Assembly (NCBI RefSeq): GCF_003594885.1
Contig: NZ_QZEZ01000008.1
Span: 124,001-188,000, forward strand
Origin: Vallicoccus soli
Lineage (GTDB): Bacteria; Actinomycetota; Actinomycetes; Motilibacterales; Motilibacteraceae
Direction of reading: 5' to 3'
DNA: 64,000 bases
Shown piece by piece: positions 1 through 64,000 of the stretch; the stretch's first letter is position 1; every line of letters starts with the position of its first letter. The notes beneath the pieces were generated by a model. The model saw only the letters and a list, made by a program, of their open reading frames with translations. It ran no database searches and was not told where the DNA came from. Position numbers and translations under genes: made by a program.

Positions 1-724
1 CGGCCGAGGCGGTGGCCTCGGCCGCCCGCTGCTGCTCGGCGAGGCGCGCGGCCTCGGCGACGAGCGCGTCGTGGCGGGCCCGCGCCCCGGCGACGAGGGC
101 GTCGAGCGCCTCGCGCCGGGCGCGCACGTCGTCGGCGCGCGACCGGACCGCGTCGGCCCGGCGGGCCGCGGCTCCGGCGGCGCGCTCGGCCCGGCGGGCG
201 TCGCCCTGGCGCGCCAGCAGCAGCGCCCGGTCGGCGGCGACGACCCGCTGGACGTACGCGAGCCGCTGCAGGAGGTCGCCCCGGCTCGCGAGCGCCCCGG
301 CGTACTGCCCGAGGGGCCCGCCGCCCATGTAGAGCGCGCGCACCCGCGCGGCCCGGGCGTCGTCGGCGGCGCCGGCGGCCCCGCGGGCGGCGTCCGCCCC
401 CGCCGCGGCGCCGAGGGCCCGGGCGGTGGCCGAGGAGACGTCGGCGAGCGCGGCGTCGTACGCCGCCACGGCGTCCCCGAGCCGTCGCGCGAGGTCGTCG
501 AGGTCCCGCTGGGCCTCGGCCGCCCCGGCCGCCGCACCGGCGGCGGCGGCGCCCGCGGCGGCCGCACCAGCGGCGGCCGCGGAGGCCCCGGACCCGCCCG
601 CGGGCAGCGGGGCGGCGAGCGCCGGGGCCGCGGGGACCAGGACGGCGGGGAGCAGGGCCACCGGGAGCAGCAGGGCGAGGGCGGCGGCTGCGGCGGTGCG
701 GCGGGGGAGGACCACGGGGTGCAC
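1..724 (-). CDS. Secreted coiled-coil protein, N-terminal part (RipA/NlpC-P60-like, truncated by window edge)
   Basis: About 241 codons are visible before the reading frame leaves the window, so the C-terminal domain is unseen. From a GTG at 724 the protein opens with a signal peptide (basic PRR, then an Ala/Leu core ending PALAAP), an Ala/Gly-rich linker, and a long Ala/Arg/Glu heptad region. The segment RVRALYMGGGPLGQYAGAL followed by LLQRLAYVQRV is typical of the coiled-coil stalk of actinobacterial peptidoglycan hydrolases. In those proteins the stalk precedes an NlpC/P60 or M23 catalytic domain; that identity is inference here. The ribosome site before this GTG is weak, so the start may shift slightly. 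Confidence 0.7.
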   Translation of the reverse strand, partial: MHPVVLPRRTAAAAALALLLPVALLPAVLVPAAPALAAPLPAGGSGASAAAAGAAAAGAAAAGAAAGAAEAQRDLDDLARRLGDAVAAYDAALADVSSATARALGAAAGADAARGAAGAADDARAARVRALYMGGGPLGQYAGALASRGDLLQRLAYVQRVVAADRALLLARQGDARRAERAAGAAARRADAVRSRADDVRARREALDALVAGARARHDALVAEAARLAEQQRAAEATASA

Positions 725-781
725 GTCGGCACGCCGGGGGCCCTGCTGTAGCCCGCCGCGGGCGTGCGGGAGGATCGCGCG

Positions 782-1534
782 GTGACCGTCCTGGAGCTGC
801 TCGGCGTGGCGCTGGCCGGGCTGGCGGCGGGGACGATCAACACCGTCGTGGGCTCGGGCACGCTCGTGACCTTCCCGGCGCTGCTCGCCGTCGGGCTGCC
901 GCCGGTCGTCGCCAACACGTCCAACTGCCTCGGGCTGGTCCCGGGGTCCGTCGTGGGGGCGTGGGGCTACCGGCACGAGCTGCGCGGGCAGCGGGCGCGC
1001 GCCCTGCGGTTCGGCGCGGCGTCCCTCGTCGGCGGGGTCGTCGGCGGGGTGCTCCTGCTCGCGCTGCCCGAGGACGCGTTCTCGGCGGTCGTCCCGGTGC
1101 TCATCGTCGTCGCCTGCGTGCTCGTCGTGCTCCAGCCGCGGCTCGCGCGGCGCGCGGCGCGGCGCGGCGGGGCCCGTCCGCACGGCGGCCCGCTGCTGCT
1201 GCTCGGGGTGGCGGGCACCGGGGTCTACGGCGGCTACTTCGGCGCCGCGCAGGGCGTGATCCTCATGGGCCTGCTCGGGGCGACGCTCGCGGAGGACCTG
1301 CAGCGGCTCAACGCGCTGAAGAACGTCCTCGCCGGGCTCGTCAACGCCGTCGCCGCGCTGCTGTTCATCGTCGCGGGCGAGGTCGACTACCGGGCGGCCG
1401 CGGCCGTCGCGGTGGGCGCCGCCCTCGGCGGTCTCGTGGGTGCCCGGATCGGGCGCCGGCTCTCGCCGGCGGCGCTGCGCGGCCTCGTCGTCCTCGTCGG
1501 CCTGCTGGCCGTGGCGCAGCTGGTGGTGGCGTGA
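782..1534 (+). CDS. TauE/SafE (TSUP) family sulfite/organosulfonate exporter-like membrane protein
   Basis: A 250-residue integral membrane protein with about eight hydrophobic segments. The family signature near the N-terminus (AAGTINTVVGSGTLVTFPAL) and its internal repeat around residue 150 (GVYGGYFGAAQGVILMGLL) show the two-fold pseudo-symmetry of the TSUP/TauE-SafE family, whose members move sulfite, sulfonates or small organic anions across the cytoplasmic membrane. Substrate cannot be read from sequence. The GTG at 782 is preferred over the in-frame GTG at 764 because GGGAGG ends 9 nt before it. The stop overlaps the next gene's start in GTGA, so the pair is translationally coupled. Confidence 0.88.
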   Translation: MTVLELLGVALAGLAAGTINTVVGSGTLVTFPALLAVGLPPVVANTSNCLGLVPGSVVGAWGYRHELRGQRARALRFGAASLVGGVVGGVLLLALPEDAFSAVVPVLIVVACVLVVLQPRLARRAARRGGARPHGGPLLLLGVAGTGVYGGYFGAAQGVILMGLLGATLAEDLQRLNALKNVLAGLVNAVAALLFIVAGEVDYRAAAAVAVGAALGGLVGARIGRRLSPAALRGLVVLVGLLAVAQLVVA

Positions 1535-2352
1535 CGGTGCGCGTCGTCGAGGTCGACAGCCCGGACGACCCGCGGCTCGCGGACTACGTCGGGCTCACCG
1601 ACGTCGCCCTGCGCCGGCGCCTCGAGCCCGAGCACGGGCTCTTCCTCGCCGAGGGCGAGAAGGTGGTGCGCCGCGCCGTGGCGGCGGGCTACGCCGTGCG
1701 CTCGGTCCTGCTGGGGCGCAAGTGGCTCCCCGGGCTCACCGACCTGCTCGAGGCGACCGGCGCGACGGCGTACGTCGCCGACGACGCCCTGCTGGAGCGG
1801 CTCACCGGCTTCGCGGTGCACCGCGGGGCCCTGGCCTCGGTGCAGCGCAAGCCGCTGCCGCGGGTCGAGGACCTGCTCCGCACCGCGCGGCGGGTCGCGG
1901 TGTGCGAGGACGTCGTCAGCACGACGAACCTCGGCGCGGTCTTCCGCGGCGCCGCCGCCCTCGGCATGGACGCGGTGCTGCTGACGCCGCGCTGCGCCGA
2001 CCCGCTCTACCGGCGCGCGGTGAAGGTCGGGATGGGCGCGGTCTTCTCGGTGCCCCACGCGCGCTTCGAGGCCTGGCCGGACGGGATCGACCTGCTGCGC
2101 GACGCGGGGCTGCCGGTGCTGGCCCTGACCCCCGCCGAGGGGTCGGTGGCGCTCGACGCGGTGCCGCCGCACGTGCGCGAGCGCTGCGCGCTGCTGCTGG
2201 GCACCGAGGGCGAGGGCCTCAGCGCGGAGGCGATCGCCCGCGCGGACCTGGCGGTGCGCATCCCCATGGCCCCCGGCGTGGACAGCCTCAACGTCGCCGC
2301 GGCCGCCGCCGTGGCGTTCTACGCCCTCGGGGAGCGGGGGGGCCGCGCGTGA
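1531..2352 (+). CDS. TrmH/SpoU-family RNA 2'-O-ribose methyltransferase
   Basis: A 273-residue SPOUT methyltransferase. An N-terminal substrate-binding part (HGLFLAEGEKVVRRA) is followed by the knotted SpoU domain. All three family motifs are visible: NLGAVFRGAAALGMDAVLL (motif 1, catalytic Arg), LLLGTEGEGLS (motif 2) and RIPMAPGVDSLNVAAAAAV (motif 3). It should methylate ribose 2'-OH in tRNA or 23S rRNA with S-adenosylmethionine; the target nucleotide is unknown. It overlaps TauE/SafE upstream (GTGA) and the DUF6328 gene downstream (GTGA), forming a tight three-gene operon. Confidence 0.92.
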   Translation: MTVRVVEVDSPDDPRLADYVGLTDVALRRRLEPEHGLFLAEGEKVVRRAVAAGYAVRSVLLGRKWLPGLTDLLEATGATAYVADDALLERLTGFAVHRGALASVQRKPLPRVEDLLRTARRVAVCEDVVSTTNLGAVFRGAAALGMDAVLLTPRCADPLYRRAVKVGMGAVFSVPHARFEAWPDGIDLLRDAGLPVLALTPAEGSVALDAVPPHVRERCALLLGTEGEGLSAEAIARADLAVRIPMAPGVDSLNVAAAAAVAFYALGERGGRA

Positions 2353-2837
2353 CGACGGGGGAGACGCCGCTGGAGCGGTCCGCGCGGCGCCGGGGCCAGC
2401 CCGAGGCGACGCTGCTCGACCGAAACCTCAACGAGCTGCTGCAGGAGCTGCGCGTCGCGCAGACCGGCGTGCAGATCCTCTTCGCCTTCCTGCTGACCCT
2501 GCCGTTCAACGCGCGCTTCGACGGCACCACCGAGGTCCAGCGGGTCGCGTACGTCGTCACGCTGCTGCTCAGCGCCGCCGCCACCGGCACCCTCATCGCG
2601 CCGGTGGCGTTCCACCGGCTCGTCTTCCGCCGCGGCAAGCGCGAGGAGCTCGTACGGGTCGCGAACACCCTGGCCGTCGTCGGCCTCGGCCTGCTCCTGC
2701 TCGCGGTCTCGGGGGCGGTGTTCCTCGTGGTCGACGTGGTCGTGGGCGGCACGGGTGCGGTGCTGCTGGCGGGCGGTGCGGCCGCGTGGTTCCTCGTGCT
2801 TTGGGTGCTCCTGCCGCTGCGCGCGCGCCACCGCTGA
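2349..2837 (+). CDS. DUF6328 family four-TM membrane protein
   Basis: A 162-residue protein. The N-terminal cytosolic segment ends in LNELLQELRVAQTGVQILF, the conserved entry to the domain, followed by four hydrophobic helices (residues about 38-56, 66-86, 106-128, 132-152) and a basic tail. The match to DUF6328, a family spread through actinobacteria, is by remembered sequence pattern; its function is unknown. It is coupled to the RNA methyltransferase by a GTGA overlap. Nothing in the sequence suggests a catalytic role. Confidence 0.8.
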   Translation: MTTGETPLERSARRRGQPEATLLDRNLNELLQELRVAQTGVQILFAFLLTLPFNARFDGTTEVQRVAYVVTLLLSAAATGTLIAPVAFHRLVFRRGKREELVRVANTLAVVGLGLLLLAVSGAVFLVVDVVVGGTGAVLLAGGAAAWFLVLWVLLPLRARHR

Positions 2838-2845
2838 GCCCCCGG

Positions 2846-3154
2846 TCACCGCCGGAAGCGCGCCACCAGCCCCGCGAGGAGCGCGCCGAGGAAGGCGCCG
2901 GCGAGCCCGCTGAGCCCGCCGAGGAACGGCACGAAGAGGAACACCACGCCCACCACGGCGGCGATGGCCGCGGCGGGCACGATGGCCGCGGTCGCCGCCT
3001 GCCGGAGCCCGGCGCCGCGCGGCGCGCGCGGTGCGGGCGCCGAGGCCCCGCCGCGGGCGGGGCGCGCGGGGCGGCCCTGCGCCGACCCGCCGGAGAGGGA
3101 GCGGTCGACCTCCGCGAGGAGGGCGTCGATGTCGTCGGGGTCGCGTCCGGGCAT
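2846..3154 (-). CDS. Small one/two-TM hypothetical protein
   Basis: A 102-residue protein. The first 25 residues are acidic (DPDDIDALLAEVDRSL), then comes a Pro/Arg/Ala-rich linker, then a hydrophobic C-terminal half (AATAAIVPAAAIAAVVGVVF and GLSGLAGAFLGALLAGLV) likely to form two helices, ending RFRR. I do not recognise a named family. It converges on the DUF6328 gene with only 8 nt between the stops. The ATG at 3154 is the only good start in frame. Confidence 0.65.
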   Translation of the reverse strand: MPGRDPDDIDALLAEVDRSLSGGSAQGRPARPARGGASAPAPRAPRGAGLRQAATAAIVPAAAIAAVVGVVFLFVPFLGGLSGLAGAFLGALLAGLVARFRR

Positions 3155-3236
3155 GCCCCCATGCTCGCCCCTGCGCGCCGCGAGGTCGAGCCGCGCGCGG
3201 CGATCCCGGGGTCCGCTCAGGGACCTCCCCGAGGGG

Positions 3237-4322
3237 TCAGGCGCCGACCTCCACGCCCTGCAGCTCCACGCCGCGGTGGGCGGCGAGCCGCTCGGCCTGC
3301 CCCTGGGCGCCGTCGAGGGCGGCGGGGTCCCAGAGGTCCAGCTGCACCCGCAGCCGGCGCCCGGCGGCCCGGGGGCGCCACAACCCGGCGAGCTCGCCGT
3401 CGTGCAGGACGGCGCCGGGGCGCCCGAGCACCGGCCACAGCGCCTTCGCGCGGGCCCGGTCGGGCACGAGCAGGCTGCGGTCGCGCGCCTGCAGGAGCAG
3501 GTCGTACGGCCCGAGCAGGCGCGTCCCGCGGACCGGTCCGGCGGCGAGCCGGTCGGCGTCGGCCGCGAGCACCCAGCGCCGCTCGCCGTCGACCCGCACC
3601 TCGAGCGCGTCCTGCGGCCAGCGGGCCCGCACGTCGGCCACCGGCGCGTCGAGGTAGCCGGCGACGAGCTGCGGCGTCGCCGGGCCGAGGAACCGCAGGC
3701 AGCCGCGCACCACGTCCAGGTGCGCGGGCACGTCGTCCGCGGGGGCGAAGCCGGGCACGGGGCGCAGCACGGGCGGGCTCGTCCCGGGTTCGAGCTCGAG
3801 GCCGGCGCGCAGCGCGGCGAGCCGGAACGGCTGCTCGAAGAGGTGCACCGCACCGCACGGCCGGCAGTGGCGCACGTACGGGGCGGGCAGCGCGTCGGAG
3901 ACCGCGCGCGAGACCTCGCCCTTGACCCGCGGGGCGGGGACCGCCGCGCGCATCGCCCCGGCGACGGCGTCGAGGGCGTCGAGGACGGGGATCCCGGCGG
4001 CCTTCAGCGGCTTGCTCGCGTCGTACACCCGCTTGGCCGCGTCGGCCTCCCCGAACGGCGCCACCGCCGCCGCCACGCCGGGCAGGTCCTGCCGCCGGTA
4101 CGCGTGCGGCGCGCCCCGCACGGACCACACGAGCGCCAGGTGCCCGCCGGCGGTCCGCGCCCGGCGCACGCCCCGCAGGGCGAGGGCCCACGCGGCGCCG
4201 TCGGGGCCGGTGTCCTGCACGCCGAGGTCGAGGACGGCCGCGTCGTCGGCCGACCCCTCCTCCCGGTCGAGCTCCTGCGCCCGGACCCGGAACGCCAGCA
4301 CCTGCCCCCGCGGCACGTCCAC
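3237..4322 (-). CDS. Winged-helix DNA-binding domain protein (HTH_42, AlkZ-like DNA glycosylase family)
   Basis: A 361-residue protein in the winged-helix family that includes the AlkZ/YcaQ interstrand-crosslink DNA glycosylases. Visible features are an N-terminal region with LALVWSVRGAPHAY, a middle winged-helix segment (CLRFLGPATPQLVAGYLDAP) and the C-terminal GTRLLGPYDLLLQARDRSLL stretch typical of actinobacterial HTH_42 proteins. Family members open tandem winged helices around damaged DNA; whether this copy is a glycosylase is uncertain because I cannot confidently place the catalytic Gln motif. It starts with GTG and stands alone on the minus strand. Confidence 0.75.
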   Translation of the reverse strand: MDVPRGQVLAFRVRAQELDREEGSADDAAVLDLGVQDTGPDGAAWALALRGVRRARTAGGHLALVWSVRGAPHAYRRQDLPGVAAAVAPFGEADAAKRVYDASKPLKAAGIPVLDALDAVAGAMRAAVPAPRVKGEVSRAVSDALPAPYVRHCRPCGAVHLFEQPFRLAALRAGLELEPGTSPPVLRPVPGFAPADDVPAHLDVVRGCLRFLGPATPQLVAGYLDAPVADVRARWPQDALEVRVDGERRWVLAADADRLAAGPVRGTRLLGPYDLLLQARDRSLLVPDRARAKALWPVLGRPGAVLHDGELAGLWRPRAAGRRLRVQLDLWDPAALDGAQGQAERLAAHRGVELQGVEVGA

Positions 4323-4384
4323 CCGGCGACGCTACCGCCCGCCCCCACCCCGCCGCGATCGTGCGCGCACGGTGGCGCGTGCGG

Positions 4385-4618
4385 TCAGTCCCGGCTGCGG
4401 GCCCCCTCGCGGGTGCGGCCCAGGTCGACGTCGCGCTCGGGGTGCCGGCGGAGGTACTCCTGCTCGAGGGCCGCCGTGCGGCCCGTGTGCGCGGACAGGG
4501 CGTCGCCCGAACCGTGCAGGAACGTCTCGTGGCGCGTCTCGTGCAGGTGGGCCAGCTCGCGCACGAGGTCGGCCTCGTCGAGGGTGCTGGGGTCGATGCC
4601 GTGCGCGCTGTCCGCCAT
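4385..4618 (-). CDS. DUF6158 family small protein
   Basis: A 77-residue soluble protein matching the actinobacterial DUF6158 pattern: DPSTLDEADLVRELAHLHETR, then HGSGDALSAHT and LEQEYLRRHPERDVD. It is strongly charged and probably all helical. The ATG at 4618 has a good ribosome site (CCAGGAGGAGCACCGC before ATG). Function is unknown. It lies downstream of the heptose operon on the same strand, but 176 nt separate them and it probably has its own promoter. Confidence 0.85.
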   Translation of the reverse strand: MADSAHGIDPSTLDEADLVRELAHLHETRHETFLHGSGDALSAHTGRTAALEQEYLRRHPERDVDLGRTREGARSRD

Positions 4619-4794
4619 GCGGTGCTCCTCCTGGTGGTCGGGCCCGGCCGGGTCGGCCCGTGGTCGGGGGCCGGGACGCCAGCCGCGTACCCGGGGGCGC
4701 GACGGGCCTAACGCCGCCGCGGCGAGGTGCATGGTCGCCGCCGGGGAGCCGCACGGTCGCGGGCGGGGAGCTGCAGGGTCACGACAGGGCGGGT

Positions 4795-5718
4795 TCAGGG
4801 GAGCAGGCGCCGCGCGGCGGCGAGGACCTCGTCGACGGTGATCCGCAGGGTGAGGGGGTCGGGGACGCCCGCCCGCCCGCCGCCGCCGGTGTCGACGCCC
4901 TCGACGCCGTGCCACAGCACGGCGTGCCGCTCGGGGTGCACGAGGGGCGCCCAGCGCCCGGGCGGCTCGGGCCCGAAGAGGTGCACGGCGGGGGCGCCGC
5001 AGGCCGTGGCGAGGTGCCCGACGCCCGTGTCGCCGACGACGACGAGCGCCGCCGACTGCAGCAGCGCGACCATGCCGGGCAGGTCGAGCGCGCCGGCGAG
5101 GACCGCGCCGGGGCCGAGCCCGCGGGCGACCTCCTCGGCGAGGGGGCGCTCGGGCGCCGAGCCGGTGACGACGACGCGCCGCCCCTCGGACGCCAGCGCC
5201 CGGGCGACCGCGGCGAAGCGCTCGGCCGGCCAGCGCCGCGCCGCGTACGCCGCGCCGGGGTGGACCACGACCGCCCCCTCGACCGCGGGGGCGTCCTGGG
5301 CCGGCGGCAGCAGCAGGTCGGCGGGGTCGAGCTCGTACGACGGCACCAGGCGGGCCCAGCGCCGCACCTCGTGCTCGCGCTCGTCCCACGCGGGACCGGG
5401 CACCCCCGGCACGTCGGGGTGGGCGAAGGCGACGAGGCGCGCCGGGCGGGTGGCCAGCAGCAGGCGGTGGCTCCGCGGCCCGCGCCCGTGCAGGTTGACC
5501 GCGACGTGCCCGTCGCCGGTCCACGCGAGCGGGGCGAGGTCCTCGCCGGCGGGCACGACCTCGTCGACCACCCCGGCGCGCCGCAGGAGCCCGCCGGCGG
5601 CAGGGCCGGTGGCGAGCACGACGCGGGCCCCCGGCCAGGCGCGGCGCAGGCCGCGCAGGGCCGGGAGCCCGGTGAGCGCGTCCCCGAGCCCGAGGGCCCG
5701 CAGGACGAGGAGCCTCAC
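4795..5718 (-). CDS. Glycosyltransferase family 9 (ADP-heptosyltransferase-like), last gene of heptose operon
   Basis: A 307-residue GT-B enzyme. The N-terminal Rossmann half begins RLLVLRALGLGDALTGLPAL, the classic GT9 opening with the Gly-Asp dipeptide. The C-terminal nucleotide-sugar half carries VVVHPGAAYAARRWP and the donor motif VVVGDTGVGHLATACGAPAVHLFG. GT9 enzymes use ADP-heptose as donor in lipopolysaccharide core assembly; presence beside gmhA/hldE/gmhB homologues supports ADP-heptose use here. The GTG at 5718 overlaps the SDR stop by 4 nt. The acceptor is unknown; with no outer-membrane genes in view, a cell-wall polysaccharide, exopolysaccharide or glycolipid is more likely than LPS. 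Confidence 0.88.
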   Translation of the reverse strand: MRLLVLRALGLGDALTGLPALRGLRRAWPGARVVLATGPAAGGLLRRAGVVDEVVPAGEDLAPLAWTGDGHVAVNLHGRGPRSHRLLLATRPARLVAFAHPDVPGVPGPAWDEREHEVRRWARLVPSYELDPADLLLPPAQDAPAVEGAVVVHPGAAYAARRWPAERFAAVARALASEGRRVVVTGSAPERPLAEEVARGLGPGAVLAGALDLPGMVALLQSAALVVVGDTGVGHLATACGAPAVHLFGPEPPGRWAPLVHPERHAVLWHGVEGVDTGGGGRAGVPDPLTLRITVDEVLAAARRLLP

Positions 5719-6398
5719 GGGTAGGAGGGCTCCTCCGACGTCGTGATGACGAGCTCGCGGACCTCGCAGCCCGCGGGCTGCTGCAGGGCGAAGAGCACGG
5801 CCTGCGCGACGTTCGCCGGGTCGTTGAGCTTGGCGTCGGGGCCGGGCTTGTACTGCTCGGTGCGCCCGTCGAAGAAGGCGGTCGCCATGCCCGAGGGGAC
5901 GAGCAGGGTCACGCCGACCTGGCCCTTGGTCTCGGCGGCGAGCGCGCGGGTGAAGCCGATGACGCCGAACTTCGAGGCGCAGTACGCCGTCGCGTCCGAG
6001 ACCGCCTTGAGCCCGAGGCTCGAGGACACGGTGACGACCTTGCCCTGGACCCGCTCGAGGTAGGGCAGCGCGGCGCGCACGACGGCGGCCGTGCCGAGCA
6101 GGTTGACGAGCACGACCTTGTCCCACTGCTCGCCGGGGATGTCGACGAGCCGGCCGCAGGCGTCGGTGCCGGCCGCGGTGAGGACCGCGTCGAGCCCGCC
6201 GTGCCGCTCGGCCACCCGGCGCACGGCCTCCTCGGCGGCCCGGGTGTCCGACAGGTCGACGACCTCGTGGTCGACCCCGTCCGCCGGGGCGTTCACGTCG
6301 AGGACGACCGGCGTGCCGCCGGCCTTGGCGACGGCCTCGACGGTCGCGGCGCCGAGGCCGGACGAGCCGCCGGTGATGAGCACGGTCCCGAGTGCCAA
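5715..6398 (-). CDS. Short-chain dehydrogenase/reductase in heptose operon
   Basis: A 227-residue classical SDR. The cofactor motif TGGSSGLG sits near residue 9, a Ser-rich strand (VVTVSSSLGL) carries the catalytic Ser, and YCASK gives the Tyr-Lys pair. It is not HldD: that epimerase is an extended SDR of over 300 residues. It sits between hldE (42 nt away) and a GT9 gene (4-nt overlap), so it may reduce, oxidise or otherwise tailor the sugar, or serve an unrelated reaction. The ATG at 6398 has AAGGAGGAGTGCGTTGGC before it, a good ribosome site at slightly long spacing. Confidence 0.88.
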   Translation of the reverse strand: MALGTVLITGGSSGLGAATVEAVAKAGGTPVVLDVNAPADGVDHEVVDLSDTRAAEEAVRRVAERHGGLDAVLTAAGTDACGRLVDIPGEQWDKVVLVNLLGTAAVVRAALPYLERVQGKVVTVSSSLGLKAVSDATAYCASKFGVIGFTRALAAETKGQVGVTLLVPSGMATAFFDGRTEQYKPGPDAKLNDPANVAQAVLFALQQPAGCEVRELVITTSEEPSYP

Positions 6399-6440
6399 CG
6401 CACTCCTCCTTGGTTCGTTCGTACGGGGGTCGGGGTCGCC

Positions 6441-7889
6441 CTAGCGGGGCGCGCCGCTGGTGATGCGGGTGACGAGGCCGGTCGTGGAGCGCCCGTCGAG
6501 GTACGGCAGCACCACGGGCTGCCCGCCCCACGAGCGGACCAGGTCGGACTCGGGCAGGGCGACGTCGGCGTAGTCCCCGCCCTTGGCCCACACGTCGGGG
6601 CGCAGCCGGTCGAGCACGGCCTCGGGCGTGTCCTCGTCGAACACCACGACGGCGTCGACGCACTCGAGCGCCTCGAGGACCCGCGCGCGGTCCCCGGCGG
6701 TGACCAGCGGCCGCGTGGGCCCCTTGAGCCGCGAGACCGAGGCGTCGGAGTTGAGGCAGACGACGAGCGCGTCGCCGAGGGCGCGGGCCGCGCGCAGCGT
6801 CGCCACGTGGCCGGCGTGCAGCAGGTCGAAGCAGCCGCCGGTCGCCACCACGGTGCCACCGGCCCCGACCGCGGCGCGCACCCGGCGCGCGACGTCCTCG
6901 GGCGTCGAGGTGCCGGGCGCGGCGGTGCCGGGCGCGGGGGCGGTGCCGGCCGGCGGGGCCGCGGCCGGCGCGCCGGAGGGCTCGTCCCGCACCTCCACCG
7001 ACGCAGCGCCGCCGGCGGCGACGAAGGCGGCGGCCGTGGCCACCGCGTGCGTCAGGGCGTCGGACAGCCCGCCGCCGTGGGCGAGCGACTGGGCCGCCGC
7101 GGTGGCGAAGCGGTCGCCCGCCCCGCAGCTGTCCCCGTGCGCGGCGAAGGGGGCCGGGGCGACGACGGGCGTGCCCTGGCCGTACGACAGGAGCGCGCCG
7201 CGCGCGCCGAGCGTCACCGCGACGGCGCCGGCGCGCCAGCGCCGCACCAGCGCGGCGGCGCGCGCCTCGGCCGCGGCGAGGGGCGCCGCGGGCAGGTCGT
7301 CGAGCGGGCCGCCGAGGCGCTGGGCCTCGTCCGCGTTCGGCGTGACGAGGGTCGCCCCCGGGACGGGGGCGGCGCCGCGCGGGTGCGGGTCCCACACGAG
7401 GGGCACGCCGTGCGGGCGCTCCTGCAGGGCCGCGCGCACCTCGGGCAGCGAGGTCGTCCCGCCGCCGTAGTCGCTGACGAGCACCGCGCCCGCCCCGGCC
7501 AGGACCTCGCGCAGCCGCTCGGCCGCGCCGCTCGCGTCGGGGGCGCCGGGCCCGCCGCGGTCGAGGCGCACCAGCGAGGTGCCGCCCGCGCGCACCCGCA
7601 CCTTCTCGCGCGTGCCGTGCGCGTCGGGCAGCGCCACGAGGGTCACGACGGGGGAGAGCAGGGCGCGCAGCCGCTGCGCGGCCGCGTCGTCGCCGAGCGC
7701 GGTGACGAGCACGACCTCGTCGCCGTCGCGCGCGGCGAGCAGGGCGGCCAGGCCCGCGCCCCCGGGGCGCACGCGCTCGCGCTCCACGTCGAGGACGGGG
7801 GCGGGGGCGTCCGGGCACAGCCGCGTCGTCGTGCCCTCGACGTCGACGTCGAGCAGGACGTCGCCGACGACGACCAGGGGCCCGCTCAC
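6441..7889 (-). CDS. hldE: HldE-type bifunctional heptose-7-phosphate kinase / heptose-1-phosphate adenylyltransferase
   Basis: A 482-residue two-domain protein. Residues about 1-300 form a PfkB-family sugar kinase (GDVLLDVDVEG near the N-terminus, VTPNADEAQRL, anion hole and catalytic Asp in CGAGDRFATAA). A Pro/Ala-rich linker of about 45 residues follows, then a cytidylyltransferase-fold domain with GGCFDLLHAGHV (HxGH nucleotide-binding motif) and RPDVWAKGGDY. In Gram-negative bacteria HldE phosphorylates D,D-heptose 7-phosphate at C1 and, after GmhB action, adenylates the 1-phosphate. Both halves look intact. It overlaps gmhA by 4 nt (GTGA). The long linker is unusual compared with compact proteobacterial HldE. 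Confidence 0.92.
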   Translation of the reverse strand: MSGPLVVVGDVLLDVDVEGTTTRLCPDAPAPVLDVERERVRPGGAGLAALLAARDGDEVVLVTALGDDAAAQRLRALLSPVVTLVALPDAHGTREKVRVRAGGTSLVRLDRGGPGAPDASGAAERLREVLAGAGAVLVSDYGGGTTSLPEVRAALQERPHGVPLVWDPHPRGAAPVPGATLVTPNADEAQRLGGPLDDLPAAPLAAAEARAAALVRRWRAGAVAVTLGARGALLSYGQGTPVVAPAPFAAHGDSCGAGDRFATAAAQSLAHGGGLSDALTHAVATAAAFVAAGGAASVEVRDEPSGAPAAAPPAGTAPAPGTAAPGTSTPEDVARRVRAAVGAGGTVVATGGCFDLLHAGHVATLRAARALGDALVVCLNSDASVSRLKGPTRPLVTAGDRARVLEALECVDAVVVFDEDTPEAVLDRLRPDVWAKGGDYADVALPESDLVRSWGGQPVVLPYLDGRSTTGLVTRITSGAPR

Positions 7890-8536
7890 GCCGGCACCTC
7901 CCGCGCCGCCGCGGCGAGGCCGCTGAGGTCGAGCACCTGCGCGGGCCGCCGCGCCACCCCGAGGGCGACGTCGACGGCGCCGGCGAGCATGTGCACCGCC
8001 ACGAGGTGCAGCTCCTGCACGGTCGCGGTGGAGGGGGCGTCCACGCACACCGCCTCGTCGGCCGCCCGGGACAGGTCGTTGGGGCCGGGGCCGGTGAGCG
8101 CCCAGACCCGCAGCCCCGCGCGCCGGCCCGCCTCGGCGGCCGCCACGACGTTGCGGCTGCGCCCCGACGTCGACAGGAGGACGAGGACGTCGCCGGGGCG
8201 CCCGTGGGCGCGCACCTGCCGCGCGTAGACCTCGTCCGGGCCGTAGTCGTTGAGGATCGCCGTGAGGCTCGACGTCTCCGCGTGCAGGCTCAGGGCCGAG
8301 AGCGGCTCGCGGTCCTCCACGTAGCGGCCCACGAGCTCCGCCGTGAGGTGCTGCGCCTCCGCCGCGCTGCCGCCGTTGCCGGCCGCGAGCAGCCGCGCGC
8401 CGCCGCGCAGCGCGGCGGCCAGCTCGCGGCCCCAGCGGTCGAGGGCGTCGGCGTGCGGGGCGAAGGCGTCCAGGCTCTCGCGCAGGTGGCGCAGGTGCCC
8501 GGCCGAGGAGCCGGCGGTGGGCAGGCAGCCGCTCAC
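7886..8536 (-). CDS. gmhA: GmhA-type phosphoheptose isomerase (SIS domain)
   Basis: A 216-residue SIS-domain isomerase. Diagnostic segments are AGNGGSAAEAQHLTAELVGR, LLSTSGRSRNVVAAAEAG and the C-terminal STATVQELHLVAVHML helix that supplies active-site Gln/Glu and His in GmhA. It should convert sedoheptulose 7-phosphate to D-glycero-D-manno-heptose 7-phosphate, the entry step to ADP-heptose. It is joined to its neighbours on both sides by 4-nt GTGA overlaps, so its dosage is tied to the kinase/adenylyltransferase downstream. Confidence 0.93.
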   Translation of the reverse strand: MSGCLPTAGSSAGHLRHLRESLDAFAPHADALDRWGRELAAALRGGARLLAAGNGGSAAEAQHLTAELVGRYVEDREPLSALSLHAETSSLTAILNDYGPDEVYARQVRAHGRPGDVLVLLSTSGRSRNVVAAAEAGRRAGLRVWALTGPGPNDLSRAADEAVCVDAPSTATVQELHLVAVHMLAGAVDVALGVARRPAQVLDLSGLAAAAREVPA

Positions 8537-9816
8537 CGGACCACCCCGGCGGCGCGCTCGCCCTCCAGCCCGCGCAGGTCCACCACGTCCCCGTCCTGAC
8601 CGTCCTCGACCTCCGCCACGGGGGAGACCGTACGGGGCGACAGCACCTCGCCGTACACCCGTGCCGTCTCCGTCGCGATCCGCTCCCACGAGTAGCGCGA
8701 GCGGGCGCGGTCGATCCCGGCCTGGCCGTACGCCTCGAGGCGGAACGGGTCCGCGAGCAGGCGCCGCAGCGTGGCGCCGAGGCGGTCCGGGCGGCGCGGC
8801 GGGACCAGCAGCCCCGTGATGTCGTCGGCGATCGTGTCGAGCATCCCGCCGACGGCCGAGGCGACCACCGGGCGCCGGCAGGCCATGGCCTCCAGCGGCA
8901 CGATGCCGAAGGGCTCGTACCAGGGGACGCAGACGACGACGTCGGCCGAGCGCAGGAGGGCCGGCATCTCCTCGCGCCCGACCTGCCCCACCATGAGCAC
9001 GCGGTCCGAGACGCCCCGGCGCTCGGCGAGCGCGCGCAGGCGCCGCGCCTCCGGGTCCTCGCCGAGGTGGGCGGCGTCGGGGCCGCCGGCCACGACGAGC
9101 TCGGCGTCCGGCACCGCGGCCAGCGCCGCGATGGCCGTGTCGACGCCCTTGCGCTGCACGAGGCGACCCACGGTGAGGATGCGGGTGCGCTCGCCGCGCT
9201 CGGCCACCGGGCCCGACTCGGTGAACTGGTCGATGTCCACGCCGCAGGGGATGATCGCCACGTCGCGCCGGTCCGCGCCGAGCCGGACGAGCTCGGACAG
9301 CTCGTCGGTGCAGGTCGCGACGATCCGGTCCACGTCGCGGGCGATCGCCTTCTCCAGGCGGACCCGCTCCGGCGGGCTGGTGTCGGCCGCCCCCTGGTGC
9401 CGCCGCTTGACCACGCCCAGGGCGTGGAAGGTCTGCACGACGGGCACCCCGGTCGCGCGCCGCGCGATGAGCGAGGCGAGGCCGGACATCCAGAAGTGCG
9501 CGTGGGCGATGTCGGGGCGCTCGGCCCCCCAGCGCCGGGCCAGCTCGTGCCCGAAGTCGGGCATCCACGCCAGCAGCTCGTCCTTGGGCAGCGGCACCGG
9601 CGGGCCGGCGTCCACGTGGTCCACGACGAAGCCCGGCTCCACCTCGACCCGCTGCGGCAGCGAGGGGTCGTCGCGGCGGGTGTGCACGACCACCTCGTGC
9701 CCCTGGCGGGCCAGCGCGGCGGACAGCGCCGCGACGTGCACGTTCTGCCCGCCCGCGTCGACGCCGCCGATCGCCGCCAGCGGGCTCGCGTGCTCGGACA
9801 CCATCGCGATCCTCAT
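8533..9816 (-). CDS. Glycosyltransferase family 4 (GT-B)
   Basis: A 427-residue GT4 enzyme. The acceptor-domain opening SEHASPLAAIGGVDAGGQNV is typical of the sucrose-synthase/MshA-like branch. The donor domain shows LTVGRLVQRKGVDTAI and the E-x7-E motif in WYEPFGIVPLEAMACRRPVV. It probably adds a hexose or heptose from a nucleotide sugar to the growing glycan on the cytosolic face. The C-terminal 25 residues are acidic and look like an added tail. Start ATG overlaps the preceding gene's stop (ATGA). Confidence 0.9.
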   Translation of the reverse strand: MRIAMVSEHASPLAAIGGVDAGGQNVHVAALSAALARQGHEVVVHTRRDDPSLPQRVEVEPGFVVDHVDAGPPVPLPKDELLAWMPDFGHELARRWGAERPDIAHAHFWMSGLASLIARRATGVPVVQTFHALGVVKRRHQGAADTSPPERVRLEKAIARDVDRIVATCTDELSELVRLGADRRDVAIIPCGVDIDQFTESGPVAERGERTRILTVGRLVQRKGVDTAIAALAAVPDAELVVAGGPDAAHLGEDPEARRLRALAERRGVSDRVLMVGQVGREEMPALLRSADVVVCVPWYEPFGIVPLEAMACRRPVVASAVGGMLDTIADDITGLLVPPRRPDRLGATLRRLLADPFRLEAYGQAGIDRARSRYSWERIATETARVYGEVLSPRTVSPVAEVEDGQDGDVVDLRGLEGERAAGVVR

Positions 9817-10784
9817 CGGACCACCTCCTCGATCAGCCGGTCCCAGTCGCCCAGGAACCGCTCGAGCCCGTAGCGGCCCAGGGCCGCGGACCGGGCCTCC
9901 TTGCCGACGGCCACGGCCCACTCGGGGTCGTGCACGAAGCGGCGCACCGCGTCCACGAAGGCGTCCACCCGCGTGGTGACCACGCCCGCGGCCTGCGGCA
10001 CCGCCTCCACCGCCTCGGTCGTCGCGAGCGCGACGACCGGCATGCCGAGCGCCATCGCCTCGAGCAGCGACAGGCCCAGCGACGTCCAGCGCAGCGGGTG
10101 GGCGTAGACCCGCCGCCGCGCCAGCTCGGCGTGCATCGCCGCCTGCGGCAGGTCCTCGTGCACGGCCAGGCGGTCCGGGCCCAGCCCGAGGTGCCCGGGC
10201 AGCGCCGCGACCTTCATGCCGTAGACGTCCACGGGGGCGGCCGCCGCGATGCGCGGCACGAGGTCCGTGCCGGTGACCCGGCCCCGGCGCACCGGCTCGT
10301 TGACGACGACCCCGACCCGCGCGAGCTCGCCGGTGTAGCGGTGCCCGGGGTCGAGGATGCCGTGCTCGATGACCGTGGTCGGCGCCGAGCCGGCGTCCCA
10401 GAACAGCTCGTTGAAGTGCGTCACGTGCACGAGCGGCACGTCCGAGCGGTCCGCCACCGGGTGCCGGGTGGAGGGCACCTCGCCCTTGGGGGTGTTGTGC
10501 TCGAGGTAGACCGCGGGCACGTCGCCGCGGGCCCCGAGCGTGCGCCCGAGGAGCCGTTCGGCGAGCTCGAGCTCGTGCGGGCGCTGCAGGACGACGAGGT
10601 CGACCCCCTCCTCGCGCAGGGCGTCCGGGTGGACCTCGCGCGCGGCGGCCGGCCAGTCCCAGGTGGTCGCGCGGCCCATGCCGTCCGGCCCGCGCTCGGG
10701 CAGGCGCGGGAGGAGGTACTCGTGCCGGCCCTGGACGAAGGCGGTGGTCCACGAGCCGTGGACGTGCCAGACGAGGATCCTCAC
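9813..10784 (-). CDS. Glycosyltransferase (GT-B, GT4-like) of heptose operon
   Basis: A 323-residue glycosyltransferase. It begins RILVWHVHGSWTTAFVQGRH, contains an AVYLEHNTPKGEVPS segment, and has the donor-site signature HPLRWTSLGLSLLEAMALGM in its C-terminal half, the GT4-type E-x7-E region. It is shorter than typical GT4 enzymes and resembles putative heptosyl/mannosyl transferases annotated only as glycosyltransferase. It overlaps its neighbours by 4 nt on both sides. Donor and acceptor are unknown. Confidence 0.82.
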   Translation of the reverse strand: MRILVWHVHGSWTTAFVQGRHEYLLPRLPERGPDGMGRATTWDWPAAAREVHPDALREEGVDLVVLQRPHELELAERLLGRTLGARGDVPAVYLEHNTPKGEVPSTRHPVADRSDVPLVHVTHFNELFWDAGSAPTTVIEHGILDPGHRYTGELARVGVVVNEPVRRGRVTGTDLVPRIAAAAPVDVYGMKVAALPGHLGLGPDRLAVHEDLPQAAMHAELARRRVYAHPLRWTSLGLSLLEAMALGMPVVALATTEAVEAVPQAAGVVTTRVDAFVDAVRRFVHDPEWAVAVGKEARSAALGRYGLERFLGDWDRLIEEVVR

Positions 10785-11851
10785 GCCGGGACCTCCCGGG
10801 CGTCGCGGGGGCGGGGGGCGGGGGCGGCGCCTGCGGCGCGCCCGTCGGTCAGCTGCGCCACGGCGGCGAGGACCTCCTCGGGGGTCAGGGAGTCGAGGCA
10901 GGGGTGGCCCGGGACGGGGCAGGTGCGGGCGCGGGTGCCGCGGCACGGCGCGGCGAGGTCGCCGAGGACGACGGTCGGGACGCCGTACGGGCCCCAGGCG
11001 CCGGGGTCGACCACTGGGGCGAACAGCGAGACGACGGGTGTGCGGACGGCGGCGGCCAGGTGCGCCGGCCCCGTGTTGCCGACGACGACGGCGTCGGCGG
11101 CGGCGAGCACCGCCGCGAGCTCCGGGTAGCCCGTCCTGCCGCCGAGGTCGAGGCAGCGGCCCCCGGCCACGTGGGCGGTCAGGCCCGCCTCGGACGGCGC
11201 GCCGGTGACGACCACGCGGTGCCCGGCCGCGGTGAGCGCCCCGGCGAGGGAGCGGGCCACGTCGGGGCTCGGCGCGCGCGCCGGCACCGACGCCGCGGGG
11301 TGCAGCACGACGAACGACCCCTCGCCGACCAGGTGCCGCACGTCGGGGAGCGGGTGCCGCACGGCCAGGCGACCGTCGTCGCCGGGCGGCAGCGGGAAGC
11401 CGGCCGCCGTGGTGAGGGACAGCGCTTTCTCGACCTCGTGCCACGTGTCGTCGACGCGGTGCCGCACGTCGAGCAGCGACCCGGGGTAGTCGACGCTGGT
11501 CGCGGCGAGGCGGCGGACGCCGGCCATGCGCAGCAGCAGCGCCATCGGCAGGGGCGACTGGTGGAAGGAGGTGAGGACCACGGCCTCGTCGGCGTCGAGC
11601 GCCCGCAGGCGCGCCACCACGTCGAGCACGTCGTCGGGGTCGAGGGGGTCGGGTGCGTAGCCGACCCAGGGCGCGTCCCACACGAGGACGTCGTCCACGC
11701 CCGGCAGGAGGGCCGCCGCCTGGCGCCCGCGCGGCCCGCAGACGAGGGTCACGCGGTCGGACGCGGCGGCCACCGCCCGCACGGCCGGTCCGGACAGGAG
11801 GACGTCGCCGTCGTTGTCGAGGCGGACGACGAGGACGTGGCCGCGCCTCAC
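10781..11851 (-). CDS. Glycosyltransferase family 9 (heptosyltransferase-like)
   Basis: A 356-residue GT9 enzyme. The opening is GHVLVVRLDNDGDVLLSGPA (the Gly-Asp dipeptide is in place), and the donor-binding segment is VVVGNTGPAHLAAAVRTPVV. A Cys-containing stretch near the C-terminus (GTRARTCPVPGHPC) is also common in GT9 proteins of actinobacteria. It is the second gene of the operon, coupled to the gmhB-like gene by GTGA overlap. With the GT9 at 4795 and that at 27094, this makes three GT9 proteins in the window. Confidence 0.88.
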   Translation of the reverse strand: MRRGHVLVVRLDNDGDVLLSGPAVRAVAAASDRVTLVCGPRGRQAAALLPGVDDVLVWDAPWVGYAPDPLDPDDVLDVVARLRALDADEAVVLTSFHQSPLPMALLLRMAGVRRLAATSVDYPGSLLDVRHRVDDTWHEVEKALSLTTAAGFPLPPGDDGRLAVRHPLPDVRHLVGEGSFVVLHPAASVPARAPSPDVARSLAGALTAAGHRVVVTGAPSEAGLTAHVAGGRCLDLGGRTGYPELAAVLAAADAVVVGNTGPAHLAAAVRTPVVSLFAPVVDPGAWGPYGVPTVVLGDLAAPCRGTRARTCPVPGHPCLDSLTPEEVLAAVAQLTDGRAAGAAPAPRPRDAREVPA

Positions 11852-12411
11852 GCGCGCACCGCGCCCGCAGCGGCCCCGTCGAGCAGCAGGTCCACCGCCG
11901 CCGTGAGCGTGCCGACGACCTCGGGCGCGCGCCCGACCTCGTCGGGCAGCGTCACGGGGGTCGGCACGAGCACCCCGCGGGCGCCGGCCGCCGCCGCGGC
12001 GTCGACGTCGCGGCCGATGTCGCCGACCACGGCGCACTCCGCGGGGTCGACCCCGAGGGCCGCCGCGGCGGCGAGGACCATGCCGGGCGCCGGCTTGCGG
12101 CACGCGCAGGCGTCGGCCTCCCCGTGGGGGCACACCTGCCACGTGCCGAAGGGGCCGAGGAGCTCCTCGACGCGGGCGTTGACCGCGTCGACCTGGGCGC
12201 GGGTGAGCAGGCCCCTGGCGATCCCGGACTGGTTGGTCACCACGCCGGTGCGCACGCCCGCGGCGCGCAGCCGGTCGAGCGCCGCGCGCGCCCCCTCGAC
12301 GGGGCGGACCAGCGCCGGGTCCCCGTTGTAGGGCACGTCGTGCACGAGGGTCCCGTCGCGGTCGAAGAGGACCGCGGCGGGACGGCCCGCGCGCGCGTCG
12401 GCCAAGGGCAC
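11848..12411 (-). CDS. gmhB: GmhB-type D,D-heptose-1,7-bisphosphate 7-phosphatase (HAD family)
   Basis: A 187-residue HAD phosphatase and first gene of the heptose operon. It shows motif I LFDRDGTLV, motif II VTNQSGIARG, the zinc-binding loop CPHGEADACACRKPAPGM (C-x-H and C-x-C ligands, diagnostic of GmhB) and motif IV GDIGRDVDAA. It should remove the C7 phosphate of heptose 1,7-bisphosphate between the two HldE reactions. The GTG at 12411 is chosen because GGAGG lies 8 nt upstream; an in-frame GTG at 12420 abuts the GGAG and leaves no spacer. Confidence 0.92.
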   Translation of the reverse strand: MPLADARAGRPAAVLFDRDGTLVHDVPYNGDPALVRPVEGARAALDRLRAAGVRTGVVTNQSGIARGLLTRAQVDAVNARVEELLGPFGTWQVCPHGEADACACRKPAPGMVLAAAAALGVDPAECAVVGDIGRDVDAAAAAGARGVLVPTPVTLPDEVGRAPEVVGTLTAAVDLLLDGAAAGAVRA

Positions 12412-12495
12412 TGCACACACCTCCGGCGGGGTCCCGGGGCCGGCGTGCGCGGACCCGTGTCGACGGGACGTGTGCCTGCTGCTCAAGCACTCGAA

Positions 12496-12508
12496 TGGCT
12501 TCTAGCCA
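12496..12508. promoter_or_regulatory. Palindrome in low-GC leader of heptose operon
   Basis: TGGCT-TCT-AGCCA is a perfect 5-bp inverted repeat, flanked by two GCTTGAG direct repeats (minus-strand reading) at 12509-12515 and 12480-12486. The surrounding segment, about 12485-12545, is visibly richer in A/T than the rest of the window and lies 70-130 nt upstream of the gmhB-like start. It is the most likely place for the operon promoter or an operator. I cannot name a sigma-factor consensus with confidence. Confidence 0.35.
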
Positions 12509-12645
12509 CCTCAAGCGCGGATAACACCAAGGACTGGTAAATCATCACGCGCCCGCTCCCGTGGCTCGGACGCTACCCGAGGTCCTCCCCTCCCGCGCAC
12601 CGGCCGCGCCGGGCGCGCGCCGGGTGCGCGCCGGTCTGGGCCCGG

Positions 12646-13197
12646 TCAGTGCGCGGAGGCCTGCGCCTTCGCGTACGCGTACTGCAGGAAGTCCGCGCCG
12701 GCGACGGCGGTCAGCGTGGCGGCCACGGCCCGCGTGCCGCGGGGGGCGAGCAGGTGCCCCGCGGTGAAGCCCGTGGCGACCCACTGGGCGAGGCAGAAGG
12801 GGCAGGTCAGGAGCTCGCCGACCGCGTGGCGCACCGGTCCGTCGTCGCGCACCTCCTCCGCGAGCTCGGAGGGCGCGGCGGCGCCGCGGTAGCGGGTGAA
12901 GGGGGCGCGCAGCGGGCTGGCCACGGCGTCCTTGCTGATGGTGCGCGCGAGGCGGTGGGTGGCCACCGACAGCAGGAGCACGTCCCAGGGGCTGATCCGC
13001 TCGGGCAGGCCGCGGCTCCGGGTGGCGGCGGCCACCGCGGCGACCAGGCCGGCGTACGCCGCCATCGCCCCGACGTAGCCGCGCAGGGGCCGCTCCTCGT
13101 CCGGGGAGTACGCCTCGCCCGCCGCCCGCAGCCGCGCGCCGAGCGCGCTCGTCGCGGTGCTGGCCTCGGTGCTGGCCTCGGTCCTGGCCTCGCTCAT
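12646..13197 (-). CDS. DUF1360 domain membrane protein
   Basis: A 183-residue protein. A short charged N-terminus is followed by a hydrophobic helix (GAMAAYAGLVAAVAAA) and the DUF1360 core: WDVLLLSVATHRLARTISKD, then ELLTCPFCLAQWVATGFTAG with a CxxC pair, then a C-terminal hydrophobic segment. DUF1360 proteins occur in spore-forming Firmicutes and many actinobacteria; function is unknown. Start ATG at 13197; the preceding tandem GCCTCGGTGCTG codons encode a repetitive EAST-like N-terminus. Confidence 0.85.
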   Translation of the reverse strand: MSEARTEASTEASTATSALGARLRAAGEAYSPDEERPLRGYVGAMAAYAGLVAAVAAATRSRGLPERISPWDVLLLSVATHRLARTISKDAVASPLRAPFTRYRGAAAPSELAEEVRDDGPVRHAVGELLTCPFCLAQWVATGFTAGHLLAPRGTRAVAATLTAVAGADFLQYAYAKAQASAH

Positions 13198-13408
13198 GGT
13201 CCCGGCTCCTGCCGTCGGGGTGGTGCCGGCGCCCCCCTGCTCGAGCCGCCGCCGGGCACGGGCTACCCAGGGCGGGGCGGCGCACACCGGCGGCGCCGGA
13301 GCGGCCCGGAGCGCTCGCGCACCGGTCGGCGTGTCGCGGCCGCGGGTGCCGGGCAGGAGCGCAGCGACGGCCCGCGGTCGGCGGGGCGCAGGGCGGCGAG
13401 GAGCGGGC

Positions 13409-15007
13409 ATGCCGGTGGCGGGGACGGTCGACGCGGTCGTCGTGGGCGCGGGCCCGAACGGGCTCGTCGCGGCCAACGCGCTCGCGGACGCGGGGTGGGA
13501 GGTGCTCCTGCTCGAGGCGAACGACGTGGCCGGCGGGGCCGTCCGCACGGCCGAGGTGACCGCGCCCGGCGTCCGGAACGACCTCTTCAGCGCCTTCTAC
13601 CCCCTCGCGGCGGCGTCGCCGGTGATCCGCGACCTCGACCTGCACGAGCACGGCCTGTCCTGGTCGCACGCGCCCCACGTCCTGGCGCACGCGCTCGACG
13701 ACGGGCGCGCCGCGGTCCTGGACCGCGACCCGGCCGTGACCGCGGCCTCGCTGGAGGGGTTCGCCCCCGGCGACGGCGACGCGTGGCTCGCGATGCTGGG
13801 GCACTTCCGCCACCTGCGCGACCCGCTGCTCGACGCCCTCTTCACGCCCATCCCGCCCGTGCGCGCCCTGACCCGGCTGCTGGGCCGGCTCGGCCCGGCG
13901 GGGACGCTCGAGCTGGCCCGGCTCGCGGTGCTGCCGGTGCGCCGGCTCGGGACCGAGACCTTCCGCGGCGAGGGCGGGCGCCTCCTGCTGACCGGCAACG
14001 CCATGCACAGCGACGTGCCGCCGGACGCCGCCGGCAGCGGGGTCTTCGGCTGGCTCCTCGCGATGCTGGGCCAGGACGTCGGCTTCCCGGTGCCGCGCGG
14101 TGGGGCGCAGTCGCTGGCGGACGCCCTCGTCGCGCGGCTGCGCGCCCGCGGCGGGGAGCTAGTGACCGGCGCCCGCGTGACCTCGGTGCAGGTCGAGCAG
14201 GGGCGCGCCGCGGGGGTCACGACGGCCGACGGGCGCCGGGTCCGGGTGCGCCGCGGCGTCGTCGCCGACGTGCCCGCCCCGGTGCTCTACCGCGACCTCG
14301 TCGGGCTGGAGCACCTGCCGCCGCGCCTGCGCCGCGACCTCGACCGCTTCCAGTGGGACCACCCGACGCTCAAGGTCGACTGGGCGGTGCGCGACGGCGT
14401 GCCGTGGACGGCCGAGGGCGCCCGCGGCGCCGGCACCGTGCACCTGGGCGTGGACGAGGACGGCTTCGTCGACTTCGCCGCCGACCTCAGTACGGGCCGC
14501 ACCCCCCGGCGCCCGTTCCTGCTCTTCGGGCAGATGACCACGAGCGACCCCACCCGGTCCCCGGCCGGGACCGAGTCCGCCTGGGCCTACACCCACGTGC
14601 CGCACGGCTGGTCGCGCGACGAGGTCGCCGCCCACGTCGAGCGCGTGGAGGAGACGGTGGAGCGCGTGGCGCCCGGGTTCCGCGACCGCGTCATGGCCCG
14701 GCACGTGGCCGGGCCGGCGGACCTCGAGGCGGCGGACAGCAACCTCGTCGGCGGCGCGGTGAACCAGGGCACCTCCTCGGTGCACCAGCAGCTGTTCTTC
14801 CGCCCGACGCCGGGCACCGGGCGCCCGGGCACCCCGCTGCCCGGGCTCTACCTCGGCAGCGCCTCCGCCCACCCCGGCGGCGGGGTGCACGGGGCGCCGG
14901 GGTGGAACGCCGCCCGGGCGCTGCTCGCGTCGTACGGCCCCGCGGGCTCGCTCGTGCGCGGCCTGCGGCACACGGCCTGGAGCCGGCTGCTCGACCGGGA
15001 GCCCTGA
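13409..15007 (+). CDS. NAD(P)/FAD-dependent oxidoreductase, phytoene-desaturase/CrtI-like
   Basis: A 532-residue flavoprotein. The N-terminal dinucleotide motif is VVVGAGPNGLVAANALADAG followed by the Glu of LLLEANDVAGGAVRT. The C-terminal FAD segment is GLYLGSASAHPGGGVHGAPG. Overall it resembles the CrtI/COG1233 group, which includes carotenoid desaturases, retinol saturases and many uncharacterised actinobacterial oxidoreductases. No crtB, crtE or cyclase gene is nearby, so a carotenoid role is not supported by context. ATG at 13409 has GGCGAGGAGCGGGC upstream. Confidence 0.85.
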   Translation: MPVAGTVDAVVVGAGPNGLVAANALADAGWEVLLLEANDVAGGAVRTAEVTAPGVRNDLFSAFYPLAAASPVIRDLDLHEHGLSWSHAPHVLAHALDDGRAAVLDRDPAVTAASLEGFAPGDGDAWLAMLGHFRHLRDPLLDALFTPIPPVRALTRLLGRLGPAGTLELARLAVLPVRRLGTETFRGEGGRLLLTGNAMHSDVPPDAAGSGVFGWLLAMLGQDVGFPVPRGGAQSLADALVARLRARGGELVTGARVTSVQVEQGRAAGVTTADGRRVRVRRGVVADVPAPVLYRDLVGLEHLPPRLRRDLDRFQWDHPTLKVDWAVRDGVPWTAEGARGAGTVHLGVDEDGFVDFAADLSTGRTPRRPFLLFGQMTTSDPTRSPAGTESAWAYTHVPHGWSRDEVAAHVERVEETVERVAPGFRDRVMARHVAGPADLEAADSNLVGGAVNQGTSSVHQQLFFRPTPGTGRPGTPLPGLYLGSASAHPGGGVHGAPGWNAARALLASYGPAGSLVRGLRHTAWSRLLDREP

Positions 15008-15008
15008 G

Positions 15009-15044
15009 CCCGGGGGTCCCCGAGGGCCCGGGGGTCCCCGAGGG
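15009..15044. terminator. Two tandem 18-bp GC hairpin repeats between convergent genes
   Basis: CCCGGGGGTCCCCGAGGG occurs twice head to tail (15009-15026 and 15027-15044). Each copy contains the inverted repeat CGGGG-GT-CCCCG. The pair sits between the stops of the convergent oxidoreductase and SRPBCC genes, consistent with a bidirectional transcription barrier. No U-tract follows, as is common in very GC-rich actinobacteria. Confidence 0.5.
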
Positions 15045-15055
15045 CCGGGGGCCCC

Positions 15056-15520
15056 TCAGTCCTCCTCGCCCCGCGCCGGGCGGCCCGCCCGGCCGGCGCA
15101 GAGCAGGGCCAGGCGCTGGAGCGACTCGCGGTTGCGCGGGTGCAGGACCAGGTGGCGCAGCGGGGCGGGGACGAGGCGCCCGGGCCCGCTCGTCGCATCC
15201 TCCTCGAGCACCACGCGGGTGCGGTCACCGGAGAGCGGCGACAGCAGCAGCCGGATGCGCGCCTCGCCCGCGGGCCAGCCGCGCGCCTGCAGCACGAGCT
15301 CGCGGCCGGGGTCGCGCCGCACGACCGTCGTGGTGTCGTCGAGCACCAGCGGCCACGCGCCGGCCGAGTGGTGCAGGCGACTGCCGGGTGCGGGCCAGGC
15401 CGCGTCGACCGCCCGGATGCGCGAGGCCCCGACGACCCAGGAGACGTAGCTCCACCCGTCGTCGAGGACGGACTGGACCACGTCGACGGGTGCGTCGACG
15501 TCCTGCTCGACCCTGATCAC
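15056..15520 (-). CDS. SRPBCC (START/polyketide-cyclase-like) family protein
   Basis: A 154-residue protein with the SRPBCC pattern: a first strand RVEQDVDAPVDVVQSVLDDG, WSYVSWVVGASRI, then alternating strands (GSRLHHSAGAWPLVLDDTTT) and a C-terminal helix. These proteins bind hydrophobic ligands or act as cyclases; ligand unknown. The GTG at 15520 is preceded at exactly 6 nt by CATGAT, a -10-like hexamer, so the transcript is probably leaderless. Confidence 0.8.
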   Translation of the reverse strand: MIRVEQDVDAPVDVVQSVLDDGWSYVSWVVGASRIRAVDAAWPAPGSRLHHSAGAWPLVLDDTTTVVRRDPGRELVLQARGWPAGEARIRLLLSPLSGDRTRVVLEEDATSGPGRLVPAPLRHLVLHPRNRESLQRLALLCAGRAGRPARGEED

Positions 15521-15538
15521 CCGGGCATCATGCCCCAG

Positions 15539-15829
15539 TCAGGAGAGCCGGTCGCGCATCTCCTCGTCGTAGTCCTCGTGCTCCTCAGCCACCTCGACGA
15601 GGGACATCTCCTCCGGCAGCGCGTCCGCGGTGGTGCGCTCCAGCAGGAACTCGAAGGTCGCCCGTACGAGGGCCGCCCCGTCGTCCTCGTCGAGCAGCAG
15701 CCGGTCGAGGACCCCCGACGGGACGACGACCCGGTGCTGCGTCGCCGCACCGGGGTCGTCGTCCTCGTCGAGGACCTCGACCGCGTACTCCCGCAGCCCC
15801 AGCTGCTCCACGTCGATCCGCACCGCCAT
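15539..15829 (-). CDS. Conserved acidic hypothetical protein
   Basis: A 96-residue, strongly acidic soluble protein (DEDDDPGAATQHRVVVPSGVLDRLLLDEDDG). It has an N-terminal strand region that looks like a sequence-independent actinobacterial hypothetical protein and an acidic C-terminus EEHEDYDEEMRDRLS. No domain is recognised. ATG at 15829. It lies 18 nt before the SRPBCC gene on the same strand, so the two could be cotranscribed, although the SRPBCC gene also seems to have its own leaderless promoter. Confidence 0.7.
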   Translation of the reverse strand: MAVRIDVEQLGLREYAVEVLDEDDDPGAATQHRVVVPSGVLDRLLLDEDDGAALVRATFEFLLERTTADALPEEMSLVEVAEEHEDYDEEMRDRLS

Positions 15830-15906
15830 GCGGCGGGGCTACCCCCGCCGCCCCGTCCGGAACCCGGGCCGGGCGCCGGTCCCGGTCCGGCGCGGCGGGG
15901 CGGCCC

Positions 15907-17013
15907 TCAGGCCCAGCGCAGCAGGGCGGCGGGGGCCCCGCCGAGGGCGAGCCGCGCCTCGTCGGTGACGAGGAGCCGCGCGTCGGTGCCCGCGGCCGCG
16001 CGCAGCAGGACGTCGAGGACGGGGGCGCGGCGCAGGTCCTGCTCGCCGAGCGCGGTGAGCTCGCCCGCCTCGAGCGCGAGGTCCGTCGGCGCGGGCCCGA
16101 ACACGGCCAGGTGCTCGTCGCGGGACTCCTCGGTCAGCACGAGGGTGTCCACCTGGGCCTGGCGCAGCGCCTCGACGACGGCGGCGAGCCCCTCGGTGGC
16201 CCGGTCGTGCCGCTCGCGCAGCTCGACGAAGCGGTGCAGCACCTCGCTGTCCCGGGAGGCCCCGGAGTCCTGCAGGAGCGCCTGCAGCGACTCCTCGAAG
16301 CGCTGGTCGTCGAGCTCCGCGCCGCGGGTGGCGTGCTCGAGGTGGCGCAGCGCGGCGCCGGCGCGCTGGCCGAGGTGCTCCTCGAGCAGCTGCACGGCCC
16401 GCACGTCGCCGCCGACGGCGACGAGCTCGGCGCCGGTCAGGGCGACCAGCTCGTCGACCTGCTGGGCGACGTCCTTGGCGGACTGGTCCCAGGCGTTCTC
16501 GGTGCTGTGCTCGTAGCGCAGCGCGGCCCAGCCGCCGATGCCGGTCTTGTGGATCGGGTAGCGACCGCTGTCCAGCGTCACCTCCTTGCCGTCCAGGGCG
16601 CTGCGCGGCGCCCGGACGCGGATGTCCGCCCCCGTGCGGTCGGTGAGCACGACGACCGCGGACACCTCGCGGGCGCGGTGCACGAGGAACGGCATGAGCG
16701 CCGGCAGCTCGCCCCAGGTGGCGGTGTCGTCCAGCCGCGCGGGCACGGTCTCGTCGAGCCGGACGTCCCCCTCGGCGCCGACCACGAGCACGCGGCTCGC
16801 CGCCCCGCCCTCGCGCTGCACCTCCAGGGCGAGGGCCTCGGCGGCCTCGAGGACGGCGTCGGGCGCGCCGGCGCCGGCCAGCTGCTCGCGCAGGGCGCGC
16901 CACCGCAGCTCGACCTCGTGGGCGCCGGTCGCGCTGTCCCGGCTCGTCTCGAGGACGACCGTCGCGACCGGGCCTGCGGCGGCGTAGACGTCGGACAGGG
17001 CGCCGAGGCGCAT
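15907..17013 (-). CDS. baeRF2-type Vms1/Ankzf1-family protein (Rv2629-like)
   Basis: A 368-residue protein resembling the actinobacterial baeRF family 2, related to release factor eRF1 and to Vms1/Ankzf1 peptidyl-tRNA hydrolases. Features are VATVVLETSRDS near the N-terminus, RAREVSAVVVLTDRTGADIRV, HKTGIGGWAALRYEHSTEN (the loop that in the family carries the GxxQ-like catalytic segment), then ELVAVGGDVRAVQLLEEHLG and a final domain with LVLTEESRDEHLAVFG. Mycobacterial Rv2629 is dormancy-linked; a ribosome-rescue or stress role is inference. The ATG at 17013 follows GAGGAGGACCCCCC. Confidence 0.8.
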   Translation of the reverse strand: MRLGALSDVYAAAGPVATVVLETSRDSATGAHEVELRWRALREQLAGAGAPDAVLEAAEALALEVQREGGAASRVLVVGAEGDVRLDETVPARLDDTATWGELPALMPFLVHRAREVSAVVVLTDRTGADIRVRAPRSALDGKEVTLDSGRYPIHKTGIGGWAALRYEHSTENAWDQSAKDVAQQVDELVALTGAELVAVGGDVRAVQLLEEHLGQRAGAALRHLEHATRGAELDDQRFEESLQALLQDSGASRDSEVLHRFVELRERHDRATEGLAAVVEALRQAQVDTLVLTEESRDEHLAVFGPAPTDLALEAGELTALGEQDLRRAPVLDVLLRAAAGTDARLLVTDEARLALGGAPAALLRWA

Positions 17014-17320
17014 GGGGGGTCCTCCTCTGGTGGCGTACGGGTGACCGACGGCGGCGGCGGGTCGTCGCGCGCCATCGCCCCGCGCCTACCCGCGGGGGCA
17101 CGCCCCATGCCTGCGCCGTGCCCGGCGCCGGTCGAGCGCGGTGCCCGGCACCGCCGCCGCGGGACCTGCGCCACGTCCCTGCCGCGTTACGCGCCGCGAC
17201 CGCGGGGGTAGCGACCGGACCAGCCCCGCCGGTGGGGCGGCCCGGGCCCACGGCACCGGATCGGCGCACCGCGCGACGACCGCGCCGAGGCGGCGGGGGC
17301 GCGACGACGAGGAGGCACCT
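17014..17320. other. 307-bp divergent intergenic region
   Basis: This gap separates the divergent baeRF2 and DUF2795 genes and should hold both promoters. It contains the ribosome site of the baeRF2 gene at its left end and GAGGAGG before the DUF2795 GTG at its right end. I see no convincing open reading frame, no strong palindrome and no clear -35/-10 pair; short GC-rich repeats only. Confidence 0.5.
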
Positions 17321-17731
17321 GTGGAGCGGGGCAGCGACAAGCACAGCGCCCGTCAGGACGACGCCCTGGCGCACGAGACCGAGGGCCTCGTGCGGGCCGG
17401 GCGCTCGACGCACGCCGAGGAGTGGAAGGACCCCGAGCCCTCGGGCGAGGACCAGCCCGACGTCGACCTCGTGCCGGACGGCACCCTCACCGGCGGCACC
17501 CCCGAGGGCATGACGCCCGAGGACGTCGAGCGGCGCAGCGCGCTGGCCCAGGCGCTGGGCCGGCACCTCTGGCCGGCGACGCGCGAGGAGGTCGTCAGCG
17601 CGGCCCAGCAGGGCCAGGCCCCCGGCGTGGTGCTCACCGACCTCGCGCGCCTGCCCGGCGGCCGCGAGTACCAGAACGTGCAGGAGGTCTGGGAGGCGAT
17701 CGGCGGCGGCGTGGAGACGCACCGCGCCTGA
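17321..17731 (+). CDS. DUF2795 domain protein
   Basis: A 136-residue hydrophilic protein. The first 60 residues are polar and acidic with no predicted fold. Residues about 65-135 (ALGRHLWPATREEVVSAAQQ, PGVVLTDLARLPGGREYQNV, QEVWEAI) match the DUF2795 helical domain found in actinobacterial stress-associated proteins. GTG at 17321 is preceded by GAGGAGGCACCT. It is probably cotranscribed with one or both disordered-protein genes downstream unless the hairpin at 17735 ends the transcript. Confidence 0.82.
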   Translation: MERGSDKHSARQDDALAHETEGLVRAGRSTHAEEWKDPEPSGEDQPDVDLVPDGTLTGGTPEGMTPEDVERRSALAQALGRHLWPATREEVVSAAQQGQAPGVVLTDLARLPGGREYQNVQEVWEAIGGGVETHRA

Positions 17732-17734
17732 CCC

Positions 17735-17760
17735 GTCGCCCGGGCCGGGGCCCGGGCGAC
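17735..17760. terminator. Strong hairpin after DUF2795 gene
   Basis: GTCGCCCGGGCC-GG-GGCCCGGGCGAC: a 12-bp perfect stem with a 2-nt loop starting 4 nt after the DUF2795 stop. No T-tract follows, so it may terminate, attenuate or protect the mRNA end. Confidence 0.6.
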
Positions 17761-17814
17761 CGGGCGAGGACCACCGAGACGCGCCGCACCGCGGCGCAGG
17801 AGCAGGAGAGACAC

Positions 17815-18480
17815 GTGACGAGCAGCCCGCAGGACGACCGCCACGCGAGCCCGCCGGACGTCCCCGCGGACCCCGAGCGCGCCGCCGAGCCGGTGATGCG
17901 CCGACCGTTCGACCCGGACGACGACGCGGTGCACGACATGGGCGGCTCGATCGGCGCGGCGCCGATGACCCCGTCCGACGCGCGGGTCGCCGAGGCGGGG
18001 GCCGACGCCGAGCGGGACCCGTACGCCGAGAGCCGCGAGCCGTCGACGCCGCCGGCGCCGGCGGAGACGGCGATGGCGCTGTCGACGCTCGGCGACGACG
18101 ACCCGTTCCAGGACCAGCAGGGCGGCGACACGGTGCCGCCGCCCGCGCCCCACGGCGGCGACTACGTCGACGCGGACCCGCCGGGCCCGGGCGGCGCCGC
18201 GGGGCAGGGCGCCGACGGCGACACGCAGGCCCGGCGCGAGCTGGCGGAGGGGGAGGACCGCACCCCGGCGGCGGCGCCGGGGGAGGACGACGACCCCGAC
18301 CAGAGCCTGCGCTACGACTCCTCGCTGGCGGCGGAGACGCCGCCGCAGCCCGACGCGGAGCAGATGGAGGCGGCCCTGCGCGAGGGCGGCCCGGTGCTGC
18401 TGCCGCACGAGGAGCGCGCGAAGCTCCACCGGGCCGAGGAGCCGTCCGTGGAGGACGGCCCCGGCACCAGCCTGACCTGA
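17815..18480 (+). CDS. Acidic, intrinsically disordered hypothetical protein
   Basis: A 221-residue protein dominated by Asp, Glu, Pro, Ala and Gly (for example FDPDDDAVHDMGGSIGAAPM and GEDDDPDQSLRYDSSLAAET). It has no signal peptide, membrane span or recognised domain. Translation initiation is supported by CAGGAGAG shortly before GTG at 17815, and codon use fits its neighbours, so it is probably real. Composition is that of a hydration or stress-protection protein, but that is inference only. Confidence 0.6.
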   Translation: MTSSPQDDRHASPPDVPADPERAAEPVMRRPFDPDDDAVHDMGGSIGAAPMTPSDARVAEAGADAERDPYAESREPSTPPAPAETAMALSTLGDDDPFQDQQGGDTVPPPAPHGGDYVDADPPGPGGAAGQGADGDTQARRELAEGEDRTPAAAPGEDDDPDQSLRYDSSLAAETPPQPDAEQMEAALREGGPVLLPHEERAKLHRAEEPSVEDGPGTSLT

Positions 18481-18509
18481 GGACGACGAGCGAGCGGGAG
18501 GAGCACGCG

Positions 18510-18968
18510 GTGGAGCAGGAGCAGCAGCCGGGGCGGTCGGGTCCCGCGGCCTGGGCGGCCGGCCTCGGGGGCGCGGTGCGCCGGGTCCCCGTGGTGGGTC
18601 CGCTCGCGGGGCGCGCGGGCGCGGTGGCCGCCCCCGTGCTCGGACCGGTGGTCGGGCGCGTCGCCGGCGCCCTGGCCGACGTCGTCGGGAGCGTCGCGCG
18701 CGGCGGCTCCGGGAGCAGCACGGGGAGCGGCTCCGGGAGCAGCACGGGGAGCGGCTCCGGCACGGGGGCCGGCGCGCCCGCGCGGGCCGAGGCGGACCTC
18801 CCGGTCGCCGGCTGGGACGCGCGCAGCGCGGTCTCGCTGCGCCCGAGCGTCCGCGCCCTCGACCTGCCCGAGCTCGAGGTGCTCCGGGAGTGGGAGCGCA
18901 GCCACGCCGCGCGCCCGCCCGTGCTGGAGCTCCTCGAGGAGCGCATCACCGAGGTCTCGGCCGGCTAG
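18510..18968 (+). CDS. Membrane-associated protein with Ser-Gly linker and ERSHAAR C-terminal motif
   Basis: A 152-residue protein. Residues about 10-60 are an Ala/Gly/Val-rich amphipathic or membrane-associating segment (RVPVVGPLAGRAGAVAAPVL). A Gly-Ser linker encoded by a 24-bp tandem repeat follows, then a C-terminal helical domain: LPVAGWDARSAVSLRPSVRA and LREWERSHAARPPVLELLEE. The latter matches a short helix pair (YERAHANR-like) that recurs at the ends of many actinobacterial proteins, some called lipid-droplet-associated. Function unknown. GTG at 18510 follows GGGAGGAGCACGCG. Confidence 0.65.
   Translation: MEQEQQPGRSGPAAWAAGLGGAVRRVPVVGPLAGRAGAVAAPVLGPVVGRVAGALADVVGSVARGGSGSSTGSGSGSSTGSGSGTGAGAPARAEADLPVAGWDARSAVSLRPSVRALDLPELEVLREWERSHAARPPVLELLEERITEVSAG
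18705..18758 (+). repeat. 24-bp in-frame tandem repeat (Gly-Ser linker)
   Basis: Two perfect copies of a 24-bp unit beginning GGCTCCGGGAGCAGCACG start at 18705 and 18729, followed by a partial third copy (GGCTCCGG) at 18753. The repeat keeps the frame and encodes GSGSSTGS units. Such repeats are prone to copy-number change between strains. Confidence 0.85.
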
Positions 18969-18984
18969 GCCGGCACCCGTCCCG

Positions 18985-19015
18985 GGGCCCCCGCGCGCGC
19001 CCGCGCCGGGGGCCC
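18985..19015. terminator. GC hairpin terminator
   Basis: GGGCCCCCG at 18985-18993 pairs with CGGGGGCCC at 19007-19015, leaving a 13-nt GC loop. It starts 17 nt after the stop of the preceding gene and precedes the aldehyde dehydrogenase gene. Confidence 0.6.
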
Positions 19016-19095
19016 TGGCTTGCCCGCGGGGGCCGCGGCTGGGCAGGCTGCCCCCGGGCCGTACGCCCGCCACCACCGTCCCGAGGAGCCACCGC

Positions 19096-20493
19096 GTGCC
19101 CGAGCAGCCCACCGCCCCCCTGCGCCCCGTCGACCCCGCGACGGGGGAGCCGCTGCCGGAGGTGGCCGTCACCGGCGCGCCGGAGGTCCGGGCCGCCGTC
19201 GCCGCGGCCCGTGCGGCAGCCCCGGGCTGGCGCCGCACGCCCCCCGCCGAGCGCGCGGCGGCGCTGCGGCGGGTCGCCGACCGGGTCCGCGAGCAGGCCG
19301 ACGAGCTGGCGCGCTGGACCACCCGCGAGATGGGCAAGCCGCTGGGCGACGCCCGCGGCGGGGTCGAGGCCGCGATCGGCACCATCGAGCAGTACGCCCA
19401 GCTCGGCCCGGTGCACCGCGGCCGCTCCCTGCTCGGGGCGCCGGGCGCCACCGACCTCATGGTCCCCGAGCCGCGCGGCGTCGTCGGGGTCATCACGCCG
19501 TGGAACGACCCGGTGGCCGTGGCCGCCGGGCTGCTCGCCGCGGCGCTCGTCACCGGCAACACCGTGGTGCACAAGCCCAGCGAGCGCACGACCTCCACCG
19601 GCCTCGCCCTCGCCGCGTGCTTCGCCGCGGAGCTGCCGGCCGACGTCCTGCGCGTCGTCACCGGCGACGGCGCCACCGGCGCGGCGCTGGCCTCGGCCGA
19701 CCTCGACCTCGTGGCCCACGTCGGCTCGACCGCGACCGGGCGCAGCATCGCCCGGGCCGCCGCCGCCACCGGCGCGGCCGTGCTGCTCGAGAACGGCGGC
19801 AACGACCCGCTCGTCGTGGACGCCGGGGTCGACCCCGCGTGGGCCGCGGAGCAGGCGGCGCTGGGCTCCTTCGCCAACGCCGGGCAGATCTGCACGTCCG
19901 TCGAGCGGATCTACGTCCACGCCGACGTCGCCGACGCGTTCCTCGACGAGCTGGCGGCGCGGGCGCGCGACGCCGTCGTGGGTCCCGGCCTCGACCCGGC
20001 GACGACGGTGGGCCCGCTCGTCGACGCCCGGCACCGCGAGGGCGTGCACCGCCACGTGGAGGACGCGCTGGAGCGCGGCGCCAAGGCCCTGGTCGGCGGG
20101 GAGCTGCCCCACGGGGAGGGGGCGTACTACCCGCCCACCGTGCTGGTCGGCTGCACGCCCGAGATGCTCGTCATGCGGGAGGAGACCTTCGGCCCGGTCG
20201 CGCCGGTGCAGGTCGTCCCGTCGTTCGACGCGGCGCTCGAGGCGGCCTGCGAGGGCCCGTACGGCCTGGCCGCCGTCATCCTCACCGCGGACATGGAGCA
20301 CGCCCAGCGGGCGTGGCGGGAGCTGCCGGTCGGGACCGTCAAGGTCAACGCGGCGTTCGGCGGGGCCCCGGGCGGCGCCGCGCAGCCGCGGGGCGCGAGC
20401 GGCGCGGGCTTCGGCTACGGCCCGGAGCTGCTCGACGAGATGACGACGACCAAGGTCGTCCACGTCGAGCCGGCGCCCGCGCCGCGCGGCTGA
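19096..20493 (+). CDS. NAD(P)-dependent aldehyde dehydrogenase
   Basis: A 465-residue ALDH-superfamily enzyme. Visible hallmarks are GVVGVITPWNDPVAVAAGL (with the oxyanion Asn), the cofactor-binding Lys in VVHKPSERTTSTG, the general-base Glu in VLLENGGNDPLVV and the catalytic Cys in FANAGQICTSVERIYV. The DP in place of KSP after the Glu segment and the overall pattern are common in broad-specificity actinobacterial ALDHs. Substrate unknown. It appears monocistronic, with GAGGAGCCACCGC before GTG at 19096. Confidence 0.93.
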   Translation: MPEQPTAPLRPVDPATGEPLPEVAVTGAPEVRAAVAAARAAAPGWRRTPPAERAAALRRVADRVREQADELARWTTREMGKPLGDARGGVEAAIGTIEQYAQLGPVHRGRSLLGAPGATDLMVPEPRGVVGVITPWNDPVAVAAGLLAAALVTGNTVVHKPSERTTSTGLALAACFAAELPADVLRVVTGDGATGAALASADLDLVAHVGSTATGRSIARAAAATGAAVLLENGGNDPLVVDAGVDPAWAAEQAALGSFANAGQICTSVERIYVHADVADAFLDELAARARDAVVGPGLDPATTVGPLVDARHREGVHRHVEDALERGAKALVGGELPHGEGAYYPPTVLVGCTPEMLVMREETFGPVAPVQVVPSFDAALEAACEGPYGLAAVILTADMEHAQRAWRELPVGTVKVNAAFGGAPGGAAQPRGASGAGFGYGPELLDEMTTTKVVHVEPAPAPRG

Positions 20494-20519
20494 CGGACCG
20501 TCCCCGCGGGCGCGCCCGC

Positions 20520-21113
20520 TCAGCGGCGCGCCCCCTGGGCCTCGCGCAGGGCGCGGATGAGCTCCTCGCGGCTCATCGCCGAGCGACCGGGGATCCCGGC
20601 GCGGCGGGCCTGCTCGTAGAGGTCGGCCTTGGGCACGTCGAGCCGGCGCGGGGTGCCCCGGGACGTCCCCGCGGCGCGGGCCTTGAGCTCGGCGTCCCGC
20701 TTGCGCAGGTACGCCGCCCCGAGGTCCCGCAGGCGCGGCACCTCGACGCTGCGCGCCGCCTCGCTGAGCAGGTCCCCCTCCCGGCTGGCGTACGTGACGA
20801 ACCTCTCGCGCAGCGCCTCGACGCGCGGCGCGTACGACGGCGTGGTCGGGTCGGTGCCCGCCACCCCGTCGGCGACCTGCACCAGCTCGTCCTGAGTGCT
20901 GTCGAGCGCGGCGACCTCGTCGCTGCGCTCGGGCACCCGCTGCAGGACGAAGTCGTGCACCTCGGCGCGCAGGGCGCGCAGGTGCGCGTTGACGAGCGCG
21001 ACCGCCTCGTCGCGGTGCTTCTCGCGCGAGCCCCGCCCCTTGACCGACCGCACGAGCAGCTCGTCGATGCGGCGGTGCTCGGTGGCGACGAGGCTGATGA
21101 CGTTCCGGGCCAT
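20520..21113 (-). CDS. Hemerythrin-like helical protein with C-terminal Rho-N/SAP-like motif
   Basis: A 197-residue protein. The N-terminal two thirds are helical with HHE-like spacing of His and Glu (LVATEHRRIDELL, NAHLRALRAEVHDFVL). The C-terminal 45 residues (LDVPKADLYEQARRAGIPGR, SAMSREELIRALREA) match the small helix-extended-helix fold seen in the Rho N-terminal and SAP families, which bind nucleic acids. Whether the hemerythrin part binds iron is uncertain because not all ligands can be aligned. ATG at 21113 follows GGAGGGGGATGCC. Confidence 0.7.
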   Translation of the reverse strand: MARNVISLVATEHRRIDELLVRSVKGRGSREKHRDEAVALVNAHLRALRAEVHDFVLQRVPERSDEVAALDSTQDELVQVADGVAGTDPTTPSYAPRVEALRERFVTYASREGDLLSEAARSVEVPRLRDLGAAYLRKRDAELKARAAGTSRGTPRRLDVPKADLYEQARRAGIPGRSAMSREELIRALREAQGARR

Positions 21114-21268
21114 GGCATCCCCCTCCGGGGCGCCGGGTACCCGCCGGGAGCGCGACCATGCGCAGCCCGCGCTGCGTTTCGACCCGCCCCCAGCGGTCAT
21201 CCGCGCCCTGCACCGTCCCGCCCGGGCCGGTGCGACCGACCTGTGCCAGACCCCAGGAGGACGAGACC

Positions 21269-21697
21269 GTGAGCACCCCCCGTGGCACCGCCCCCGCCGG
21301 CCGCACCGTCCCGCAGCTCGTCGCGCTGGTCGTGGGCGCGGCGTACCTGCTCGCCGGGCTCGCCGGCTTCCTCGTGACCGGCTTCGACGACTGGCTGGGC
21401 ACCAACCCGGACGAGACGCTGCTCGGCTTCGGCGTCAACCCGCTGCACAACGTCGTGCACCTCGTCATCGGCGCCGCCGGCATCGCCCTGGCGCGCACGA
21501 CGGCGACGGCCCGCACCTTCGGCTGGCTGCTCGTCGTGGGCTACGGGGCGACCTTCGTGTACGGCCTCTTCGCCGCCGAGGACGACGACGTCGACATCCT
21601 CAACATCAACTGGGCCGACAACTGGCTGCACCTGGCCAGCGTGCTCGCCGGGCTGGTGGCCGCGCTGTACCCGGTCCGCCACCGCCGCCGCGCCTGA
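21269..21697 (+). CDS. DUF4383 family four-TM membrane protein
   Basis: A 142-residue membrane protein with the DUF4383 pattern: an N-terminal helix VALVVGAAYLLAGLAGFLVT, then LLGFGVNPLHNVVHLVIGAA (conserved NPLHNxVH), two further helices, and DILNINWADNWLHLASVLAG near the end. Family function is unknown; conserved His and Asn residues in the membrane suggest metal or cofactor binding, which is untested. GTG at 21269 follows CCAGGAGGACGAGACC. Confidence 0.9.
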   Translation: MSTPRGTAPAGRTVPQLVALVVGAAYLLAGLAGFLVTGFDDWLGTNPDETLLGFGVNPLHNVVHLVIGAAGIALARTTATARTFGWLLVVGYGATFVYGLFAAEDDDVDILNINWADNWLHLASVLAGLVAALYPVRHRRRA

Positions 21698-21721
21698 GCG
21701 GGGGACCCGGGCCCGGACCGG

Positions 21722-23563
21722 CTACCGCCCCGGCAGCCGGTCGGGCACCGCCGGGAGCACGTCGGCGACGGGGGCGCGCAGGCCGCCGGGCGCGGAGCCG
21801 GGCCACCACGCGGGCCCGGCGGGGACGGCCGCCAGCAGCAGGACGGCGACGAGGAGGACGCCCGCGCCGACGACGAGCGCCCGGCTCGTCGGGGTGCCCG
21901 CCACCCGGTCCAGGGACCACGACGAGGCCCGGCGCACCGCCTGCCCCCGCTGCCCGCGCCAGGAGAGCGCCAGCACGGCGGCCGCGGCCACGGCCGCCCC
22001 CAGCTGCAGGGCGCGACCGGCGCTCCCCGCGCCCGCGGCGGGCGCGGCGAGCGCGGCGGCGCCGCCGAGGACGCCGCCCGCGGCCAGGGGCACGGGCAGG
22101 TGGAACAGCGCCGCCCACGTCCCGGCCAGCAGGTGCCACGGCAGCGCCAGCGCGGTGCGCCACCCCTGGCGGCGGTCCGGGCGGCGCTCGCGGCGGCGCA
22201 CGTGCGCGAGCGCGGCGCTGTCGGCGACCCGCAGCAGGACCAGCAGGACCACGAGCAGCGCGGCGCCGAGCCAGGGCGCCGCGGTGGCGACGAGCACGAC
22301 GACGAGCCCCAGGAGCAGCGCGAGCAGGGGCTGGTGCTGCGGCTGCCGGGCGCGCACGTGCCGGGGCGGGGCCGGCACGGGCGCGCCCGGGCCGGCCGCC
22401 GCGCCGGCGCGCTCGACGTCGCCGCGCCCGCCCGCGGCGGGCTGCAGGGCCGCGGGACCGACGGCCGGGGATCCGGCGGCGACCGCCGTGGGCGGCGCGG
22501 CGACCGCGGTCGGGGGAGCGGCGACGGACGTGGGCGGTGCCCCCACCCGGGTCGGCGGTGCCGCGGGGCGGGCAGGGGGCGGTACGGGGCCCGCGGGCCG
22601 CTCACCGGGCCGCACGACCCGGGTCGCCGCGCCGGGGTCCGCCGGGACGACGGCGGTCGCAGCGGCCCCGGCGCCGCCGGCGTCCACCGGGACCACCGGC
22701 GCCGCGGGCGGCGAGGGGACGGCGCCGCTGCCGGGGACCGCGTCGAGCAGCGCGCGGCAGCGCGCCCGGAGCTCGCGCGGGGCCGGCCGCCGCGCGGGGT
22801 CGGGGTCGAGGCAGGCGCGCACCAGCGGGGCGAGCGGCGCCGGCACCCCGGCGAGGTCGGCCTCGGCGCGGGTCACCCGGAACAGGACCGCGTCGAGCGG
22901 CCCGGAGCCGAACGGGGAGCGGCCCGTGGCGGCGTACGCGACGGTCGTCCCCCAGCCGTGCGCGTCGGCCGCCGGGCCCGCCTCGTGGCCCAGGACCACC
23001 TCGGGCGCGAGGTAGCCCGGCGTGCCGACGAGCAGCCCGGTGCTCGTCACGCGCGTCTCGTCGGCGAGCCGGGCGATGCCGAAGTCGATGACGACGGGCT
23101 CGCCGTCCTCGAGCAGCACGTTGCCGGGCTTGAGGTCGCGGTGCACCACGCCGGCCGCGTGGACGTCGAGCAGGGCGTCGGCGAGGCCGGCGCCGAGGCG
23201 CAGCAGGGCGGGCAGGTCGAGCGGGCCGGCCGCGGGGACGACGTCGTGCAGCGCCCGGCCGTTGACGTAGCGCATGACGACGTACGGGTGCTCCGCGTCG
23301 GCGGCGGCGTCGAGGACCTCGGCCACGTGCCGACCCCGGACCCGCCGCAGCGCGCGCACCTCGCGGGCGAAGCGGGCCCGCCCCTCGGCGTCGCCCGCGA
23401 CGTGGGGCTTGAGCAGCTTGAGGGCCACCGCGCGGCCCGCGGGGTCGAGCGCGAGGTGCACGACGCTCATGCCGCCCTCGCCGAGCCGCCCCATGAGCCG
23501 GTAGGGGCCGACCGCCTCCAGCGTCCCGCCCGCGCCCGGCAGGGGGGCACCGTGCGCCGTCAC
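21722..23563 (-). CDS. Membrane Ser/Thr protein kinase (PknB-like)
   Basis: A 613-residue Hanks-type kinase. The catalytic domain spans about residues 18-280: glycine loop [15 protein letters not shown], Lys in [23 protein letters not shown] in VIDFGIARL, and [12 protein letters not shown] proline- and valine-rich disordered region with repeated PPTxVA units follows (about 290-410), then several hydrophobic helices ([20 protein letters not shown] onward). It has no PASTA repeats, so it is not PknB itself. It converges on DUF4383 and diverges from the DUF2256 gene. All catalytic residues look intact. Confidence 0.92.
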
Positions 23564-23634
23564 GACCTCCGCTCCACGGACGGCACCGTACCGGCGGGCG
23601 CGCGCGGGCGCCCGGGGCGCCGCAGGATGGGACC

Positions 23635-24015
23635 GTGCCGGACGTCCCGACGAAGACCTGCGCCGCGTGCGGGCGCACCATCACGTGGCGCAAGCGCTGG
23701 GAGCGCGACTGGGACGAGGTCCGCTGGTGCTCCGCGGCCTGCCGCCGCCGCGGGGTGTCGCCGACCGACGTCGCGCTGGAGCGGGCGCTGCTCGACCTGC
23801 TGGGGCGCCGGGCCGGCGGCGCGACCGTGTGCCCGAGCGAGGCGGCCCGGGCGGTCGGCGGCGAGGACGAGGCGGCCTGGCGGCCGCTCATGGAGCCGGC
23901 CCGGGCGGCCGCCCGCCGGCTCGTCGCCCGCGGCGAGGTCGAGGTGCTCCAGCGCGGGCGGGTCGTGGACCCGTCCACCGCGCGCGGCCCCGTGCGGGTC
24001 CGGCGGGCCCGCTAG
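23635..24015 (+). CDS. DUF2256 + DUF3253 fusion protein
   Basis: A 126-residue two-domain protein. Residues 7-38 hold a small zinc-ribbon-like DUF2256 unit with [20 protein letters not shown] and [11 protein letters not shown], whose four Cys could bind a metal. Residues about 45-125 form DUF3253, a winged-helix-like domain ([32 protein letters not shown]). Both are of unknown function. The GTG at 23635 follows the hexamer CAGGAT by exactly 6 nt, suggesting a leaderless transcript. Confidence 0.85.
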
Positions 24016-24031
24016 GCCGGCGCGGGCCCGC

Positions 24032-25006
24032 TCAGCGCAGGCGGCGGGGGACCTCCACCCGCACCACGTCGTAGGGGGTGGTGGGCGTCGGCGGCACGGC
24101 GAAGCGCCCGTTGACGAGGTAGAGGGCCCGGGCGGTGATGATCCCCGTCGTGGGGCGGTCGAGGTCCGGGTCGCCGACCCGCCCGACGACGCGCCCGGCG
24201 AGGCCGCGCCGGTCCAGCCGCACCACGGCCGCCTCGTCGGTCGAGAAGCCGTAGACGACGTAGAGCGTGCGCCCGCGCAGGACGAGCCCGTCGCCGCCGG
24301 TCAGGTCCGGTCCCGAGACGTCGATCCGCTGGGTGCGCCCGCTGCGCGGGGAGACGCGGTAGAGGTCGCCGGTGGCGCTCTGCGTGACCACCAGCCACTG
24401 GCCGCCGGGCAGGGCGCGGACGCCGTTGGCGTTGAAGCCCTCGACGTACTGCAGGTCGCCGGTCAGCGGCAGGGTGCGCGCGCCGTCCGGGCCCGGCAGC
24501 CGCGAGCCCCGGCCGAGGGGCACCACCACGAGGCGCTGCACCGCCGAGTCGGTGACGTACACCGCGTGGCGGGTCACCTCGACGTCGTTGAGGAAGCCGC
24601 TGCCCGGCACCACCCAGCGCCCGAGCTCGCGGCCGGTGCGCCCGTCGTACGCGGTCACGGCGCCGGTCGCGCCGCCGGCCACCCACAGCCGCCCGGTCGC
24701 GGCGTCGTAGCGCATGCCCACGGCGACGCGCCCCTCCTGACCGCGGACGAGGACGCGGCTCTCGCCGGTGCGTAGGTCGCCGCGCACGATGCTCCCGTCG
24801 GTGCGCGCGCCGGCGAAGAACGTGGTGCCGGGGCCGCCGGCGATGCCCTCGGGCTGGCTGCCCGCCGGCAGCGGGACGGTGCCCGGGAACCGGGGCTGCG
24901 CCTCGGCCGGGGGCGTCAGCGCGACCCCGAGGACGAGGGCGCAGCTCGTGAGCAGGGCGGCCGCGAGGCTGCGCGGCGAGGTGCGGGGCAGCGTGGCGCG
25001 GCGCAT
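24032..25006 (-). CDS. Secreted ScyD/ScyE-like beta-propeller protein
   Basis: A 324-residue protein with a cleavable signal (RR-containing N-terminus, then LAAALLTSCALVLGVALTPP, predicted cut after AEA). The mature part is a six-blade-like propeller with repeated xGGPGxxxF and LYVVYGFSTD strands, matching the ScyD/SMP-30-like group (PAGSQPEGIAGGPGTTFFAG). The family is common in secreted actinobacterial proteins of unknown function. The ATG at 25006 gives a better signal peptide than an upstream start at 25057. It is divergent from the TetR gene. Confidence 0.75.
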   Translation of the reverse strand: MRRATLPRTSPRSLAAALLTSCALVLGVALTPPAEAQPRFPGTVPLPAGSQPEGIAGGPGTTFFAGARTDGSIVRGDLRTGESRVLVRGQEGRVAVGMRYDAATGRLWVAGGATGAVTAYDGRTGRELGRWVVPGSGFLNDVEVTRHAVYVTDSAVQRLVVVPLGRGSRLPGPDGARTLPLTGDLQYVEGFNANGVRALPGGQWLVVTQSATGDLYRVSPRSGRTQRIDVSGPDLTGGDGLVLRGRTLYVVYGFSTDEAAVVRLDRRGLAGRVVGRVGDPDLDRPTTGIITARALYLVNGRFAVPPTPTTPYDVVRVEVPRRLR

Positions 25007-25069
25007 GGCCAGGACCGTAGGGCGCCCGGGCGCACCCCGCCACCCGGTCCGCTGCACCGGCTCCTGACT

Positions 25070-25081
25070 GAGCGCTTGCTC
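25070..25081. promoter_or_regulatory. TetR-type operator palindrome
   Basis: GAGC-GCTT-GCTC is a perfect 4-bp-arm inverted repeat in the divergent region between the ScyD-like and TetR genes. It overlaps the -35 hexamer of the promoter described next, so a bound TetR dimer would block it. TetR proteins next to acyl-CoA dehydrogenases commonly autoregulate from such AGCGCTTGCT-type sites; the match here is by eye. Confidence 0.5.
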
Positions 25082-25104
25082 GCCCCGTACGCCACGCCTA
25101 CGGT
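25076..25104 (+). promoter_or_regulatory. Promoter for TetR gene, leaderless
   Basis: TTGCTC at 25076-25081, a 17-nt spacer, then TACGGT at 25099-25104. A GTG lies 7 nt after the end of the -10 hexamer at 25111, so the transcript would begin at or next to the start codon. Confidence 0.55.
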
Positions 25105-25110
25105 CGAGGG

Positions 25111-25799
25111 GTGGCCGGCACCGACGCCCCCGACGCGCGGCGCGGCGCCCCCGTCGAGCGGGGCGCCGCGCGCGCCGGCGTGCTCGCCCCCCTGGCCGGG
25201 ACCGGGGACGGCGCGCGGGCCGGGGCGGGGAGCGGCCCGCGGGCGCGGAGCGCCTGCTGGCGGCCGGCGTGGAGGCGTTCGCCGAGCGGGGCTACCACGC
25301 CACCACGACCCGCGACATCGCCGCGCGGGCCGGGGTCAGCGCCGGTGCGCTCTACGTGCACTTCCGCTCCAAGGAGGAGCTGCTGCACGCGATCTGCCGG
25401 CGGGGGCACGAGCGCGCGCTGGCGCTGGTGGGCGAGGCCGTCGCGGGCGCGGACGGGCCGGAGGCGCGCCTGCGGGCGTACGTGCGGACGTTCACCTCCT
25501 GGCACGCCCGCGAGCACCTCGTCGCCCGGGTCGTGCAGGACGAGCTCGACGCCCTCGACCCCGAGCACTTCGCCGAGGTCGCGGCCCGCCGCCGCGAGCT
25601 GGAGCACCTGCTGCGCGGGATCGTCGAGGACGGCGTCGCCGCGGGGGCCTTCGCGGTGGACGACGTGCCCGCGGTCGCCCTAGCGGTGCTCTCCCTCGGC
25701 ATCGACGTCGCGCGCTGGTCACCGCGCTCGCCCGGGCGCAGCCCCGAGCAGGTCGGCGACCTCTACGCCGACCTCGCGGTGCGCATGGTGCGCGCGTGA
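25111..25799 (+). CDS. TetR-family regulator with apparent one-base frameshift near its N-terminus
   Basis: The HTH and ligand domains read in the frame of 25248-25799: ERLLAAGVEAFAERGYHATT, RDIAARAGVSAGALYVHFRS, EELLHAI and so on. That frame has no ATG or GTG before 25269, and a start there would cut off helix 1. The leaderless GTG at 25111 reads in another frame and gives SGPRAR just before the HTH. Adding one G around 25245-25248 fuses them into a normal TetR N-terminus (RARERLLAAGVEAF) of about 229 residues. This is either a sequencing/assembly error or a real inactivating deletion. The likely target is the acyl-CoA dehydrogenase 82 nt downstream. Confidence 0.75.
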
Positions 25800-25831
25800 G
25801 CCCGCCCGCGACGGCCCCGACCGACGACCGG

Positions 25832-25859
25832 CCCGACCGACCCCGACCGACCCCGACCG
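25832..25859 (+). repeat. 10-bp tandem repeat between TetR and acyl-CoA dehydrogenase genes
   Basis: CCCGACCGAC is repeated 2.8 times in the short spacer between the two genes. It is non-coding and may simply be slippage-prone sequence. Confidence 0.7.
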
Positions 25860-25881
25860 CGAGCACGAGGAGAGAACGACC

Positions 25882-27066
25882 GTGACGGCGTACGAGGTGT
25901 CCCGAGGGCTGGGGACGGACTGCTTCGGCCTCGCCGGCGAGCTCACCGAGGAGGAGGTCGAGCGCTGGCGCCGGGTGCGCGCGTTCGTCGACGAGGAGGT
26001 GCTGCCCGTCATCAACGGCTACTGGGAGCGCGCCGAGGTGCCGGTGGACCTCGTCCGCCGGCTCGGCGACCTCGACCTGGTCGGGGACGGCATCGACGGC
26101 TACGGCTGCGCGAAGATGACGCCGACCGCGTCCGGCCTCGTCGCGATGGAGCTCCACCGGGGCGACGGCAGCCTCGCGACGGTGCACGGCGTCCAGTCGG
26201 GCCTGGCGATGCGCTCGATCGCCCTGCTCGGCTCGGACGAGCAGAAGGAGCGGTGGCTGCCGCGCATGGCGCGGATGGAGGCGCTCGGCGCCTTCGCGCT
26301 CACCGAGCCGGAGCACGGCTCGGACTCCGTCGCGCTCGGCACGACGGCCCGGCGCGACGGCGCCGCGTACGTGCTCGACGGCACCAAGCGGTGGATCGGC
26401 AACGGCGCGATGTGCGACGTCGCCGTGGTCTGGGCCCGCGGCGACGACGGGCAGGTGCAGGGCTTCCTCGTCGAGCGCGGCACGCCGGGCTTGCACGCCG
26501 AGCCCATCACCGGCAAGGGCGCGATGCGCGCCATCCACCAGGCGGACGTGCGGCTGGAGGGCGTGCGGGTGCCGCTCGACGCGCGGCTGCCCGGTGCCGG
26601 CAGCTTCCGGGACGCCGGGCGGGTGCTCGCCGCCACCCGCGCGGGCGTCGCCTGGGCCGCCCTCGGGCACGCGACGGCGGCGTACGAGGCCGCGCTGAGC
26701 TACGCGCAGCAGCGCGAGCAGTTCGGCAGGCCCCTCGCGGCGTTCCAGATCGTGCAGGACCGCCTGGTCCGCATGCTCACCGAGCTGACCGCCATGCAGC
26801 TCTACTGCCTGCGCACGTCCCGCCTCGAGGAGGCCGGCGGGCTGACCGGCACCATGGCCTCGCTGGCGAAGGTCCACAACACCCGCAAGGCCCGGGCGAT
26901 CATCGCCGACGCCCGCGACCTGCTGGGCGGCAACGGCATCCTGCTGGAGCACCACGTCATCCGGCACATGGGCGACATGGAGGCGATCCACACCTACGAG
27001 GGGACGGAGACCATCCAGACCCTCATCGTCGGCCGCGACATCACCGGGCGCTCCGCCTTCGCCTGA
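25882..27066 (+). CDS. Acyl-CoA dehydrogenase, glutaryl-CoA-dehydrogenase-like
   Basis: A 394-residue flavoprotein. An N-terminal helical domain precedes the family signatures GAFALTEPEHGSDSVAL (FAD/substrate binding) and QQREQFGRPLAAFQIVQDRL. The catalytic Glu is in HTYEGTETIQTLIVGRDITG. The YEGTxxI-x-LI-GRxITG pattern is that of glutaryl-CoA dehydrogenases, which oxidise and decarboxylate glutaryl-CoA to crotonyl-CoA in lysine/tryptophan breakdown; decarboxylating ability is not provable from sequence. GAGGAGAGAACGACC precedes GTG at 25882. Likely regulated by the adjacent TetR. Confidence 0.9.
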   Translation: MTAYEVSRGLGTDCFGLAGELTEEEVERWRRVRAFVDEEVLPVINGYWERAEVPVDLVRRLGDLDLVGDGIDGYGCAKMTPTASGLVAMELHRGDGSLATVHGVQSGLAMRSIALLGSDEQKERWLPRMARMEALGAFALTEPEHGSDSVALGTTARRDGAAYVLDGTKRWIGNGAMCDVAVVWARGDDGQVQGFLVERGTPGLHAEPITGKGAMRAIHQADVRLEGVRVPLDARLPGAGSFRDAGRVLAATRAGVAWAALGHATAAYEAALSYAQQREQFGRPLAAFQIVQDRLVRMLTELTAMQLYCLRTSRLEEAGGLTGTMASLAKVHNTRKARAIIADARDLLGGNGILLEHHVIRHMGDMEAIHTYEGTETIQTLIVGRDITGRSAFA

Positions 27067-27093
27067 CCGCCTCCGCCCCACCGCCCGCGGCGG

Positions 27094-28224
27094 TCATGCG
27101 GGGACGGCGCGCTGCGCGAGCAGGTCGCGGGCGTGGGCGAGGACCTCCTCGCCGGGCACGTCGTCGAGCACGGTCTCGCCGTGCCCGCAGTCGCCGGCGA
27201 GGTACGGCATCCCGCAGCGGGCGCAGGCCGAGCCCCAGGACACCGCGGTGCGGTGCCAGGTGCGGGTGAGCGGTGCGACGTCGACGGCGTTGGCGCTGGT
27301 GAACACGGCGACCGTCGGCGTCCCGAGGGCGGCGGCGAGGTGGCGGGGCCCGCTGTCGTTGCCCAGCAGCAGGTCGGCCCGGGCGAGCAGCCCCAGCAGG
27401 CCCCGCAGGTCGACCGCGCCGGTGAGGTCGGTCCAGCGGTCCGAGCGGGCGGCGGCGGCGACCTGCGCGGTGAGCGGGCGCTCCGCCGGGCTGCCGAGCA
27501 GCACGACCCGGGCGCCCTCGGCGGCCAGCGCGTCGCCGACCTCGGCGAGGCGCTCCGGGCGCCATCGCCGCCGCGGCTCCGTCGCTCCGGGGTGCACCGC
27601 GACGAACGGCTCCCCGTCGGGCAGGGCCTCGCGGCTGCGGCGCAGGTCGTCCTCGGTGAGGGCCAGGCGCGGCTCGAGGCGCACCGCGGGCGCGCCGGCC
27701 GCCGCGGCGACCTCGAGCCAGCGCAGCACGTCGTGCTGGTACGGCGACCAGGGCACCGTGCGGTCCAGGCGGGGCGCTCCCGGTGCCGCCGTGCCGGCGG
27801 TGGTCCGCGCGCCCAGGCGCAGCAGCAGCGGGTTGCTGTTGCCGCCGCCGCCGTGCAGCTGCACGGCGAGGTCGTAGCCGCGGGCCCGCTGGGCCGCGCA
27901 CCAGGCCTCGACCTCCTCGCCGGGCGCGTCCGGACCGTCCCCGGCCCGCACCCCGGGCACCGCGGGGACGACCTCGAGCCGGTCGCAGGGGCCGGGCCGG
28001 CCCTCGACGAGCGGGCGGTGGTGCGCGGCGCCGAGGAGGGTGATCTCGGCCTGCGGGTACGCCGCGCGCAGCGCGGTGAGCGCGGGCTCGGCGTTGAGGT
28101 AGTCGCCGATGCCGCCGCTGCGCAGGACCGCGACGCGCCGCACCCCCGGCACGGGGTCGGCGGGCTCGAGCCCGGGGCGCACCGCTCCGACCGGTCCGGC
28201 CGCACCCTGCACCGCTGGCCCCAC
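27094..28224 (-). CDS. Glycosyltransferase family 9 (heptosyltransferase-like)
   Basis: A 376-residue GT9 protein. The opening RRVAVLRSGGIGDYLNAEPA comes about 30 residues in, followed by VAVHPGATEPRRRWRPERL and the donor motif LLLGNDSGPRHLAAALGTPT. A Cys cluster near the C-terminus (SACARCGMPYLAGDCGHG) could bind zinc, which is unusual for GT9 and resembles a small rubredoxin-like knuckle. Start is uncertain: GTG at 28224 follows AGGAGG closely; an upstream GTG at 28296 would overlap the divergent sulfotransferase. It may act with the heptose operon 15 kb away. Confidence 0.85.
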   Translation of the reverse strand: MGPAVQGAAGPVGAVRPGLEPADPVPGVRRVAVLRSGGIGDYLNAEPALTALRAAYPQAEITLLGAAHHRPLVEGRPGPCDRLEVVPAVPGVRAGDGPDAPGEEVEAWCAAQRARGYDLAVQLHGGGGNSNPLLLRLGARTTAGTAAPGAPRLDRTVPWSPYQHDVLRWLEVAAAAGAPAVRLEPRLALTEDDLRRSREALPDGEPFVAVHPGATEPRRRWRPERLAEVGDALAAEGARVVLLGSPAERPLTAQVAAAARSDRWTDLTGAVDLRGLLGLLARADLLLGNDSGPRHLAAALGTPTVAVFTSANAVDVAPLTRTWHRTAVSWGSACARCGMPYLAGDCGHGETVLDDVPGEEVLAHARDLLAQRAVPA

Positions 28225-28285
28225 TGCGCCTCCTGCCCTCGTCGCGTCCCCGGGCGCGGCGGGGGCGCGGCTAGCATCGCCGACC

Positions 28286-29035
28286 GTGCCCCTCACGCCG
28301 CCCCTGGTCCTGCTCGCCTGCGGCGGCTACCGCTCGGGGAGCACTCTGGCGTACAACCTGCTGGGTGAGCACGCCGAGCGCTCGCTGGCCGGCGCGCGCC
28401 TGGGGTACGTCGAGCCGGAGCAGGTGCCGCTGCTCGACGGCCCGGCCTGGTCCTTCGTCGAGGCGCTCGGCGTGGCGGTGGCCAAGGCGCACCACAGCCC
28501 GGCGATCCCCGAGGGCGCCGACTGGAGCGGGCTGCTCGCCCGCGGGAGGCTCCTGCCGGTGCTCACCCTGCGGGACTGGCGCGACGTCCTGCACTCGTTC
28601 TGCCGCGCCTTCGGCCAGGACCCGGCGCAGGCGCTGGCCTCGCGGCGGTGGCGGGTCAACCTCGACAACGTGCGCTGGTGGCGCGACGCGGGCGCCCTCC
28701 TCGTCCCGTACGACGACCTGGTGGCCCACCCGGCGGACGTCCTGGCGCGGGTGTGGACCGCGACGGGGCTGCCCCTCGACGAGCGCGCCGCCGCCGCCGC
28801 GGTGCGTGCCGCTGCCGCGGTCGAGGCGGGGCCGGCGGACGCGATGGGCGACGCCGCGCACGGGCGCACCCTGCTGCACGAGGGGCACGTCGCGACGCCC
28901 GGCGGCGGGGGCTGGCGGGCCTGGCCGGCGGACGTGCTGGCCGAGGTCGAGGACGCGCTGGCGCCGGTCCAGGCCGACCTCGGGGTGACGGCCGGCACGC
29001 GCGGCGCGGGTTCCCGGCCCGGCGCCGCCGGGTAG
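28286..29035 (+). CDS. Sulfotransferase-like P-loop protein
   Basis: A 249-residue protein with the two PAPS-binding signatures of the sulfotransferase family: a 5'-phosphosulfate loop, CGGYRSGSTLAYNLLGEHAE, near residue 11, and a 3'-phosphate-binding segment, LTLRDWRDVLHSFCRAFGQD, near residue 92. It is small for a cytosolic sulfotransferase. Being divergent from a GT9 gene suggests a carbohydrate acceptor, which is inference. TAGCAT lies 8 nt before the GTG at 28286, so the transcript may be leaderless. Confidence 0.75.
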   Translation: MPLTPPLVLLACGGYRSGSTLAYNLLGEHAERSLAGARLGYVEPEQVPLLDGPAWSFVEALGVAVAKAHHSPAIPEGADWSGLLARGRLLPVLTLRDWRDVLHSFCRAFGQDPAQALASRRWRVNLDNVRWWRDAGALLVPYDDLVAHPADVLARVWTATGLPLDERAAAAAVRAAAAVEAGPADAMGDAAHGRTLLHEGHVATPGGGGWRAWPADVLAEVEDALAPVQADLGVTAGTRGAGSRPGAAG

Positions 29036-29045
29036 TCCCTCGGGC

Positions 29046-29879
29046 ATGCCTGACGTGCCCTACGTGACCTTCAACAACGGCGTCGGCATCCCGCAGCTCG
29101 GCTACGGGGTGTTCCAGGTCGACCCGGCCGAGACCGAGCGCAACGTCTCCCTGGCCCTCGAGGCCGGGTACCGCCACATCGACACCGCGGCGGCGTACCA
29201 GAACGAGGAGGGCGTCGGGAAGGCCCTGTCGAACGCGGGCCTGCCGCGCGACGAGGTCTTCGTGACGACCAAGCTCTGGAACGCCGACCAGGGCTTCGAC
29301 AGCACCCTGCGCGCCTTCGACACGAGCATGGCGAAGCTGGGGCTCGACGTCCTCGACCTCTACCTCATCCACTGGCCGACGCCCGCGCGCGACCTCTACC
29401 TCGACACCTGGCGCGCCTTCGAGCGGCTCTACTCCGAGGGCCGGGTCCGCGCGGTCGGCGTGTCCAACTTCCAGCCGAACCACCTGCGGCGCCTGTTCGA
29501 CGAGACGGACGTGCGCCCGGTCATCAACCAGGTCGAGCTGCACCCGTACCTCGCCCAGGACGCGCTGCGCGCCTTCCACGACGAGCACCAGGTCGTGACC
29601 GAGGCGTGGAGCCCCCTCGGGCAGGGCGGCGAGCTCATGGCCGACCCGGCGGTCGCCGCCGTCGCGCAGGCGCACGACCGCACGCCGGCGCAGGTCGTGC
29701 TGCGCTGGCACGTCCAGCGCGGCACCGTCGTCATCCCCAAGTCGGTGACGCCGGAGCGGATCCGCTCCAACATCGCGGTGTTCGACTTCGAGCTGTCCAC
29801 CGAGGAGATGGCCACGCTCACCGGGCTGGACCGCGGCCAGCGCCTCGGCCCGGACCCCGACACCATGAACGTCGCCTGA
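29046..29879 (+). CDS. Aldo/keto reductase
   Basis: A 277-residue (beta/alpha)8 reductase. The catalytic tetrad is in place: Asp and Tyr in YRHIDTAAAYQNEEGVG, Lys in VFVTTKLW, His in LYLIHWPTP. NADPH-binding segments VIPKSVTPERIRSN and the GVSNFQPNHL motif are also present, so it belongs to the AKR5-like group that includes 2,5-diketogluconate reductases. Substrate unknown. ATG at 29046. A strong terminator follows immediately. Confidence 0.93.
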   Translation: MPDVPYVTFNNGVGIPQLGYGVFQVDPAETERNVSLALEAGYRHIDTAAAYQNEEGVGKALSNAGLPRDEVFVTTKLWNADQGFDSTLRAFDTSMAKLGLDVLDLYLIHWPTPARDLYLDTWRAFERLYSEGRVRAVGVSNFQPNHLRRLFDETDVRPVINQVELHPYLAQDALRAFHDEHQVVTEAWSPLGQGGELMADPAVAAVAQAHDRTPAQVVLRWHVQRGTVVIPKSVTPERIRSNIAVFDFELSTEEMATLTGLDRGQRLGPDPDTMNVA

Positions 29880-29894
29880 GCAGGGCACCGCACG

Positions 29895-29934
29895 GACGAG
29901 GGCCCCGCAGCCGACCGGCTGCGGGGCCCTCGTC
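29895..29934. terminator. Bidirectional terminator, 18-bp stem
   Basis: GACGAGGGCCCCGCAGCC (29895-29912) pairs perfectly with GGCTGCGGGGCCCTCGTC (29917-29934) around a GACC loop. It lies between the convergent aldo/keto reductase and ferritin-like genes and would serve both. Confidence 0.9.
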
Positions 29935-29951
29935 GTGCCGGTGCGGCGGCG

Positions 29952-30194
29952 TCAGGAGACGGCCGGGCCGGACTCGGAGCTGCCGGACAGCTCCTTCATG
30001 AACTCGTGGCAGCGGCGCGCGCGCTCGCTGTCCTGCGCCATGACCTCCTCGAAGAACGAGGCGATGTCCTCGCGGCCGGCGTTGCGCGCGTCCCGGACGT
30101 ACTGGCCGTAGTCGTGGCCCGCCTTGAGCGAGTGGTACTGGACGGAGATGAGGTCGAAGGTGACGTCGTCGAAGCCGGTCTCGCCGGTGGCCAT
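29952..30194 (-). CDS. Small helical (ferritin-like) conserved protein
   Basis: An 80-residue soluble protein: DDVTFDLISVQYHSLKAGHD, YGQYVRDARNAGREDIASFF, EEVMAQDSERARRCHEFMKE. The pattern of two amphipathic helices with conserved Tyr-His and Glu-His positions resembles short actinobacterial proteins related to ferritin-like/DUF2383 folds. No metal-binding function can be asserted. ATG at 30194 follows GGGAGGAGTCCC. Confidence 0.8.
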   Translation of the reverse strand: MATGETGFDDVTFDLISVQYHSLKAGHDYGQYVRDARNAGREDIASFFEEVMAQDSERARRCHEFMKELSGSSESGPAVS

Positions 30195-30346
30195 GGGACT
30201 CCTCCCGTCGTGCGTCGCGCCGCTGGGCGCCGGTCGTGGTGCGGCGGTACCCGGCGGCGCGGGCCCGACACGCGCCCGCCGCGCCTCGGCGGGCGGCTCC
30301 TGCGGCCGCTGGGGTAGGAAGGGCGCAGTCGCACGAAGGAGGGGCC

Positions 30347-31222
30347 GTGGGGTCCAGCAAGGACGAGGACGAGGGCAACGGGCGCACGGGCGGTAAGCGC
30401 AAGCCGGAGGACGAGGCGAAGGGCAAGGCCGGCAAGGGCAAGGGCGGCAAGGGCAAGGACGTCAAGGACGGCAAGGGCAAGGGCGGCAAGGGCAAGGACG
30501 CGACGGGCAAGGGCGCCAAGGGCAAGGACGCCAAGGGCAGCAAGGGCAAGGGCAGCAAGGACGTCAAGGCCAGCAAGGACGCCAAGGCCAGCAAGGACGC
30601 CAAGGCCAGCAAGGGCAGCAAGGGCAAGGGCGCGAAGGGCAAGCGCGGCAAGGGCGAGGGCACGAGCCCGTACACCGACCCGGACCTGCGCGAGCGCCTC
30701 AAGGCCGAGATCACGGCGGGGGGCAAGGGCGGGCGCGCGGGGCAGTGGAGCGCGCGCAAGGCGCAGCTCCTCGTGCAGCGCTACGAGGCCGCCGGCGGCG
30801 GCTACACGGGGCCGCCGCGGGAGTCCCAGCGCCACCTCGAGCAGTGGGGCGACGAGCACTGGCGCACCGAGGACGACGCGGAGCGCGCGCGCACCGACGA
30901 CGGGGGCACGAAGCGGTACCTGCCCGACGCCGCGTGGGAAGAGCTCTCGCCGGAGCAGCGCGAGAGCACCGAGCGCGCGAAGCAGGAGGGCACCCGCGAG
31001 GGTCACCAGCACGTCGCCAACCCGCCCGCCGCGCGCCGGGCGGCCCGGCGCGCCCGGCACGACAGCGCACCCTGGGAGGGGTACGACGAGCAGACCGTGG
31101 CCCAGGTGCGCCAGGCGCTCGCGGACCTCGACCAGCGCGCGCTCACGCACGTGCGCGACTACGAGCAGGCGCACAAGGCCCGCAGCACCCTGCTCACCGC
31201 CGTGGACCGCCGCCTGGGCTGA
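30347..31222 (+). CDS. Lysine-rich repeat protein with DUF5872-like domain (histone-H1-like N-terminus)
   Basis: A 291-residue basic protein. Residues about 15-105 are a low-complexity Lys/Gly/Ala/Asp array (KGKGGKGKDVKDGKG, SKDAKASKDAKASK). Residues about 107-185 (SPYTDPDLRERLKAEITAGG, KAQLLVQRYEAAGGGYTGPP, QRHLEQWGDEHWRT) match the DUF5872-type domain, and RYLPDAAWEELSPEQR follows. The C-terminus ALTHVRDYEQAHKARSTLLT is the same helix motif as at the end of the 18510 gene. A DNA-compacting or RNA-binding role is inferred from the H1-like repeats. GTG at 30347 follows AAGGAGGGGCC. Confidence 0.78.
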   Translation: MGSSKDEDEGNGRTGGKRKPEDEAKGKAGKGKGGKGKDVKDGKGKGGKGKDATGKGAKGKDAKGSKGKGSKDVKASKDAKASKDAKASKGSKGKGAKGKRGKGEGTSPYTDPDLRERLKAEITAGGKGGRAGQWSARKAQLLVQRYEAAGGGYTGPPRESQRHLEQWGDEHWRTEDDAERARTDDGGTKRYLPDAAWEELSPEQRESTERAKQEGTREGHQHVANPPAARRAARRARHDSAPWEGYDEQTVAQVRQALADLDQRALTHVRDYEQAHKARSTLLTAVDRRLG

Positions 31223-31255
31223 GCGCGCGGCGGGAGGGGCCTGCGCCCGTACGCA

Positions 31256-31270
31256 TGAGGGGCACCCTCA
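31256..31270. repeat. Short palindrome TGAGGG-GCA-CCCTCA
   Basis: A perfect 6-bp inverted repeat. Its core GAGGGGCACC is the reverse complement of the GGTGCCCCTC motif found at 31290 and 31381, making it the opposite-facing member of the repeat cluster that fills this intergenic region. Confidence 0.75.
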
Positions 31271-31294
31271 GGCGTCCGACGCCCCTGGGGGTGC

Positions 31295-31322
31295 CCCTCA
31301 GCAGACTCGAGTCTGCTGAGGG
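31295..31322. terminator. 28-bp perfect loopless palindrome between convergent genes
   Basis: CCCTCAGCAGACTC and GAGTCTGCTGAGGG are exact reverse complements with no spacer. It lies between the lysine-rich gene and the convergent S4-domain gene. As RNA it would form a long stem ending transcription from either side; as DNA it could be a protein-binding or recombination site. Confidence 0.65.
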
Positions 31323-31380
31323 TGCCCTTCATGGGCGCTGCGCGCCTCGGGGTGCCCTTCATGGGCGCTGCGCGCCTCGG
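31321..31380. repeat. 30-bp tandem repeat, two perfect copies
   Basis: GGTGCCCTTCATGGGCGCTG plus CGCGCCTCGG is repeated exactly at 31321-31350 and 31351-31380. A third, degenerate start (GGTGCCCCTCAGGGG) follows at 31381. The first ten bases match the motif in the adjacent palindromes. Confidence 0.9.
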
Positions 31381-31428
31381 GGTGCCCCTCAGGGGTACGG
31401 GCCCGGCGGTGCCGCGCGAGCGGAGGGC

Positions 31429-31647
31429 TCAGCCCGGCGCAGCGACGAGCCGGACCCTGCGCCCGCCGTGCGCGACGACGTCACCGACGCGCAGCTGGGC
31501 CCCCCTGCCCCTGGCGGGGCGGCCGTTGACCTGCACCTCGCCGGCCTCGAGCAGCGCCTTGACCTCGCCGCCCGTGTCGACGGCGCCCCACACCTTGAGC
31601 AGCTGGCCGAGGCGGATGCCCCGCTCGTCCACGGCGATCTCGTCCAC
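31429..31647 (-). CDS. S4-domain RNA-binding protein
   Basis: A 72-residue single-domain protein of the S4 family: IRLGQLLKVWGAVDTGGEVK, ALLEAGEVQVNGRPARGRGA, QLRVGDVVAHGGRRV. It is the size and pattern of YbcJ/RlbA-like S4 proteins that bind structured RNA. GTG at 31647 follows CAGGAT by exactly 6 nt, so it is probably leaderless. It converges with the lysine-rich gene across the repeat cluster. Confidence 0.88.
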   Translation of the reverse strand: MDEIAVDERGIRLGQLLKVWGAVDTGGEVKALLEAGEVQVNGRPARGRGAQLRVGDVVAHGGRRVRLVAAPG

Positions 31648-31752
31648 GGGCCCATCCTGCCCCGCGGCGGCGCACCGGCCCGTCAGAGCCCCTCGCAGGC
31701 CCGCGGCGCCCGCCGCCCCAGCACCCCCAGCCCCCTCAGCGCCCCAGCCCCC

Positions 31753-32778
31753 TCAGCGGCCGCGCGTGCTCTCGCGCTCGACGAGCACGTGCCCGGCCAC
31801 GGTCTCCTGCGGCCCGTGGCCCTCGCCGCGCAGCAGCCGGGCCGCGAGGTGGTCGACGGCGACCCGGGCGATCTGCGCCTTGTCCGGCGCCACGGTGGTC
31901 AGCGTCGGCGTGCTCCAGCGGCCGTCCTCGACGTCGTCGAAGCCGCACACGGCGACGTCCTGCGGCACCCGCAGCCCTGCCTCGTGCAGCGCGCGCAGGG
32001 CGCCGAGCGCGAGCAGGTCGTTGAAGCAGAACAGGGCGTCGGGCGGGTCCCCGCCCTCGAGCAGCCGCGCCACGGCGCGCGCACCCTCGGCCCGGTCGAA
32101 GGCCGCGACGGGCACCACGAGGTCGTCCCGCGCTCCAGCCCGGGACAGCGCTTGCTCCGCGCCGCGCAGGCGCAGTCGCGCCGTGCCCGCCCGGTCGCCC
32201 TCCTGCGCGCCCACCACGCCGACCCGCCGCCGCCCGAGGCCGAGCAGGTGCTCCACCGCCTGGCGGGCGGCGGTCACGTTGTCGATGGCCACGTGGTCGG
32301 CCGGGCCGTCGTACACGCGCTCGCCGAGCAGGACCATCGGCGTCGCGTCGGTGCGGGCGGCGATCCCGGCCGCGTCGAGCGCGACGGGGCTGAGGATGAG
32401 CCCGTCGATGAGGTGCCCGCGGATGCCGTCGATGACGAGCTGCTCGCGCTCGGCCACGCCGTCGGTCTGGTCCACGAGGACCGTCCAGCCGTGCACCTCC
32501 GCGGCCTTGATGACGTGCCGGGCCAGCTCGGCGAAGTAGGGCAGGCCGATCTCCGGGACCGCCAGGGCGATGACCCCCGAGCGGCGCAGGCGCAGGTTCC
32601 GCGCGGCGAGGTTGGGCCGGTAGTTGAGGTCGTCGAGCACCCGCTGCACCCGCTCGCGCGTGGTGGGCGCCACGTGGACGTAGCCGTTGACCACGTTCGA
32701 CACGGTCTTCACGGAGACGCCGGCCAGCGCGGCGACGTCCTTCAGGCTCGCCCCCGTCGGCCGTGCACGTCCGGTCAC
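31753..32778 (-). CDS. LacI-family repressor of arabinan operon
   Basis: A 341-residue LacI/GalR regulator. The N-terminal HTH and hinge are ASLKDVAALAGVSVKTVSNV and YRPNLAARNLR. The periplasmic-binding-like ligand domain contains IDGLILSPVALD, VAIDNVTAARQAVEHLLGLG and FCFNDLLALGALRALHEAGL. It is divergent from the GH51 gene and very likely controls it and the genes behind it; arabinose or an arabino-oligosaccharide is the expected inducer. GTG at 32778 starts 8 codons before the HTH, as is normal for the family. Confidence 0.9.
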   Translation of the reverse strand: MTGRARPTGASLKDVAALAGVSVKTVSNVVNGYVHVAPTTRERVQRVLDDLNYRPNLAARNLRLRRSGVIALAVPEIGLPYFAELARHVIKAAEVHGWTVLVDQTDGVAEREQLVIDGIRGHLIDGLILSPVALDAAGIAARTDATPMVLLGERVYDGPADHVAIDNVTAARQAVEHLLGLGRRRVGVVGAQEGDRAGTARLRLRGAEQALSRAGARDDLVVPVAAFDRAEGARAVARLLEGGDPPDALFCFNDLLALGALRALHEAGLRVPQDVAVCGFDDVEDGRWSTPTLTTVAPDKAQIARVAVDHLAARLLRGEGHGPQETVAGHVLVERESTRGR

Positions 32779-32818
32779 GGCAGGCAGCGTACGCGGCGCG
32801 CCGTGTCCGGACCGTGGC

Positions 32819-32847
32819 TTTACAACGTTGCAAGCCCCGTGTACGAA
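32819..32847 (+). promoter_or_regulatory. Promoter of arabinan operon, leaderless
   Basis: TTTACA at 32819-32824, 17-nt spacer, TACGAA at 32842-32847. The GH51 GTG start at 32855 is 7 nt beyond the -10 hexamer, so no 5' leader is expected. Confidence 0.6.
32820..32833. promoter_or_regulatory. LacI-type operator
   Basis: TTACAAC-GTTGCAA is a 14-bp palindrome with one mismatch and the central CG typical of LacI/GalR operators (consensus TTGCAACGTTGCAA in many actinobacteria). It covers the -35 hexamer and the start of the spacer, an ideal place for repression. Confidence 0.8.
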
Positions 32848-32854
32848 GGGGTGC

Positions 32855-34369
32855 GTGCAGCCGGCCTCCTTCGTCCTCGACCCCTCGTTCGCCCTCGCCC
32901 CCGTGGACCGGCGGGTCTTCGGCACCTTCGTCGAGCACATGGGCCGGTGCGTCTACACCGGCATCCACGAGCCCGAGCACCCGAGCGCGGACGCGGACGG
33001 CTTCCGCCGCGACGTCCTGGACCTCGTGCGCGAGCTCGGCCCCACCGTCGTGCGCTACCCCGGCGGCAACTTCGTGTCCAGCTACCGCTGGGAGGACGGG
33101 GTCGGCCCCGTCGACGAGCGCCCCGTCCGCCTCGAGCTCGCCTGGCGCGCCATCGAGCCGAACACCGTGGGCCTCGACGAGTTCGCCGGCTGGGCGCAGC
33201 GCGCCGGCCTGGAGCCGATGATGGCGGTCAACCTCGGCACCCGCGGCATCCAGGAGGCGTGCGACGTCCTGGAGTACGCCAACCACCCGTCCGGCACGTA
33301 CTGGTCCGACCTGCGCATCGCCAACGGGGCGAAGGAGCCGCACGGCATCAAGCTCTGGTGCCTCGGCAACGAGCTCGACGGCCCGTGGCAGGTGGGGCGC
33401 AAGACCCCCGACGAGTACGGCCGCCTCGCCGCCGAGACGGCCAAGGCCATGCGCCTCGTCGACCCGTCGGTCGAGCTCGTCGCGGTCGGCAGCTCGCACT
33501 CGCAGATGCCGACCTTCGGCACCTGGGAGGACCGGGTGCTGGAGCACACGTACGAGCACGTGGACTACGTGTCCATGCACGCGTACTACGAGGAGCTGGT
33601 GGGCGACCTCGGCACCTTCCTCGCGACGGCGGTCGACATGGACGCGTTCATCGACGCCGTCATCTCCACGTCGGACGCGGTCGGCGCCCGGCTGCGCCAG
33701 CGCAAGCGGCTCAAGGTCGCGTTCGACGAGTGGAACGTCTGGTACCAGCGGCGCTTCGTCGGGGCCCCGAACCTCGACTGGCAGTACGCGCGCCCGCTCA
33801 TCGAGGACCGCTTCAACGTCGCGGACGCCGTCGTCGTCGGCTCGTTCCTCGTCACGCTGCTCAACCACGCCGAGCGCCTCACCGTCGCCTGCCAGGCCCA
33901 GCTGGTGAACGTCATCGCGCCGATCATGACCGAGCCCGGCGGGCGGGCCTGGCGGCAGACGATCTTCCACCCCTTCGCCCAGGCCTCCCGCCTGGCGCGG
34001 GGGCAGGTGCTGCGCGTCGAGGCGCACGGGCCGACCTACGCCACGGCGGCGTACGGCGAGGTGCCGCTGCTGCACGCCACCGCCACGCACGACCCCGCCA
34101 CGGGCGAGGTCGTGGTCCTCGCCGTCAACCGGGGCACCGAGGAGCCGCTGCCGCTCGAGGTCGCGCTGCACGGCTTCGGCCCGCTCGTGCTGGCCGAGCA
34201 CTCGGTCCTCGCCGACGACGACCCGTACGCGGTGAACACCGCCGACGACCCCGACCGCGTCGTGCCCCGCGAGGGCCGCGACGCCCGGGTGCTCGACGGG
34301 CGGCTGGAGGCCCTCCTGCCGCCCGTGTCCTGGAACGTGCTCCGCCTGGCCCCACCCCCGAGGAGCTGA
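32855..34369 (+). CDS. GH51 alpha-L-arabinofuranosidase (intracellular)
   Basis: A 504-residue GH51 enzyme of normal family length. The N-terminal FGTFVEHMGRCVYTGIHEPE and GPTVVRYPGGNFVSSYRWED are typical. The acid/base Glu is in WCLGNELDGPWQ and the nucleophile Glu in KVAFDEWNVWYQ. The C-terminal beta-sandwich begins near ATHDPATGEVVVLAVNRG. It has no signal peptide, so it acts on imported arabino-oligosaccharides and releases L-arabinose. It is the first gene of the operon. GTG at 32855 is supported by the promoter spacing. Confidence 0.95.
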   Translation: MQPASFVLDPSFALAPVDRRVFGTFVEHMGRCVYTGIHEPEHPSADADGFRRDVLDLVRELGPTVVRYPGGNFVSSYRWEDGVGPVDERPVRLELAWRAIEPNTVGLDEFAGWAQRAGLEPMMAVNLGTRGIQEACDVLEYANHPSGTYWSDLRIANGAKEPHGIKLWCLGNELDGPWQVGRKTPDEYGRLAAETAKAMRLVDPSVELVAVGSSHSQMPTFGTWEDRVLEHTYEHVDYVSMHAYYEELVGDLGTFLATAVDMDAFIDAVISTSDAVGARLRQRKRLKVAFDEWNVWYQRRFVGAPNLDWQYARPLIEDRFNVADAVVVGSFLVTLLNHAERLTVACQAQLVNVIAPIMTEPGGRAWRQTIFHPFAQASRLARGQVLRVEAHGPTYATAAYGEVPLLHATATHDPATGEVVVLAVNRGTEEPLPLEVALHGFGPLVLAEHSVLADDDPYAVNTADDPDRVVPREGRDARVLDGRLEALLPPVSWNVLRLAPPPRS

Positions 34370-34371
34370 CC

Positions 34372-36702
34372 ATGGGACGCCGACCGACGACGCTCGCGCT
34401 CTCCCTCACCACCGCCCTGGCCACCGCGCTCGCCCTGCCCGTCGCGGTGCCCGCGGGCGCCGCCCCGGCGGGGGTCCCCGCCGTGGTGGCCCGCCCCTAC
34501 GCGAACCCGCTCGGGCCCGCGGGGGCGGACACCTACGCCGACCCCGCGGTCCTGCGCGGCAAGGACGGCTGGTGGTACGCCTACGGCACCACCGACCCGC
34601 TGCGCGAGGGGGAGGGGCGCCGGCACCTCCTGCCGATCAGCCGCTCGCTCGACCTCGTGCGGTGGGAGTACGTCGGCGACGCGTTCTCCGAGGAGAGCGC
34701 GCCCGCGTGGCTCGACCGGGAGGTGCCGGGGGCGCTGTGGGCCCCGGACGTGCGCTACGTCGAGGGCGAGTACCGGCTCTACTACGTCGTCACCGACACC
34801 ACGCTCACCGACGAGCGGGGCGACGGCGCGATCGGCGTCGCGACCGCCCCGACCCCCGCCGGGCCCTGGACCGACACCGGCGCGCCCGTCGTCGGCCCGC
34901 GCCGCGGCGCCTCCGGGGCGCCCGGGGACTTCCTGTGGACCTTCGACCCGCACCACGTCACCGACGCCGACGGGACCCAGCACCTCTTCTACGGGTCCTA
35001 CTACGGCGGGATCTGGGTCACCGAGCTCGACGCCACCGGACGGCGGGCGGTGGGGGAGCCGACGCAGGTCGCCATCGACAACAAGTACGAGGGCGCGTAC
35101 GTGGTGCGCCGCGACGGCTGGTGGTACCTCTTCGCGTCCTCGGCGAACTGCTGCGCCGGGCCGACGACCGGCTACAGCGTGCACGTCGGGCGCTCGCGCG
35201 ACCTGCGGGGGCCGTACGTCGACCGCGAGGGCCAGCGCCTCGACGTGTCGCGGGCCGGCGGCACTCCGGTGCTCGCGCCCAACGGGAACCGCTGGGTGGG
35301 CCCGGGGCACAACGCGGTCGTCACCGACCTGGCCGGGCAGGACTGGATGGTCTACCACGCCATCGACCGGAGGGACCCGTACCTCGACGGGACGGACGGC
35401 ATCAACGAGCGGCCCATGCTCATCGACCGGCTGGACTGGGTCGGCGGGTGGCCCGCGGTGCGCGCCGGCGCCTGGGCGTCCGAGGGGCGCCAGCGGGGGC
35501 CGGTGACCGGCGGGCGCGCGGCGACCCGCTTCGAGGGCGGCCGGGACGGGTTCGCCCGGACCGGGCGCTGGACGCTCGCCGAGGACCGCGCGACGGACGC
35601 GGGCACGTACGCCGACGCCGCAGGGCGGGCGTCGCTGCTGGCGCGGGCCGGCGGGCGGGTCCGGGTGGAGGCCGACGTGCGCCAGCCGGACGGCGGCGCC
35701 CTCGCGCTCGTCGCCGGCCGGGCCACCGGGGGCGGCACCCAGGTCCGGGCCACGGTCGACGCCGACCGCGGGCGGCTCGTCCTGAGCGCCCACCGGGGCG
35801 CGCGGGTCGTCGCCCGCACCAGCGCGGCGCTCGCGCGGCCGCGCGACGCGGCGGCGTGGCACAGCGCGGCGCTCGAGGTGCGCGACGGGGTCGCCCGCGC
35901 GGAGGTGAGCGACGCGCGGCTGTTCGATGCCGAGGCGTCCCTCGCCCTGCGCCTGCCCCGCGGCAGCCGCACGGCGGGCCCGGCCGGCGTGGTGGCCGGA
36001 CGCGAGGGCGGCGAGGTCGACAACCTCAGCGCCCTGCCGGCCCACCGCCCGGTCACCCGGCTCGTCCCGGCCCCGCGGCCGGGGCGCACGGTCTTCGCGG
36101 ACGGCTTCGACGGCGGGCTGCGCCCGGGCTGGCAGGAGGTCCGCGACCCGGACGTGCGCGTGCGCGGCGGCGACCTCGTCTGGCCGGTCGAGGTCGCCGA
36201 CCTCGGCGGGCCCGGCGGCACGGCCTCGCTGCTGCTGCGCGACGCGCCGGCGGGGGACTGGACCGCGCAGACCCGGGTCACGCTCGACGTCGGCGTCGAC
36301 GTCGTGCGCAACTACCAGCAGGCCGGGCTCGTGGCGCACGTGGACGACGACCACTGGGTGCGGCTGTCCCACGTCGCCATCTGGAACACCCGGCAGACGG
36401 AGTTCGGCACCGAGCGGCCGTACGCGGGCCGGCTGCAGTACGGCGGCACGATCGTCGGGCCGCCGGCCCGCACGACCTGGCTGCGCATCACCCGCACCGA
36501 GGACGCTTCGGGCGAGCAGGAGCTGCAGGCGTCCACGAGCCGCGACGGGCGCACCTGGGTGCGCGGCGGGGTGTGGACGCTCCCAGCGGGGGCACACGTG
36601 CGCGTCGGGCTCGCCGCGCACGGCGGCCAGCCGGACGCCGAGGGGGACGTGCCGCCGCCGGCGACGGCGCGCTTCCACGAGTTCCGCATCACGCGCGACT
36701 GA
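34372..36702 (+). CDS. Secreted GH43 arabinanase/arabinofuranosidase with C-terminal beta-sandwich modules
   Basis: A 776-residue secreted enzyme. The signal peptide (residues about 1-32) ends AGAAPA. The five-blade propeller holds the GH43 triad: base Asp in DTYADPAVLRG, Asp in WTFDPHHV or WAPDVRY (which is the pKa modulator is unsure), and acid Glu in NKYEGAYVVRR. A linker domain (residues about 385-560) and a DUF1349/LamG-like sandwich (from ADGFDGGLRPGWQEV to the end) follow and probably bind polysaccharide. It would cut arabinan or arabinoxylan outside the cell. It starts 2 nt after the GH51 stop. Confidence 0.93.
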   Translation: MGRRPTTLALSLTTALATALALPVAVPAGAAPAGVPAVVARPYANPLGPAGADTYADPAVLRGKDGWWYAYGTTDPLREGEGRRHLLPISRSLDLVRWEYVGDAFSEESAPAWLDREVPGALWAPDVRYVEGEYRLYYVVTDTTLTDERGDGAIGVATAPTPAGPWTDTGAPVVGPRRGASGAPGDFLWTFDPHHVTDADGTQHLFYGSYYGGIWVTELDATGRRAVGEPTQVAIDNKYEGAYVVRRDGWWYLFASSANCCAGPTTGYSVHVGRSRDLRGPYVDREGQRLDVSRAGGTPVLAPNGNRWVGPGHNAVVTDLAGQDWMVYHAIDRRDPYLDGTDGINERPMLIDRLDWVGGWPAVRAGAWASEGRQRGPVTGGRAATRFEGGRDGFARTGRWTLAEDRATDAGTYADAAGRASLLARAGGRVRVEADVRQPDGGALALVAGRATGGGTQVRATVDADRGRLVLSAHRGARVVARTSAALARPRDAAAWHSAALEVRDGVARAEVSDARLFDAEASLALRLPRGSRTAGPAGVVAGREGGEVDNLSALPAHRPVTRLVPAPRPGRTVFADGFDGGLRPGWQEVRDPDVRVRGGDLVWPVEVADLGGPGGTASLLLRDAPAGDWTAQTRVTLDVGVDVVRNYQQAGLVAHVDDDHWVRLSHVAIWNTRQTEFGTERPYAGRLQYGGTIVGPPARTTWLRITRTEDASGEQELQASTSRDGRTWVRGGVWTLPAGAHVRVGLAAHGGQPDAEGDVPPPATARFHEFRITRD

Positions 36703-36746
36703 CGAGGGACGGGACCGAGGGTGGACTCACGAGGAGGTGGGTGCCG

Positions 36747-38075
36747 GTGACCGGCATCAGCAGGCGCACGGACGGCGCGGGGCTCTCGCGGCGCGGCTTC
36801 CTGGCGGCGGCCGGCGCGCTCGGCGGCGCGGCCCTGGCCGGCTGCGGGTCGGCGGAGCCGCAGGTGGCGACCGGGCCGGCGCTGCAGGACGAGTACACCG
36901 GGGAGCCGGTGACCCTGCGCTACTGGCACGGCTTCACGGGCGGCGACGGCCCCGCGATGCAGGCGCTGGTGGACCGGTTCAACGAGAGCCAGGACCGCAT
37001 CACGGTCGAGCCGAACACGATCCAGTGGAACCAGTACTACCAGCGGGTCATCGCGGCGGTGCACGCCGGCAAGGGGCCCGACGTCGGCACGCTGCAGATC
37101 GACCAGCTGGCCAACCTCGCGGCCCGGCAGACCATCAACCCGCTCGACGAGGTCGTCACCCAGCTGGGGCTGCAGGAGTCGGAGTTCCCGCAGGAGGTGT
37201 GGCGCAACGGCGTCTACCGCGGGTCGCGGTACGGCGTGCCGCTCGACGTGCACTCCCTCGCCTCGTACGGCAACCGGGCGGTGCTGCAGCAGGCGGGCCT
37301 CGAGCGCCAGCCGCGGACGGGGGAGGAGCTCGAGGAGCAGACGAGGGCCCTGCTCGCCGCCGGCGTCGAGACCCCCTTCTGGATGCCGAACCGCTGGCCG
37401 GCCCACCTCATCTTCCTGTCGCTGCTGTGGCAGTTCGGCGGCGAGCCCTACGCGGAGGACGGCAGCCGCGCCACCTTCGACAGCGACGCCGGCGTCCAGG
37501 CGCTCACCTGGATGCGCCGCCAGGTCGACGCCGGCATCAGCCCGCCCGACGTCGCCCAGGACTCCCAGTACGTCGGCTTCAAGAACGGCCAGGGCGCCTA
37601 CACCTGGGACGGGATCTGGCAGATCAACGACCTGCAGTCGACCGACCTCGACTGGGACATCGCACCCGTGCCGCAGGTCGGGGACCAGCCCGCCTCGTGG
37701 GCCAGCAGCCACCACCTGGTGCTGTTCCGCCAGCGCGACCCCGACGACGACAAGCTCCTCGCCGGCAAGGCCTTCATGCGCTACCTGCTCGAGGCGTCCT
37801 CCGAGTGGACCGCCGCGGGCATGATCCCGGCCCTGGCGAGCGCCCGTGAGACGCCGGAGTTCCAGGAGAGCCCCCAGGCGGCGCTGGCTGACGCCGTGCC
37901 GACGCTGCGGTTCCTGCCCCCCGTGCCCGGCCTCGGCGACGTGCAGGTGCAGACGCTGGAGATCGCGGTGAGCAACGCGGTCCTCGGCCGGGAGCAGCCG
38001 GCGGCGGCCCTCAGCGGGGCGGCCGCGCGGGCCACCGAGCAGATGCAGGCCAACCAGCAGAAGTTCGAGGTCTGA
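36747..38075 (+). CDS. ABC sugar-transporter substrate-binding lipoprotein (CUT1)
   Basis: A 442-residue extracellular solute-binding protein, family 1. The N-terminus combines a twin-arginine pair (LSRRGFLAAAG) with a lipobox (LAGC), so it is probably a Tat-exported lipoprotein. The mature part has the usual YWHGFTGGDGPAMQALVDRF opening and hinge segments. It should bind arabino-oligosaccharides. GTG at 36747 is chosen because GAGGAGG lies 9 nt upstream; an in-frame GTG at 36741 is too close. Confidence 0.93.
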   Translation: MTGISRRTDGAGLSRRGFLAAAGALGGAALAGCGSAEPQVATGPALQDEYTGEPVTLRYWHGFTGGDGPAMQALVDRFNESQDRITVEPNTIQWNQYYQRVIAAVHAGKGPDVGTLQIDQLANLAARQTINPLDEVVTQLGLQESEFPQEVWRNGVYRGSRYGVPLDVHSLASYGNRAVLQQAGLERQPRTGEELEEQTRALLAAGVETPFWMPNRWPAHLIFLSLLWQFGGEPYAEDGSRATFDSDAGVQALTWMRRQVDAGISPPDVAQDSQYVGFKNGQGAYTWDGIWQINDLQSTDLDWDIAPVPQVGDQPASWASSHHLVLFRQRDPDDDKLLAGKAFMRYLLEASSEWTAAGMIPALASARETPEFQESPQAALADAVPTLRFLPPVPGLGDVQVQTLEIAVSNAVLGREQPAAALSGAAARATEQMQANQQKFEV

Positions 38076-38078
38076 GCC

Positions 38079-39071
38079 ATGACCGACACCAACGTCTCGC
38101 GCCCCGCCACCGGCGGGGCGTCCGCGCTCAGCGTCGAGGCCGCGCCGCGGAGCGCCGCGCCCCCGGTGCGCGGCGACCGCTCGCGCAAGCGGGACACGCG
38201 CGACGCGGTGCTGTTCCTCGCGCCGTACCTCGTGATCTTCACGGTCTTCGTGCTCGCCCCGCTCCTCTACGGGATCTGGGTGAGCCTGCACGACTACGAC
38301 TTCACGCTGCCGGAAGCCCCGTGGGTCGGGCTGGAGAACTACACGGGCCTGCTCACGGGCGACTCCCCGTTCGCCGAGACCTTCTGGCAGTCGGTGCAGG
38401 CGACCTGGCTGTTCACCGCGCTGACGGTGCCGCTGCTGCTCGTGCTGCCGCTGCTCGTCGCGCTGGTGCTCAACCAGAAGTTCCCCGGCCGCAACCTCTT
38501 CCGGGCGCTCTACTTCGCCCCGTACGTCCTCGGCGTCGCCGTCGTGGCGGTCCTGTGGCGCTACCTGCTCGACACGAACATCGGCCTGGTGAACCACTAC
38601 CTCGGCGTGATCGGGCTGCGCGACACCGTCCCGTGGCTCACCTCGCTGCCGTGGGCGTGGATCTCGCTCGTCGGGGTCACGGTGTGGTGGACCCTCGGGT
38701 TCAACACCGTGATCTACCTGGCTGCGCTGCAGGACATCTCGCCCGAGCTCTACGAGGCCGCGCGCGTCGACGGTGCGAACGCGGTGCAGCGGTTCCGCAA
38801 CGTCACGCTGCCCGGCCTGCGCCCCGTGGTGCTGTTCATCACCAGCGTCACGATCATCGCGTCGGTCAACATGTTCGGCCAGTCCTACCTCATGACGGCC
38901 GGCGGCCCGGGCACCGAGACGCGCACCGGCATCTACGAGATCGCCGAGGTGGGCCTGCGGCAGTTCAACACCGGCCAGGCCGCCGCGATGTCGCTGATCT
39001 TCACCTTCTTCCTCATGGTCGTGAGCCTCGCGGTGTTCTACGCGTTCCGCGACCGCGACGCCCGGCGCTGA
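38079..39071 (+). CDS. ABC sugar permease 1 (MalF-like)
   Basis: A 330-residue inner-membrane permease with six helices after a 45-residue polar N-terminus. The cytoplasmic EAA loop (EAARVDGANAVQRFRNVTL) marks contact with an ATPase. It starts 3 nt after the binding-protein stop and is followed by the second permease, giving the standard CUT1 gene order. Confidence 0.94.
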   Translation: MTDTNVSRPATGGASALSVEAAPRSAAPPVRGDRSRKRDTRDAVLFLAPYLVIFTVFVLAPLLYGIWVSLHDYDFTLPEAPWVGLENYTGLLTGDSPFAETFWQSVQATWLFTALTVPLLLVLPLLVALVLNQKFPGRNLFRALYFAPYVLGVAVVAVLWRYLLDTNIGLVNHYLGVIGLRDTVPWLTSLPWAWISLVGVTVWWTLGFNTVIYLAALQDISPELYEAARVDGANAVQRFRNVTLPGLRPVVLFITSVTIIASVNMFGQSYLMTAGGPGTETRTGIYEIAEVGLRQFNTGQAAAMSLIFTFFLMVVSLAVFYAFRDRDARR

Positions 39072-39082
39072 CGGAGGCCACG

Positions 39083-39979
39083 ATGTCCACTGCCACGACC
39101 AGCAGGCACACCACCGCCGCCCCCACGCCCCCGCCGCGGCGGGGCAGCAGCGGCCCCAACCCGCTCAAGCGGATCCTGCAGTACGGCGTCCTCGGCGCGC
39201 TGACGATCCTCTTCATCAGCCCGCTCATCTACATGGTCTCGACGTCCTTCAAGGACACCGCCTCGGCCGCGTCCCCGGACCCCCAGTGGATCCCGAGCGA
39301 CCCGACCACGCAGGCCTACGACACGGTGCTGGGCACCGAGGGCACGCCCGTGCTGCGCTGGCTGCTCAACAGCCTGCTCAGCGCGGCCGGGCAGACCCTG
39401 CTCATCCTCATCACCGCGTCCATGGCCGCCTACGCGCTGGCCCGCATCGACTTCCCCGGCAAGAAGGTCGTCTTCGCGGTCATCATCGGCACGCTCTTCG
39501 TCCCGCCGGTGATCCTGCTCATCCCGAACTACCTCATCGTCGGGCGCCTCGGCTGGCTCGACACGCTGTGGGCGGTGATCGTGCCGGGCGCTGCGGGCGC
39601 CTTCGGCGTCTTCTTCCTGCGCCAGTTCTTCCTCGGCCTGCCCGCGGAGCTGGAGGAAGCGGCCGCCATCGACGGCGCGAGCCGGTGGCGCACCTTCCTG
39701 CAGGTCGTGCTGCCGCTGTCGAAGCCGGCGCTGGTGACCCTCGGCATGCTGTCGTTCCTCACCAACTGGAACGACTTCCTCTGGCCGGTGTACGTGCTGT
39801 TCTCGCCGGAGAACCAGACCCTGCCGGCCGGCCTGTCGACCCTGCAGAACGCCAACGCGGTCCGGTACGACCTGCTCATGGCCGGCGCGGTCATCGCCAG
39901 CGTGCCGGTGCTGCTGCTCTACCTCGTCGCCCAGCGGTTCGTCGTCGAGGGCGTCTCGCGGGCCGGCCTCAAGGGCTGA
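39083..39979 (+). CDS. ABC sugar permease 2 (MalG-like)
   Basis: A 298-residue permease with six helices and the EAA loop EEAAAIDGASRWRTFLQV. The first helix is LGALTILFISPLIYMVSTSF. No ATPase gene follows, so the transporter must borrow one, as with MsiK in Streptomyces. Its 3' end overlaps the convergent propeller gene by 11 nt. Confidence 0.94.
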   Translation: MSTATTSRHTTAAPTPPPRRGSSGPNPLKRILQYGVLGALTILFISPLIYMVSTSFKDTASAASPDPQWIPSDPTTQAYDTVLGTEGTPVLRWLLNSLLSAAGQTLLILITASMAAYALARIDFPGKKVVFAVIIGTLFVPPVILLIPNYLIVGRLGWLDTLWAVIVPGAAGAFGVFFLRQFFLGLPAELEEAAAIDGASRWRTFLQVVLPLSKPALVTLGMLSFLTNWNDFLWPVYVLFSPENQTLPAGLSTLQNANAVRYDLLMAGAVIASVPVLLLYLVAQRFVVEGVSRAGLKG

Positions 39980-42323
39980 CCCCCTCGGGCCCGGGGCCGC
40001 CCCAGCGCGCGAGGTTCGCGCTCGGGGCGCCCCCGGCCTCCGGGAACTCCCCGCCGACCCAGACGCCGGTGGCGGGGTGGTGCGCCACGGCGAGCGCCCA
40101 GCTCCCGCCGCGCGCGCCGTCGCCGAGCCCGTCGCCGAGCGGCTCCCAGGACCGGGTGCCGGGGTCGTACCGGGCCACCCGGGCGGCGCCCGTGGCGCCG
40201 GCGGTCGCGAACCACCCCGCCGCGACGAGCGCCCCGTCCACGGCGGCGAGCGCCTGCACCTGCCGGTCGGTGCCGCCGCCGACGCCCTCCCAGGTGCCGT
40301 CGCCCGCGAAGTGCCACACCGCGAGGTTGGACGCCGGGAAGCCGGCGGAGGGTCGCTCGCCGAGGGCCATGATCCCGGCGACGTCGAACCAGCCGCCGAC
40401 GTAGAGGTCGCCGCCGACGACGCGCAGCGCGTGGACCCAGCCCGGGGCGCCGTACCGGCTCACGCCCTCCAGCAGGTGGTAGCCGCGCAGCAGGTCCTCG
40501 GACGGCTCGTGGGCCGTGTCGAACAGGCACAGGCCCCAGAGGCCCTCGACCACGGTCGTGCCCTGCGCGAAGAAGCGCTGGAAGGTGCCGCCGACGACGA
40601 GCCACCGGTCCCCGACGACCTCGAGCGCGCGGATGTCGTGGTCGTACGTCGGGGCACCGCCCACGGCGGACCACTCCTGCGCGGCGGGGTCCCAGCAGGC
40701 GAGGTGCCCGGCCGCCACGCGCCCGGCGAGGGCGAAGGTCCCGCCGACGTAGAGCTTGCCGCCCACGGCGGCGAGGGCGTGAGCGGCGTCGGAGAGCCCG
40801 TCCCCGAGCGGGTGCCAGGCGGCGCCGTCCCAGCGGGCGATGTTGCGCACGACCCGGCCGCCGGCCGTGTCGAACCGGCCGGCGACGTAGAGGTCGCCGT
40901 CCAGCTCGAGCATCGCGAAGACCTGCCCGTGGCTGATCGCGGCGCCGACGCCCCCGGCCATGGTGTCCCACCCGGTGCCGTCCCAGCGGGCCACGGACCC
41001 CGCCGGCAGGTGCCCGGCCTGGTCGAACAGCCCCCCGACGTACGCGCCGTCGCCGACCGGCACGACGGCGCTCACCGTCCCGCCGCCGTAGGGGTCGCTG
41101 AGCACGCCCTGGCCGAACGTCCGCCACCCGGTGCCGGTCCACACGGCGCCGTGCTCGAGCCGCAGCGTCCCCGAGACGCCGAAGTCGCCGAGCACGACGA
41201 CCCCTCCGCCCTCGACCGGGGCGAGGGCGCGGACCACGTTGTCCAGCCCCTCGCCGACCCCCGACCAGGCCGCTCCGTCCCACTGCGCGAGGTGCTCGAC
41301 CGCGGCGCCGCCGACGGCGGTGAAGCCGCCGCCGAGGAACAGCCGCCCGCCCGAGACCGCGAGGGCCTCGACCGAGGCGCTCGTGCCGCCGTACGAGCTG
41401 ACGTCCCCCAGCGAGGACCACCTGCCGTCCCGGAGCACCGCGAGGTTCCAGGCCCCGACGTCGCCGGCGCGGGTGAAGGAGCCGCCGACGTGCAGCGCAC
41501 CCGTGGCGGGGTCCAGGGCGAGCGCGGTGACGCCGCCGGTCGTCCCGTCGTCGGTGAGGCCGCCGCCGGGCGCGGGCGTCCACGCCCCGGTGTCGAGGTC
41601 GACGGCGGCGAGGCCGCCGCAGGGCACCCCGCCGGCCCCGCCGGCGAGGTCGAAGCGGCCGCCGACCCAGACCGTGCGCCCGTGCAGCGCGAGGGCCCGC
41701 ACCTCGGACGGCTCGCTGGACCAGCTCGACGCCACCCCGCCGCCGAGGTCGCTCCACGTGCCGGTGGCCAGGTCGAGGGCGGCCAGGCTCGCGGCCGGCA
41801 CGTCGCCCGCGCGCGTGAAGACGCCGCCGACCACGAGGGTGCGCCCGTCGCAGGCGAGCGCCGCGACCCGGGTGCCGTACGTCCGCTCGGGGTCGCTCAC
41901 GCCGCCGGCGACGGCGTGCCAGGCCGCCCCGTCCCAGCGGGCGAGGCGCAGGGCCTGGACGCGGCCGTCCGCGACGGTGAACTCGCCGCCGGCCCACACG
42001 TCGCCGCCGTGCACGGCGAGCGCGTGGACGGTGCCGTCGACGCCCTCGCCCATCCGCCGCCAGCCGGTGCCGTCCCAGTGCGCGACGCGCTGGTACGTGC
42101 CGCTCGCCATGGCGGCGACGCCGTAGGTGAAGCCGCCGCCCACCCAGACCTGGTCGCCGGCGACGGCGGCGGCGAGGGGGTCCGGGCCGAGGACCGGGGC
42201 TCCGTGCTCGCGCGCCCACGCCCCGCCGGCGGCCGCCGCCGCGCGCTGGGCCGGCACGCCGGCCGGGAGGCTCGGCGGGCGCTGCCGCAGGCCCCCGAGG
42301 TCGGCTGCCCCGCTGCTCGTCAT
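39969..42323 (-). CDS. Protein of 14 tandem beta-propeller-type repeats (WDG/VGGxF)
   Basis: A 784-residue soluble protein. After about 50 residues it consists of 14 imperfect repeats of about 50 residues each. The consensus is ALAxxGGxLYVGGxFTxAG, then LARWDGxxWxxxGxGxxxxV, for example VHALAVHGGDVWAGGEFT and LYVGGTFALAGRVAAGHLA. Fourteen blades would fit two seven-bladed propellers. There is no signal peptide, membrane span or catalytic motif. Similar repeat proteins are called kelch-like or delta-60-repeat-like. ATG at 42323 follows GGGGAGGACGACC. It converges on the arabinan operon with an 11-nt overlap, so antisense interference is possible. Confidence 0.8.
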   Translation of the reverse strand: MTSSGAADLGGLRQRPPSLPAGVPAQRAAAAAGGAWAREHGAPVLGPDPLAAAVAGDQVWVGGGFTYGVAAMASGTYQRVAHWDGTGWRRMGEGVDGTVHALAVHGGDVWAGGEFTVADGRVQALRLARWDGAAWHAVAGGVSDPERTYGTRVAALACDGRTLVVGGVFTRAGDVPAASLAALDLATGTWSDLGGGVASSWSSEPSEVRALALHGRTVWVGGRFDLAGGAGGVPCGGLAAVDLDTGAWTPAPGGGLTDDGTTGGVTALALDPATGALHVGGSFTRAGDVGAWNLAVLRDGRWSSLGDVSSYGGTSASVEALAVSGGRLFLGGGFTAVGGAAVEHLAQWDGAAWSGVGEGLDNVVRALAPVEGGGVVVLGDFGVSGTLRLEHGAVWTGTGWRTFGQGVLSDPYGGGTVSAVVPVGDGAYVGGLFDQAGHLPAGSVARWDGTGWDTMAGGVGAAISHGQVFAMLELDGDLYVAGRFDTAGGRVVRNIARWDGAAWHPLGDGLSDAAHALAAVGGKLYVGGTFALAGRVAAGHLACWDPAAQEWSAVGGAPTYDHDIRALEVVGDRWLVVGGTFQRFFAQGTTVVEGLWGLCLFDTAHEPSEDLLRGYHLLEGVSRYGAPGWVHALRVVGGDLYVGGWFDVAGIMALGERPSAGFPASNLAVWHFAGDGTWEGVGGGTDRQVQALAAVDGALVAAGWFATAGATGAARVARYDPGTRSWEPLGDGLGDGARGGSWALAVAHHPATGVWVGGEFPEAGGAPSANLARWGGPGPEGVSP

Positions 42324-42479
42324 GGTCGTCCTCCCCGTCGCCCCCGTCGCGGACGGTCGGCACCGTACGAGCGCGGGCGGGCTCCCGTCAGCCGTTCGGC
42401 GCAGTCCGGCGCAGCTGGGCGCACGGGGGAGCCGGGGGCCGTCCGTGCAGGTGCGGACGTCACGGGGCACCCTGGACGG

Positions 42480-42965
42480 GTGACGGAGCGCAAGCCGCAC
42501 GGGGTGACGTACGAGGACTGGGTCGACCGGCAGATCCGCCGCGCCCAGGAGCGCGGCGCCTTCGACGGGCTGCCCGGGGCCGGCAAGCCGCTGCGCGACC
42601 TGGACCGCGGCAAGACCGGCGAGGAGTGGGTCGTCGACTGGGCCCGCCGCGAGGAGGCGGACCTGCGCGCGGCGCTGCCGCCGAGCCTGGCGTTCCGGCG
42701 GGAGAAGCAGGACCTGCTGGAGGACCTGGCCCGGGTGCCGGCGGAGCGGCGCCTGCGCGAGGCGGTCGAGGACTTCAACGCCCGGCTGCGCCGCGCCCTG
42801 CTGCGCCCGCAGGAGGGGCCGCCGCTGACGACGATGCCGCTCGACGTCGAGGCGCTCGTCGAGCGCTGGCGCGCGGAGCGGCCCCCGCCGCCCCCGCCCG
42901 CGCCGCCGACGCGGGCCCGCGCCGAGGAGCGCCGCCGCCGGCGCTGGTGGTGGCGCAGGCCGTGA
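42480..42965 (+). CDS. DUF1992 (DnaJ-homologue-subfamily-C-like) protein
   Basis: A 161-residue protein. Residues 8-75 match DUF1992: YEDWVDRQIRRAQERGAFDG, LPGAGKPLRDLDRGKTGEEW, VVDWARREEADLRAALPPSL. The C-terminus is Pro- and Arg-rich with a striking RRRRRWWWRRP end. Function is unknown; no J-domain is present. GTG at 42480 lies 6 nt after the hexamer CACCCT, suggesting a leaderless transcript. Confidence 0.87.
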   Translation: MTERKPHGVTYEDWVDRQIRRAQERGAFDGLPGAGKPLRDLDRGKTGEEWVVDWARREEADLRAALPPSLAFRREKQDLLEDLARVPAERRLREAVEDFNARLRRALLRPQEGPPLTTMPLDVEALVERWRAERPPPPPPAPPTRARAEERRRRRWWWRRP

Positions 42966-42968
42966 CGC

Positions 42969-43400
42969 TCAGGCGCCGAGCAGCGCGACCGTGCGCGGGT
43001 CCTCGCCGCCGCAGTACCGCGCGAGCACCTCGCCGTACGGGCCCTGCGGGTCAGCCCGCGCGAAGAGCGTCATCGACGAGCGCAGCTTGAGCGCGTCGAC
43101 CTCGCCGAGCACGGCGACCGGGTCGTCGCCGGGCAGGTCCAGCAGCGCCCGGGCGCAGGCGGCGAGCCGCGGGCCGAGCACCGGGTGCCCGGCGTAGGCC
43201 CGCGCCTCCGCCAGGCCGGTGAGCCCGTAGCGCTGCGCGGCGGGGCTGCGCCCGAGGCCGCGCAGCTGCGGGAGGACGAACCACATCCAGTGCCCCGTCT
43301 TGCGCCCGCGCCGCAGCTCGGCGAGCGCCCCGTCGTACGCCCCCTCCTGGGCCTCGACGAAGCGCCGCAGGTCGTACGGGTCCTCCTCGCTCGCGTCCAC
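42969..43400 (-). CDS. DUF1810 family protein
   Basis: A 143-residue protein with the DUF1810 signature: DPYDLRRFVEAQEGAYDGAL, AELRRGRKTGHWMWFVLPQL, RGLGRSPAAQRYGL, and the closing SSMTLFARADPQGPYGEVLA. Family function is poorly known (calpastatin-like in old annotations). GTG at 43400. It converges on DUF1992 with only 3 nt between stops. Confidence 0.9.
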   Translation of the reverse strand: MDASEEDPYDLRRFVEAQEGAYDGALAELRRGRKTGHWMWFVLPQLRGLGRSPAAQRYGLTGLAEARAYAGHPVLGPRLAACARALLDLPGDDPVAVLGEVDALKLRSSMTLFARADPQGPYGEVLARYCGGEDPRTVALLGA

Positions 43401-43437
43401 GCCCCGCCCGTACCCCGCCGCGCGCCGTACGGCACCC

Positions 43438-44274
43438 CTAGGCCGGCGCCGCCCGGTGGCGGGCGGCGAAGGCGCCCGGCGTGGTCCCGGTGACCCGGGC
43501 GAAGTCGCGGGTGAGGTGCGCCTGGTCGGCGTAGCCGAGCTCCGCGGCGACCTGCGCGGCCGTCGCCGTCCCGTCGCGCAGCCGCACCGCGGCGTCCTGC
43601 AGCCGGCGCCGCTGCACCAGCCAGCGCGGTGCGATGCCGAGGCGCCGGTGCACGAGGCGCTGCAGGGACCGCTCGCCGAGGCCGCTGGCCGCGCACAGGT
43701 CACCGACCCGGCGCACGCCGCGGTGCTCGACGAGGTCGACGACGCGGTTGACGAGCAGGCCCTCCTCGTCCACCGGCAGCCAGCGCCGGGCGACGGCGGT
43801 GACCAGGCCCGTCGCGGCGCGGTGCGCCCCGGGGTCGAGCGGGTCGGGGTCCATGACCTCGCGCACGCGGGCGGCCAGCGCCGTCCCGTCGGGGCCGAGC
43901 ACCTCGGCGAGGTCGACGTGCCGGTCGGTGTACGGCGCCACCGACCCGCTGGCCACCAGCGCCCCTCCGGCGGGCGCCAGCGACAGCCCGACCGCCCAGC
44001 CGTCGCCGGACAGCGTCGTCGTGGACAGCCCGCGCACCACGCCATAGAAGCGGGCGTACGTGCTGCTGACGACGAGCAGGCACGCGGGGTACTGCAGCAC
44101 CCGCTGCGGCGCCTCCCGCCCCGGCGGCACCGACCAGACCGGCACCCAGAAGCGCCGCAGCAGGTCGGCGCAGGCGGGGTCGGGCTCGTACGCGTGCATG
44201 ACGTGCGAGGCGTCGCCCGGCTCGCGCAGGTGCGCCCGCTCGATCCACCGCCGCGGCGAGGTGTCGGCTTCCAT
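43438..44274 (-). CDS. AraC-family transcriptional regulator
   Basis: A 278-residue regulator. The N-terminal 170 residues form a sensor domain of the DUF6597/AraC-associated type (SVPPGREAPQRVLQYPACLL). The C-terminal AraC DNA-binding domain has two HTHs, VGDLCAASGLGERSLQRLVH and AAQVAAELGYADQAHLTRDF, ending ARVTGTTPGAFAARHR. Target and effector unknown. ATG at 44274 follows a TTG with no better ribosome site. It is divergent from the TIGR03086 gene. Confidence 0.88.
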   Translation of the reverse strand: MEADTSPRRWIERAHLREPGDASHVMHAYEPDPACADLLRRFWVPVWSVPPGREAPQRVLQYPACLLVVSSTYARFYGVVRGLSTTTLSGDGWAVGLSLAPAGGALVASGSVAPYTDRHVDLAEVLGPDGTALAARVREVMDPDPLDPGAHRAATGLVTAVARRWLPVDEEGLLVNRVVDLVEHRGVRRVGDLCAASGLGERSLQRLVHRRLGIAPRWLVQRRRLQDAAVRLRDGTATAAQVAAELGYADQAHLTRDFARVTGTTPGAFAARHRAAPA

Positions 44275-44312
44275 CAAGCCCCAGCCTGCCGCACCCGCCT
44301 AGCGTCCCGGGC

Positions 44313-44861
44313 GTGAACGCGACGCTGACCCGCTACCGCGCGGCGGGGGAGCCCCTCGGGGCCCTCCTCGCCGCCCTGCCCGCCGGCGCCTGGGGCGCCC
44401 CCTCGCCCTGCGAGGGCTGGGCCGCCCGCGACGTGGTCCGCCACCTCGTCGACACCCAGCGCGAGTTCCTCGCCGGGCGCGGGGTCGAGCTCGGCCCGGC
44501 GCCGGACGTCGACGCCGACCCGGCCGGCGCGTGGGCGCGGCACGCCGGTGCCGTCGAGGCCGCGCTCGCCGACGAGGCCGTGGCCGCGGCGCCCTTCGAC
44601 GGGTACTTCGGGCCGACGACCACCGGCGAGACCCTCGAGCGCTTCTACGTCTGGGACATGGTGGTGCACCGCTGGGACGTCGCCACGGCGGCCGGGCTCG
44701 ACGCGGGACTGAGCGAGGAGGAGCTGGACCGGGTCGAGGAGGGCGCGGCGGGCTTCGGCGAGGCGCTCTACCTGGAGGGGGTCTGCCGCCCCGGGGTGCA
44801 GGCGCCCGCGGGCGCGGGGCGCGCGGCACGGGTGCTGGCCCGCCTCGGCCGGCGCGCCTGA
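44313..44861 (+). CDS. TIGR03086/DinB-like mycothiol-dependent maleylpyruvate-isomerase-fold protein
   Basis: A 182-residue helical protein of the DinB/MDMPI superfamily: PCEGWAARDVVRHLVDTQRE carries one metal-ligand His, FYVWDMVVHRWDVATAAGLD the others. Family members bind a divalent metal and often use mycothiol; the substrate is unknown. TAGCGT precedes the GTG at 44313 by 7 nt, again suggesting a leaderless transcript. Confidence 0.87.
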   Translation: MNATLTRYRAAGEPLGALLAALPAGAWGAPSPCEGWAARDVVRHLVDTQREFLAGRGVELGPAPDVDADPAGAWARHAGAVEAALADEAVAAAPFDGYFGPTTTGETLERFYVWDMVVHRWDVATAAGLDAGLSEEELDRVEEGAAGFGEALYLEGVCRPGVQAPAGAGRAARVLARLGRRA

Positions 44862-44882
44862 GGGGCGAGGCCCGCCTCAGGC
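44856..44882. terminator. Bidirectional hairpin spanning two convergent stop codons
   Basis: GCCTGAGG (44856-44863) pairs with CCTCAGGC (44875-44882) around an 11-nt loop. The stem includes both stop codons of the convergent TIGR03086 and IclR genes. Confidence 0.65.
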
Positions 44883-45704
44883 CGAGGCCGTGCCGCCCGC
44901 GCCGCGCTCGAGCTCCACGTGGGGGCGGGACCGCCACAGCGCCCACTCGGCGCTGACGTCGCCCGCGGTCCGCAGCAGCAGCGGCAGGTGGTCCTGCAGC
45001 AGCCGCTCGACGGAGGTCTCGGCCGCGTGGACGGTCACGTTCATCGCGGCGCGCACGCTGCCGGTGCCGTCGCGCACCGGCACCGCGACCGAGCGCACCC
45101 CGGGCGCGAGCTCGGAGTCGGCGAGGGCCCAGCCCCGGGCCCGCACCTGCACGAGCTCCTCGCGCAGCGCGGGGAGGGGACGGCCGATGTACGGCGGCAG
45201 GCCCGACCGGCTCGGCTCGCCCAGGACCGCCTCGAGGCGGTCGTCGGGCAGCGCGGCGAGCAGCACCTTGCCCTGCGAGGTCTGCGGCGCCGGGAAGCGC
45301 GTGCCCACGTCCACCCGCAGGGCGATGAGCTTCGGGACCGACACCCGGGCGACGTAGACGATGTCCGAGCCGTCGAGCTGGGCCATCGACGTCGACTCGC
45401 CGGTGCGGGCGACCAGCGCCTCCATGTGCGGGCGGGCGACGTCCCACAGCCCGAGCGAGCTCACGTACGCCGTCCCCAGCGCGAGGACGCGCGGCGTGGG
45501 GGAGAAGGCGCCGGCGGACGAGCGGACGTACCCGAGCTCCTCGAGGGTGAGCAGCAGCCGGCGCGCGGTCGGCCGGGCGAGCCCGGTGCGCGCCGCGACC
45601 TCGCTCAGCGTCATCGCCGGGTGCTCGCCGTCGAAGCTGGCCAGGACGTCGAGGCCGCGAGCCAGCGCCTCCACGAAGTCCGGGCCCTCGCCCCGTCCCG
45701 CCAC
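44877..45704 (-). CDS. IclR-family regulator (PcaR/PobR-like)
   Basis: A 275-residue IclR regulator. The N-terminal winged helix contains VEALARGLDVLASFDGEHPA, MTLSEVAARTGLARPTARRL, LLTLEELGYVRSS. The effector domain has AQLDGSDIVYVARVSVPKLI and FPAPQTSQGKVLLAALPDDR. The opening FVEALARGLDVL is typical of the PcaR/PobR/CatR branch that controls aromatic catabolism, consistent with the LigAB-type genes nearby. It lies 36 nt behind the amidohydrolase gene and is probably cotranscribed with it. Confidence 0.9.
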   Translation of the reverse strand: MAGRGEGPDFVEALARGLDVLASFDGEHPAMTLSEVAARTGLARPTARRLLLTLEELGYVRSSAGAFSPTPRVLALGTAYVSSLGLWDVARPHMEALVARTGESTSMAQLDGSDIVYVARVSVPKLIALRVDVGTRFPAPQTSQGKVLLAALPDDRLEAVLGEPSRSGLPPYIGRPLPALREELVQVRARGWALADSELAPGVRSVAVPVRDGTGSVRAAMNVTVHAAETSVERLLQDHLPLLLRTAGDVSAEWALWRSRPHVELERGAGGTASA

Positions 45705-45740
45705 GCGCCCTCCTCGTCCCCGCCCCGCCGGTCCCGCGCC

Positions 45741-47216
45741 TCAGCCGAGCACGCGGTCGCTGCCCGCCGCGTGCGTGGAGGCGGACCTGTAGTCGGTGTA
45801 CTGGTACGGGTTGTCCAGCACCTCGGTGCCCGGCAGGTCCGGGTCCATGCCCCGGGCCCAGTCGTCCTCGCCGATCGTCGCACGCAGGTGCTCGACCGTG
45901 GCCTCGGCCTGCGCCCGCAGCGCGGCCAGGTCCACCCCGACCAGCGCGCCGTGGTGCTTCACGACCCGCCCGTCGACGAGGACGGTGTGCACGTCGCCGC
46001 GCTGCGCCTGGAACGCGACGTGCCCGTACGGGTTCAGCAGCGGGAAGGAGACGGGGGAGCGGTCGTTCTTGACGAGCACGAGGTCGGCCTTGGCGCCCGG
46101 CGCGACCAGGCCGAGGTCGTCCCGCCCGAGGGCACGCGCCCCGCCGCGGGTGGCCCAGTCCACGACGTGCTCCGCGCGCAGGTGCACGTGGGTCACCGTG
46201 TCGCCCCGCTGGTGCGCCTCGAGGTGCTCGCGGGAGCGGTCGGCCCCCAGGGTGGTGCGCATGGCCGAGAAGAGGTCGCTGCTCCACCAGACGCTCGTGT
46301 CCATCGAGAGCGAGACGGGGATGCCGTGGCGGCGCAGCTGCCAGGTGGGCGGGTAGCCCTGCCCGGCGCTCTGCTCGGACTCCGTGGACACCGACACCGA
46401 GCCGCCGGTGGCGGCGATGCGGTGGTAGGAGTCGGTGGAGAGGGTCGCGGCGTGGACGTAGACCGTGTCGGGCCGCATGAAGCCGTGCTCGTGCATGAGC
46501 CGGATGCCGTCGTCGCCCGTGGCGCCCCAGACGCCCGCGTGCGTGGTCACCGGCAGCCCGAGCTCGCGGGCCACCTCGAAGGCCGCCCGCTCGGGGAAGG
46601 CGGGGTCGCCGGTGACGTCGAAGGCGAGCTGCACGCCGAGGCGGTCGTCGCCCGCGTCGCGCAGCCGGGTCAGGAAAGCGCGTACCGCCGGATCGGCCGT
46701 CCACTCCCAGGGGGCCGCCTGGATGTTGCCGTACGCCAGCACCCATCGGCCGGGCACGGCGCGCAGGGCGTCCACCGCGGCCTCCGCGTGCTCCAGGGAC
46801 TGCAGGCCGTGCGACCAGTCCACCGTCGTGGTCACGCCCGCCTCGAGCGCGTCCCAGGCCGAGAGCAGGTTCCCCGTCCGCACGTCCTCGGGGCGGAAGG
46901 CCCGGTCGTGCTCGAGGTAGTACCAGACGAAGTACTGCGTCAGGCTCCAGTCGGCGCCGTAGCCGCGCATCGCGGTCTGCCACATGTGCCGGTGGGTGTC
47001 GACCATGCCCGGCATGACGACGCCGCCGGACGCGTCGACCTCCAGCGTCCCGGCCGGCACGTCGAGGGCGGAGCCGACGGCGGCGACGCGGTCGCCCACC
47101 ACGAGCACGTCGGCCCCGGTGAGGACGCTGTGCGCGTCGTCCATCGTCAGCACCGTGCCGCCGCGCAGGACGACGGGGCGTCCCTCCTGCGGCGCGAAGG
47201 GGGCAGCGTCCGTCAC
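45741..47216 (-). CDS. Amidohydrolase of the ATZ/TRZ-chlorohydrolase group
   Basis: A 491-residue cytosolic metal hydrolase. The HxH metal pair is in VMPGMVDTHRHMWQ, further ligands are likely in LPVTTHAGVWG and VYVHAATLS, and the catalytic Asp is in SLSMDTSVWWSSDLFSAM. The closing GLVAPGAKADLVLVKNDRSP is also typical. Members deaminate, dechlorinate or hydrolyse cyclic amides, imines and N-heterocycles. Next to a ring-cleavage cluster it may open or deaminate an aromatic or heterocyclic precursor. GTG at 47216 follows GAGGAGGAGTC. Confidence 0.9.
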   Translation of the reverse strand: MTDAAPFAPQEGRPVVLRGGTVLTMDDAHSVLTGADVLVVGDRVAAVGSALDVPAGTLEVDASGGVVMPGMVDTHRHMWQTAMRGYGADWSLTQYFVWYYLEHDRAFRPEDVRTGNLLSAWDALEAGVTTTVDWSHGLQSLEHAEAAVDALRAVPGRWVLAYGNIQAAPWEWTADPAVRAFLTRLRDAGDDRLGVQLAFDVTGDPAFPERAAFEVARELGLPVTTHAGVWGATGDDGIRLMHEHGFMRPDTVYVHAATLSTDSYHRIAATGGSVSVSTESEQSAGQGYPPTWQLRRHGIPVSLSMDTSVWWSSDLFSAMRTTLGADRSREHLEAHQRGDTVTHVHLRAEHVVDWATRGGARALGRDDLGLVAPGAKADLVLVKNDRSPVSFPLLNPYGHVAFQAQRGDVHTVLVDGRVVKHHGALVGVDLAALRAQAEATVEHLRATIGEDDWARGMDPDLPGTEVLDNPYQYTDYRSASTHAAGSDRVLG

Positions 47217-47295
47217 GACTCCTCCTCGAGGTCGACCGGCTGCTCGGCGTACCGCTGTCCGTGCTGCGTACGCGCGGGTCTCGTCGCCCACGATG

Positions 47296-47364
47296 GGCTG
47301 CGCGGGCTACGCCGTCAAGGTGGCGGGGAAGGCCTTGACGCCGCGCAGGGGGCGGAGCGACACT
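47296..47364. promoter_or_regulatory. Back-to-back divergent promoters sharing an inverted repeat
   Basis: CGTCAAGG (47313-47320) and CCTTGACG (47333-47340) are an 8-bp inverted repeat, and each arm holds a TTGACG -35 box facing outward. On the minus strand TTGACG is followed after 17 nt by CATCGT (47295-47290), toward the amidohydrolase. On the plus strand it is followed after 18 nt by GACACT (47359-47364), toward the CoA-transferase. The -10 hexamers are weak. Confidence 0.5.
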
Positions 47365-47403
47365 CCCGACCACTACGGCGGACAGTCGTCCGGTGGACGG
47401 TCA

Positions 47404-47422
47404 GCACCCGACCATCGGGTGC
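47404..47422. promoter_or_regulatory. 19-bp operator palindrome upstream of CoA-transferase gene
   Basis: GCACCCGA-CCA-TCGGGTGC: perfect 8-bp arms with a 3-nt spacer, 25 nt before the GTG at 47448 and downstream of the candidate promoter. Position and symmetry suit a repressor site, most simply for the adjacent IclR protein. Confidence 0.65.
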
Positions 47423-47447
47423 GGCGCGACGACGGGAGGTGGAGGGC

Positions 47448-48665
47448 GTGGCGGAGGGCGGCGGGACGCGCGGCGCCGCTGGCGGCGGGCCGCTGGCCGG
47501 CCTGCTCGTGGCGGACTTCTCGCGGATCCTGGCGGGGCCGTACGCGACGATGCTGCTCGCGGACCTGGGGGCGGAGGTCGTCAAGGTGGAGTCCCCCGCG
47601 GGGGACGACACCCGCACCTGGCAGCCGCCGGTGCGCGACGGGGTCTCCACCTACTACCTCGGCGTCAACCGGGGGAAGCGCTCGGTCGCCCTCGACCTCA
47701 AGGACCCCGACGACCTGGCCGCGGCGCAGGAGCTGGCCCGGCGCGCGGACGTGCTCGTCGAGAACTTCAAGCCGGGCGGCCTCGCCCGCTTCGGCCTCGA
47801 CTACGGCACGGTGAGCGCCACCAACCCCGGGGTCGTCTACGCCTCGATCAGCGGCTTCGGCAGCGGCCCCGGCGGTGCCGCCCTGCCCGGGTACGACCTC
47901 ATCGTCCAGGCGATCTCCGGGCTGATGAGCCTCACCGGGTCGCCCGAGGGCGAGCCCTACCGCGCGGGCATCTCGGTCTTCGACGTCATGGCCGGGCTGC
48001 ACGCCACCATCGGCGTGCTCAGCGCGCTGCACGCCCGCGCGCAGAGCGGCACCGGCCAGCACGTCGAGGTGAACCTGCTCAGCTCCGCGCTGTCCGGGCT
48101 GGTCAACCAGTCGAGCGCGTACGTCGCCGGCGGGGTCGTCCCGCAGCGCATGGGCAACAGCCACCCGAGCCTCTTCCCCTACGAGCCGCTGCCCTGCGCC
48201 GACGGGGACCTCATCGTCACCGCGGGGAACAACGGCCAGTTCCGCCGGCTCGTCGAGGTGCTCGGCGTGCCGGAGCTCGCCGACGACCCCCGGTTCCTGC
48301 GCAACGAGGACCGCACCGCGCACCGCGACGAGCTGCGCCCGCTGCTCGTCGAGCGGCTGCGCACCCGCGGCAAGCTCGCGTGGTTCCGGGACATCATCGC
48401 GGCCGGGGTGCCGTGCGGGCCGATCAACACCGTCGAGCAGGGGGTCGCCTTCGCCGAGGAGGTCGGCCTGGACCCGGTCGTCGTGGTGGGGGAGGGCGAC
48501 GCCGCGGTCCCGACGGTGCGCAACCCGCTGCGCCTCTCCGCGACGCCGCCGTCGTACCACCTGCCGCCCCCCGCCCTCGACGAGCACGGCGACGCCCTCC
48601 GCCGCTGGCTGTCCACCCCCGCACCCGCACCCGCACCCGCACCCGGCGAGGAGCCCCCGGCATGA
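47448..48665 (+). CDS. CaiB/BaiF family (type III) CoA-transferase
   Basis: A 405-residue class III CoA-transferase. Hallmarks are LLVADFSRILAGPYATMLLA, DLGAEVVKVESPAGDDTRTW, YYLGVNRGKRSVALDLKDP and the catalytic Asp region GYDLIVQAISGLMSLTGSPE. It should move CoA between carboxylic acids, here probably onto a tricarboxylic or hydroxy acid that the next gene product splits. The C-terminus ends in a Pro-Ala run made by a hexanucleotide repeat. It overlaps the lyase gene by 4 nt (ATGA). GGGAGG lies 8 nt before GTG at 47448. Confidence 0.93.
   Translation: MAEGGGTRGAAGGGPLAGLLVADFSRILAGPYATMLLADLGAEVVKVESPAGDDTRTWQPPVRDGVSTYYLGVNRGKRSVALDLKDPDDLAAAQELARRADVLVENFKPGGLARFGLDYGTVSATNPGVVYASISGFGSGPGGAALPGYDLIVQAISGLMSLTGSPEGEPYRAGISVFDVMAGLHATIGVLSALHARAQSGTGQHVEVNLLSSALSGLVNQSSAYVAGGVVPQRMGNSHPSLFPYEPLPCADGDLIVTAGNNGQFRRLVEVLGVPELADDPRFLRNEDRTAHRDELRPLLVERLRTRGKLAWFRDIIAAGVPCGPINTVEQGVAFAEEVGLDPVVVVGEGDAAVPTVRNPLRLSATPPSYHLPPPALDEHGDALRRWLSTPAPAPAPAPGEEPPA
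48621..48644 (+). repeat. Hexanucleotide repeat GCACCC x4
   Basis: Four GCACCC units in the 3' end of the CoA-transferase gene encode alternating Pro-Ala. Copy number could vary without a frameshift. Confidence 0.8.
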
Positions 48666-49462
48666 GCACCGACGCGACGCCGACGTACCCGACCTCGCTG
48701 GGCACGTCGACGGCCGAGGAGATCCGGCTGCTCGGGCACGACGTCGCCCACGACCTCATGGGCTCGGTGGGCCTCGGCGAGCTCGCGCTCTGGCTGATGA
48801 CGCTGGAGCGGCCCGACCCGTCCGAGGTGCGCCTGTTCGAGGCGGTCCTCGTCGCCCTGGCCGACCACGGCTTCACCCCCACCGCCATCGCGGCGCGCCT
48901 GACGTACCTGTCGGCCCCCGACTCCCTGCAGGGGGCGGTGGCGGCGGGCCTGCTCGGCGGCGGCTCGCGCTTCCTCGGCGTCACCGAGGACTGCGGGCGC
49001 TGGCTGCACGCCGCGCTCGAGGAGCGCGGCGGGGACCTGCCCGAGGACGAGGACGGCTGGGACGCCCTCGCGCTCGCCGCCGTGCGCCGCACCCGCGAGC
49101 AGGGCCGCTACGTCCCCGGGCTGGGCCACCCGGTCCACAAGGTCCGCGACCCCCGCACGGCGGCGCTGTTCCGCATCGCCGAGGACGAGGGGCTGCTCGG
49201 CCCGCACCTGCTGCTCTTCGAGGCGGTGGGACGGGTGCACGAGCAGGTCCTCGGGCGCCGGCTCCCGCTCAACGGCGCCGGGGTCTGCGGTGCGGCGCTC
49301 GCCGACCTCGGCGTCCCCGTCGACCTCTTGCGCGGGCCGGCCCTGCTCGCGCGCGCCGCCGGCCTGCTGGGCCAGCTCGCGGAGGAGCGCCGCCGCCCGA
49401 TCGGCATGGACGCCTACCTGGCCGTGGACCGCGCCGCCGTCTACGTGGACCCCTCCGCCTGA
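48662..49462 (+). CDS. Citryl-CoA-lyase / citrate-synthase-fold protein
   Basis: A 266-residue protein, far shorter than citrate synthase (about 430) and matching the C-terminal catalytic core used by citryl-CoA lyases. Catalytic-type segments are VPGLGHPVHKVRDPRTAALF (the His in GLGHPVHK) and RLPLNGAGVCGAALADLGVP (NGAG). The DPSEVRLFEAVLVALADHGF stretch is also family-typical. It would cleave a 3-hydroxy tricarboxyl-CoA such as citryl-CoA or a related acyl-CoA into acetyl-CoA (or analogue) and a 2-oxoacid. It is coupled by ATGA overlap to the CoA-transferase. Confidence 0.88.
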   Translation: MSTDATPTYPTSLGTSTAEEIRLLGHDVAHDLMGSVGLGELALWLMTLERPDPSEVRLFEAVLVALADHGFTPTAIAARLTYLSAPDSLQGAVAAGLLGGGSRFLGVTEDCGRWLHAALEERGGDLPEDEDGWDALALAAVRRTREQGRYVPGLGHPVHKVRDPRTAALFRIAEDEGLLGPHLLLFEAVGRVHEQVLGRRLPLNGAGVCGAALADLGVPVDLLRGPALLARAAGLLGQLAEERRRPIGMDAYLAVDRAAVYVDPSA

Positions 49463-49511
49463 CCCGCACCCCACCACCAGGCACCCCGCCCAGCACGCAA
49501 GGGAGCGCTGC

Positions 49512-50375
49512 ATGGCCACCGTCGCCGCGGTCGTCGCCTCGACGCACCACCCCTTCTACTACCGCGCCAGCACGTCCACCGGCGACGAGCGGCCGCCGTT
49601 CGCGGACGCGTGGGTCGCGAAGGTCGAGGCCTTCCGGGAGACGCTCACCCGCGCGGAGCCCGACGTGCTCGTCATGGTGGGCAGCGACCACTTCCACCAG
49701 CTGTGGCTCGACAACATGCCGCAGTTCCTCGTCGGCAAGGCGCCCTTCTTCGACGCCAACTGGTACAACGAGGAGCGGGAGTTCGGCCTGCCGCGCATGG
49801 TCCTCAAGGGCGAGGAAGCGCTTGCCGCGCACATCCTCCGCGAGGGCCTCGACGCCGGGTTCGACCTCGCCTTCAGCAACGAGCTGCGCATCGACCACAG
49901 CATCACCTGCCCGATCATCACGCTGCGGCCGCAGGCGGACCTGCCGATCGTGCCGGTCTACACGAACATCTTCGCCCCGCCCCTGCCCCAGCCGCGCCGC
50001 TTCGTCGAGCTCGGCCGCACCCTGCGGCGGCTGGTGGAGTCGTGGCCGGTCGACAAGCGGGTGGCCATCATCGGCACCGGCCACCTGTCCCTCGAGCTCG
50101 GCGGCCCGCGGCAGTTCGGCGAGCACGGGCCCGACCCGGAGTTCGACCGCCGCGCGGTCGACTGGATCGCGAGCGGGGACGTCGAGGGGTGCCTCGCCGA
50201 GGTGACGCTCGACAGCCTGCACGCACCGGGCAACGCCACCCACGGGTTCATGGACTTCATGCTCATGATGGGCGTCGCCGGCGACGGGGCGAAGGCCGAC
50301 CACGTCGACACCCTCGACCTGTTCCACACCATGGAGGCCTACTTCACCTGGTACCCGGAGGGAGTGCCCGCATGA
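49512..50375 (+). CDS. Extradiol ring-cleavage dioxygenase, LigB-type catalytic subunit
   Basis: A 287-residue class III extradiol dioxygenase. Iron-ligand candidates are the His pair in VVASTHHPFYYRA, the His residues of MVGSDHFHQLW, and a Glu in the C-terminal half. IGTGHLSLELGG contains the conserved catalytic His region. It would cleave a catechol-type ring at the meta position with Fe(II) and O2. The exact substrate (protocatechuate, gallate or another) is not visible. Overlaps the small subunit gene by 4 nt. Confidence 0.9.
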   Translation: MATVAAVVASTHHPFYYRASTSTGDERPPFADAWVAKVEAFRETLTRAEPDVLVMVGSDHFHQLWLDNMPQFLVGKAPFFDANWYNEEREFGLPRMVLKGEEALAAHILREGLDAGFDLAFSNELRIDHSITCPIITLRPQADLPIVPVYTNIFAPPLPQPRRFVELGRTLRRLVESWPVDKRVAIIGTGHLSLELGGPRQFGEHGPDPEFDRRAVDWIASGDVEGCLAEVTLDSLHAPGNATHGFMDFMLMMGVAGDGAKADHVDTLDLFHTMEAYFTWYPEGVPA

Positions 50376-50731
50376 GCAGGTACCTGCTCGACAAGTTCCT
50401 CTACACGGTCGACCGCGACCCCGACCTGGTGGAGCGCTACCGGGAGGACCCCGCGGGGACCGTCGCCTGGTGGGAGCGCGAGCGCGCGGGCCAGCTGCTG
50501 AACTGCCTGGTGTCGGAGCGCACGACCTGGCTCGCGTTCACCGACGAGGAGCGCGACGCCCTGGTCCGGCAGGACCACGTCGCCCTGTTCCAGCTCGGCG
50601 CGCACCCGTTCCTCACCCTGACGCTCTTCATCGCGATGTTCGAGCGCGACCACGGGCCGCTGGAGTACCAGAAGGCGTACGGCCGGGCGATGCAGCACCT
50701 GAGCCTGCCCTACCCCGACATCGCGACCTGA
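50372..50731 (+). CDS. LigA-type small subunit of extradiol dioxygenase
   Basis: A 119-residue helical protein of the LigA superfamily: YLLDKFLYTVDRDPDLVERY, CLVSERTTWLAFTDEERDAL and a conserved C-terminal region LGAHPFLTLTLFIAMFERD. In protocatechuate 4,5-dioxygenase the LigA chain covers the active site of LigB. The order here (large then small) is opposite to that in Sphingobium ligAB. The ATGA overlap supports equimolar translation. Confidence 0.88.
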   Translation: MSRYLLDKFLYTVDRDPDLVERYREDPAGTVAWWERERAGQLLNCLVSERTTWLAFTDEERDALVRQDHVALFQLGAHPFLTLTLFIAMFERDHGPLEYQKAYGRAMQHLSLPYPDIAT

Positions 50732-50732
50732 C

Positions 50733-51692
50733 GTGCGCGCCGCCGTCCTGCGCCGGCCCGGCGCCGCGCCCGTCCTCGCCGAGCACCCGGACCCCGCGGC
50801 GGGCGAGGTGCTCGTCCGGGTCACCGCCGCGCCGGTCGTGCCCCTCGACCTGCTCTGCGCCTCGGGCACCTCCTACTTCGGGCGCCCCGCCGTCCCGTAC
50901 GTCCCCGGGGTCCAGGGCGTCGGGGTCGTGGAGGGCGGCGCCGGCCCGGCGCCCGGCACCCGCGTCTGGTTCGCGACGAGGGCCGGCATGGCGCCCGGCG
51001 ACGGCAGCCTGGCCGAGCGCTGCGCCATGCCCGGGCAGGACGTGGTGCCCCTGGCCGACGGCGTGGGTGACGAGGTCGCGGCCGCCGTGGGCCTCTCCGG
51101 CGTGGCCGCGTGGATGGCGCTGTCCTGGCGCGGCGCGCTGCAGCCGGGGGAGCGGGTCCTCGTGCTGGGCGGCGGGGGTGCCGTGGGCCAGGCCGCCGCC
51201 GGCGCGGCCCGCGTGCTCGGCGCCGCCCGCGTGGTCTCGCTCTGCCGCTCCGAGGCGGCGGCCGCGCGCGCCCGGCGGGCGGGGGCCGACGCGGTCGTAC
51301 GGCTCGACGGGGACGAGGCCGCCCTCGCCGCGGCGCTGCGCGACGCCCTGCACGGCCCGGCCGACGTGGTCGTCGACCCGGTCTTCGGCCCGGCGGCCGC
51401 GGCGGCCTGCCGCGCCCTCGCACCGGGCGGGCGGCTGGTCAACCTCGGCGGCGCCTCCGGTGACACCGCCGTGCTGTCCTCCGCGGTCCTGCGCAGCGCC
51501 GGCGCCGGCGTCCTCGGCTACACCAACAACGCCCTGTCCCCGGCGCAGCGCGCGCGGGCGCTGACCGACGTGCTGGCCGCGGCGGCGCGCGGCGACGTCG
51601 TCGTGGAGCACGAGGTCGCGGCCCTCGACGCGGTGGGCGCGGCCTGGGCGTCGACCGCGGCGGGCGGCACGAGGACCGTGCTCCGGCCCTGA
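50733..51692 (+). CDS. Quinone-oxidoreductase/zinc-independent MDR family dehydrogenase
   Basis: A 319-residue medium-chain dehydrogenase/reductase. The GroES-like part has AGEVLVRVTAAPVVPLDLLC, and the NADPH-binding motif is VLVLGGGGAVGQAAAGAARV. Catalytic and structural zinc Cys clusters are absent, as in quinone oxidoreductases and enoyl reductases. It starts 1 nt after the LigA stop, so it is part of the same transcript and may reduce a ring-fission or CoA-bound intermediate. Confidence 0.87.
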   Translation: MRAAVLRRPGAAPVLAEHPDPAAGEVLVRVTAAPVVPLDLLCASGTSYFGRPAVPYVPGVQGVGVVEGGAGPAPGTRVWFATRAGMAPGDGSLAERCAMPGQDVVPLADGVGDEVAAAVGLSGVAAWMALSWRGALQPGERVLVLGGGGAVGQAAAGAARVLGAARVVSLCRSEAAAARARRAGADAVVRLDGDEAALAAALRDALHGPADVVVDPVFGPAAAAACRALAPGGRLVNLGGASGDTAVLSSAVLRSAGAGVLGYTNNALSPAQRARALTDVLAAAARGDVVVEHEVAALDAVGAAWASTAAGGTRTVLRP

Positions 51693-51724
51693 GGCGGCGC
51701 TAGGGTCCGGCGCGTGGGGTGCGC

Positions 51725-52663
51725 ATGAGGGTCACCGTGGTCGGCGCCGGGGTGGTCGGCCTGACGGTGGCGCACGAGCTGGCCGCCGCCGGGCACGCGG
51801 TGCGGGTCCTGGCCGACGCGGACGCGCAGGCCAGCACCTCGGGGGCGGCCGCCGCGCTCTGGTTCCCCCACGGCGTGCCGCACACGCCGCAGGTGCTCGC
51901 CTCCGCGGCGGCGACCTACCGCCGCCTCGTGGACCTCGCGCGCGACCCGGCCACCGGCGTGCGGGTGCGCGCGGGCACGGTGCTGTCGCGCCGTCCCGAC
52001 CCGGACCGGTCCTGGACGTCGGCGGTCCCCGAGCACCGCGTGCTCGGTCCCGGCGAGGCGCCCGCCGGGGCGAGCGGGGTGCGCTGCACCGTGCCGCTGG
52101 CCGTCACCGGCACCTACCTCGCATGGCTCCAGGAGCAGGTGCGCCGGCGGGGCGTCGCCCTCGAGCGCCGGGCCGTCGGGTCGCTGGCCGAGGTGGAGGG
52201 CGCCGACGCGGTCGTCGTCGCCGGCGGCGTGCGCTCGCCGGCGCTGCTCGGGGACGACCGGACCACGGTCCCCGTACGGGGCCAGGTCGCCCGCCTGGCC
52301 AACCCCGGGCTCACCGAGTGGGTGACCGACGACGACAACCCGGACGGGCTCACGTACGTCGTCCCGCGCGACGGCGACGTGGTCTGCGGCGGCACCGGCG
52401 ACGTCGGGGCCTGGGACCGCAGCGTGGACCCCGCCGTCGAGGACGCGGTGCTGCGCCGGGTGCGCGCCCTCGTCCCCGCGCTCGCCGACCGGCCGGTGCT
52501 GTCCCGGGCCGTGGGCCTGCGCCCCGGCCGCCCCGACGTGCGCCTGGAGCCGGTCGAGGGCCACGGGCGCCCCGTCGTGGCCTGCTACGGCCACGGCGGC
52601 GCCGGGTTCACGCTCTCCTGGGGCGACGCCGGCCGCGTGGTGCGGCTGCTCGAGGGCGCCTGA
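51725..52663 (+). CDS. D-amino-acid-oxidase-like FAD-dependent oxidoreductase
   Basis: A 312-residue flavoprotein of the DAAO family. FAD-binding VTVVGAGVVGLTVAHELAAA opens the protein, ASTSGAAAALWFPHG follows, LTYVVPRDGDVVCGGTGD is typical of the substrate domain, and GHGGAGFTLSWGDAGRV closes it. It should oxidise D-amino acids to 2-oxoacids with release of ammonia and hydrogen peroxide, though related amine oxidases look similar. An in-frame GTG at 51719 could also start it. It is 32 nt behind the MDR gene and may be an accidental passenger in the operon. Confidence 0.88.
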   Translation: MRVTVVGAGVVGLTVAHELAAAGHAVRVLADADAQASTSGAAAALWFPHGVPHTPQVLASAAATYRRLVDLARDPATGVRVRAGTVLSRRPDPDRSWTSAVPEHRVLGPGEAPAGASGVRCTVPLAVTGTYLAWLQEQVRRRGVALERRAVGSLAEVEGADAVVVAGGVRSPALLGDDRTTVPVRGQVARLANPGLTEWVTDDDNPDGLTYVVPRDGDVVCGGTGDVGAWDRSVDPAVEDAVLRRVRALVPALADRPVLSRAVGLRPGRPDVRLEPVEGHGRPVVACYGHGGAGFTLSWGDAGRVVRLLEGA

Positions 52664-52691
52664 GGCCGGCGCCGCCCCGAGGAGGCGCGCC

Positions 52692-53561
52692 TCAGTACGG
52701 GCAGGTGCTCCGGTACTCGGCGATCGCCGTGCTCGTGGCCGGCGCGGGGCAGAGGAACCGGTCGTAGCGCAGGTCGTCGTCCACGAACCGCTTGAGCCAG
52801 GACAGCGTGTACGTGGCGATGGTCGTGTTGGAGACGGTGGGCGCGAGGTGCCCGGCGCCGCGCAGCTCGAGGTAGGCCTTGTCGAGGGTCGCGGGCAGGG
52901 AGGCGTAGAAGGGCTCGGAGTGCGAGCGCACCGGGGCGACCCCGTCGTCCTCGGCGCCGATGACGAGGGTGGGCGTGCGCACCTCGGGCCAGGTCTTGTC
53001 GAGGTTCCACCCGGTCAGCGGGACGGCGGCCTGCAGCGACGGGTCGTCCTTGGCGGCCTCCAGGGCACCGCCGCCGCCCATCGAGTGCCCGACGACCGCG
53101 AGCCGGGTCGGGTCGATGCGGGCGCGCACGCTGCTGCGCTGGGTCAGGTACGCCAGCGCGGCCCGCAGCTGGTCGCCGCGGGAGGCCGGCTGGTCGTACG
53201 TGCTGAGGGTGTCGATGGTGATGACGACGAAGCCCTGCGAGGCCAGGCGCGGGCCGAGCCAGGCGATGCTGGACTGGCGCGCGGTGTAGCCCGGGGAGAC
53301 CGCCACGGCGCCGAACGTCCCGGCCGTGGTCGTCGTGGGGTAGTAGACCGTCCCGCCGCCGAAGCCGCTGACGGCGTAGCGGGACACGCTGGTCTGCGCG
53401 ACGGCGAACGGGCCGCGGGCGGCCTCGACGCTCGCGGTGGTGGGCTCCGGGCCCCGCGCGTACGGGTTGTCCGCGGCACCCGCGGGCTGGGCGAGGGCGG
53501 GCAGGGCGGCGGCGAGCAGGGCGGCGGCGAGGGGGGCGCGCAGCCGACGGGCACGGGTCAC
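52692..53561 (-). CDS. Secreted polyester hydrolase / cutinase with PET-hydrolase hallmarks
   Basis: A 289-residue secreted alpha/beta hydrolase. The signal peptide ends near residue 30 (AGAA). The mature part follows the TfCut2/LCC/IsPETase family almost segment by segment: NPYARGPEPTTASVEAARGP, FGAVAVSPGYTARQSSIAWL, GFVVITIDTLSTYDQPASRG. The triad is Ser160 in VVGHSMGGGG, Asp206 in IGAEDDGVAPV and His238 in RGAGHLAPT. Tyr92 and Met161 supply the oxyanion site, Trp185 the aromatic clamp. Cys271 and Cys287 match the conserved C-terminal disulfide. Gly184 and Leu239 differ from the usual Pro and Phe. GTG at 53561 follows GGAGGACCTCCACC. Confidence 0.95.
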   Translation of the reverse strand: MTRARRLRAPLAAALLAAALPALAQPAGAADNPYARGPEPTTASVEAARGPFAVAQTSVSRYAVSGFGGGTVYYPTTTTAGTFGAVAVSPGYTARQSSIAWLGPRLASQGFVVITIDTLSTYDQPASRGDQLRAALAYLTQRSSVRARIDPTRLAVVGHSMGGGGALEAAKDDPSLQAAVPLTGWNLDKTWPEVRTPTLVIGAEDDGVAPVRSHSEPFYASLPATLDKAYLELRGAGHLAPTVSNTTIATYTLSWLKRFVDDDLRYDRFLCPAPATSTAIAEYRSTCPY

Positions 53562-53689
53562 GGTGGAGGTCCTCCCTGACGGGCGGTGGCGGTGTCGCGG
53601 CAGAAGGTAGTGCTGTGCGGCACCCGGTCGCATCCCCGGTGCGACCGATCGCGTCAACATCGTCACAGCACGTCGCCGCGTGACGCAGG

Positions 53690-55906
53690 ATGGGTGGCGG
53701 TCGGCAGCAGGGACGGGGGCGGGACGTGGCGGCAGAGGGGTCGTTCGCGGACTTCCGGGACGCGGCGCAGGTCGTGCTGGAGGACCTGCGCGGGCGCGTC
53801 GGCCTGGACAGCTGGCTCGTGGCGCGGCGCACGGGCGGGGACTCGGTCGTCCTGGCGGCCGCCGAGGACGACCCCTTCGGGCTCGCGCCCGGCGCCAGCC
53901 GGCCGTTCGAGGACACGTACTGCGTGCGGGTGCTCGACGGGCGCGCACCGGCGGCGGCCGCCGACCTCGACGAGCACCCCGCGCTGGTGCAGGCGCGCGC
54001 CGCCAACGGCGTCCCGGCCCGGTCGGTGCTCGTCCTGCCGCTGCCCGGGCCCGACGGCGAGGTGCTCGGCACGCTCTGCGCGACCGGGCGCGCCCCCTAC
54101 CCGGGCGGGCAGCCGGAGCTCGACGCGGCCCTGCCCACGGTGCGGGTGCAGGCCTCGCTGCTCGGCGCGCTGCTCGCGCGCGAGCTGCGCCTCGCCGAGG
54201 CGGCCCGCCGGGCCGAGCGGGCGGAGGCCGCCGCGACGACCGACGTCCTCACCGGCGTGGGCAACCGCCGGGCCTGGGACGAGGCGCTGGCCCACGAGGA
54301 GGCCCGCGCCACCCGGTACGCGGGCGACGTCGCGCTGGTCGTCGTCGACCTCGACGGCCTCAAGGCCGTGAACGACGAGCAGGGCCACTCCGCGGGCGAC
54401 GAGCTGCTGCGGGTCGCCGCACGGGTCCTGCGGGCGCGGGCGCGCGAGAGCGACCTCGTCGCGCGCCTCGGCGGCGACGAGTTCGGGCTGCTCCTGCCCG
54501 GCACGGACGGCGCCGGCGCGGCGGCGCTCGCGGCGCAGCTGCGCGGCCTGCTCGCCGCCGAGGGCGTGGGCGCCTCGGTGGGGGCCGCCGCCCGGCCGAC
54601 CTCCGGCAGCCTCGCCGACGCGTGGCGCGCGGCGGACGCCTCCATGTACGCCGAGAAGGTCGCGCGCCGGTCCCGCGCGCTCGCCGAGCGGGCCGGGGAG
54701 CGGCCGCGGCCGGCCGGTCGGGCGGGCTCGGCGGCGCAGGCGGCGCAGGCGGCGGCCGCACCCGCCCCGCCGGCGAGCGTCGACGCGCTGCTGCGCCTCG
54801 CGCGCGACCAGCTCGGCATGGAGGTCGCCTTCCTCAACCGGTTCGACGGCGAGCAGCGCACGTTCCGCAACGTCCAGGCGCGGGTCCCCCTGCCCTTCGC
54901 GGCGGGCCGGACCGAGCCGCGGCAGGGCACGTACTGCCAGATGATCGTCGACGGCGCCCTCGGCGAGGTCACCCCGGACACCTCCCGCGACGACCGGGTG
55001 CGCGACCTGCCCATCACCGCCGAGCTGGGCATCGGCGCGTACGTCGGCGTCCCCGTGCACCTGCGCGACGGGCGCCTCTACGGCACGCTCTGCGCGTTCT
55101 CCCGCGAGCCCGACCCGACGCTGCGGGACCGCGACGCCCAGGTCCTGCGCTCCCTGCGCCAGGTCGTGGCCGACGTCGCCGAGCGCGAGGACGGGGAGGA
55201 GGCGCGGCGCCACGAGGTGCTGGCCCGGCTGGACGCCCTGCAGGCCGAGGGCGGCCCGCAGATGGTCTTCCAGCCGGTGCTCGAGCTGGACGGGCTGGGG
55301 CAGGTCGGGGTCGAGGCGCTGAGCCGGTTCCCGACCGGCTCGCCGGACGCGTGGTTCGCCGCCGCCGCCGCGGCGGGCGCCGGCCCGGACCTCGAGCTGC
55401 GGGCCGTGGCGCGGGCCCTCGAGGCGCTGGAGCACGTGGAGGGCTTCCTCGCCCTCAACGTCTCCCCGGCGACCGTCGCCACCCCCGAGCTCGCCCGCCG
55501 GCTCGCCCCGTACCCCCCGGGGCGGATCGTGCTGGAGGTGACCGAGCACGAGGCGATCGCCGACTACGACGGGCTCAACGCCGCCCTGCGCCCGCTGCGC
55601 GGCGCCGGCGTCCGCCTCGCCGTGGACGACGCGGGCGCCGGCTTCGCGAGCATGCGCCACGTGCTCGCGCTCGCGCCCGACGTCCTCAAGCTCGACACGA
55701 GCCTCGTGCGCGGCATCGACGCGCACCCCGGGCGCCAGGCGCTCGCCACGGCGCTCGCGACCTTCGCCGCGGCCACCGGCGCCACCGTGGTCGGCGAGGG
55801 CATCGAGACGCAGGCCGAGCTCGACCTGCTGCGGGACCTCGGCATCGCGCACGGCCAGGGCTTCCACCTGGCCCGGCCCGCGCCCCTCCCGGTGCCCGCC
55901 GGCTGA
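53690..55906 (+). CDS. GAF-GGDEF-GAF-EAL cyclic-di-GMP synthase/phosphodiesterase
   Basis: A 738-residue cytosolic signalling protein. Domain order is GAF (about 20-165), GGDEF (about 183-330), an Ala-rich linker, GAF (about 363-505), EAL (about 520-735). The GGDEF motif is intact (ARLGGDEFGLLL) and an RESD I-site lies five residues before it, so the cyclase half should be active and product-inhibited. The EAL half has GVEALSRF, LALNVSPATV, LEVTEHEAIADY, DDAGAGFASM, LKLDTSLVRGI, VGEGIET and GQGFHLARP, so the phosphodiesterase also looks active. A GTG at 53726 is an alternative start. Confidence 0.93.
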   Translation: MGGGRQQGRGRDVAAEGSFADFRDAAQVVLEDLRGRVGLDSWLVARRTGGDSVVLAAAEDDPFGLAPGASRPFEDTYCVRVLDGRAPAAAADLDEHPALVQARAANGVPARSVLVLPLPGPDGEVLGTLCATGRAPYPGGQPELDAALPTVRVQASLLGALLARELRLAEAARRAERAEAAATTDVLTGVGNRRAWDEALAHEEARATRYAGDVALVVVDLDGLKAVNDEQGHSAGDELLRVAARVLRARARESDLVARLGGDEFGLLLPGTDGAGAAALAAQLRGLLAAEGVGASVGAAARPTSGSLADAWRAADASMYAEKVARRSRALAERAGERPRPAGRAGSAAQAAQAAAAPAPPASVDALLRLARDQLGMEVAFLNRFDGEQRTFRNVQARVPLPFAAGRTEPRQGTYCQMIVDGALGEVTPDTSRDDRVRDLPITAELGIGAYVGVPVHLRDGRLYGTLCAFSREPDPTLRDRDAQVLRSLRQVVADVAEREDGEEARRHEVLARLDALQAEGGPQMVFQPVLELDGLGQVGVEALSRFPTGSPDAWFAAAAAAGAGPDLELRAVARALEALEHVEGFLALNVSPATVATPELARRLAPYPPGRIVLEVTEHEAIADYDGLNAALRPLRGAGVRLAVDDAGAGFASMRHVLALAPDVLKLDTSLVRGIDAHPGRQALATALATFAAATGATVVGEGIETQAELDLLRDLGIAHGQGFHLARPAPLPVPAG

Positions 55907-55912
55907 CGCCGC

Positions 55913-56926
55913 TCAGCGCAGGTCGAACACGAGCCGGGCGGGGACGCTGCCGGCCAGGACCTCCTCGAAGCAGGCGTTGACGTCCTCGAGCCGGCGCGTC
56001 TCGCGCACCACCCGGGTGCGCCCGAGGCGGTGCAGCTCGAAGACCTCCGCCAGGTCGGAGCGGGTGCCCACGATCGAGCCGATGACGGACTTGCCGCCGA
56101 GCACGAGGTCGAAGACCGGCACCTGCAGCACGCCGTCCGCCGGGAGGGAGACGAGCACGAGGCGCCCGCCGCGGCGCAGGGACGCGTACGCGGTGTCGAG
56201 GCTGGCGGGGGAGACCGCCAGGCCGAGGGCGACGTCGGCGCCGCCGAGGCGCTGCACCTCGGCCGCGACGTCGTCGGTGCGGGCGTCCAGGACGTGGTCC
56301 GCGCCGAGCTCCTCGGCCAGCTGCAGCTTCTCGTCCTCCACGTCGACGGCGACGACGGTGCCGCCGAAGACCTTCGCGTACTGCAGGGCCAGGTGCCCGA
56401 GGCCCCCGATGCCGGAGACCAGGACGAGGTCCGTGGGCCGCACCCCGCCGACCTTCACCGCCTTGTACGTCGTCACGCCGGCGCAGGTGAGCGGCGCCGC
56501 GTCGAGCGGGTCGACCCCGTCGGGGACGGGCACGGCGTAGCGCGCGTCGGCGAGGGCGTGCTCGGCGTACCCGCCGTCCATGCCGTAGCCGGTGTTGCGC
56601 TGCTCCAGGCACAGGGTCTCCCAGCCGCCGGTGCACTGGTCGCAGTGCCCGCAGGCGTAGCCCAGCCAGGGCAGGGCGACCCGCTGCCCGACCGCGACGC
56701 CCTCGACGCCGTCGCCGAGCGCCTCCACCACCCCGACGCCCTCGTGCCCGGGCACGAACGGCGGCGTCGGCTGCACCGGCCAGTCGCCGCGCGCGGCGTG
56801 GATGTCGGTGTGGCACAGGCCGGACGCCTCGATCCGGACGAGGACCTGGTGCAGCCCCGGCCGGGGCACGGGGCGGTCCTCGACGGTCAGGGGGCGGCCG
56901 AGCTCGTGGACGACGGCAGCGCGCAT
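55913..56926 (-). CDS. Zinc-dependent alcohol dehydrogenase (AdhP-like)
   Basis: A 337-residue MDR alcohol dehydrogenase. Catalytic zinc ligands are in GLCHTDIHAARGDWP and PGHEGVGVVEALG. The structural zinc Cys cluster is CGHCDQCTGGWETLC. The NAD motif is SGIGGLGHLALQYAKV. The length and motifs match AdhP-type primary-alcohol dehydrogenases. ATG at 56926 follows GAGAGGAAGAGC. It converges on the c-di-GMP gene with 6 nt between stops. Confidence 0.93.
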   Translation of the reverse strand: MRAAVVHELGRPLTVEDRPVPRPGLHQVLVRIEASGLCHTDIHAARGDWPVQPTPPFVPGHEGVGVVEALGDGVEGVAVGQRVALPWLGYACGHCDQCTGGWETLCLEQRNTGYGMDGGYAEHALADARYAVPVPDGVDPLDAAPLTCAGVTTYKAVKVGGVRPTDLVLVSGIGGLGHLALQYAKVFGGTVVAVDVEDEKLQLAEELGADHVLDARTDDVAAEVQRLGGADVALGLAVSPASLDTAYASLRRGGRLVLVSLPADGVLQVPVFDLVLGGKSVIGSIVGTRSDLAEVFELHRLGRTRVVRETRRLEDVNACFEEVLAGSVPARLVFDLR

Positions 56927-57023
56927 GCTCTTCCTCTCGTGGTCCCTGCGGTACGCGCCCACCCTGGCCGCGCCGGTCGCCGCGCCCCAGGGGCGAAGGT
57001 CCCGACCACGGCAGGGCGCGGTC

Positions 57024-57431
57024 TCACGGCAGGACCGCGGTGGCGTCCACCTCCACGAGCAGGTCGGGCTCGCCGAGGGCCGCGACGCCGAGCAGGGTGA
57101 TGGGCTTGCGGGGGTCGACGCCCAGCCGCTGGGCGGCGCGCGCGACGCCCTCGCCCAGCGCCGGGAGCTTGTCCTCGCCCCAGTCCACGACGTAGACGAC
57201 GAGCTTCGCCACGTCGTCGAACGTGCCGCCGACCGCGGCCAGGGCGGTGGCGACGTTGAGGTACGCCTGCTCCACCTGCGCGGCGAGGTCTCCCGCGCCC
57301 ACGGGGGTGCCGTCCCCGTCGCGCGCCACCTGCCCCGACAGGAAGACGGTCCGGGAGCCGGTGGCCACGGCCACCTGGTGGTAGTGCTCGGGCTGCGGCA
57401 GCCCCGCGGGGTTCAGCGTCTGGACGGGCAC
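57024..57431 (-). CDS. RidA/YjgF-family enamine/imine deaminase-like protein
   Basis: A 135-residue RidA-fold protein: LNPAGLPQPEHYHQVAVATG, RTVFLSGQVARDGDGTPVGA, YLNVATALAAVGGTFDDVAK. It lacks the Arg at the usual GPYSPA-to-Arg105 arrangement in a form I can place, so it may belong to a Rid subfamily other than RidA proper. GTG at 57431 follows GAGGAGG; an upstream ATG at 57464 would lie inside the operator. Divergent from and probably controlled by the TetR gene. Confidence 0.87.
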   Translation of the reverse strand: MPVQTLNPAGLPQPEHYHQVAVATGSRTVFLSGQVARDGDGTPVGAGDLAAQVEQAYLNVATALAAVGGTFDDVAKLVVYVVDWGEDKLPALGEGVARAAQRLGVDPRKPITLLGVAALGEPDLLVEVDATAVLP

Positions 57432-57461
57432 GACGGCCTCCTCGGGTTCGGGTGCACCATG

Positions 57462-57481
57462 CATAGCATCGTCATGCTATG
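57462..57481. promoter_or_regulatory. 20-bp TetR operator between ridA-like and tetR genes
   Basis: CATAGCAT-CGTC-ATGCTATG: perfect 8-bp arms with a 4-nt spacer, AT-rich against a very GC-rich background. It overlaps the -10 hexamer TATGGT (57478-57483) of the TetR gene, which itself lies 6 nt before the GTG at 57490. Autoregulation and control of the divergent gene are both expected. Confidence 0.88.
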
Positions 57482-57489
57482 GTCTGCAA

Positions 57490-58104
57490 GTGCCCAGGAC
57501 CGCCGACCCCGCCGTCCGCCGCGCGCTCGTGGAGCGCGCCGCGCACCTGCTCGCCCGGCGCGAGCCGGTCACCCTGCGCGTGCTGGTGCAGGGCACCGGC
57601 GCGTCGACCATGGCGGTCTACACCCACTTCGGGGGGATGCCGGGGCTGTGGCGGGCGGTGCGCCAGGAGGGCCACACGCGCCTGGCGGCCGCGCTCGACG
57701 CGGTCCCGCGCACCGGCGACGCGGTCCGCGACCTGGCCGCGCTCGGCGCGGCCTACGTCGGCGCCGCGCTCGCCGCGCCCGACCTCTACGCCGCGATGTT
57801 CGACCCCCGCGCCGACCTCGAGGACCCTGCGGCGGCCGAGCGCGGCTACCGGCGGCTCGTGTCCGCGGTCGAGGCGGTACGGGCCACCGGCCGGCTGCCG
57901 GCCGCCGCCGCGCCGGAGGAGGTCGCCGCGCGCCTCTGGTCCTGCGGGCACGGGGTCGCCTCGCTGGGCGCCGCAGGGCTGCTGCCCCGCGCCGCGGTCG
58001 CCGCGCAGGGACCCGACCTCGCGCTCGGCGTGCTGCTGGCCGCCGGCGCCGCCGCGGACGACGCGGGACCGTCCGTGCGCGCCGGCTGGGTGCTGCCCGG
58101 CTAG
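57490..58104 (+). CDS. TetR-family regulator
   Basis: A 204-residue TetR protein. HTH: RRALVERAAHLLARREPVTL, RVLVQGTGASTMAVYTHFGG, MPGLWRAVRQEG. The C-terminal ligand domain resembles TetR_C_33/WHG-type regions (ALGAAYVGAALAAPDLYAAM). It starts from a leaderless GTG. It ends one base before the convergent FGE gene's stop. Confidence 0.92.
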   Translation: MPRTADPAVRRALVERAAHLLARREPVTLRVLVQGTGASTMAVYTHFGGMPGLWRAVRQEGHTRLAAALDAVPRTGDAVRDLAALGAAYVGAALAAPDLYAAMFDPRADLEDPAAAERGYRRLVSAVEAVRATGRLPAAAAPEEVAARLWSCGHGVASLGAAGLLPRAAVAAQGPDLALGVLLAAGAAADDAGPSVRAGWVLPG

Positions 58105-59073
58105 CTAGAGGTCGGCCGCGCAGCGGAAGCCGGTGTGCCCGGTCGTGCTGTCTGGGGTGTTGCCGGTGCGCGCCGCGACGCGGTAGCGGTTGCAGTACGA
58201 GTCGTGGCACAGGTAGGAGCCGCCCCGCACCACCCGGGAGCTCCCGGTCGGCGGGCCCTGCGGGTCGACCCGCGTCTCGGGCCGGTCCGCGGCGTGCCAG
58301 TCCGTGCTCCAGCGGTCGGAGCACCACTCCCACACGTTGCCGGCCACGCACCACAGGCCGAGCCCGTTGGGGCGGTACGAGCGGACCGGGGCCGTCCCGA
58401 CGTACCCGTCCTCGGCGGTGTTGCGCGTGGGGAACGTCCCCTGCCAGGTGTTGCAGCGGTGCCGGCCGCGCGGGGCGAGCTCGTCGCCCCACGGGTACCG
58501 GGCCCGCTCGAGGCCGCCGCGGGCGGCGCGCTCCCACTCCGCCTCCGTGGGCAACCGCTTGCCCGCCCAGGCGGCGTAGGCGCTCGCGTCGTGCCACGAG
58601 ACGTGGACCACGGGGTGGTCCTTGCGCCCGGCCACGTCGGACCCCGGCCCCTCGGGCGCGCGCCACCAGGCGCCGCGTACCGCACGCCACCAGGGCGCCC
58701 CCGGGACCGCGCCCGGCATGACGTGCCCCGCCGCGGTCGGCGGGACGAGCGCGTGGAAGACGAACGACCAGCCGTACCGCTCGGCGTCGGTGACCCAGCC
58801 GGTGTCGCGCACGAAGGCGCCGAACTGCGCCGTGGTCACGGCCGTCTCGTCGACGAGGAAGGGCCGCAGCGCCACCTCGCGCACCGGGCCCTCGCCGTCG
58901 GCCGTGAAGGCGTCGGGGTCCTCGCCGCCCATGAGGAACGGGCCGCCCGGGACCCGCACCATGCGCCGCGCCACCTCACGCGGGTCGCGCTCGCGCACGG
59001 GCAGCGGCGGGCGCTCCCCCTCCGCCGGGGCGGCGGGCGGGGGAGCGCCGGGGCCGCAGCAGCTAGAAGCCAC
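58105..59073 (-). CDS. Formylglycine-generating enzyme (FGE/SUMF1-like), sulfatase-activating
   Basis: A 322-residue FGE-family oxidase. The domain begins near RMVRVPGGPFLMGG and holds HPVVHVSWHDASAYAAWAGK, LPTEAEWERAARGG, AGNVWEWCSDRW. The copper-binding Cys pair matches human Cys336/Cys341: GGSYLCHDSYCNRYRVAAR, followed by NTPDSTTGHTGFRCA. It should oxidise the Cys of CxPxR in the neighbouring sulfatase to formylglycine before export. The GTG at 59073 lies inside the sulfatase gene, giving an 11-nt overlap in another frame, so the two are translationally coupled. Both catalytic Cys are present. Confidence 0.94.
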   Translation of the reverse strand: MASSCCGPGAPPPAAPAEGERPPLPVRERDPREVARRMVRVPGGPFLMGGEDPDAFTADGEGPVREVALRPFLVDETAVTTAQFGAFVRDTGWVTDAERYGWSFVFHALVPPTAAGHVMPGAVPGAPWWRAVRGAWWRAPEGPGSDVAGRKDHPVVHVSWHDASAYAAWAGKRLPTEAEWERAARGGLERARYPWGDELAPRGRHRCNTWQGTFPTRNTAEDGYVGTAPVRSYRPNGLGLWCVAGNVWEWCSDRWSTDWHAADRPETRVDPQGPPTGSSRVVRGGSYLCHDSYCNRYRVAARTGNTPDSTTGHTGFRCAADL

Positions 59074-60943
59074 CGAAGACCGGGCTCGTGGGGGTGTACG
59101 TCCCGTCGAGCACGAAGCCGAGGTACCGGCCCGCGTTGCGCAGGTACTCGTCGGGGTGCTCGGCCGCTCGCGCCACGACGTCACGGTACGGCAGCGCCGC
59201 CGTGCCCACCCAGGTGAGCGCGTTGAGCGCCTGCAGGCGCACCCGCGGGTCCTCGTGCCCGTCCAGGGTCTCCGCGAGGAAGCGCACGGCGTGGAACGGG
59301 TGCCCCAGCCGGGCCAGGGCCTCGGCCACGGGGATCCGGACGGCAACCGACTCCTCCTCGGCCAGCACCCGGGCCATCTCCTGCACGGCCGGCGCGGCGT
59401 CCCCGCCGAGCACGAGCAGCCCGGTGGCCGCCCAGTAGCGGACCACCTCGTGGTCGTCGCCCAGCTCGTCGAGCAGGTGCGGCAGGTTCGCCGGGTCCCG
59501 CTCGGCGGCCATCGCCGCCACCCGCATCACGTGCCCCAGCGGGTAGGCGCCCGGGACGCGGCTGTCGTCGTACCCCTCGAGCGGGTGCCCCTCCGGGATG
59601 AAGCCGTTGTCGTTGGTGGCGAGCAGGTGCTCGTCGAGGGCCCGGCGCATGCGCCGCAGCCGCGGCCGGTGCCGCTCGGAACCGGCCAGGTTGCGGACGC
59701 AGTCGGGGTCGCGCAGGACGTCGTACAGCTCCTCGGGCTCCTTGGGGTCCCAGAAGCGCTCCTGCACCTCGTCGAGGCGGCCCTCGAGGTGCAGCTGCTC
59801 CCACACCTGGTACGAGCGCTGCTGCCACATGTAGCCCATGCTCTGCCCGTACGGGCGGTGCGGCATGTAGTTGCGGACGTAGACGTAGCGCTCGTCGCGG
59901 GCCGTGCGCTGCAGGTCGTACCGCTCGTCCATCCTGCTGCGCTGGCCGAACGCGAACTCGCGCCGGTCCGGACGGCGGCCCAGGAACGAGCGGCCGTGGA
60001 AGTTGTCGGGCACCCGCACCCCGCACACCGCGAGGATCGTCGCCGGGATGTCCACGCCGTCCACCGGGGCGTCCTCGCGCGAGCCCGGGGGGCGCGGAGC
60101 GAGGTGCCGCCACTTCTCGGGCACGCGCACGACCAGCGGCACGTGCAGGCCGTCCTCGGTCGCGAAGCGCTTGCTGAGCGGGAGGACGCCGCCGTTGTCG
60201 GCGGAGTAGACGACGATCGTGTCCTCGGCGAGCCCGTCGGCCTCGAGCTCGGCGAGGCGCTTGCCGACGTTGGCGTCCATGACGGCCATGCGGTCGTAGT
60301 AGTGCGCGATGTCGGCCCGCACCTCGGGGGTGTCGGGCAGGTACGCCGGCACGCTCACGTCCCGCGGGTCGGTCGCCCCGTCCGCCGCACCGAACTGGCT
60401 CGACTCGTGGGTCGTCATGTCGGTGAAGACGGCGAAGAAGGGCGCGCCCTCGGGACGGCCGCGCCAGTGGGCGGTCGCGCTGGACTCGTCCCACAGCGTC
60501 GCGGGGTCCACGGCGGTGTTGTAGTCGGTCTTGACGTTGTTCGTCGCGTAGTACCCGGCGGCGCGCAGGTGCTCCGGCACGCTCGCGAACCGCTCCGGCC
60601 ACTCGCCGAGGGCCCGCATGTGGTGCGCCGGGCCGCAGCTCTCGGCGTACATGCCCGTGAGGTACGAGAACCGCGAGGGGGCGCAGACCGGCGCGGGGGA
60701 GTAGGCCGTCTCGAAGACGATGCCCTCCTCGGCGAGCGCGTCGAGCACCGGCGTGCGGGCGACCGGGTCGCCGTACGCGCCGAGGTAGGGGTTGTTGTCC
60801 TCGCTCAGCAGCCACAGCACGTTCGGGCGGCCGCGCGGCGGGGCGGCGGCGGCCGCCCCGGCGGTGGCGGTGGTCGCGGCGGCCAGCAGGCCGGCGCCGC
60901 CGGCGGCGAGCAGGCTGCGGCGCGAGACGTCGGTGTCGGTCAC
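59063..60943 (-). CDS. Tat-exported Cys-type sulfatase with C-terminal HEAT-like repeats
   Basis: A 626-residue sulfatase. The signal is twin-arginine (SRRSLLAAGGAGLLAA). The catalytic domain has PNVLWLLSEDNNPYLGAYGD (metal Asp-Asp region), the formylglycine site VCAPSRFSYLTGMY, TTHESSQF, VVYSADNGGVLPL. Residues about 515-615 look like HEAT/PBS-lyase repeats (VRYWAATGLLVLGGDAAPAV), a common C-terminal addition. As a folded Tat substrate it can be modified by the coupled FGE in the cytosol. Substrate is unknown; the S1 family covers glycan sulfates and alkyl/aryl sulfates. The start GTG is preceded by GAGGAG and a run of ten C. Confidence 0.93.
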   Translation of the reverse strand: MTDTDVSRRSLLAAGGAGLLAAATTATAGAAAAAPPRGRPNVLWLLSEDNNPYLGAYGDPVARTPVLDALAEEGIVFETAYSPAPVCAPSRFSYLTGMYAESCGPAHHMRALGEWPERFASVPEHLRAAGYYATNNVKTDYNTAVDPATLWDESSATAHWRGRPEGAPFFAVFTDMTTHESSQFGAADGATDPRDVSVPAYLPDTPEVRADIAHYYDRMAVMDANVGKRLAELEADGLAEDTIVVYSADNGGVLPLSKRFATEDGLHVPLVVRVPEKWRHLAPRPPGSREDAPVDGVDIPATILAVCGVRVPDNFHGRSFLGRRPDRREFAFGQRSRMDERYDLQRTARDERYVYVRNYMPHRPYGQSMGYMWQQRSYQVWEQLHLEGRLDEVQERFWDPKEPEELYDVLRDPDCVRNLAGSERHRPRLRRMRRALDEHLLATNDNGFIPEGHPLEGYDDSRVPGAYPLGHVMRVAAMAAERDPANLPHLLDELGDDHEVVRYWAATGLLVLGGDAAPAVQEMARVLAEEESVAVRIPVAEALARLGHPFHAVRFLAETLDGHEDPRVRLQALNALTWVGTAALPYRDVVARAAEHPDEYLRNAGRYLGFVLDGTYTPTSPVFGGF

Positions 60944-60953
60944 GGGGGGGGGG
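60944..60953 (-). promoter_or_regulatory. C10 homopolymer between ribosome site and sulfatase start
   Basis: On the coding (minus) strand GAGGAG is followed by ten C and then GTG. Slippage would change the ribosome-site-to-start distance, now 10 nt, and so the translation rate of sulfatase and the coupled FGE. Confidence 0.7.
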
Positions 60954-60990
60954 CTCCTCGTCGAGTCCGGGGCGTGGTCGGGACCGTAAC

Positions 60991-61004
60991 TTGACGACCG
61001 TTCA
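60991..61004. promoter_or_regulatory. TetR operator between sulfatase and tetR genes
   Basis: TTGACG-AC-CGTTCA is a 14-bp palindrome with one mismatch, in the style of TetR sites. On the minus strand it lies between TTCCCT (61012-61007) and TACGGT (60988-60983), a plausible -35/-10 pair with an 18-nt spacer for the sulfatase gene. Confidence 0.7.
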
Positions 61005-61053
61005 GCAGGGAAGACCCGTCCCGGTCCGTGGGACGGCCGCCTACCCTGCCCCG

Positions 61054-61626
61054 GTGGCGGGCGGGCGGCGGCTGAGCGCCGAGCAGCGGCGGGCCGAGCT
61101 CGTGCGGGCGGCGACGGCGGTCTTCGCCGAGCGCGGCTACCGCGGCACCTCGCTGGCCGCCGTGGCCGAGCGGGTCGGCATCACCGCCCAGGGGGTGCTG
61201 CACCACTTCCGCACCAAGGACGCCCTGCTGCTCGCCGTCCTCGAGGAGCGCGAGCGCGACCTGGGCGGTGCCGCGGCCGCCGCCGGCGGGACCGCCGACC
61301 GCCTGCGCTACGTCGTGACCCGCATGCTGGCCGAGCCCGGCATCCCGCAGAGCCTGTGCGTGCTCTCCGCCGACAGCGTCACCGAGGGGCACCCGGCGCA
61401 GGGCTTCTTCCGGGCGCGGTACGAGCGCCTGCGCACGCGCCTCGCCGACGGGCTGCGGGCCGAGTTCGGCGACACCGTGCCAGGCGGGCTCGGCCCGGAG
61501 GCCGCCGCCGTGCTGCTCGTCGCGGTGCTGGACGGCGTGCGCCTGCAGTGGCTGCTGGACCCCACCGCCGTCGACCTCGCCGCGGCGGTCGACGACGCCG
61601 TGCGGCTGCTGCTCGAGCGCGGGTAG
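61054..61626 (+). CDS. TetR-family regulator of sulfatase locus
   Basis: A 190-residue TetR protein. HTH: AELVRAATAVFAERGYRGTS, LAAVAERVGITAQGVLHHFR, TKDALLLAVLEE. The C-terminal domain has CVLSADSVTEGHPAQGFFRA, seen in TetR_C_6/PF13977-like sugar-hydrolase regulators. GTG at 61054 lies 6 nt after TACCCT, so a leaderless transcript is likely. A longer TTG start at 60991 would overlap the operator and is rejected. Confidence 0.9.
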   Translation: MAGGRRLSAEQRRAELVRAATAVFAERGYRGTSLAAVAERVGITAQGVLHHFRTKDALLLAVLEERERDLGGAAAAAGGTADRLRYVVTRMLAEPGIPQSLCVLSADSVTEGHPAQGFFRARYERLRTRLADGLRAEFGDTVPGGLGPEAAAVLLVAVLDGVRLQWLLDPTAVDLAAAVDDAVRLLLERG

Positions 61627-61714
61627 GCGCGAGAAAGGCGCGATACCCGCCCGCGGCCCGTGGAGCCGGAGCCCGCGAGCCACGCCCGCCGTCGGCCTCC
61701 GGGGTGGACGACGA

Positions 61715-61746
61715 AGGCCCCCGACCGCGACGCGGTGCAGGGGCCT
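61715..61746 (-). terminator. Terminator downstream of tRNA-Leu
   Basis: AGGCCCC (61715-61721) pairs with GGGGCCT (61740-61746), with an inner CCGC-GAC-GCGG stem. It lies 11 nt past the tRNA 3' end in the direction of transcription. Confidence 0.75.
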
Positions 61747-61756
61747 CCAGAGGGAG

Positions 61757-61841
61757 TGTCCGAGGGGGGACTTGAACCCCCATGCCCTTTTGGGGCACTA
61801 GCACCTCAAGCTAGCGCGTCTGCCAATTCCGCCACCCGGAC
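61757..61841 (-). tRNA. tRNA-Leu (anticodon GAG)
   Basis: An 85-nt class II tRNA. The 7-bp acceptor stem is GTCCGGG paired with CTCGGAC (one G-U pair). The D-arm contains GGCGGAATTGGCAGACGCGC, the anticodon stem-loop is CTAGC-TTGAGGT-GCTAG with GAG anticodon, the long variable arm is TGCCCC-AAA-AGGGCA-like, and the T-arm contains GGTTCAAGTCC. The discriminator base is A and CCA is not encoded. Confidence 0.97.
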
Positions 61842-61974
61842 AGGGTCGCCGCACCGCCGGGGGCGGTGACGACGGGGAACACCATAGCAAAGGACCGGGG
61901 GCCGCCCAGCCACCCCCGGGGCCGGGCTGAGGTGGAGGATGGGCGGGCCAGGACCGCCGTACGAGGGGAGCCCC

Positions 61975-63279
61975 GTGAGCCACCCGACCGCCGAGGACGA
62001 GGTCGTCGACCTCTGCCGCGAGCTCATCCGGTTCGACACGAGCAACTACGGCGACGGCAGCGGGCCGGGGGAGCGGGGCGCGGCCGAGTGGACCGCGGAG
62101 AAGCTCGCCGAGGTCGGGCTCGAGGTCACGGTGGTGGAGCCGCAACCCGGCCGCACCAGCGTCGTGGCGCGCATCGCGGGGGAGGACCCCGCGCGCGACG
62201 CGCTCCTCGTGCACGGCCACCTCGACGTGGTGCCGGCCGACGCCGACGACTGGTCCGTCGACCCGTTCGCCGGTGAGGTCCGCGACGGCTGCGTGTGGGG
62301 CCGCGGCGCGGTCGACATGAAGGACATGGACGCGATGGTCCTGGCCGTCGTGCGGCAGCGCCTGCGCGAGGGGCGGCGCCCGCCGCGCGACGTCGTGCTC
62401 GCGTTCCTCGCCGACGAGGAGGCCGGCGGCGTGCACGGCGCGCACTGGCTCGTCGACCACCGCCCGGACCTGTTCGAGGGGTGCACCGAGTCGATCTCCG
62501 AGGTCGGCGGCTTCTCCGAGACCATCGGGGGGCGGCGGACGTACCTCGTGCAGACCGCGCAGAAGGGCATCGCGTGGCTGCGCCTCGTCGCCGAGGGCAC
62601 CGCGGGGCACGGGTCGATGGTCCAGCGGGACAACGCGGTCACCGAGCTCGCGGCGGCGGTCGCGCGGATCGGGGCGTACGAGTGGCCGGTGCGGATGACG
62701 CCCACCGTGCAGCGCTTCCTCGAGGAGATGAGCGACCTGCTCGGGGTGCCGCTCGACCTGGAGGCGCCCGACGCGCTCGTCGCGCGGCTGGGCGCCATCG
62801 GGCGCATCACCGGCGCGACGGTGCGCAACACCGCCAACCCGTCGGTGCTGCAGGCCGGCTACAAGACCAACGTCGTGCCGCAGGTCGCCACCGCGCAGGT
62901 CGACGGGCGCTTCCTGCCCGGCTACGAGGAGGAGTTCCTCGCCACGATCGACGAGCTCCTCGGCCCGCGGGTGCGCCGCGAGTTCGTGCACCGCGACGAC
63001 GCCGTGGAGACGACGTTCGACGGCGACCTCGTCGACCGCATGGTCGCCGCGCTCGGGGCGGAGGACCCGGAGGCGCTCGTCGTGCCGTACTGCCTGTCCG
63101 GCGGCACCGACGACAAGTCGTTCGCGCAGCTGGGCGTCCGCGGCTTCGGCTTCGCTCCGCTGCGCCTGCCCGCCGACCTCGACTTCACCGCGATGTTCCA
63201 CGGGGTCGACGAGCGGGTCCCCGTCGACGCCCTGCGCTTCGGCGTGCGGGTGCTCGACCGCTTCCTCGGCACCTGCTGA
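61975..63279 (+). CDS. M20-family metallopeptidase/deacylase
   Basis: A 434-residue M20/M25/M40 hydrolase. Metal ligands and catalytic residues are in LLVHGHLDVVPAD (His, Asp), VDMKDMDAM (bridging Asp), FLADEEAGG (catalytic Glu pair) and SMVQRDNAVTEL, with the lid/dimer domain between. Members cleave dipeptides, N-acyl amino acids or related amides. No substrate clue in context. GTG at 61975 has GAGGGGAGCCCC before it; an ATG at 61939 is a longer alternative. It is divergent from the tRNA. Confidence 0.93.
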   Translation: MSHPTAEDEVVDLCRELIRFDTSNYGDGSGPGERGAAEWTAEKLAEVGLEVTVVEPQPGRTSVVARIAGEDPARDALLVHGHLDVVPADADDWSVDPFAGEVRDGCVWGRGAVDMKDMDAMVLAVVRQRLREGRRPPRDVVLAFLADEEAGGVHGAHWLVDHRPDLFEGCTESISEVGGFSETIGGRRTYLVQTAQKGIAWLRLVAEGTAGHGSMVQRDNAVTELAAAVARIGAYEWPVRMTPTVQRFLEEMSDLLGVPLDLEAPDALVARLGAIGRITGATVRNTANPSVLQAGYKTNVVPQVATAQVDGRFLPGYEEEFLATIDELLGPRVRREFVHRDDAVETTFDGDLVDRMVAALGAEDPEALVVPYCLSGGTDDKSFAQLGVRGFGFAPLRLPADLDFTAMFHGVDERVPVDALRFGVRVLDRFLGTC

Positions 63280-63291
63280 GCCGGCGGGTCC

Positions 63292-63328
63292 ACGGGGGTC
63301 CGCCGGCCGCAGCCGCGCGGACCCCCGT
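63292..63328. terminator. Bidirectional terminator, 12-bp stem
   Basis: ACGGGGGTCCGC (63292-63303) and GCGGACCCCCGT (63317-63328) pair perfectly around a 13-nt loop between the convergent M20 and transporter genes. Confidence 0.88.
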
Positions 63329-63337
63329 CGAGCGCCG

Positions 63338-64000
63338 TCAGGGGCGCTCGTCGCGCCGGGTGCCCGACGTCCCCGTCGGGTCGGCGCCGCCCTCGTCGAG
63401 CCACGCCCGCCCCTGGCCCTCGCGCAGGTCGATCGTGCGGTCCTGTGCCGCCCCGGCCACCCGGGAGTGCCGCGAGCCGTAGAACGCGTACACCACGACG
63501 CCCAGCAGCATCCAGGCCAGGAACCGCAGCCAGGTGTCGACCGGCAGGTTCAGCATGAGCCACAGGCACGCGACCACCGAGAGCGCCGGCAGCACCGGCA
63601 CCCACGGCGCGCGGAAGGCGCGCGGCAGGTCCGGGCGCGTGCGGCGCAGCACGATGACGCCGATCGACACGAGCACGAAGGCGAACAGCGTGCCGATGTT
63701 CACCAGCTCCGCCAGGGCGCTCAGCGGGATGAAGCCGGCCATGAGCGTCACGACCGCGCCCACCGCGATGGTGATGCGGTACGGCGTGCCGAAGCGCGGG
63801 TGCACCGCCGCCAGCCCGCGGGGGAGGAGGTTGTCGCGCGACATCGCGAAGATGACCCGGCTCTGGCCGAGCATGAGGATCATGACGACGGTCGTGAGGC
63901 CCGCCAGCGCGCCGACCGTGATGAGCGTGGCGATGACGTCCTGGTCGACGGCGCGGAACGCCTCGGCGAGCGGCGCCGCGGTGTTGAGCTCGGCGTAGCT
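63338..64000 (-). CDS. APC-superfamily amino-acid permease (CAT-like), C-terminal part
   Basis: The 3' part of a cationic-amino-acid-transporter-like permease; the N-terminal two thirds lie beyond the right edge. Visible helices include ATLITVGALAGLTTVVMILM, TIAVGAVVTLMAGFIPLSAL, LVNIGTLFAFVLVSIGVIVL and VLPALSVVACLWLMLNLPVD. The QSRVIFAMSRDNLLP loop is conserved in the family. The cytosolic tail is about 45 residues and polar. Confidence 0.92.
   Translation of the reverse strand, partial: SYAELNTAAPLAEAFRAVDQDVIATLITVGALAGLTTVVMILMLGQSRVIFAMSRDNLLPRGLAAVHPRFGTPYRITIAVGAVVTLMAGFIPLSALAELVNIGTLFAFVLVSIGVIVLRRTRPDLPRAFRAPWVPVLPALSVVACLWLMLNLPVDTWLRFLAWMLLGVVVYAFYGSRHSRVAGAAQDRTIDLREGQGRAWLDEGGADPTGTSGTRRDERP

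Follow-up and report, generated by a model that had tools for sequence, protein, structure and literature searches.

The closest described relatives of the protein analysed here are PET40 (PDB 8A2C, from an unclassified Amycolatopsis), the Streptomyces exfoliatus lipase (1JFR) with the Streptomyces LipA/BHETase group, and PHL7/PES-H1 (7NEI, 7CUV); LCC (4EB0) and IsPETase (6EQE) share its fold and catalytic triad at lower identity. Within this family, LipA variants from Streptomyces are able to degrade BHET, and PET film is roughened by S2LipA (PMC11169514). The high PET turnover of PHL7 has been ascribed chiefly to L210, and the L210F substitution lowered activity by 32% at 8 h (PMC10076380); tabulated across three studies, the activities of L210F are discordant, at 0.60-, 0.69- and 1.07-fold (PMC12371127). 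As described in PMC13179365, PHL7 G155 lies within a buried water network that contacts the catalytic Asp and His, and the G155P substitution raised the Tm by 2.5 C and reduced activity to 0.69-fold. According to the same source, P155G in the hyperstable R2M2 lowered the Tm from >95 to 87.5 C and brought activity from 0.46- to 0.80-fold, and D208S in the R2M2 background raised activity to 0.54-fold.

A gene for an enzyme of this kind was analysed in a stretch of 64,000 nucleotides from Vallicoccus soli (the window; positions are counted from its first letter). The gene and the elements at its 5' end are the following.

52692..53561, minus strand: PET hydrolase-like/cutinase-like serine esterase of 289 amino acids, probably secreted; GTG start at 53561, TGA stop ending at 52692
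53571..53575, minus strand: GGAGG, which probably serves the GTG start as its ribosome-binding site, 9 bases upstream (sequence CAGGGAGGACCTCCACC-GTG)
53475..53561, minus strand: probable signal peptide, residues 1 to ~29 (VTRARRLR-APLAAALLAAALPALA-QPAGA), read from the sequence, with an inferred cleavage site

The GC content at codon positions 1, 2 and 3 is 0.68, 0.60 and 0.98, respectively, and the minus-strand frame and its GTG start are supported by the third-position value together with the upstream GGAGG. Since the codon GC, the GGAGG and the match to PF12740 (E=6.5e-118) agree, we regard the open reading frame as a real gene and not a chance one. The sequence-only reading gave the right coordinates and named no strand; a plus-strand reading of 52692-53561 was also considered and rejected. 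The protein is probably secreted, as judged from its sequence. Read by eye, its leader has Arg-rich, hydrophobic and AxA-like parts, and similar leaders are present in many relatives; the PF12740 match begins at residue 29, and residues 1-30 of the structural model, the predicted leader region, have pLDDT values <50. The gene is single copy, with no paralogue in the Vallicoccus soli genome (4.04 Mb, 20 contigs).

On one side, the gene adjoins a cluster at 45741-52663 that encodes an SsnA/TRZ-like amidohydrolase (minus strand), a CaiB-type CoA-transferase, a citryl-CoA lyase-like protein and a LigB-type extradiol dioxygenase, followed by a 119-aa protein, a quinone-oxidoreductase-like protein and a DAO-type FAD oxidoreductase. 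An IclR regulator encoded at 44877-45704 may control this cluster. The 119-aa open reading frame (50372-50731) shares 4 bases with the end of the LigB gene and looks LigA-like by eye, and it had no Pfam or NCBIfam match at the thresholds used. The DAO-type oxidoreductase gene (51719-52663), which lies beside the PETase-like gene, was found in none of the four genomes searched from the same family, and neither was the PETase-like gene itself; their common absence suggests a lineage-specific stretch. On the other side, a GGDEF-EAL-GAF c-di-GMP protein is encoded divergently at 53690-55906; it has as many as 64 matches in the genome.

The sequence-only reading had assigned the protein to the type I bacterial PET-hydrolase family, and this assignment was borne out. 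The PET hydrolase-like profile PF12740 matched residues 29-288 over profile positions 2-263 of 263, with 393.3 bits against a cut-off of 28, and the GxSxG-containing triad, formed by S160, D206 and H238, aligned with the triads of the solved enzymes. The NCBIfam BHET hydrolase equivalog NF051441 scored 507 bits, below its curated cut-off of 520, and by the NCBIfam rule the protein is therefore a very close relative and not an equivalog. Sequence searches of the PDB returned PET40 (3.8e-127), the S. exfoliatus lipase (3.6e-125) and PHL7/PES-H1 (1.0e-117 for PHL7), with laboratory-reconstructed ancestral PETases (8ETX and others) also among the top matches. An AlphaFold2 model built with 21 aligned relatives had a mean pLDDT of 86.8, and in Foldseek its best PDB fold match was PET40 (8a2c), the S. 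exfoliatus lipase and PHL7 being matched as well. As seen for type I polyester hydrolases (PMC10076380), a His (H159) precedes the catalytic Ser, the loop after the catalytic His is not extended, having the length of PHL7's, and a second disulfide is absent, the whole protein containing two cysteines, C271 and C287. In that type, moreover, the residue that follows the catalytic His in subsite II is a Phe; here it is Leu239, as in PHL7, and we therefore describe the protein as type I-like, its subsite II being of the PHL7 type. Overall, membership in the type I bacterial PET-hydrolase/cutinase family is strongly supported by these sequence comparisons.

The active-site and disulfide residues named by the sequence-only reading (Y92, S160, M161, G184, W185, D206, G237, H238, L239, C271 and C287) were correctly numbered on the preprotein. 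Their frequencies were counted in 94 aligned homologues, comprising a class-wide search, hits of a search for relatives and fetched stretches. The class-wide search covered 394 genomes, of which 77, the Vallicoccus soli genome among them, matched at E<=1e-40. The class-wide sample was used because a near-relative set of 80 sequences is biased to Gly184, which it over-represents, GWNLDKTW having been among its search patterns.

53286..53288, minus strand: Tyr92, oxyanion hole/aromatic clamp; Y or F in 93/94 homologues
53079..53084, minus strand: catalytic Ser160 and Met161 in GHSMGGGG; S160 in 94/94, M161 in 89/94
53007..53012, minus strand: Gly184-Trp185, Gly ahead of the clamp Trp; W in 84/94; at position 184, P in 85, G in 7 and A in 2
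52944..52946, minus strand: catalytic Asp206; 94/94
52845..52853, minus strand: Gly237-His238-Leu239, the catalytic His with its flanks; His in 94/94, Gly237 in 7/94, Leu239 in 11/94
52749..52751, minus strand: Cys271, predicted disulfide with Cys287; Cys in 88/94
52701..52703, minus strand: Cys287, predicted disulfide with Cys271; Cys in 88/94

The neighbours of the active site had been called unusual, with Gly184 and Leu239 in place of what are usually Pro and Phe, and GAGH in place of a common GASH. As seen, Pro184 (85/94) and Phe239 (71/94, against 11 Leu) are indeed the usual residues, and at position 237 Ser (49) outnumbers Thr (17), Asp (14) and Gly (7). Of the three features, only GAGH is rare in both samples; the exact Gly184/Gly237/Leu239 triple was found in 0 of 180 other sequences. 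However, Gly184 and Leu239 correspond to the natural residues Gly155 and Leu210 of PHL7 (7NEI, 7CUV), a solved enzyme that ranks among the best studied for PET degradation, and Gly also precedes the clamp Trp in solved PET40 and the S. exfoliatus lipase. Among the same 180 sequences, the Gly184/Leu239 pair occurs only in PHL7 and three Streptomyces proteins. The triple thus appears only partly unusual, a mildly interesting PHL7-like combination.

Comparison with the named enzymes, for which the PHL7, LCC and IsPETase references were the PDB chains letter for letter, places these residues in context. PET40 is the most similar (~73% aligned identity), with the same triad, the Gly before the clamp Trp and the His before the catalytic Ser, but it has Phe for Tyr92 and GASHF where the present protein has GAGHL. 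The S. exfoliatus lipase (~71%) and the Streptomyces LipA group likewise have Gly before the Trp, in LTGWN, but carry GASHF and belong to a separate clade. PHL7 (68%) shares, in addition to G155 and L210, the Gln at its position 95 and the His before Ser, whereas it differs in Phe63 for Tyr92, Leu93 for Tyr122, a His in place of Asn186 following the clamp Trp, and Ser208 at the equivalent of Gly237. LCC is only 56% identical and has Pro and Phe at sites 184 and 239; IsPETase (50%) is of type IIb: its Ser follows a Trp, its loop is extended and it has an additional disulfide.

A phylogeny against characterised PET hydrolases, which had been proposed as a check, was run. In a quick tree of 86 sequences, the protein fell in its own clade of 14 (SH-aLRT 98) together with proteins of Kineococcus, Cellulomonas, Promicromonospora, Brachybacterium and Arthrobacter, the Kineococcus rubinsiae protein (~75% identical) being a close sister. 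A literature search on Kineococcus and PET hydrolase found nothing relevant. All 13 other members of the clade have Pro184 and Ser237, and their position 239 is Phe (11), Ser (1) or Tyr (1). A more careful tree, built from 37 sequences after masking of columns 184, 237 and 239, grouped 12 of the clade rows with modest support (86/86). In this tree, grouping with the Streptomyces Leu239 proteins was rejected (p-AU 0.00013), but grouping with PHL7, which the best tree keeps apart, was disfavoured (13 log-likelihood units worse) and not rejected (p-AU 0.148). Because Pro184 and Ser237 are retained in all 13 relatives and Leu239 occurs in none of them, the three substitutions are most simply read as changes on the lineage of the Vallicoccus soli protein, and an ancestry shared with PHL7 seems less likely.

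Taken together, we consider with a probability of roughly 85% that the gene encodes a secreted serine esterase of the type I cutinase/PET-hydrolase family that cleaves polyesters or lipids and would have a PHL7-like lean to turnover. After export and removal of the signal peptide, a polyester chain or lipid would lie in a shallow groove on the surface, flanked by Tyr92 and Trp185, and Ser160, activated by His238 and Asp206, would attack the ester bond. The oxyanion would be held by the backbones of Tyr92 and Met161, in subsite II Leu239 would pack against the chain on its leaving side, and the predicted Cys271-Cys287 disulfide would tie down the C-terminus. The expectation that the neighbouring sites affect activity or stability finds support in PHL7 mutagenesis at the same positions, as given in PMC10076380 and PMC13179365. 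Since in those experiments Gly155 and Leu210 favour turnover and Pro155 stability, we infer that the enzyme may lean to turnover over stability; compared with Pro184/Phe239 relatives, Gly184 and Leu239 should raise turnover and slightly lower thermal stability, the transfer of residue effects from PHL7 being uncertain at 68% identity.

The natural substrate would most likely be a plant polyester or lipid polyester of the cutin or suberin kind, and PBAT, PCL, BHET and amorphous PET may be accepted promiscuously. PET itself is an unlikely natural substrate. No ring-hydroxylating dioxygenase large subunit (PF00848) was found in the Vallicoccus soli genome, the controls matching in 4 of 14 genomes, and Vallicoccus soli is therefore unlikely to grow on terephthalate through the known pathway. 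In a tannase/MHETase search the control genomes gave no match, so that it is uninformative here. About a fifth of the 394 class genomes carry a homologue at E<=1e-40 and the four same-family genomes lack one; the gene is therefore a patchy, common accessory gene.

Of the other explanations, a lipase or carboxylesterase that has this fold, hydrolyses small esters or lipid esters and attacks solid polyester barely or not at all, its residue changes being neutral drift, deserves some weight, although we doubt it. The 71% identity to the S. exfoliatus lipase would fit such an enzyme, as would the missing PF00848 protein, since PET is then unlikely to have selected the gene. On the tree, a minimum of 9 changes of Leu239 and of 10 changes at position 184 were counted, as drift would give. 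However, characterised members at comparable identity (PET40, PHL7 and Streptomyces LipA) hydrolyse polyesters or BHET, and the residues of the substrate groove are conserved. It is unlikely that the three substitutions form a functionally selected set, converged on PHL7, with turnover above that of the sister enzymes. The sharing of Gly and Leu with PHL7 against a clade that lacks them, the rejected Streptomyces grouping, the separate place of PHL7 in the best tree and the link of these sites to turnover in PHL7 mutagenesis all speak for it; nevertheless, the independent pairs are too few for a judgement on correlated change of 184 and 239 or of the three sites together, shared ancestry with PHL7 retains some probability at a p-AU of 0.148, and Gly237 stands where PHL7 has Ser208. 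A stronger form, in which a naturally occurring enzyme that is not of the PHL7 lineage gained the Gly/Leu pair independently, acquired the Gly beside the catalytic His as well and is a mesophilic polyesterase with above-average PET/PBAT turnover, strikes us as quite improbable. Finally, that the esterase releases an aromatic monomer as the functional partner of the aromatic-degradation genes at about 45.7-52.7 kb is very improbable, for although a LigB-type extradiol dioxygenase gene (PF02900) lies 2.3 kb away, the PETase-like gene is on the opposite strand and convergent with the cluster, none of six tested neighbour proteins adjoins the PETase genes of relatives in the fetched loci, and the genome has no PF00848 protein.

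The polyester- or lipid-cleaving secreted esterase preferred here is an ordinary actinobacterial cutinase/PET-hydrolase and no new kind of enzyme. Knowledge of the PET-hydrolase family is unchanged by it, most of the residues called unusual being familiar from PHL7 and related enzymes, where the mutagenesis has already been done. It adds one more natural PET hydrolase candidate, sensible for an assay or screen, whose residue triple lies at positions that PHL7 engineers alter by hand and that in relatives are mostly Pro, Ser and Phe. Moreover, the Vallicoccus soli protein and its Kineococcus rubinsiae sister form a natural pair for comparing stability with turnover at these sites.
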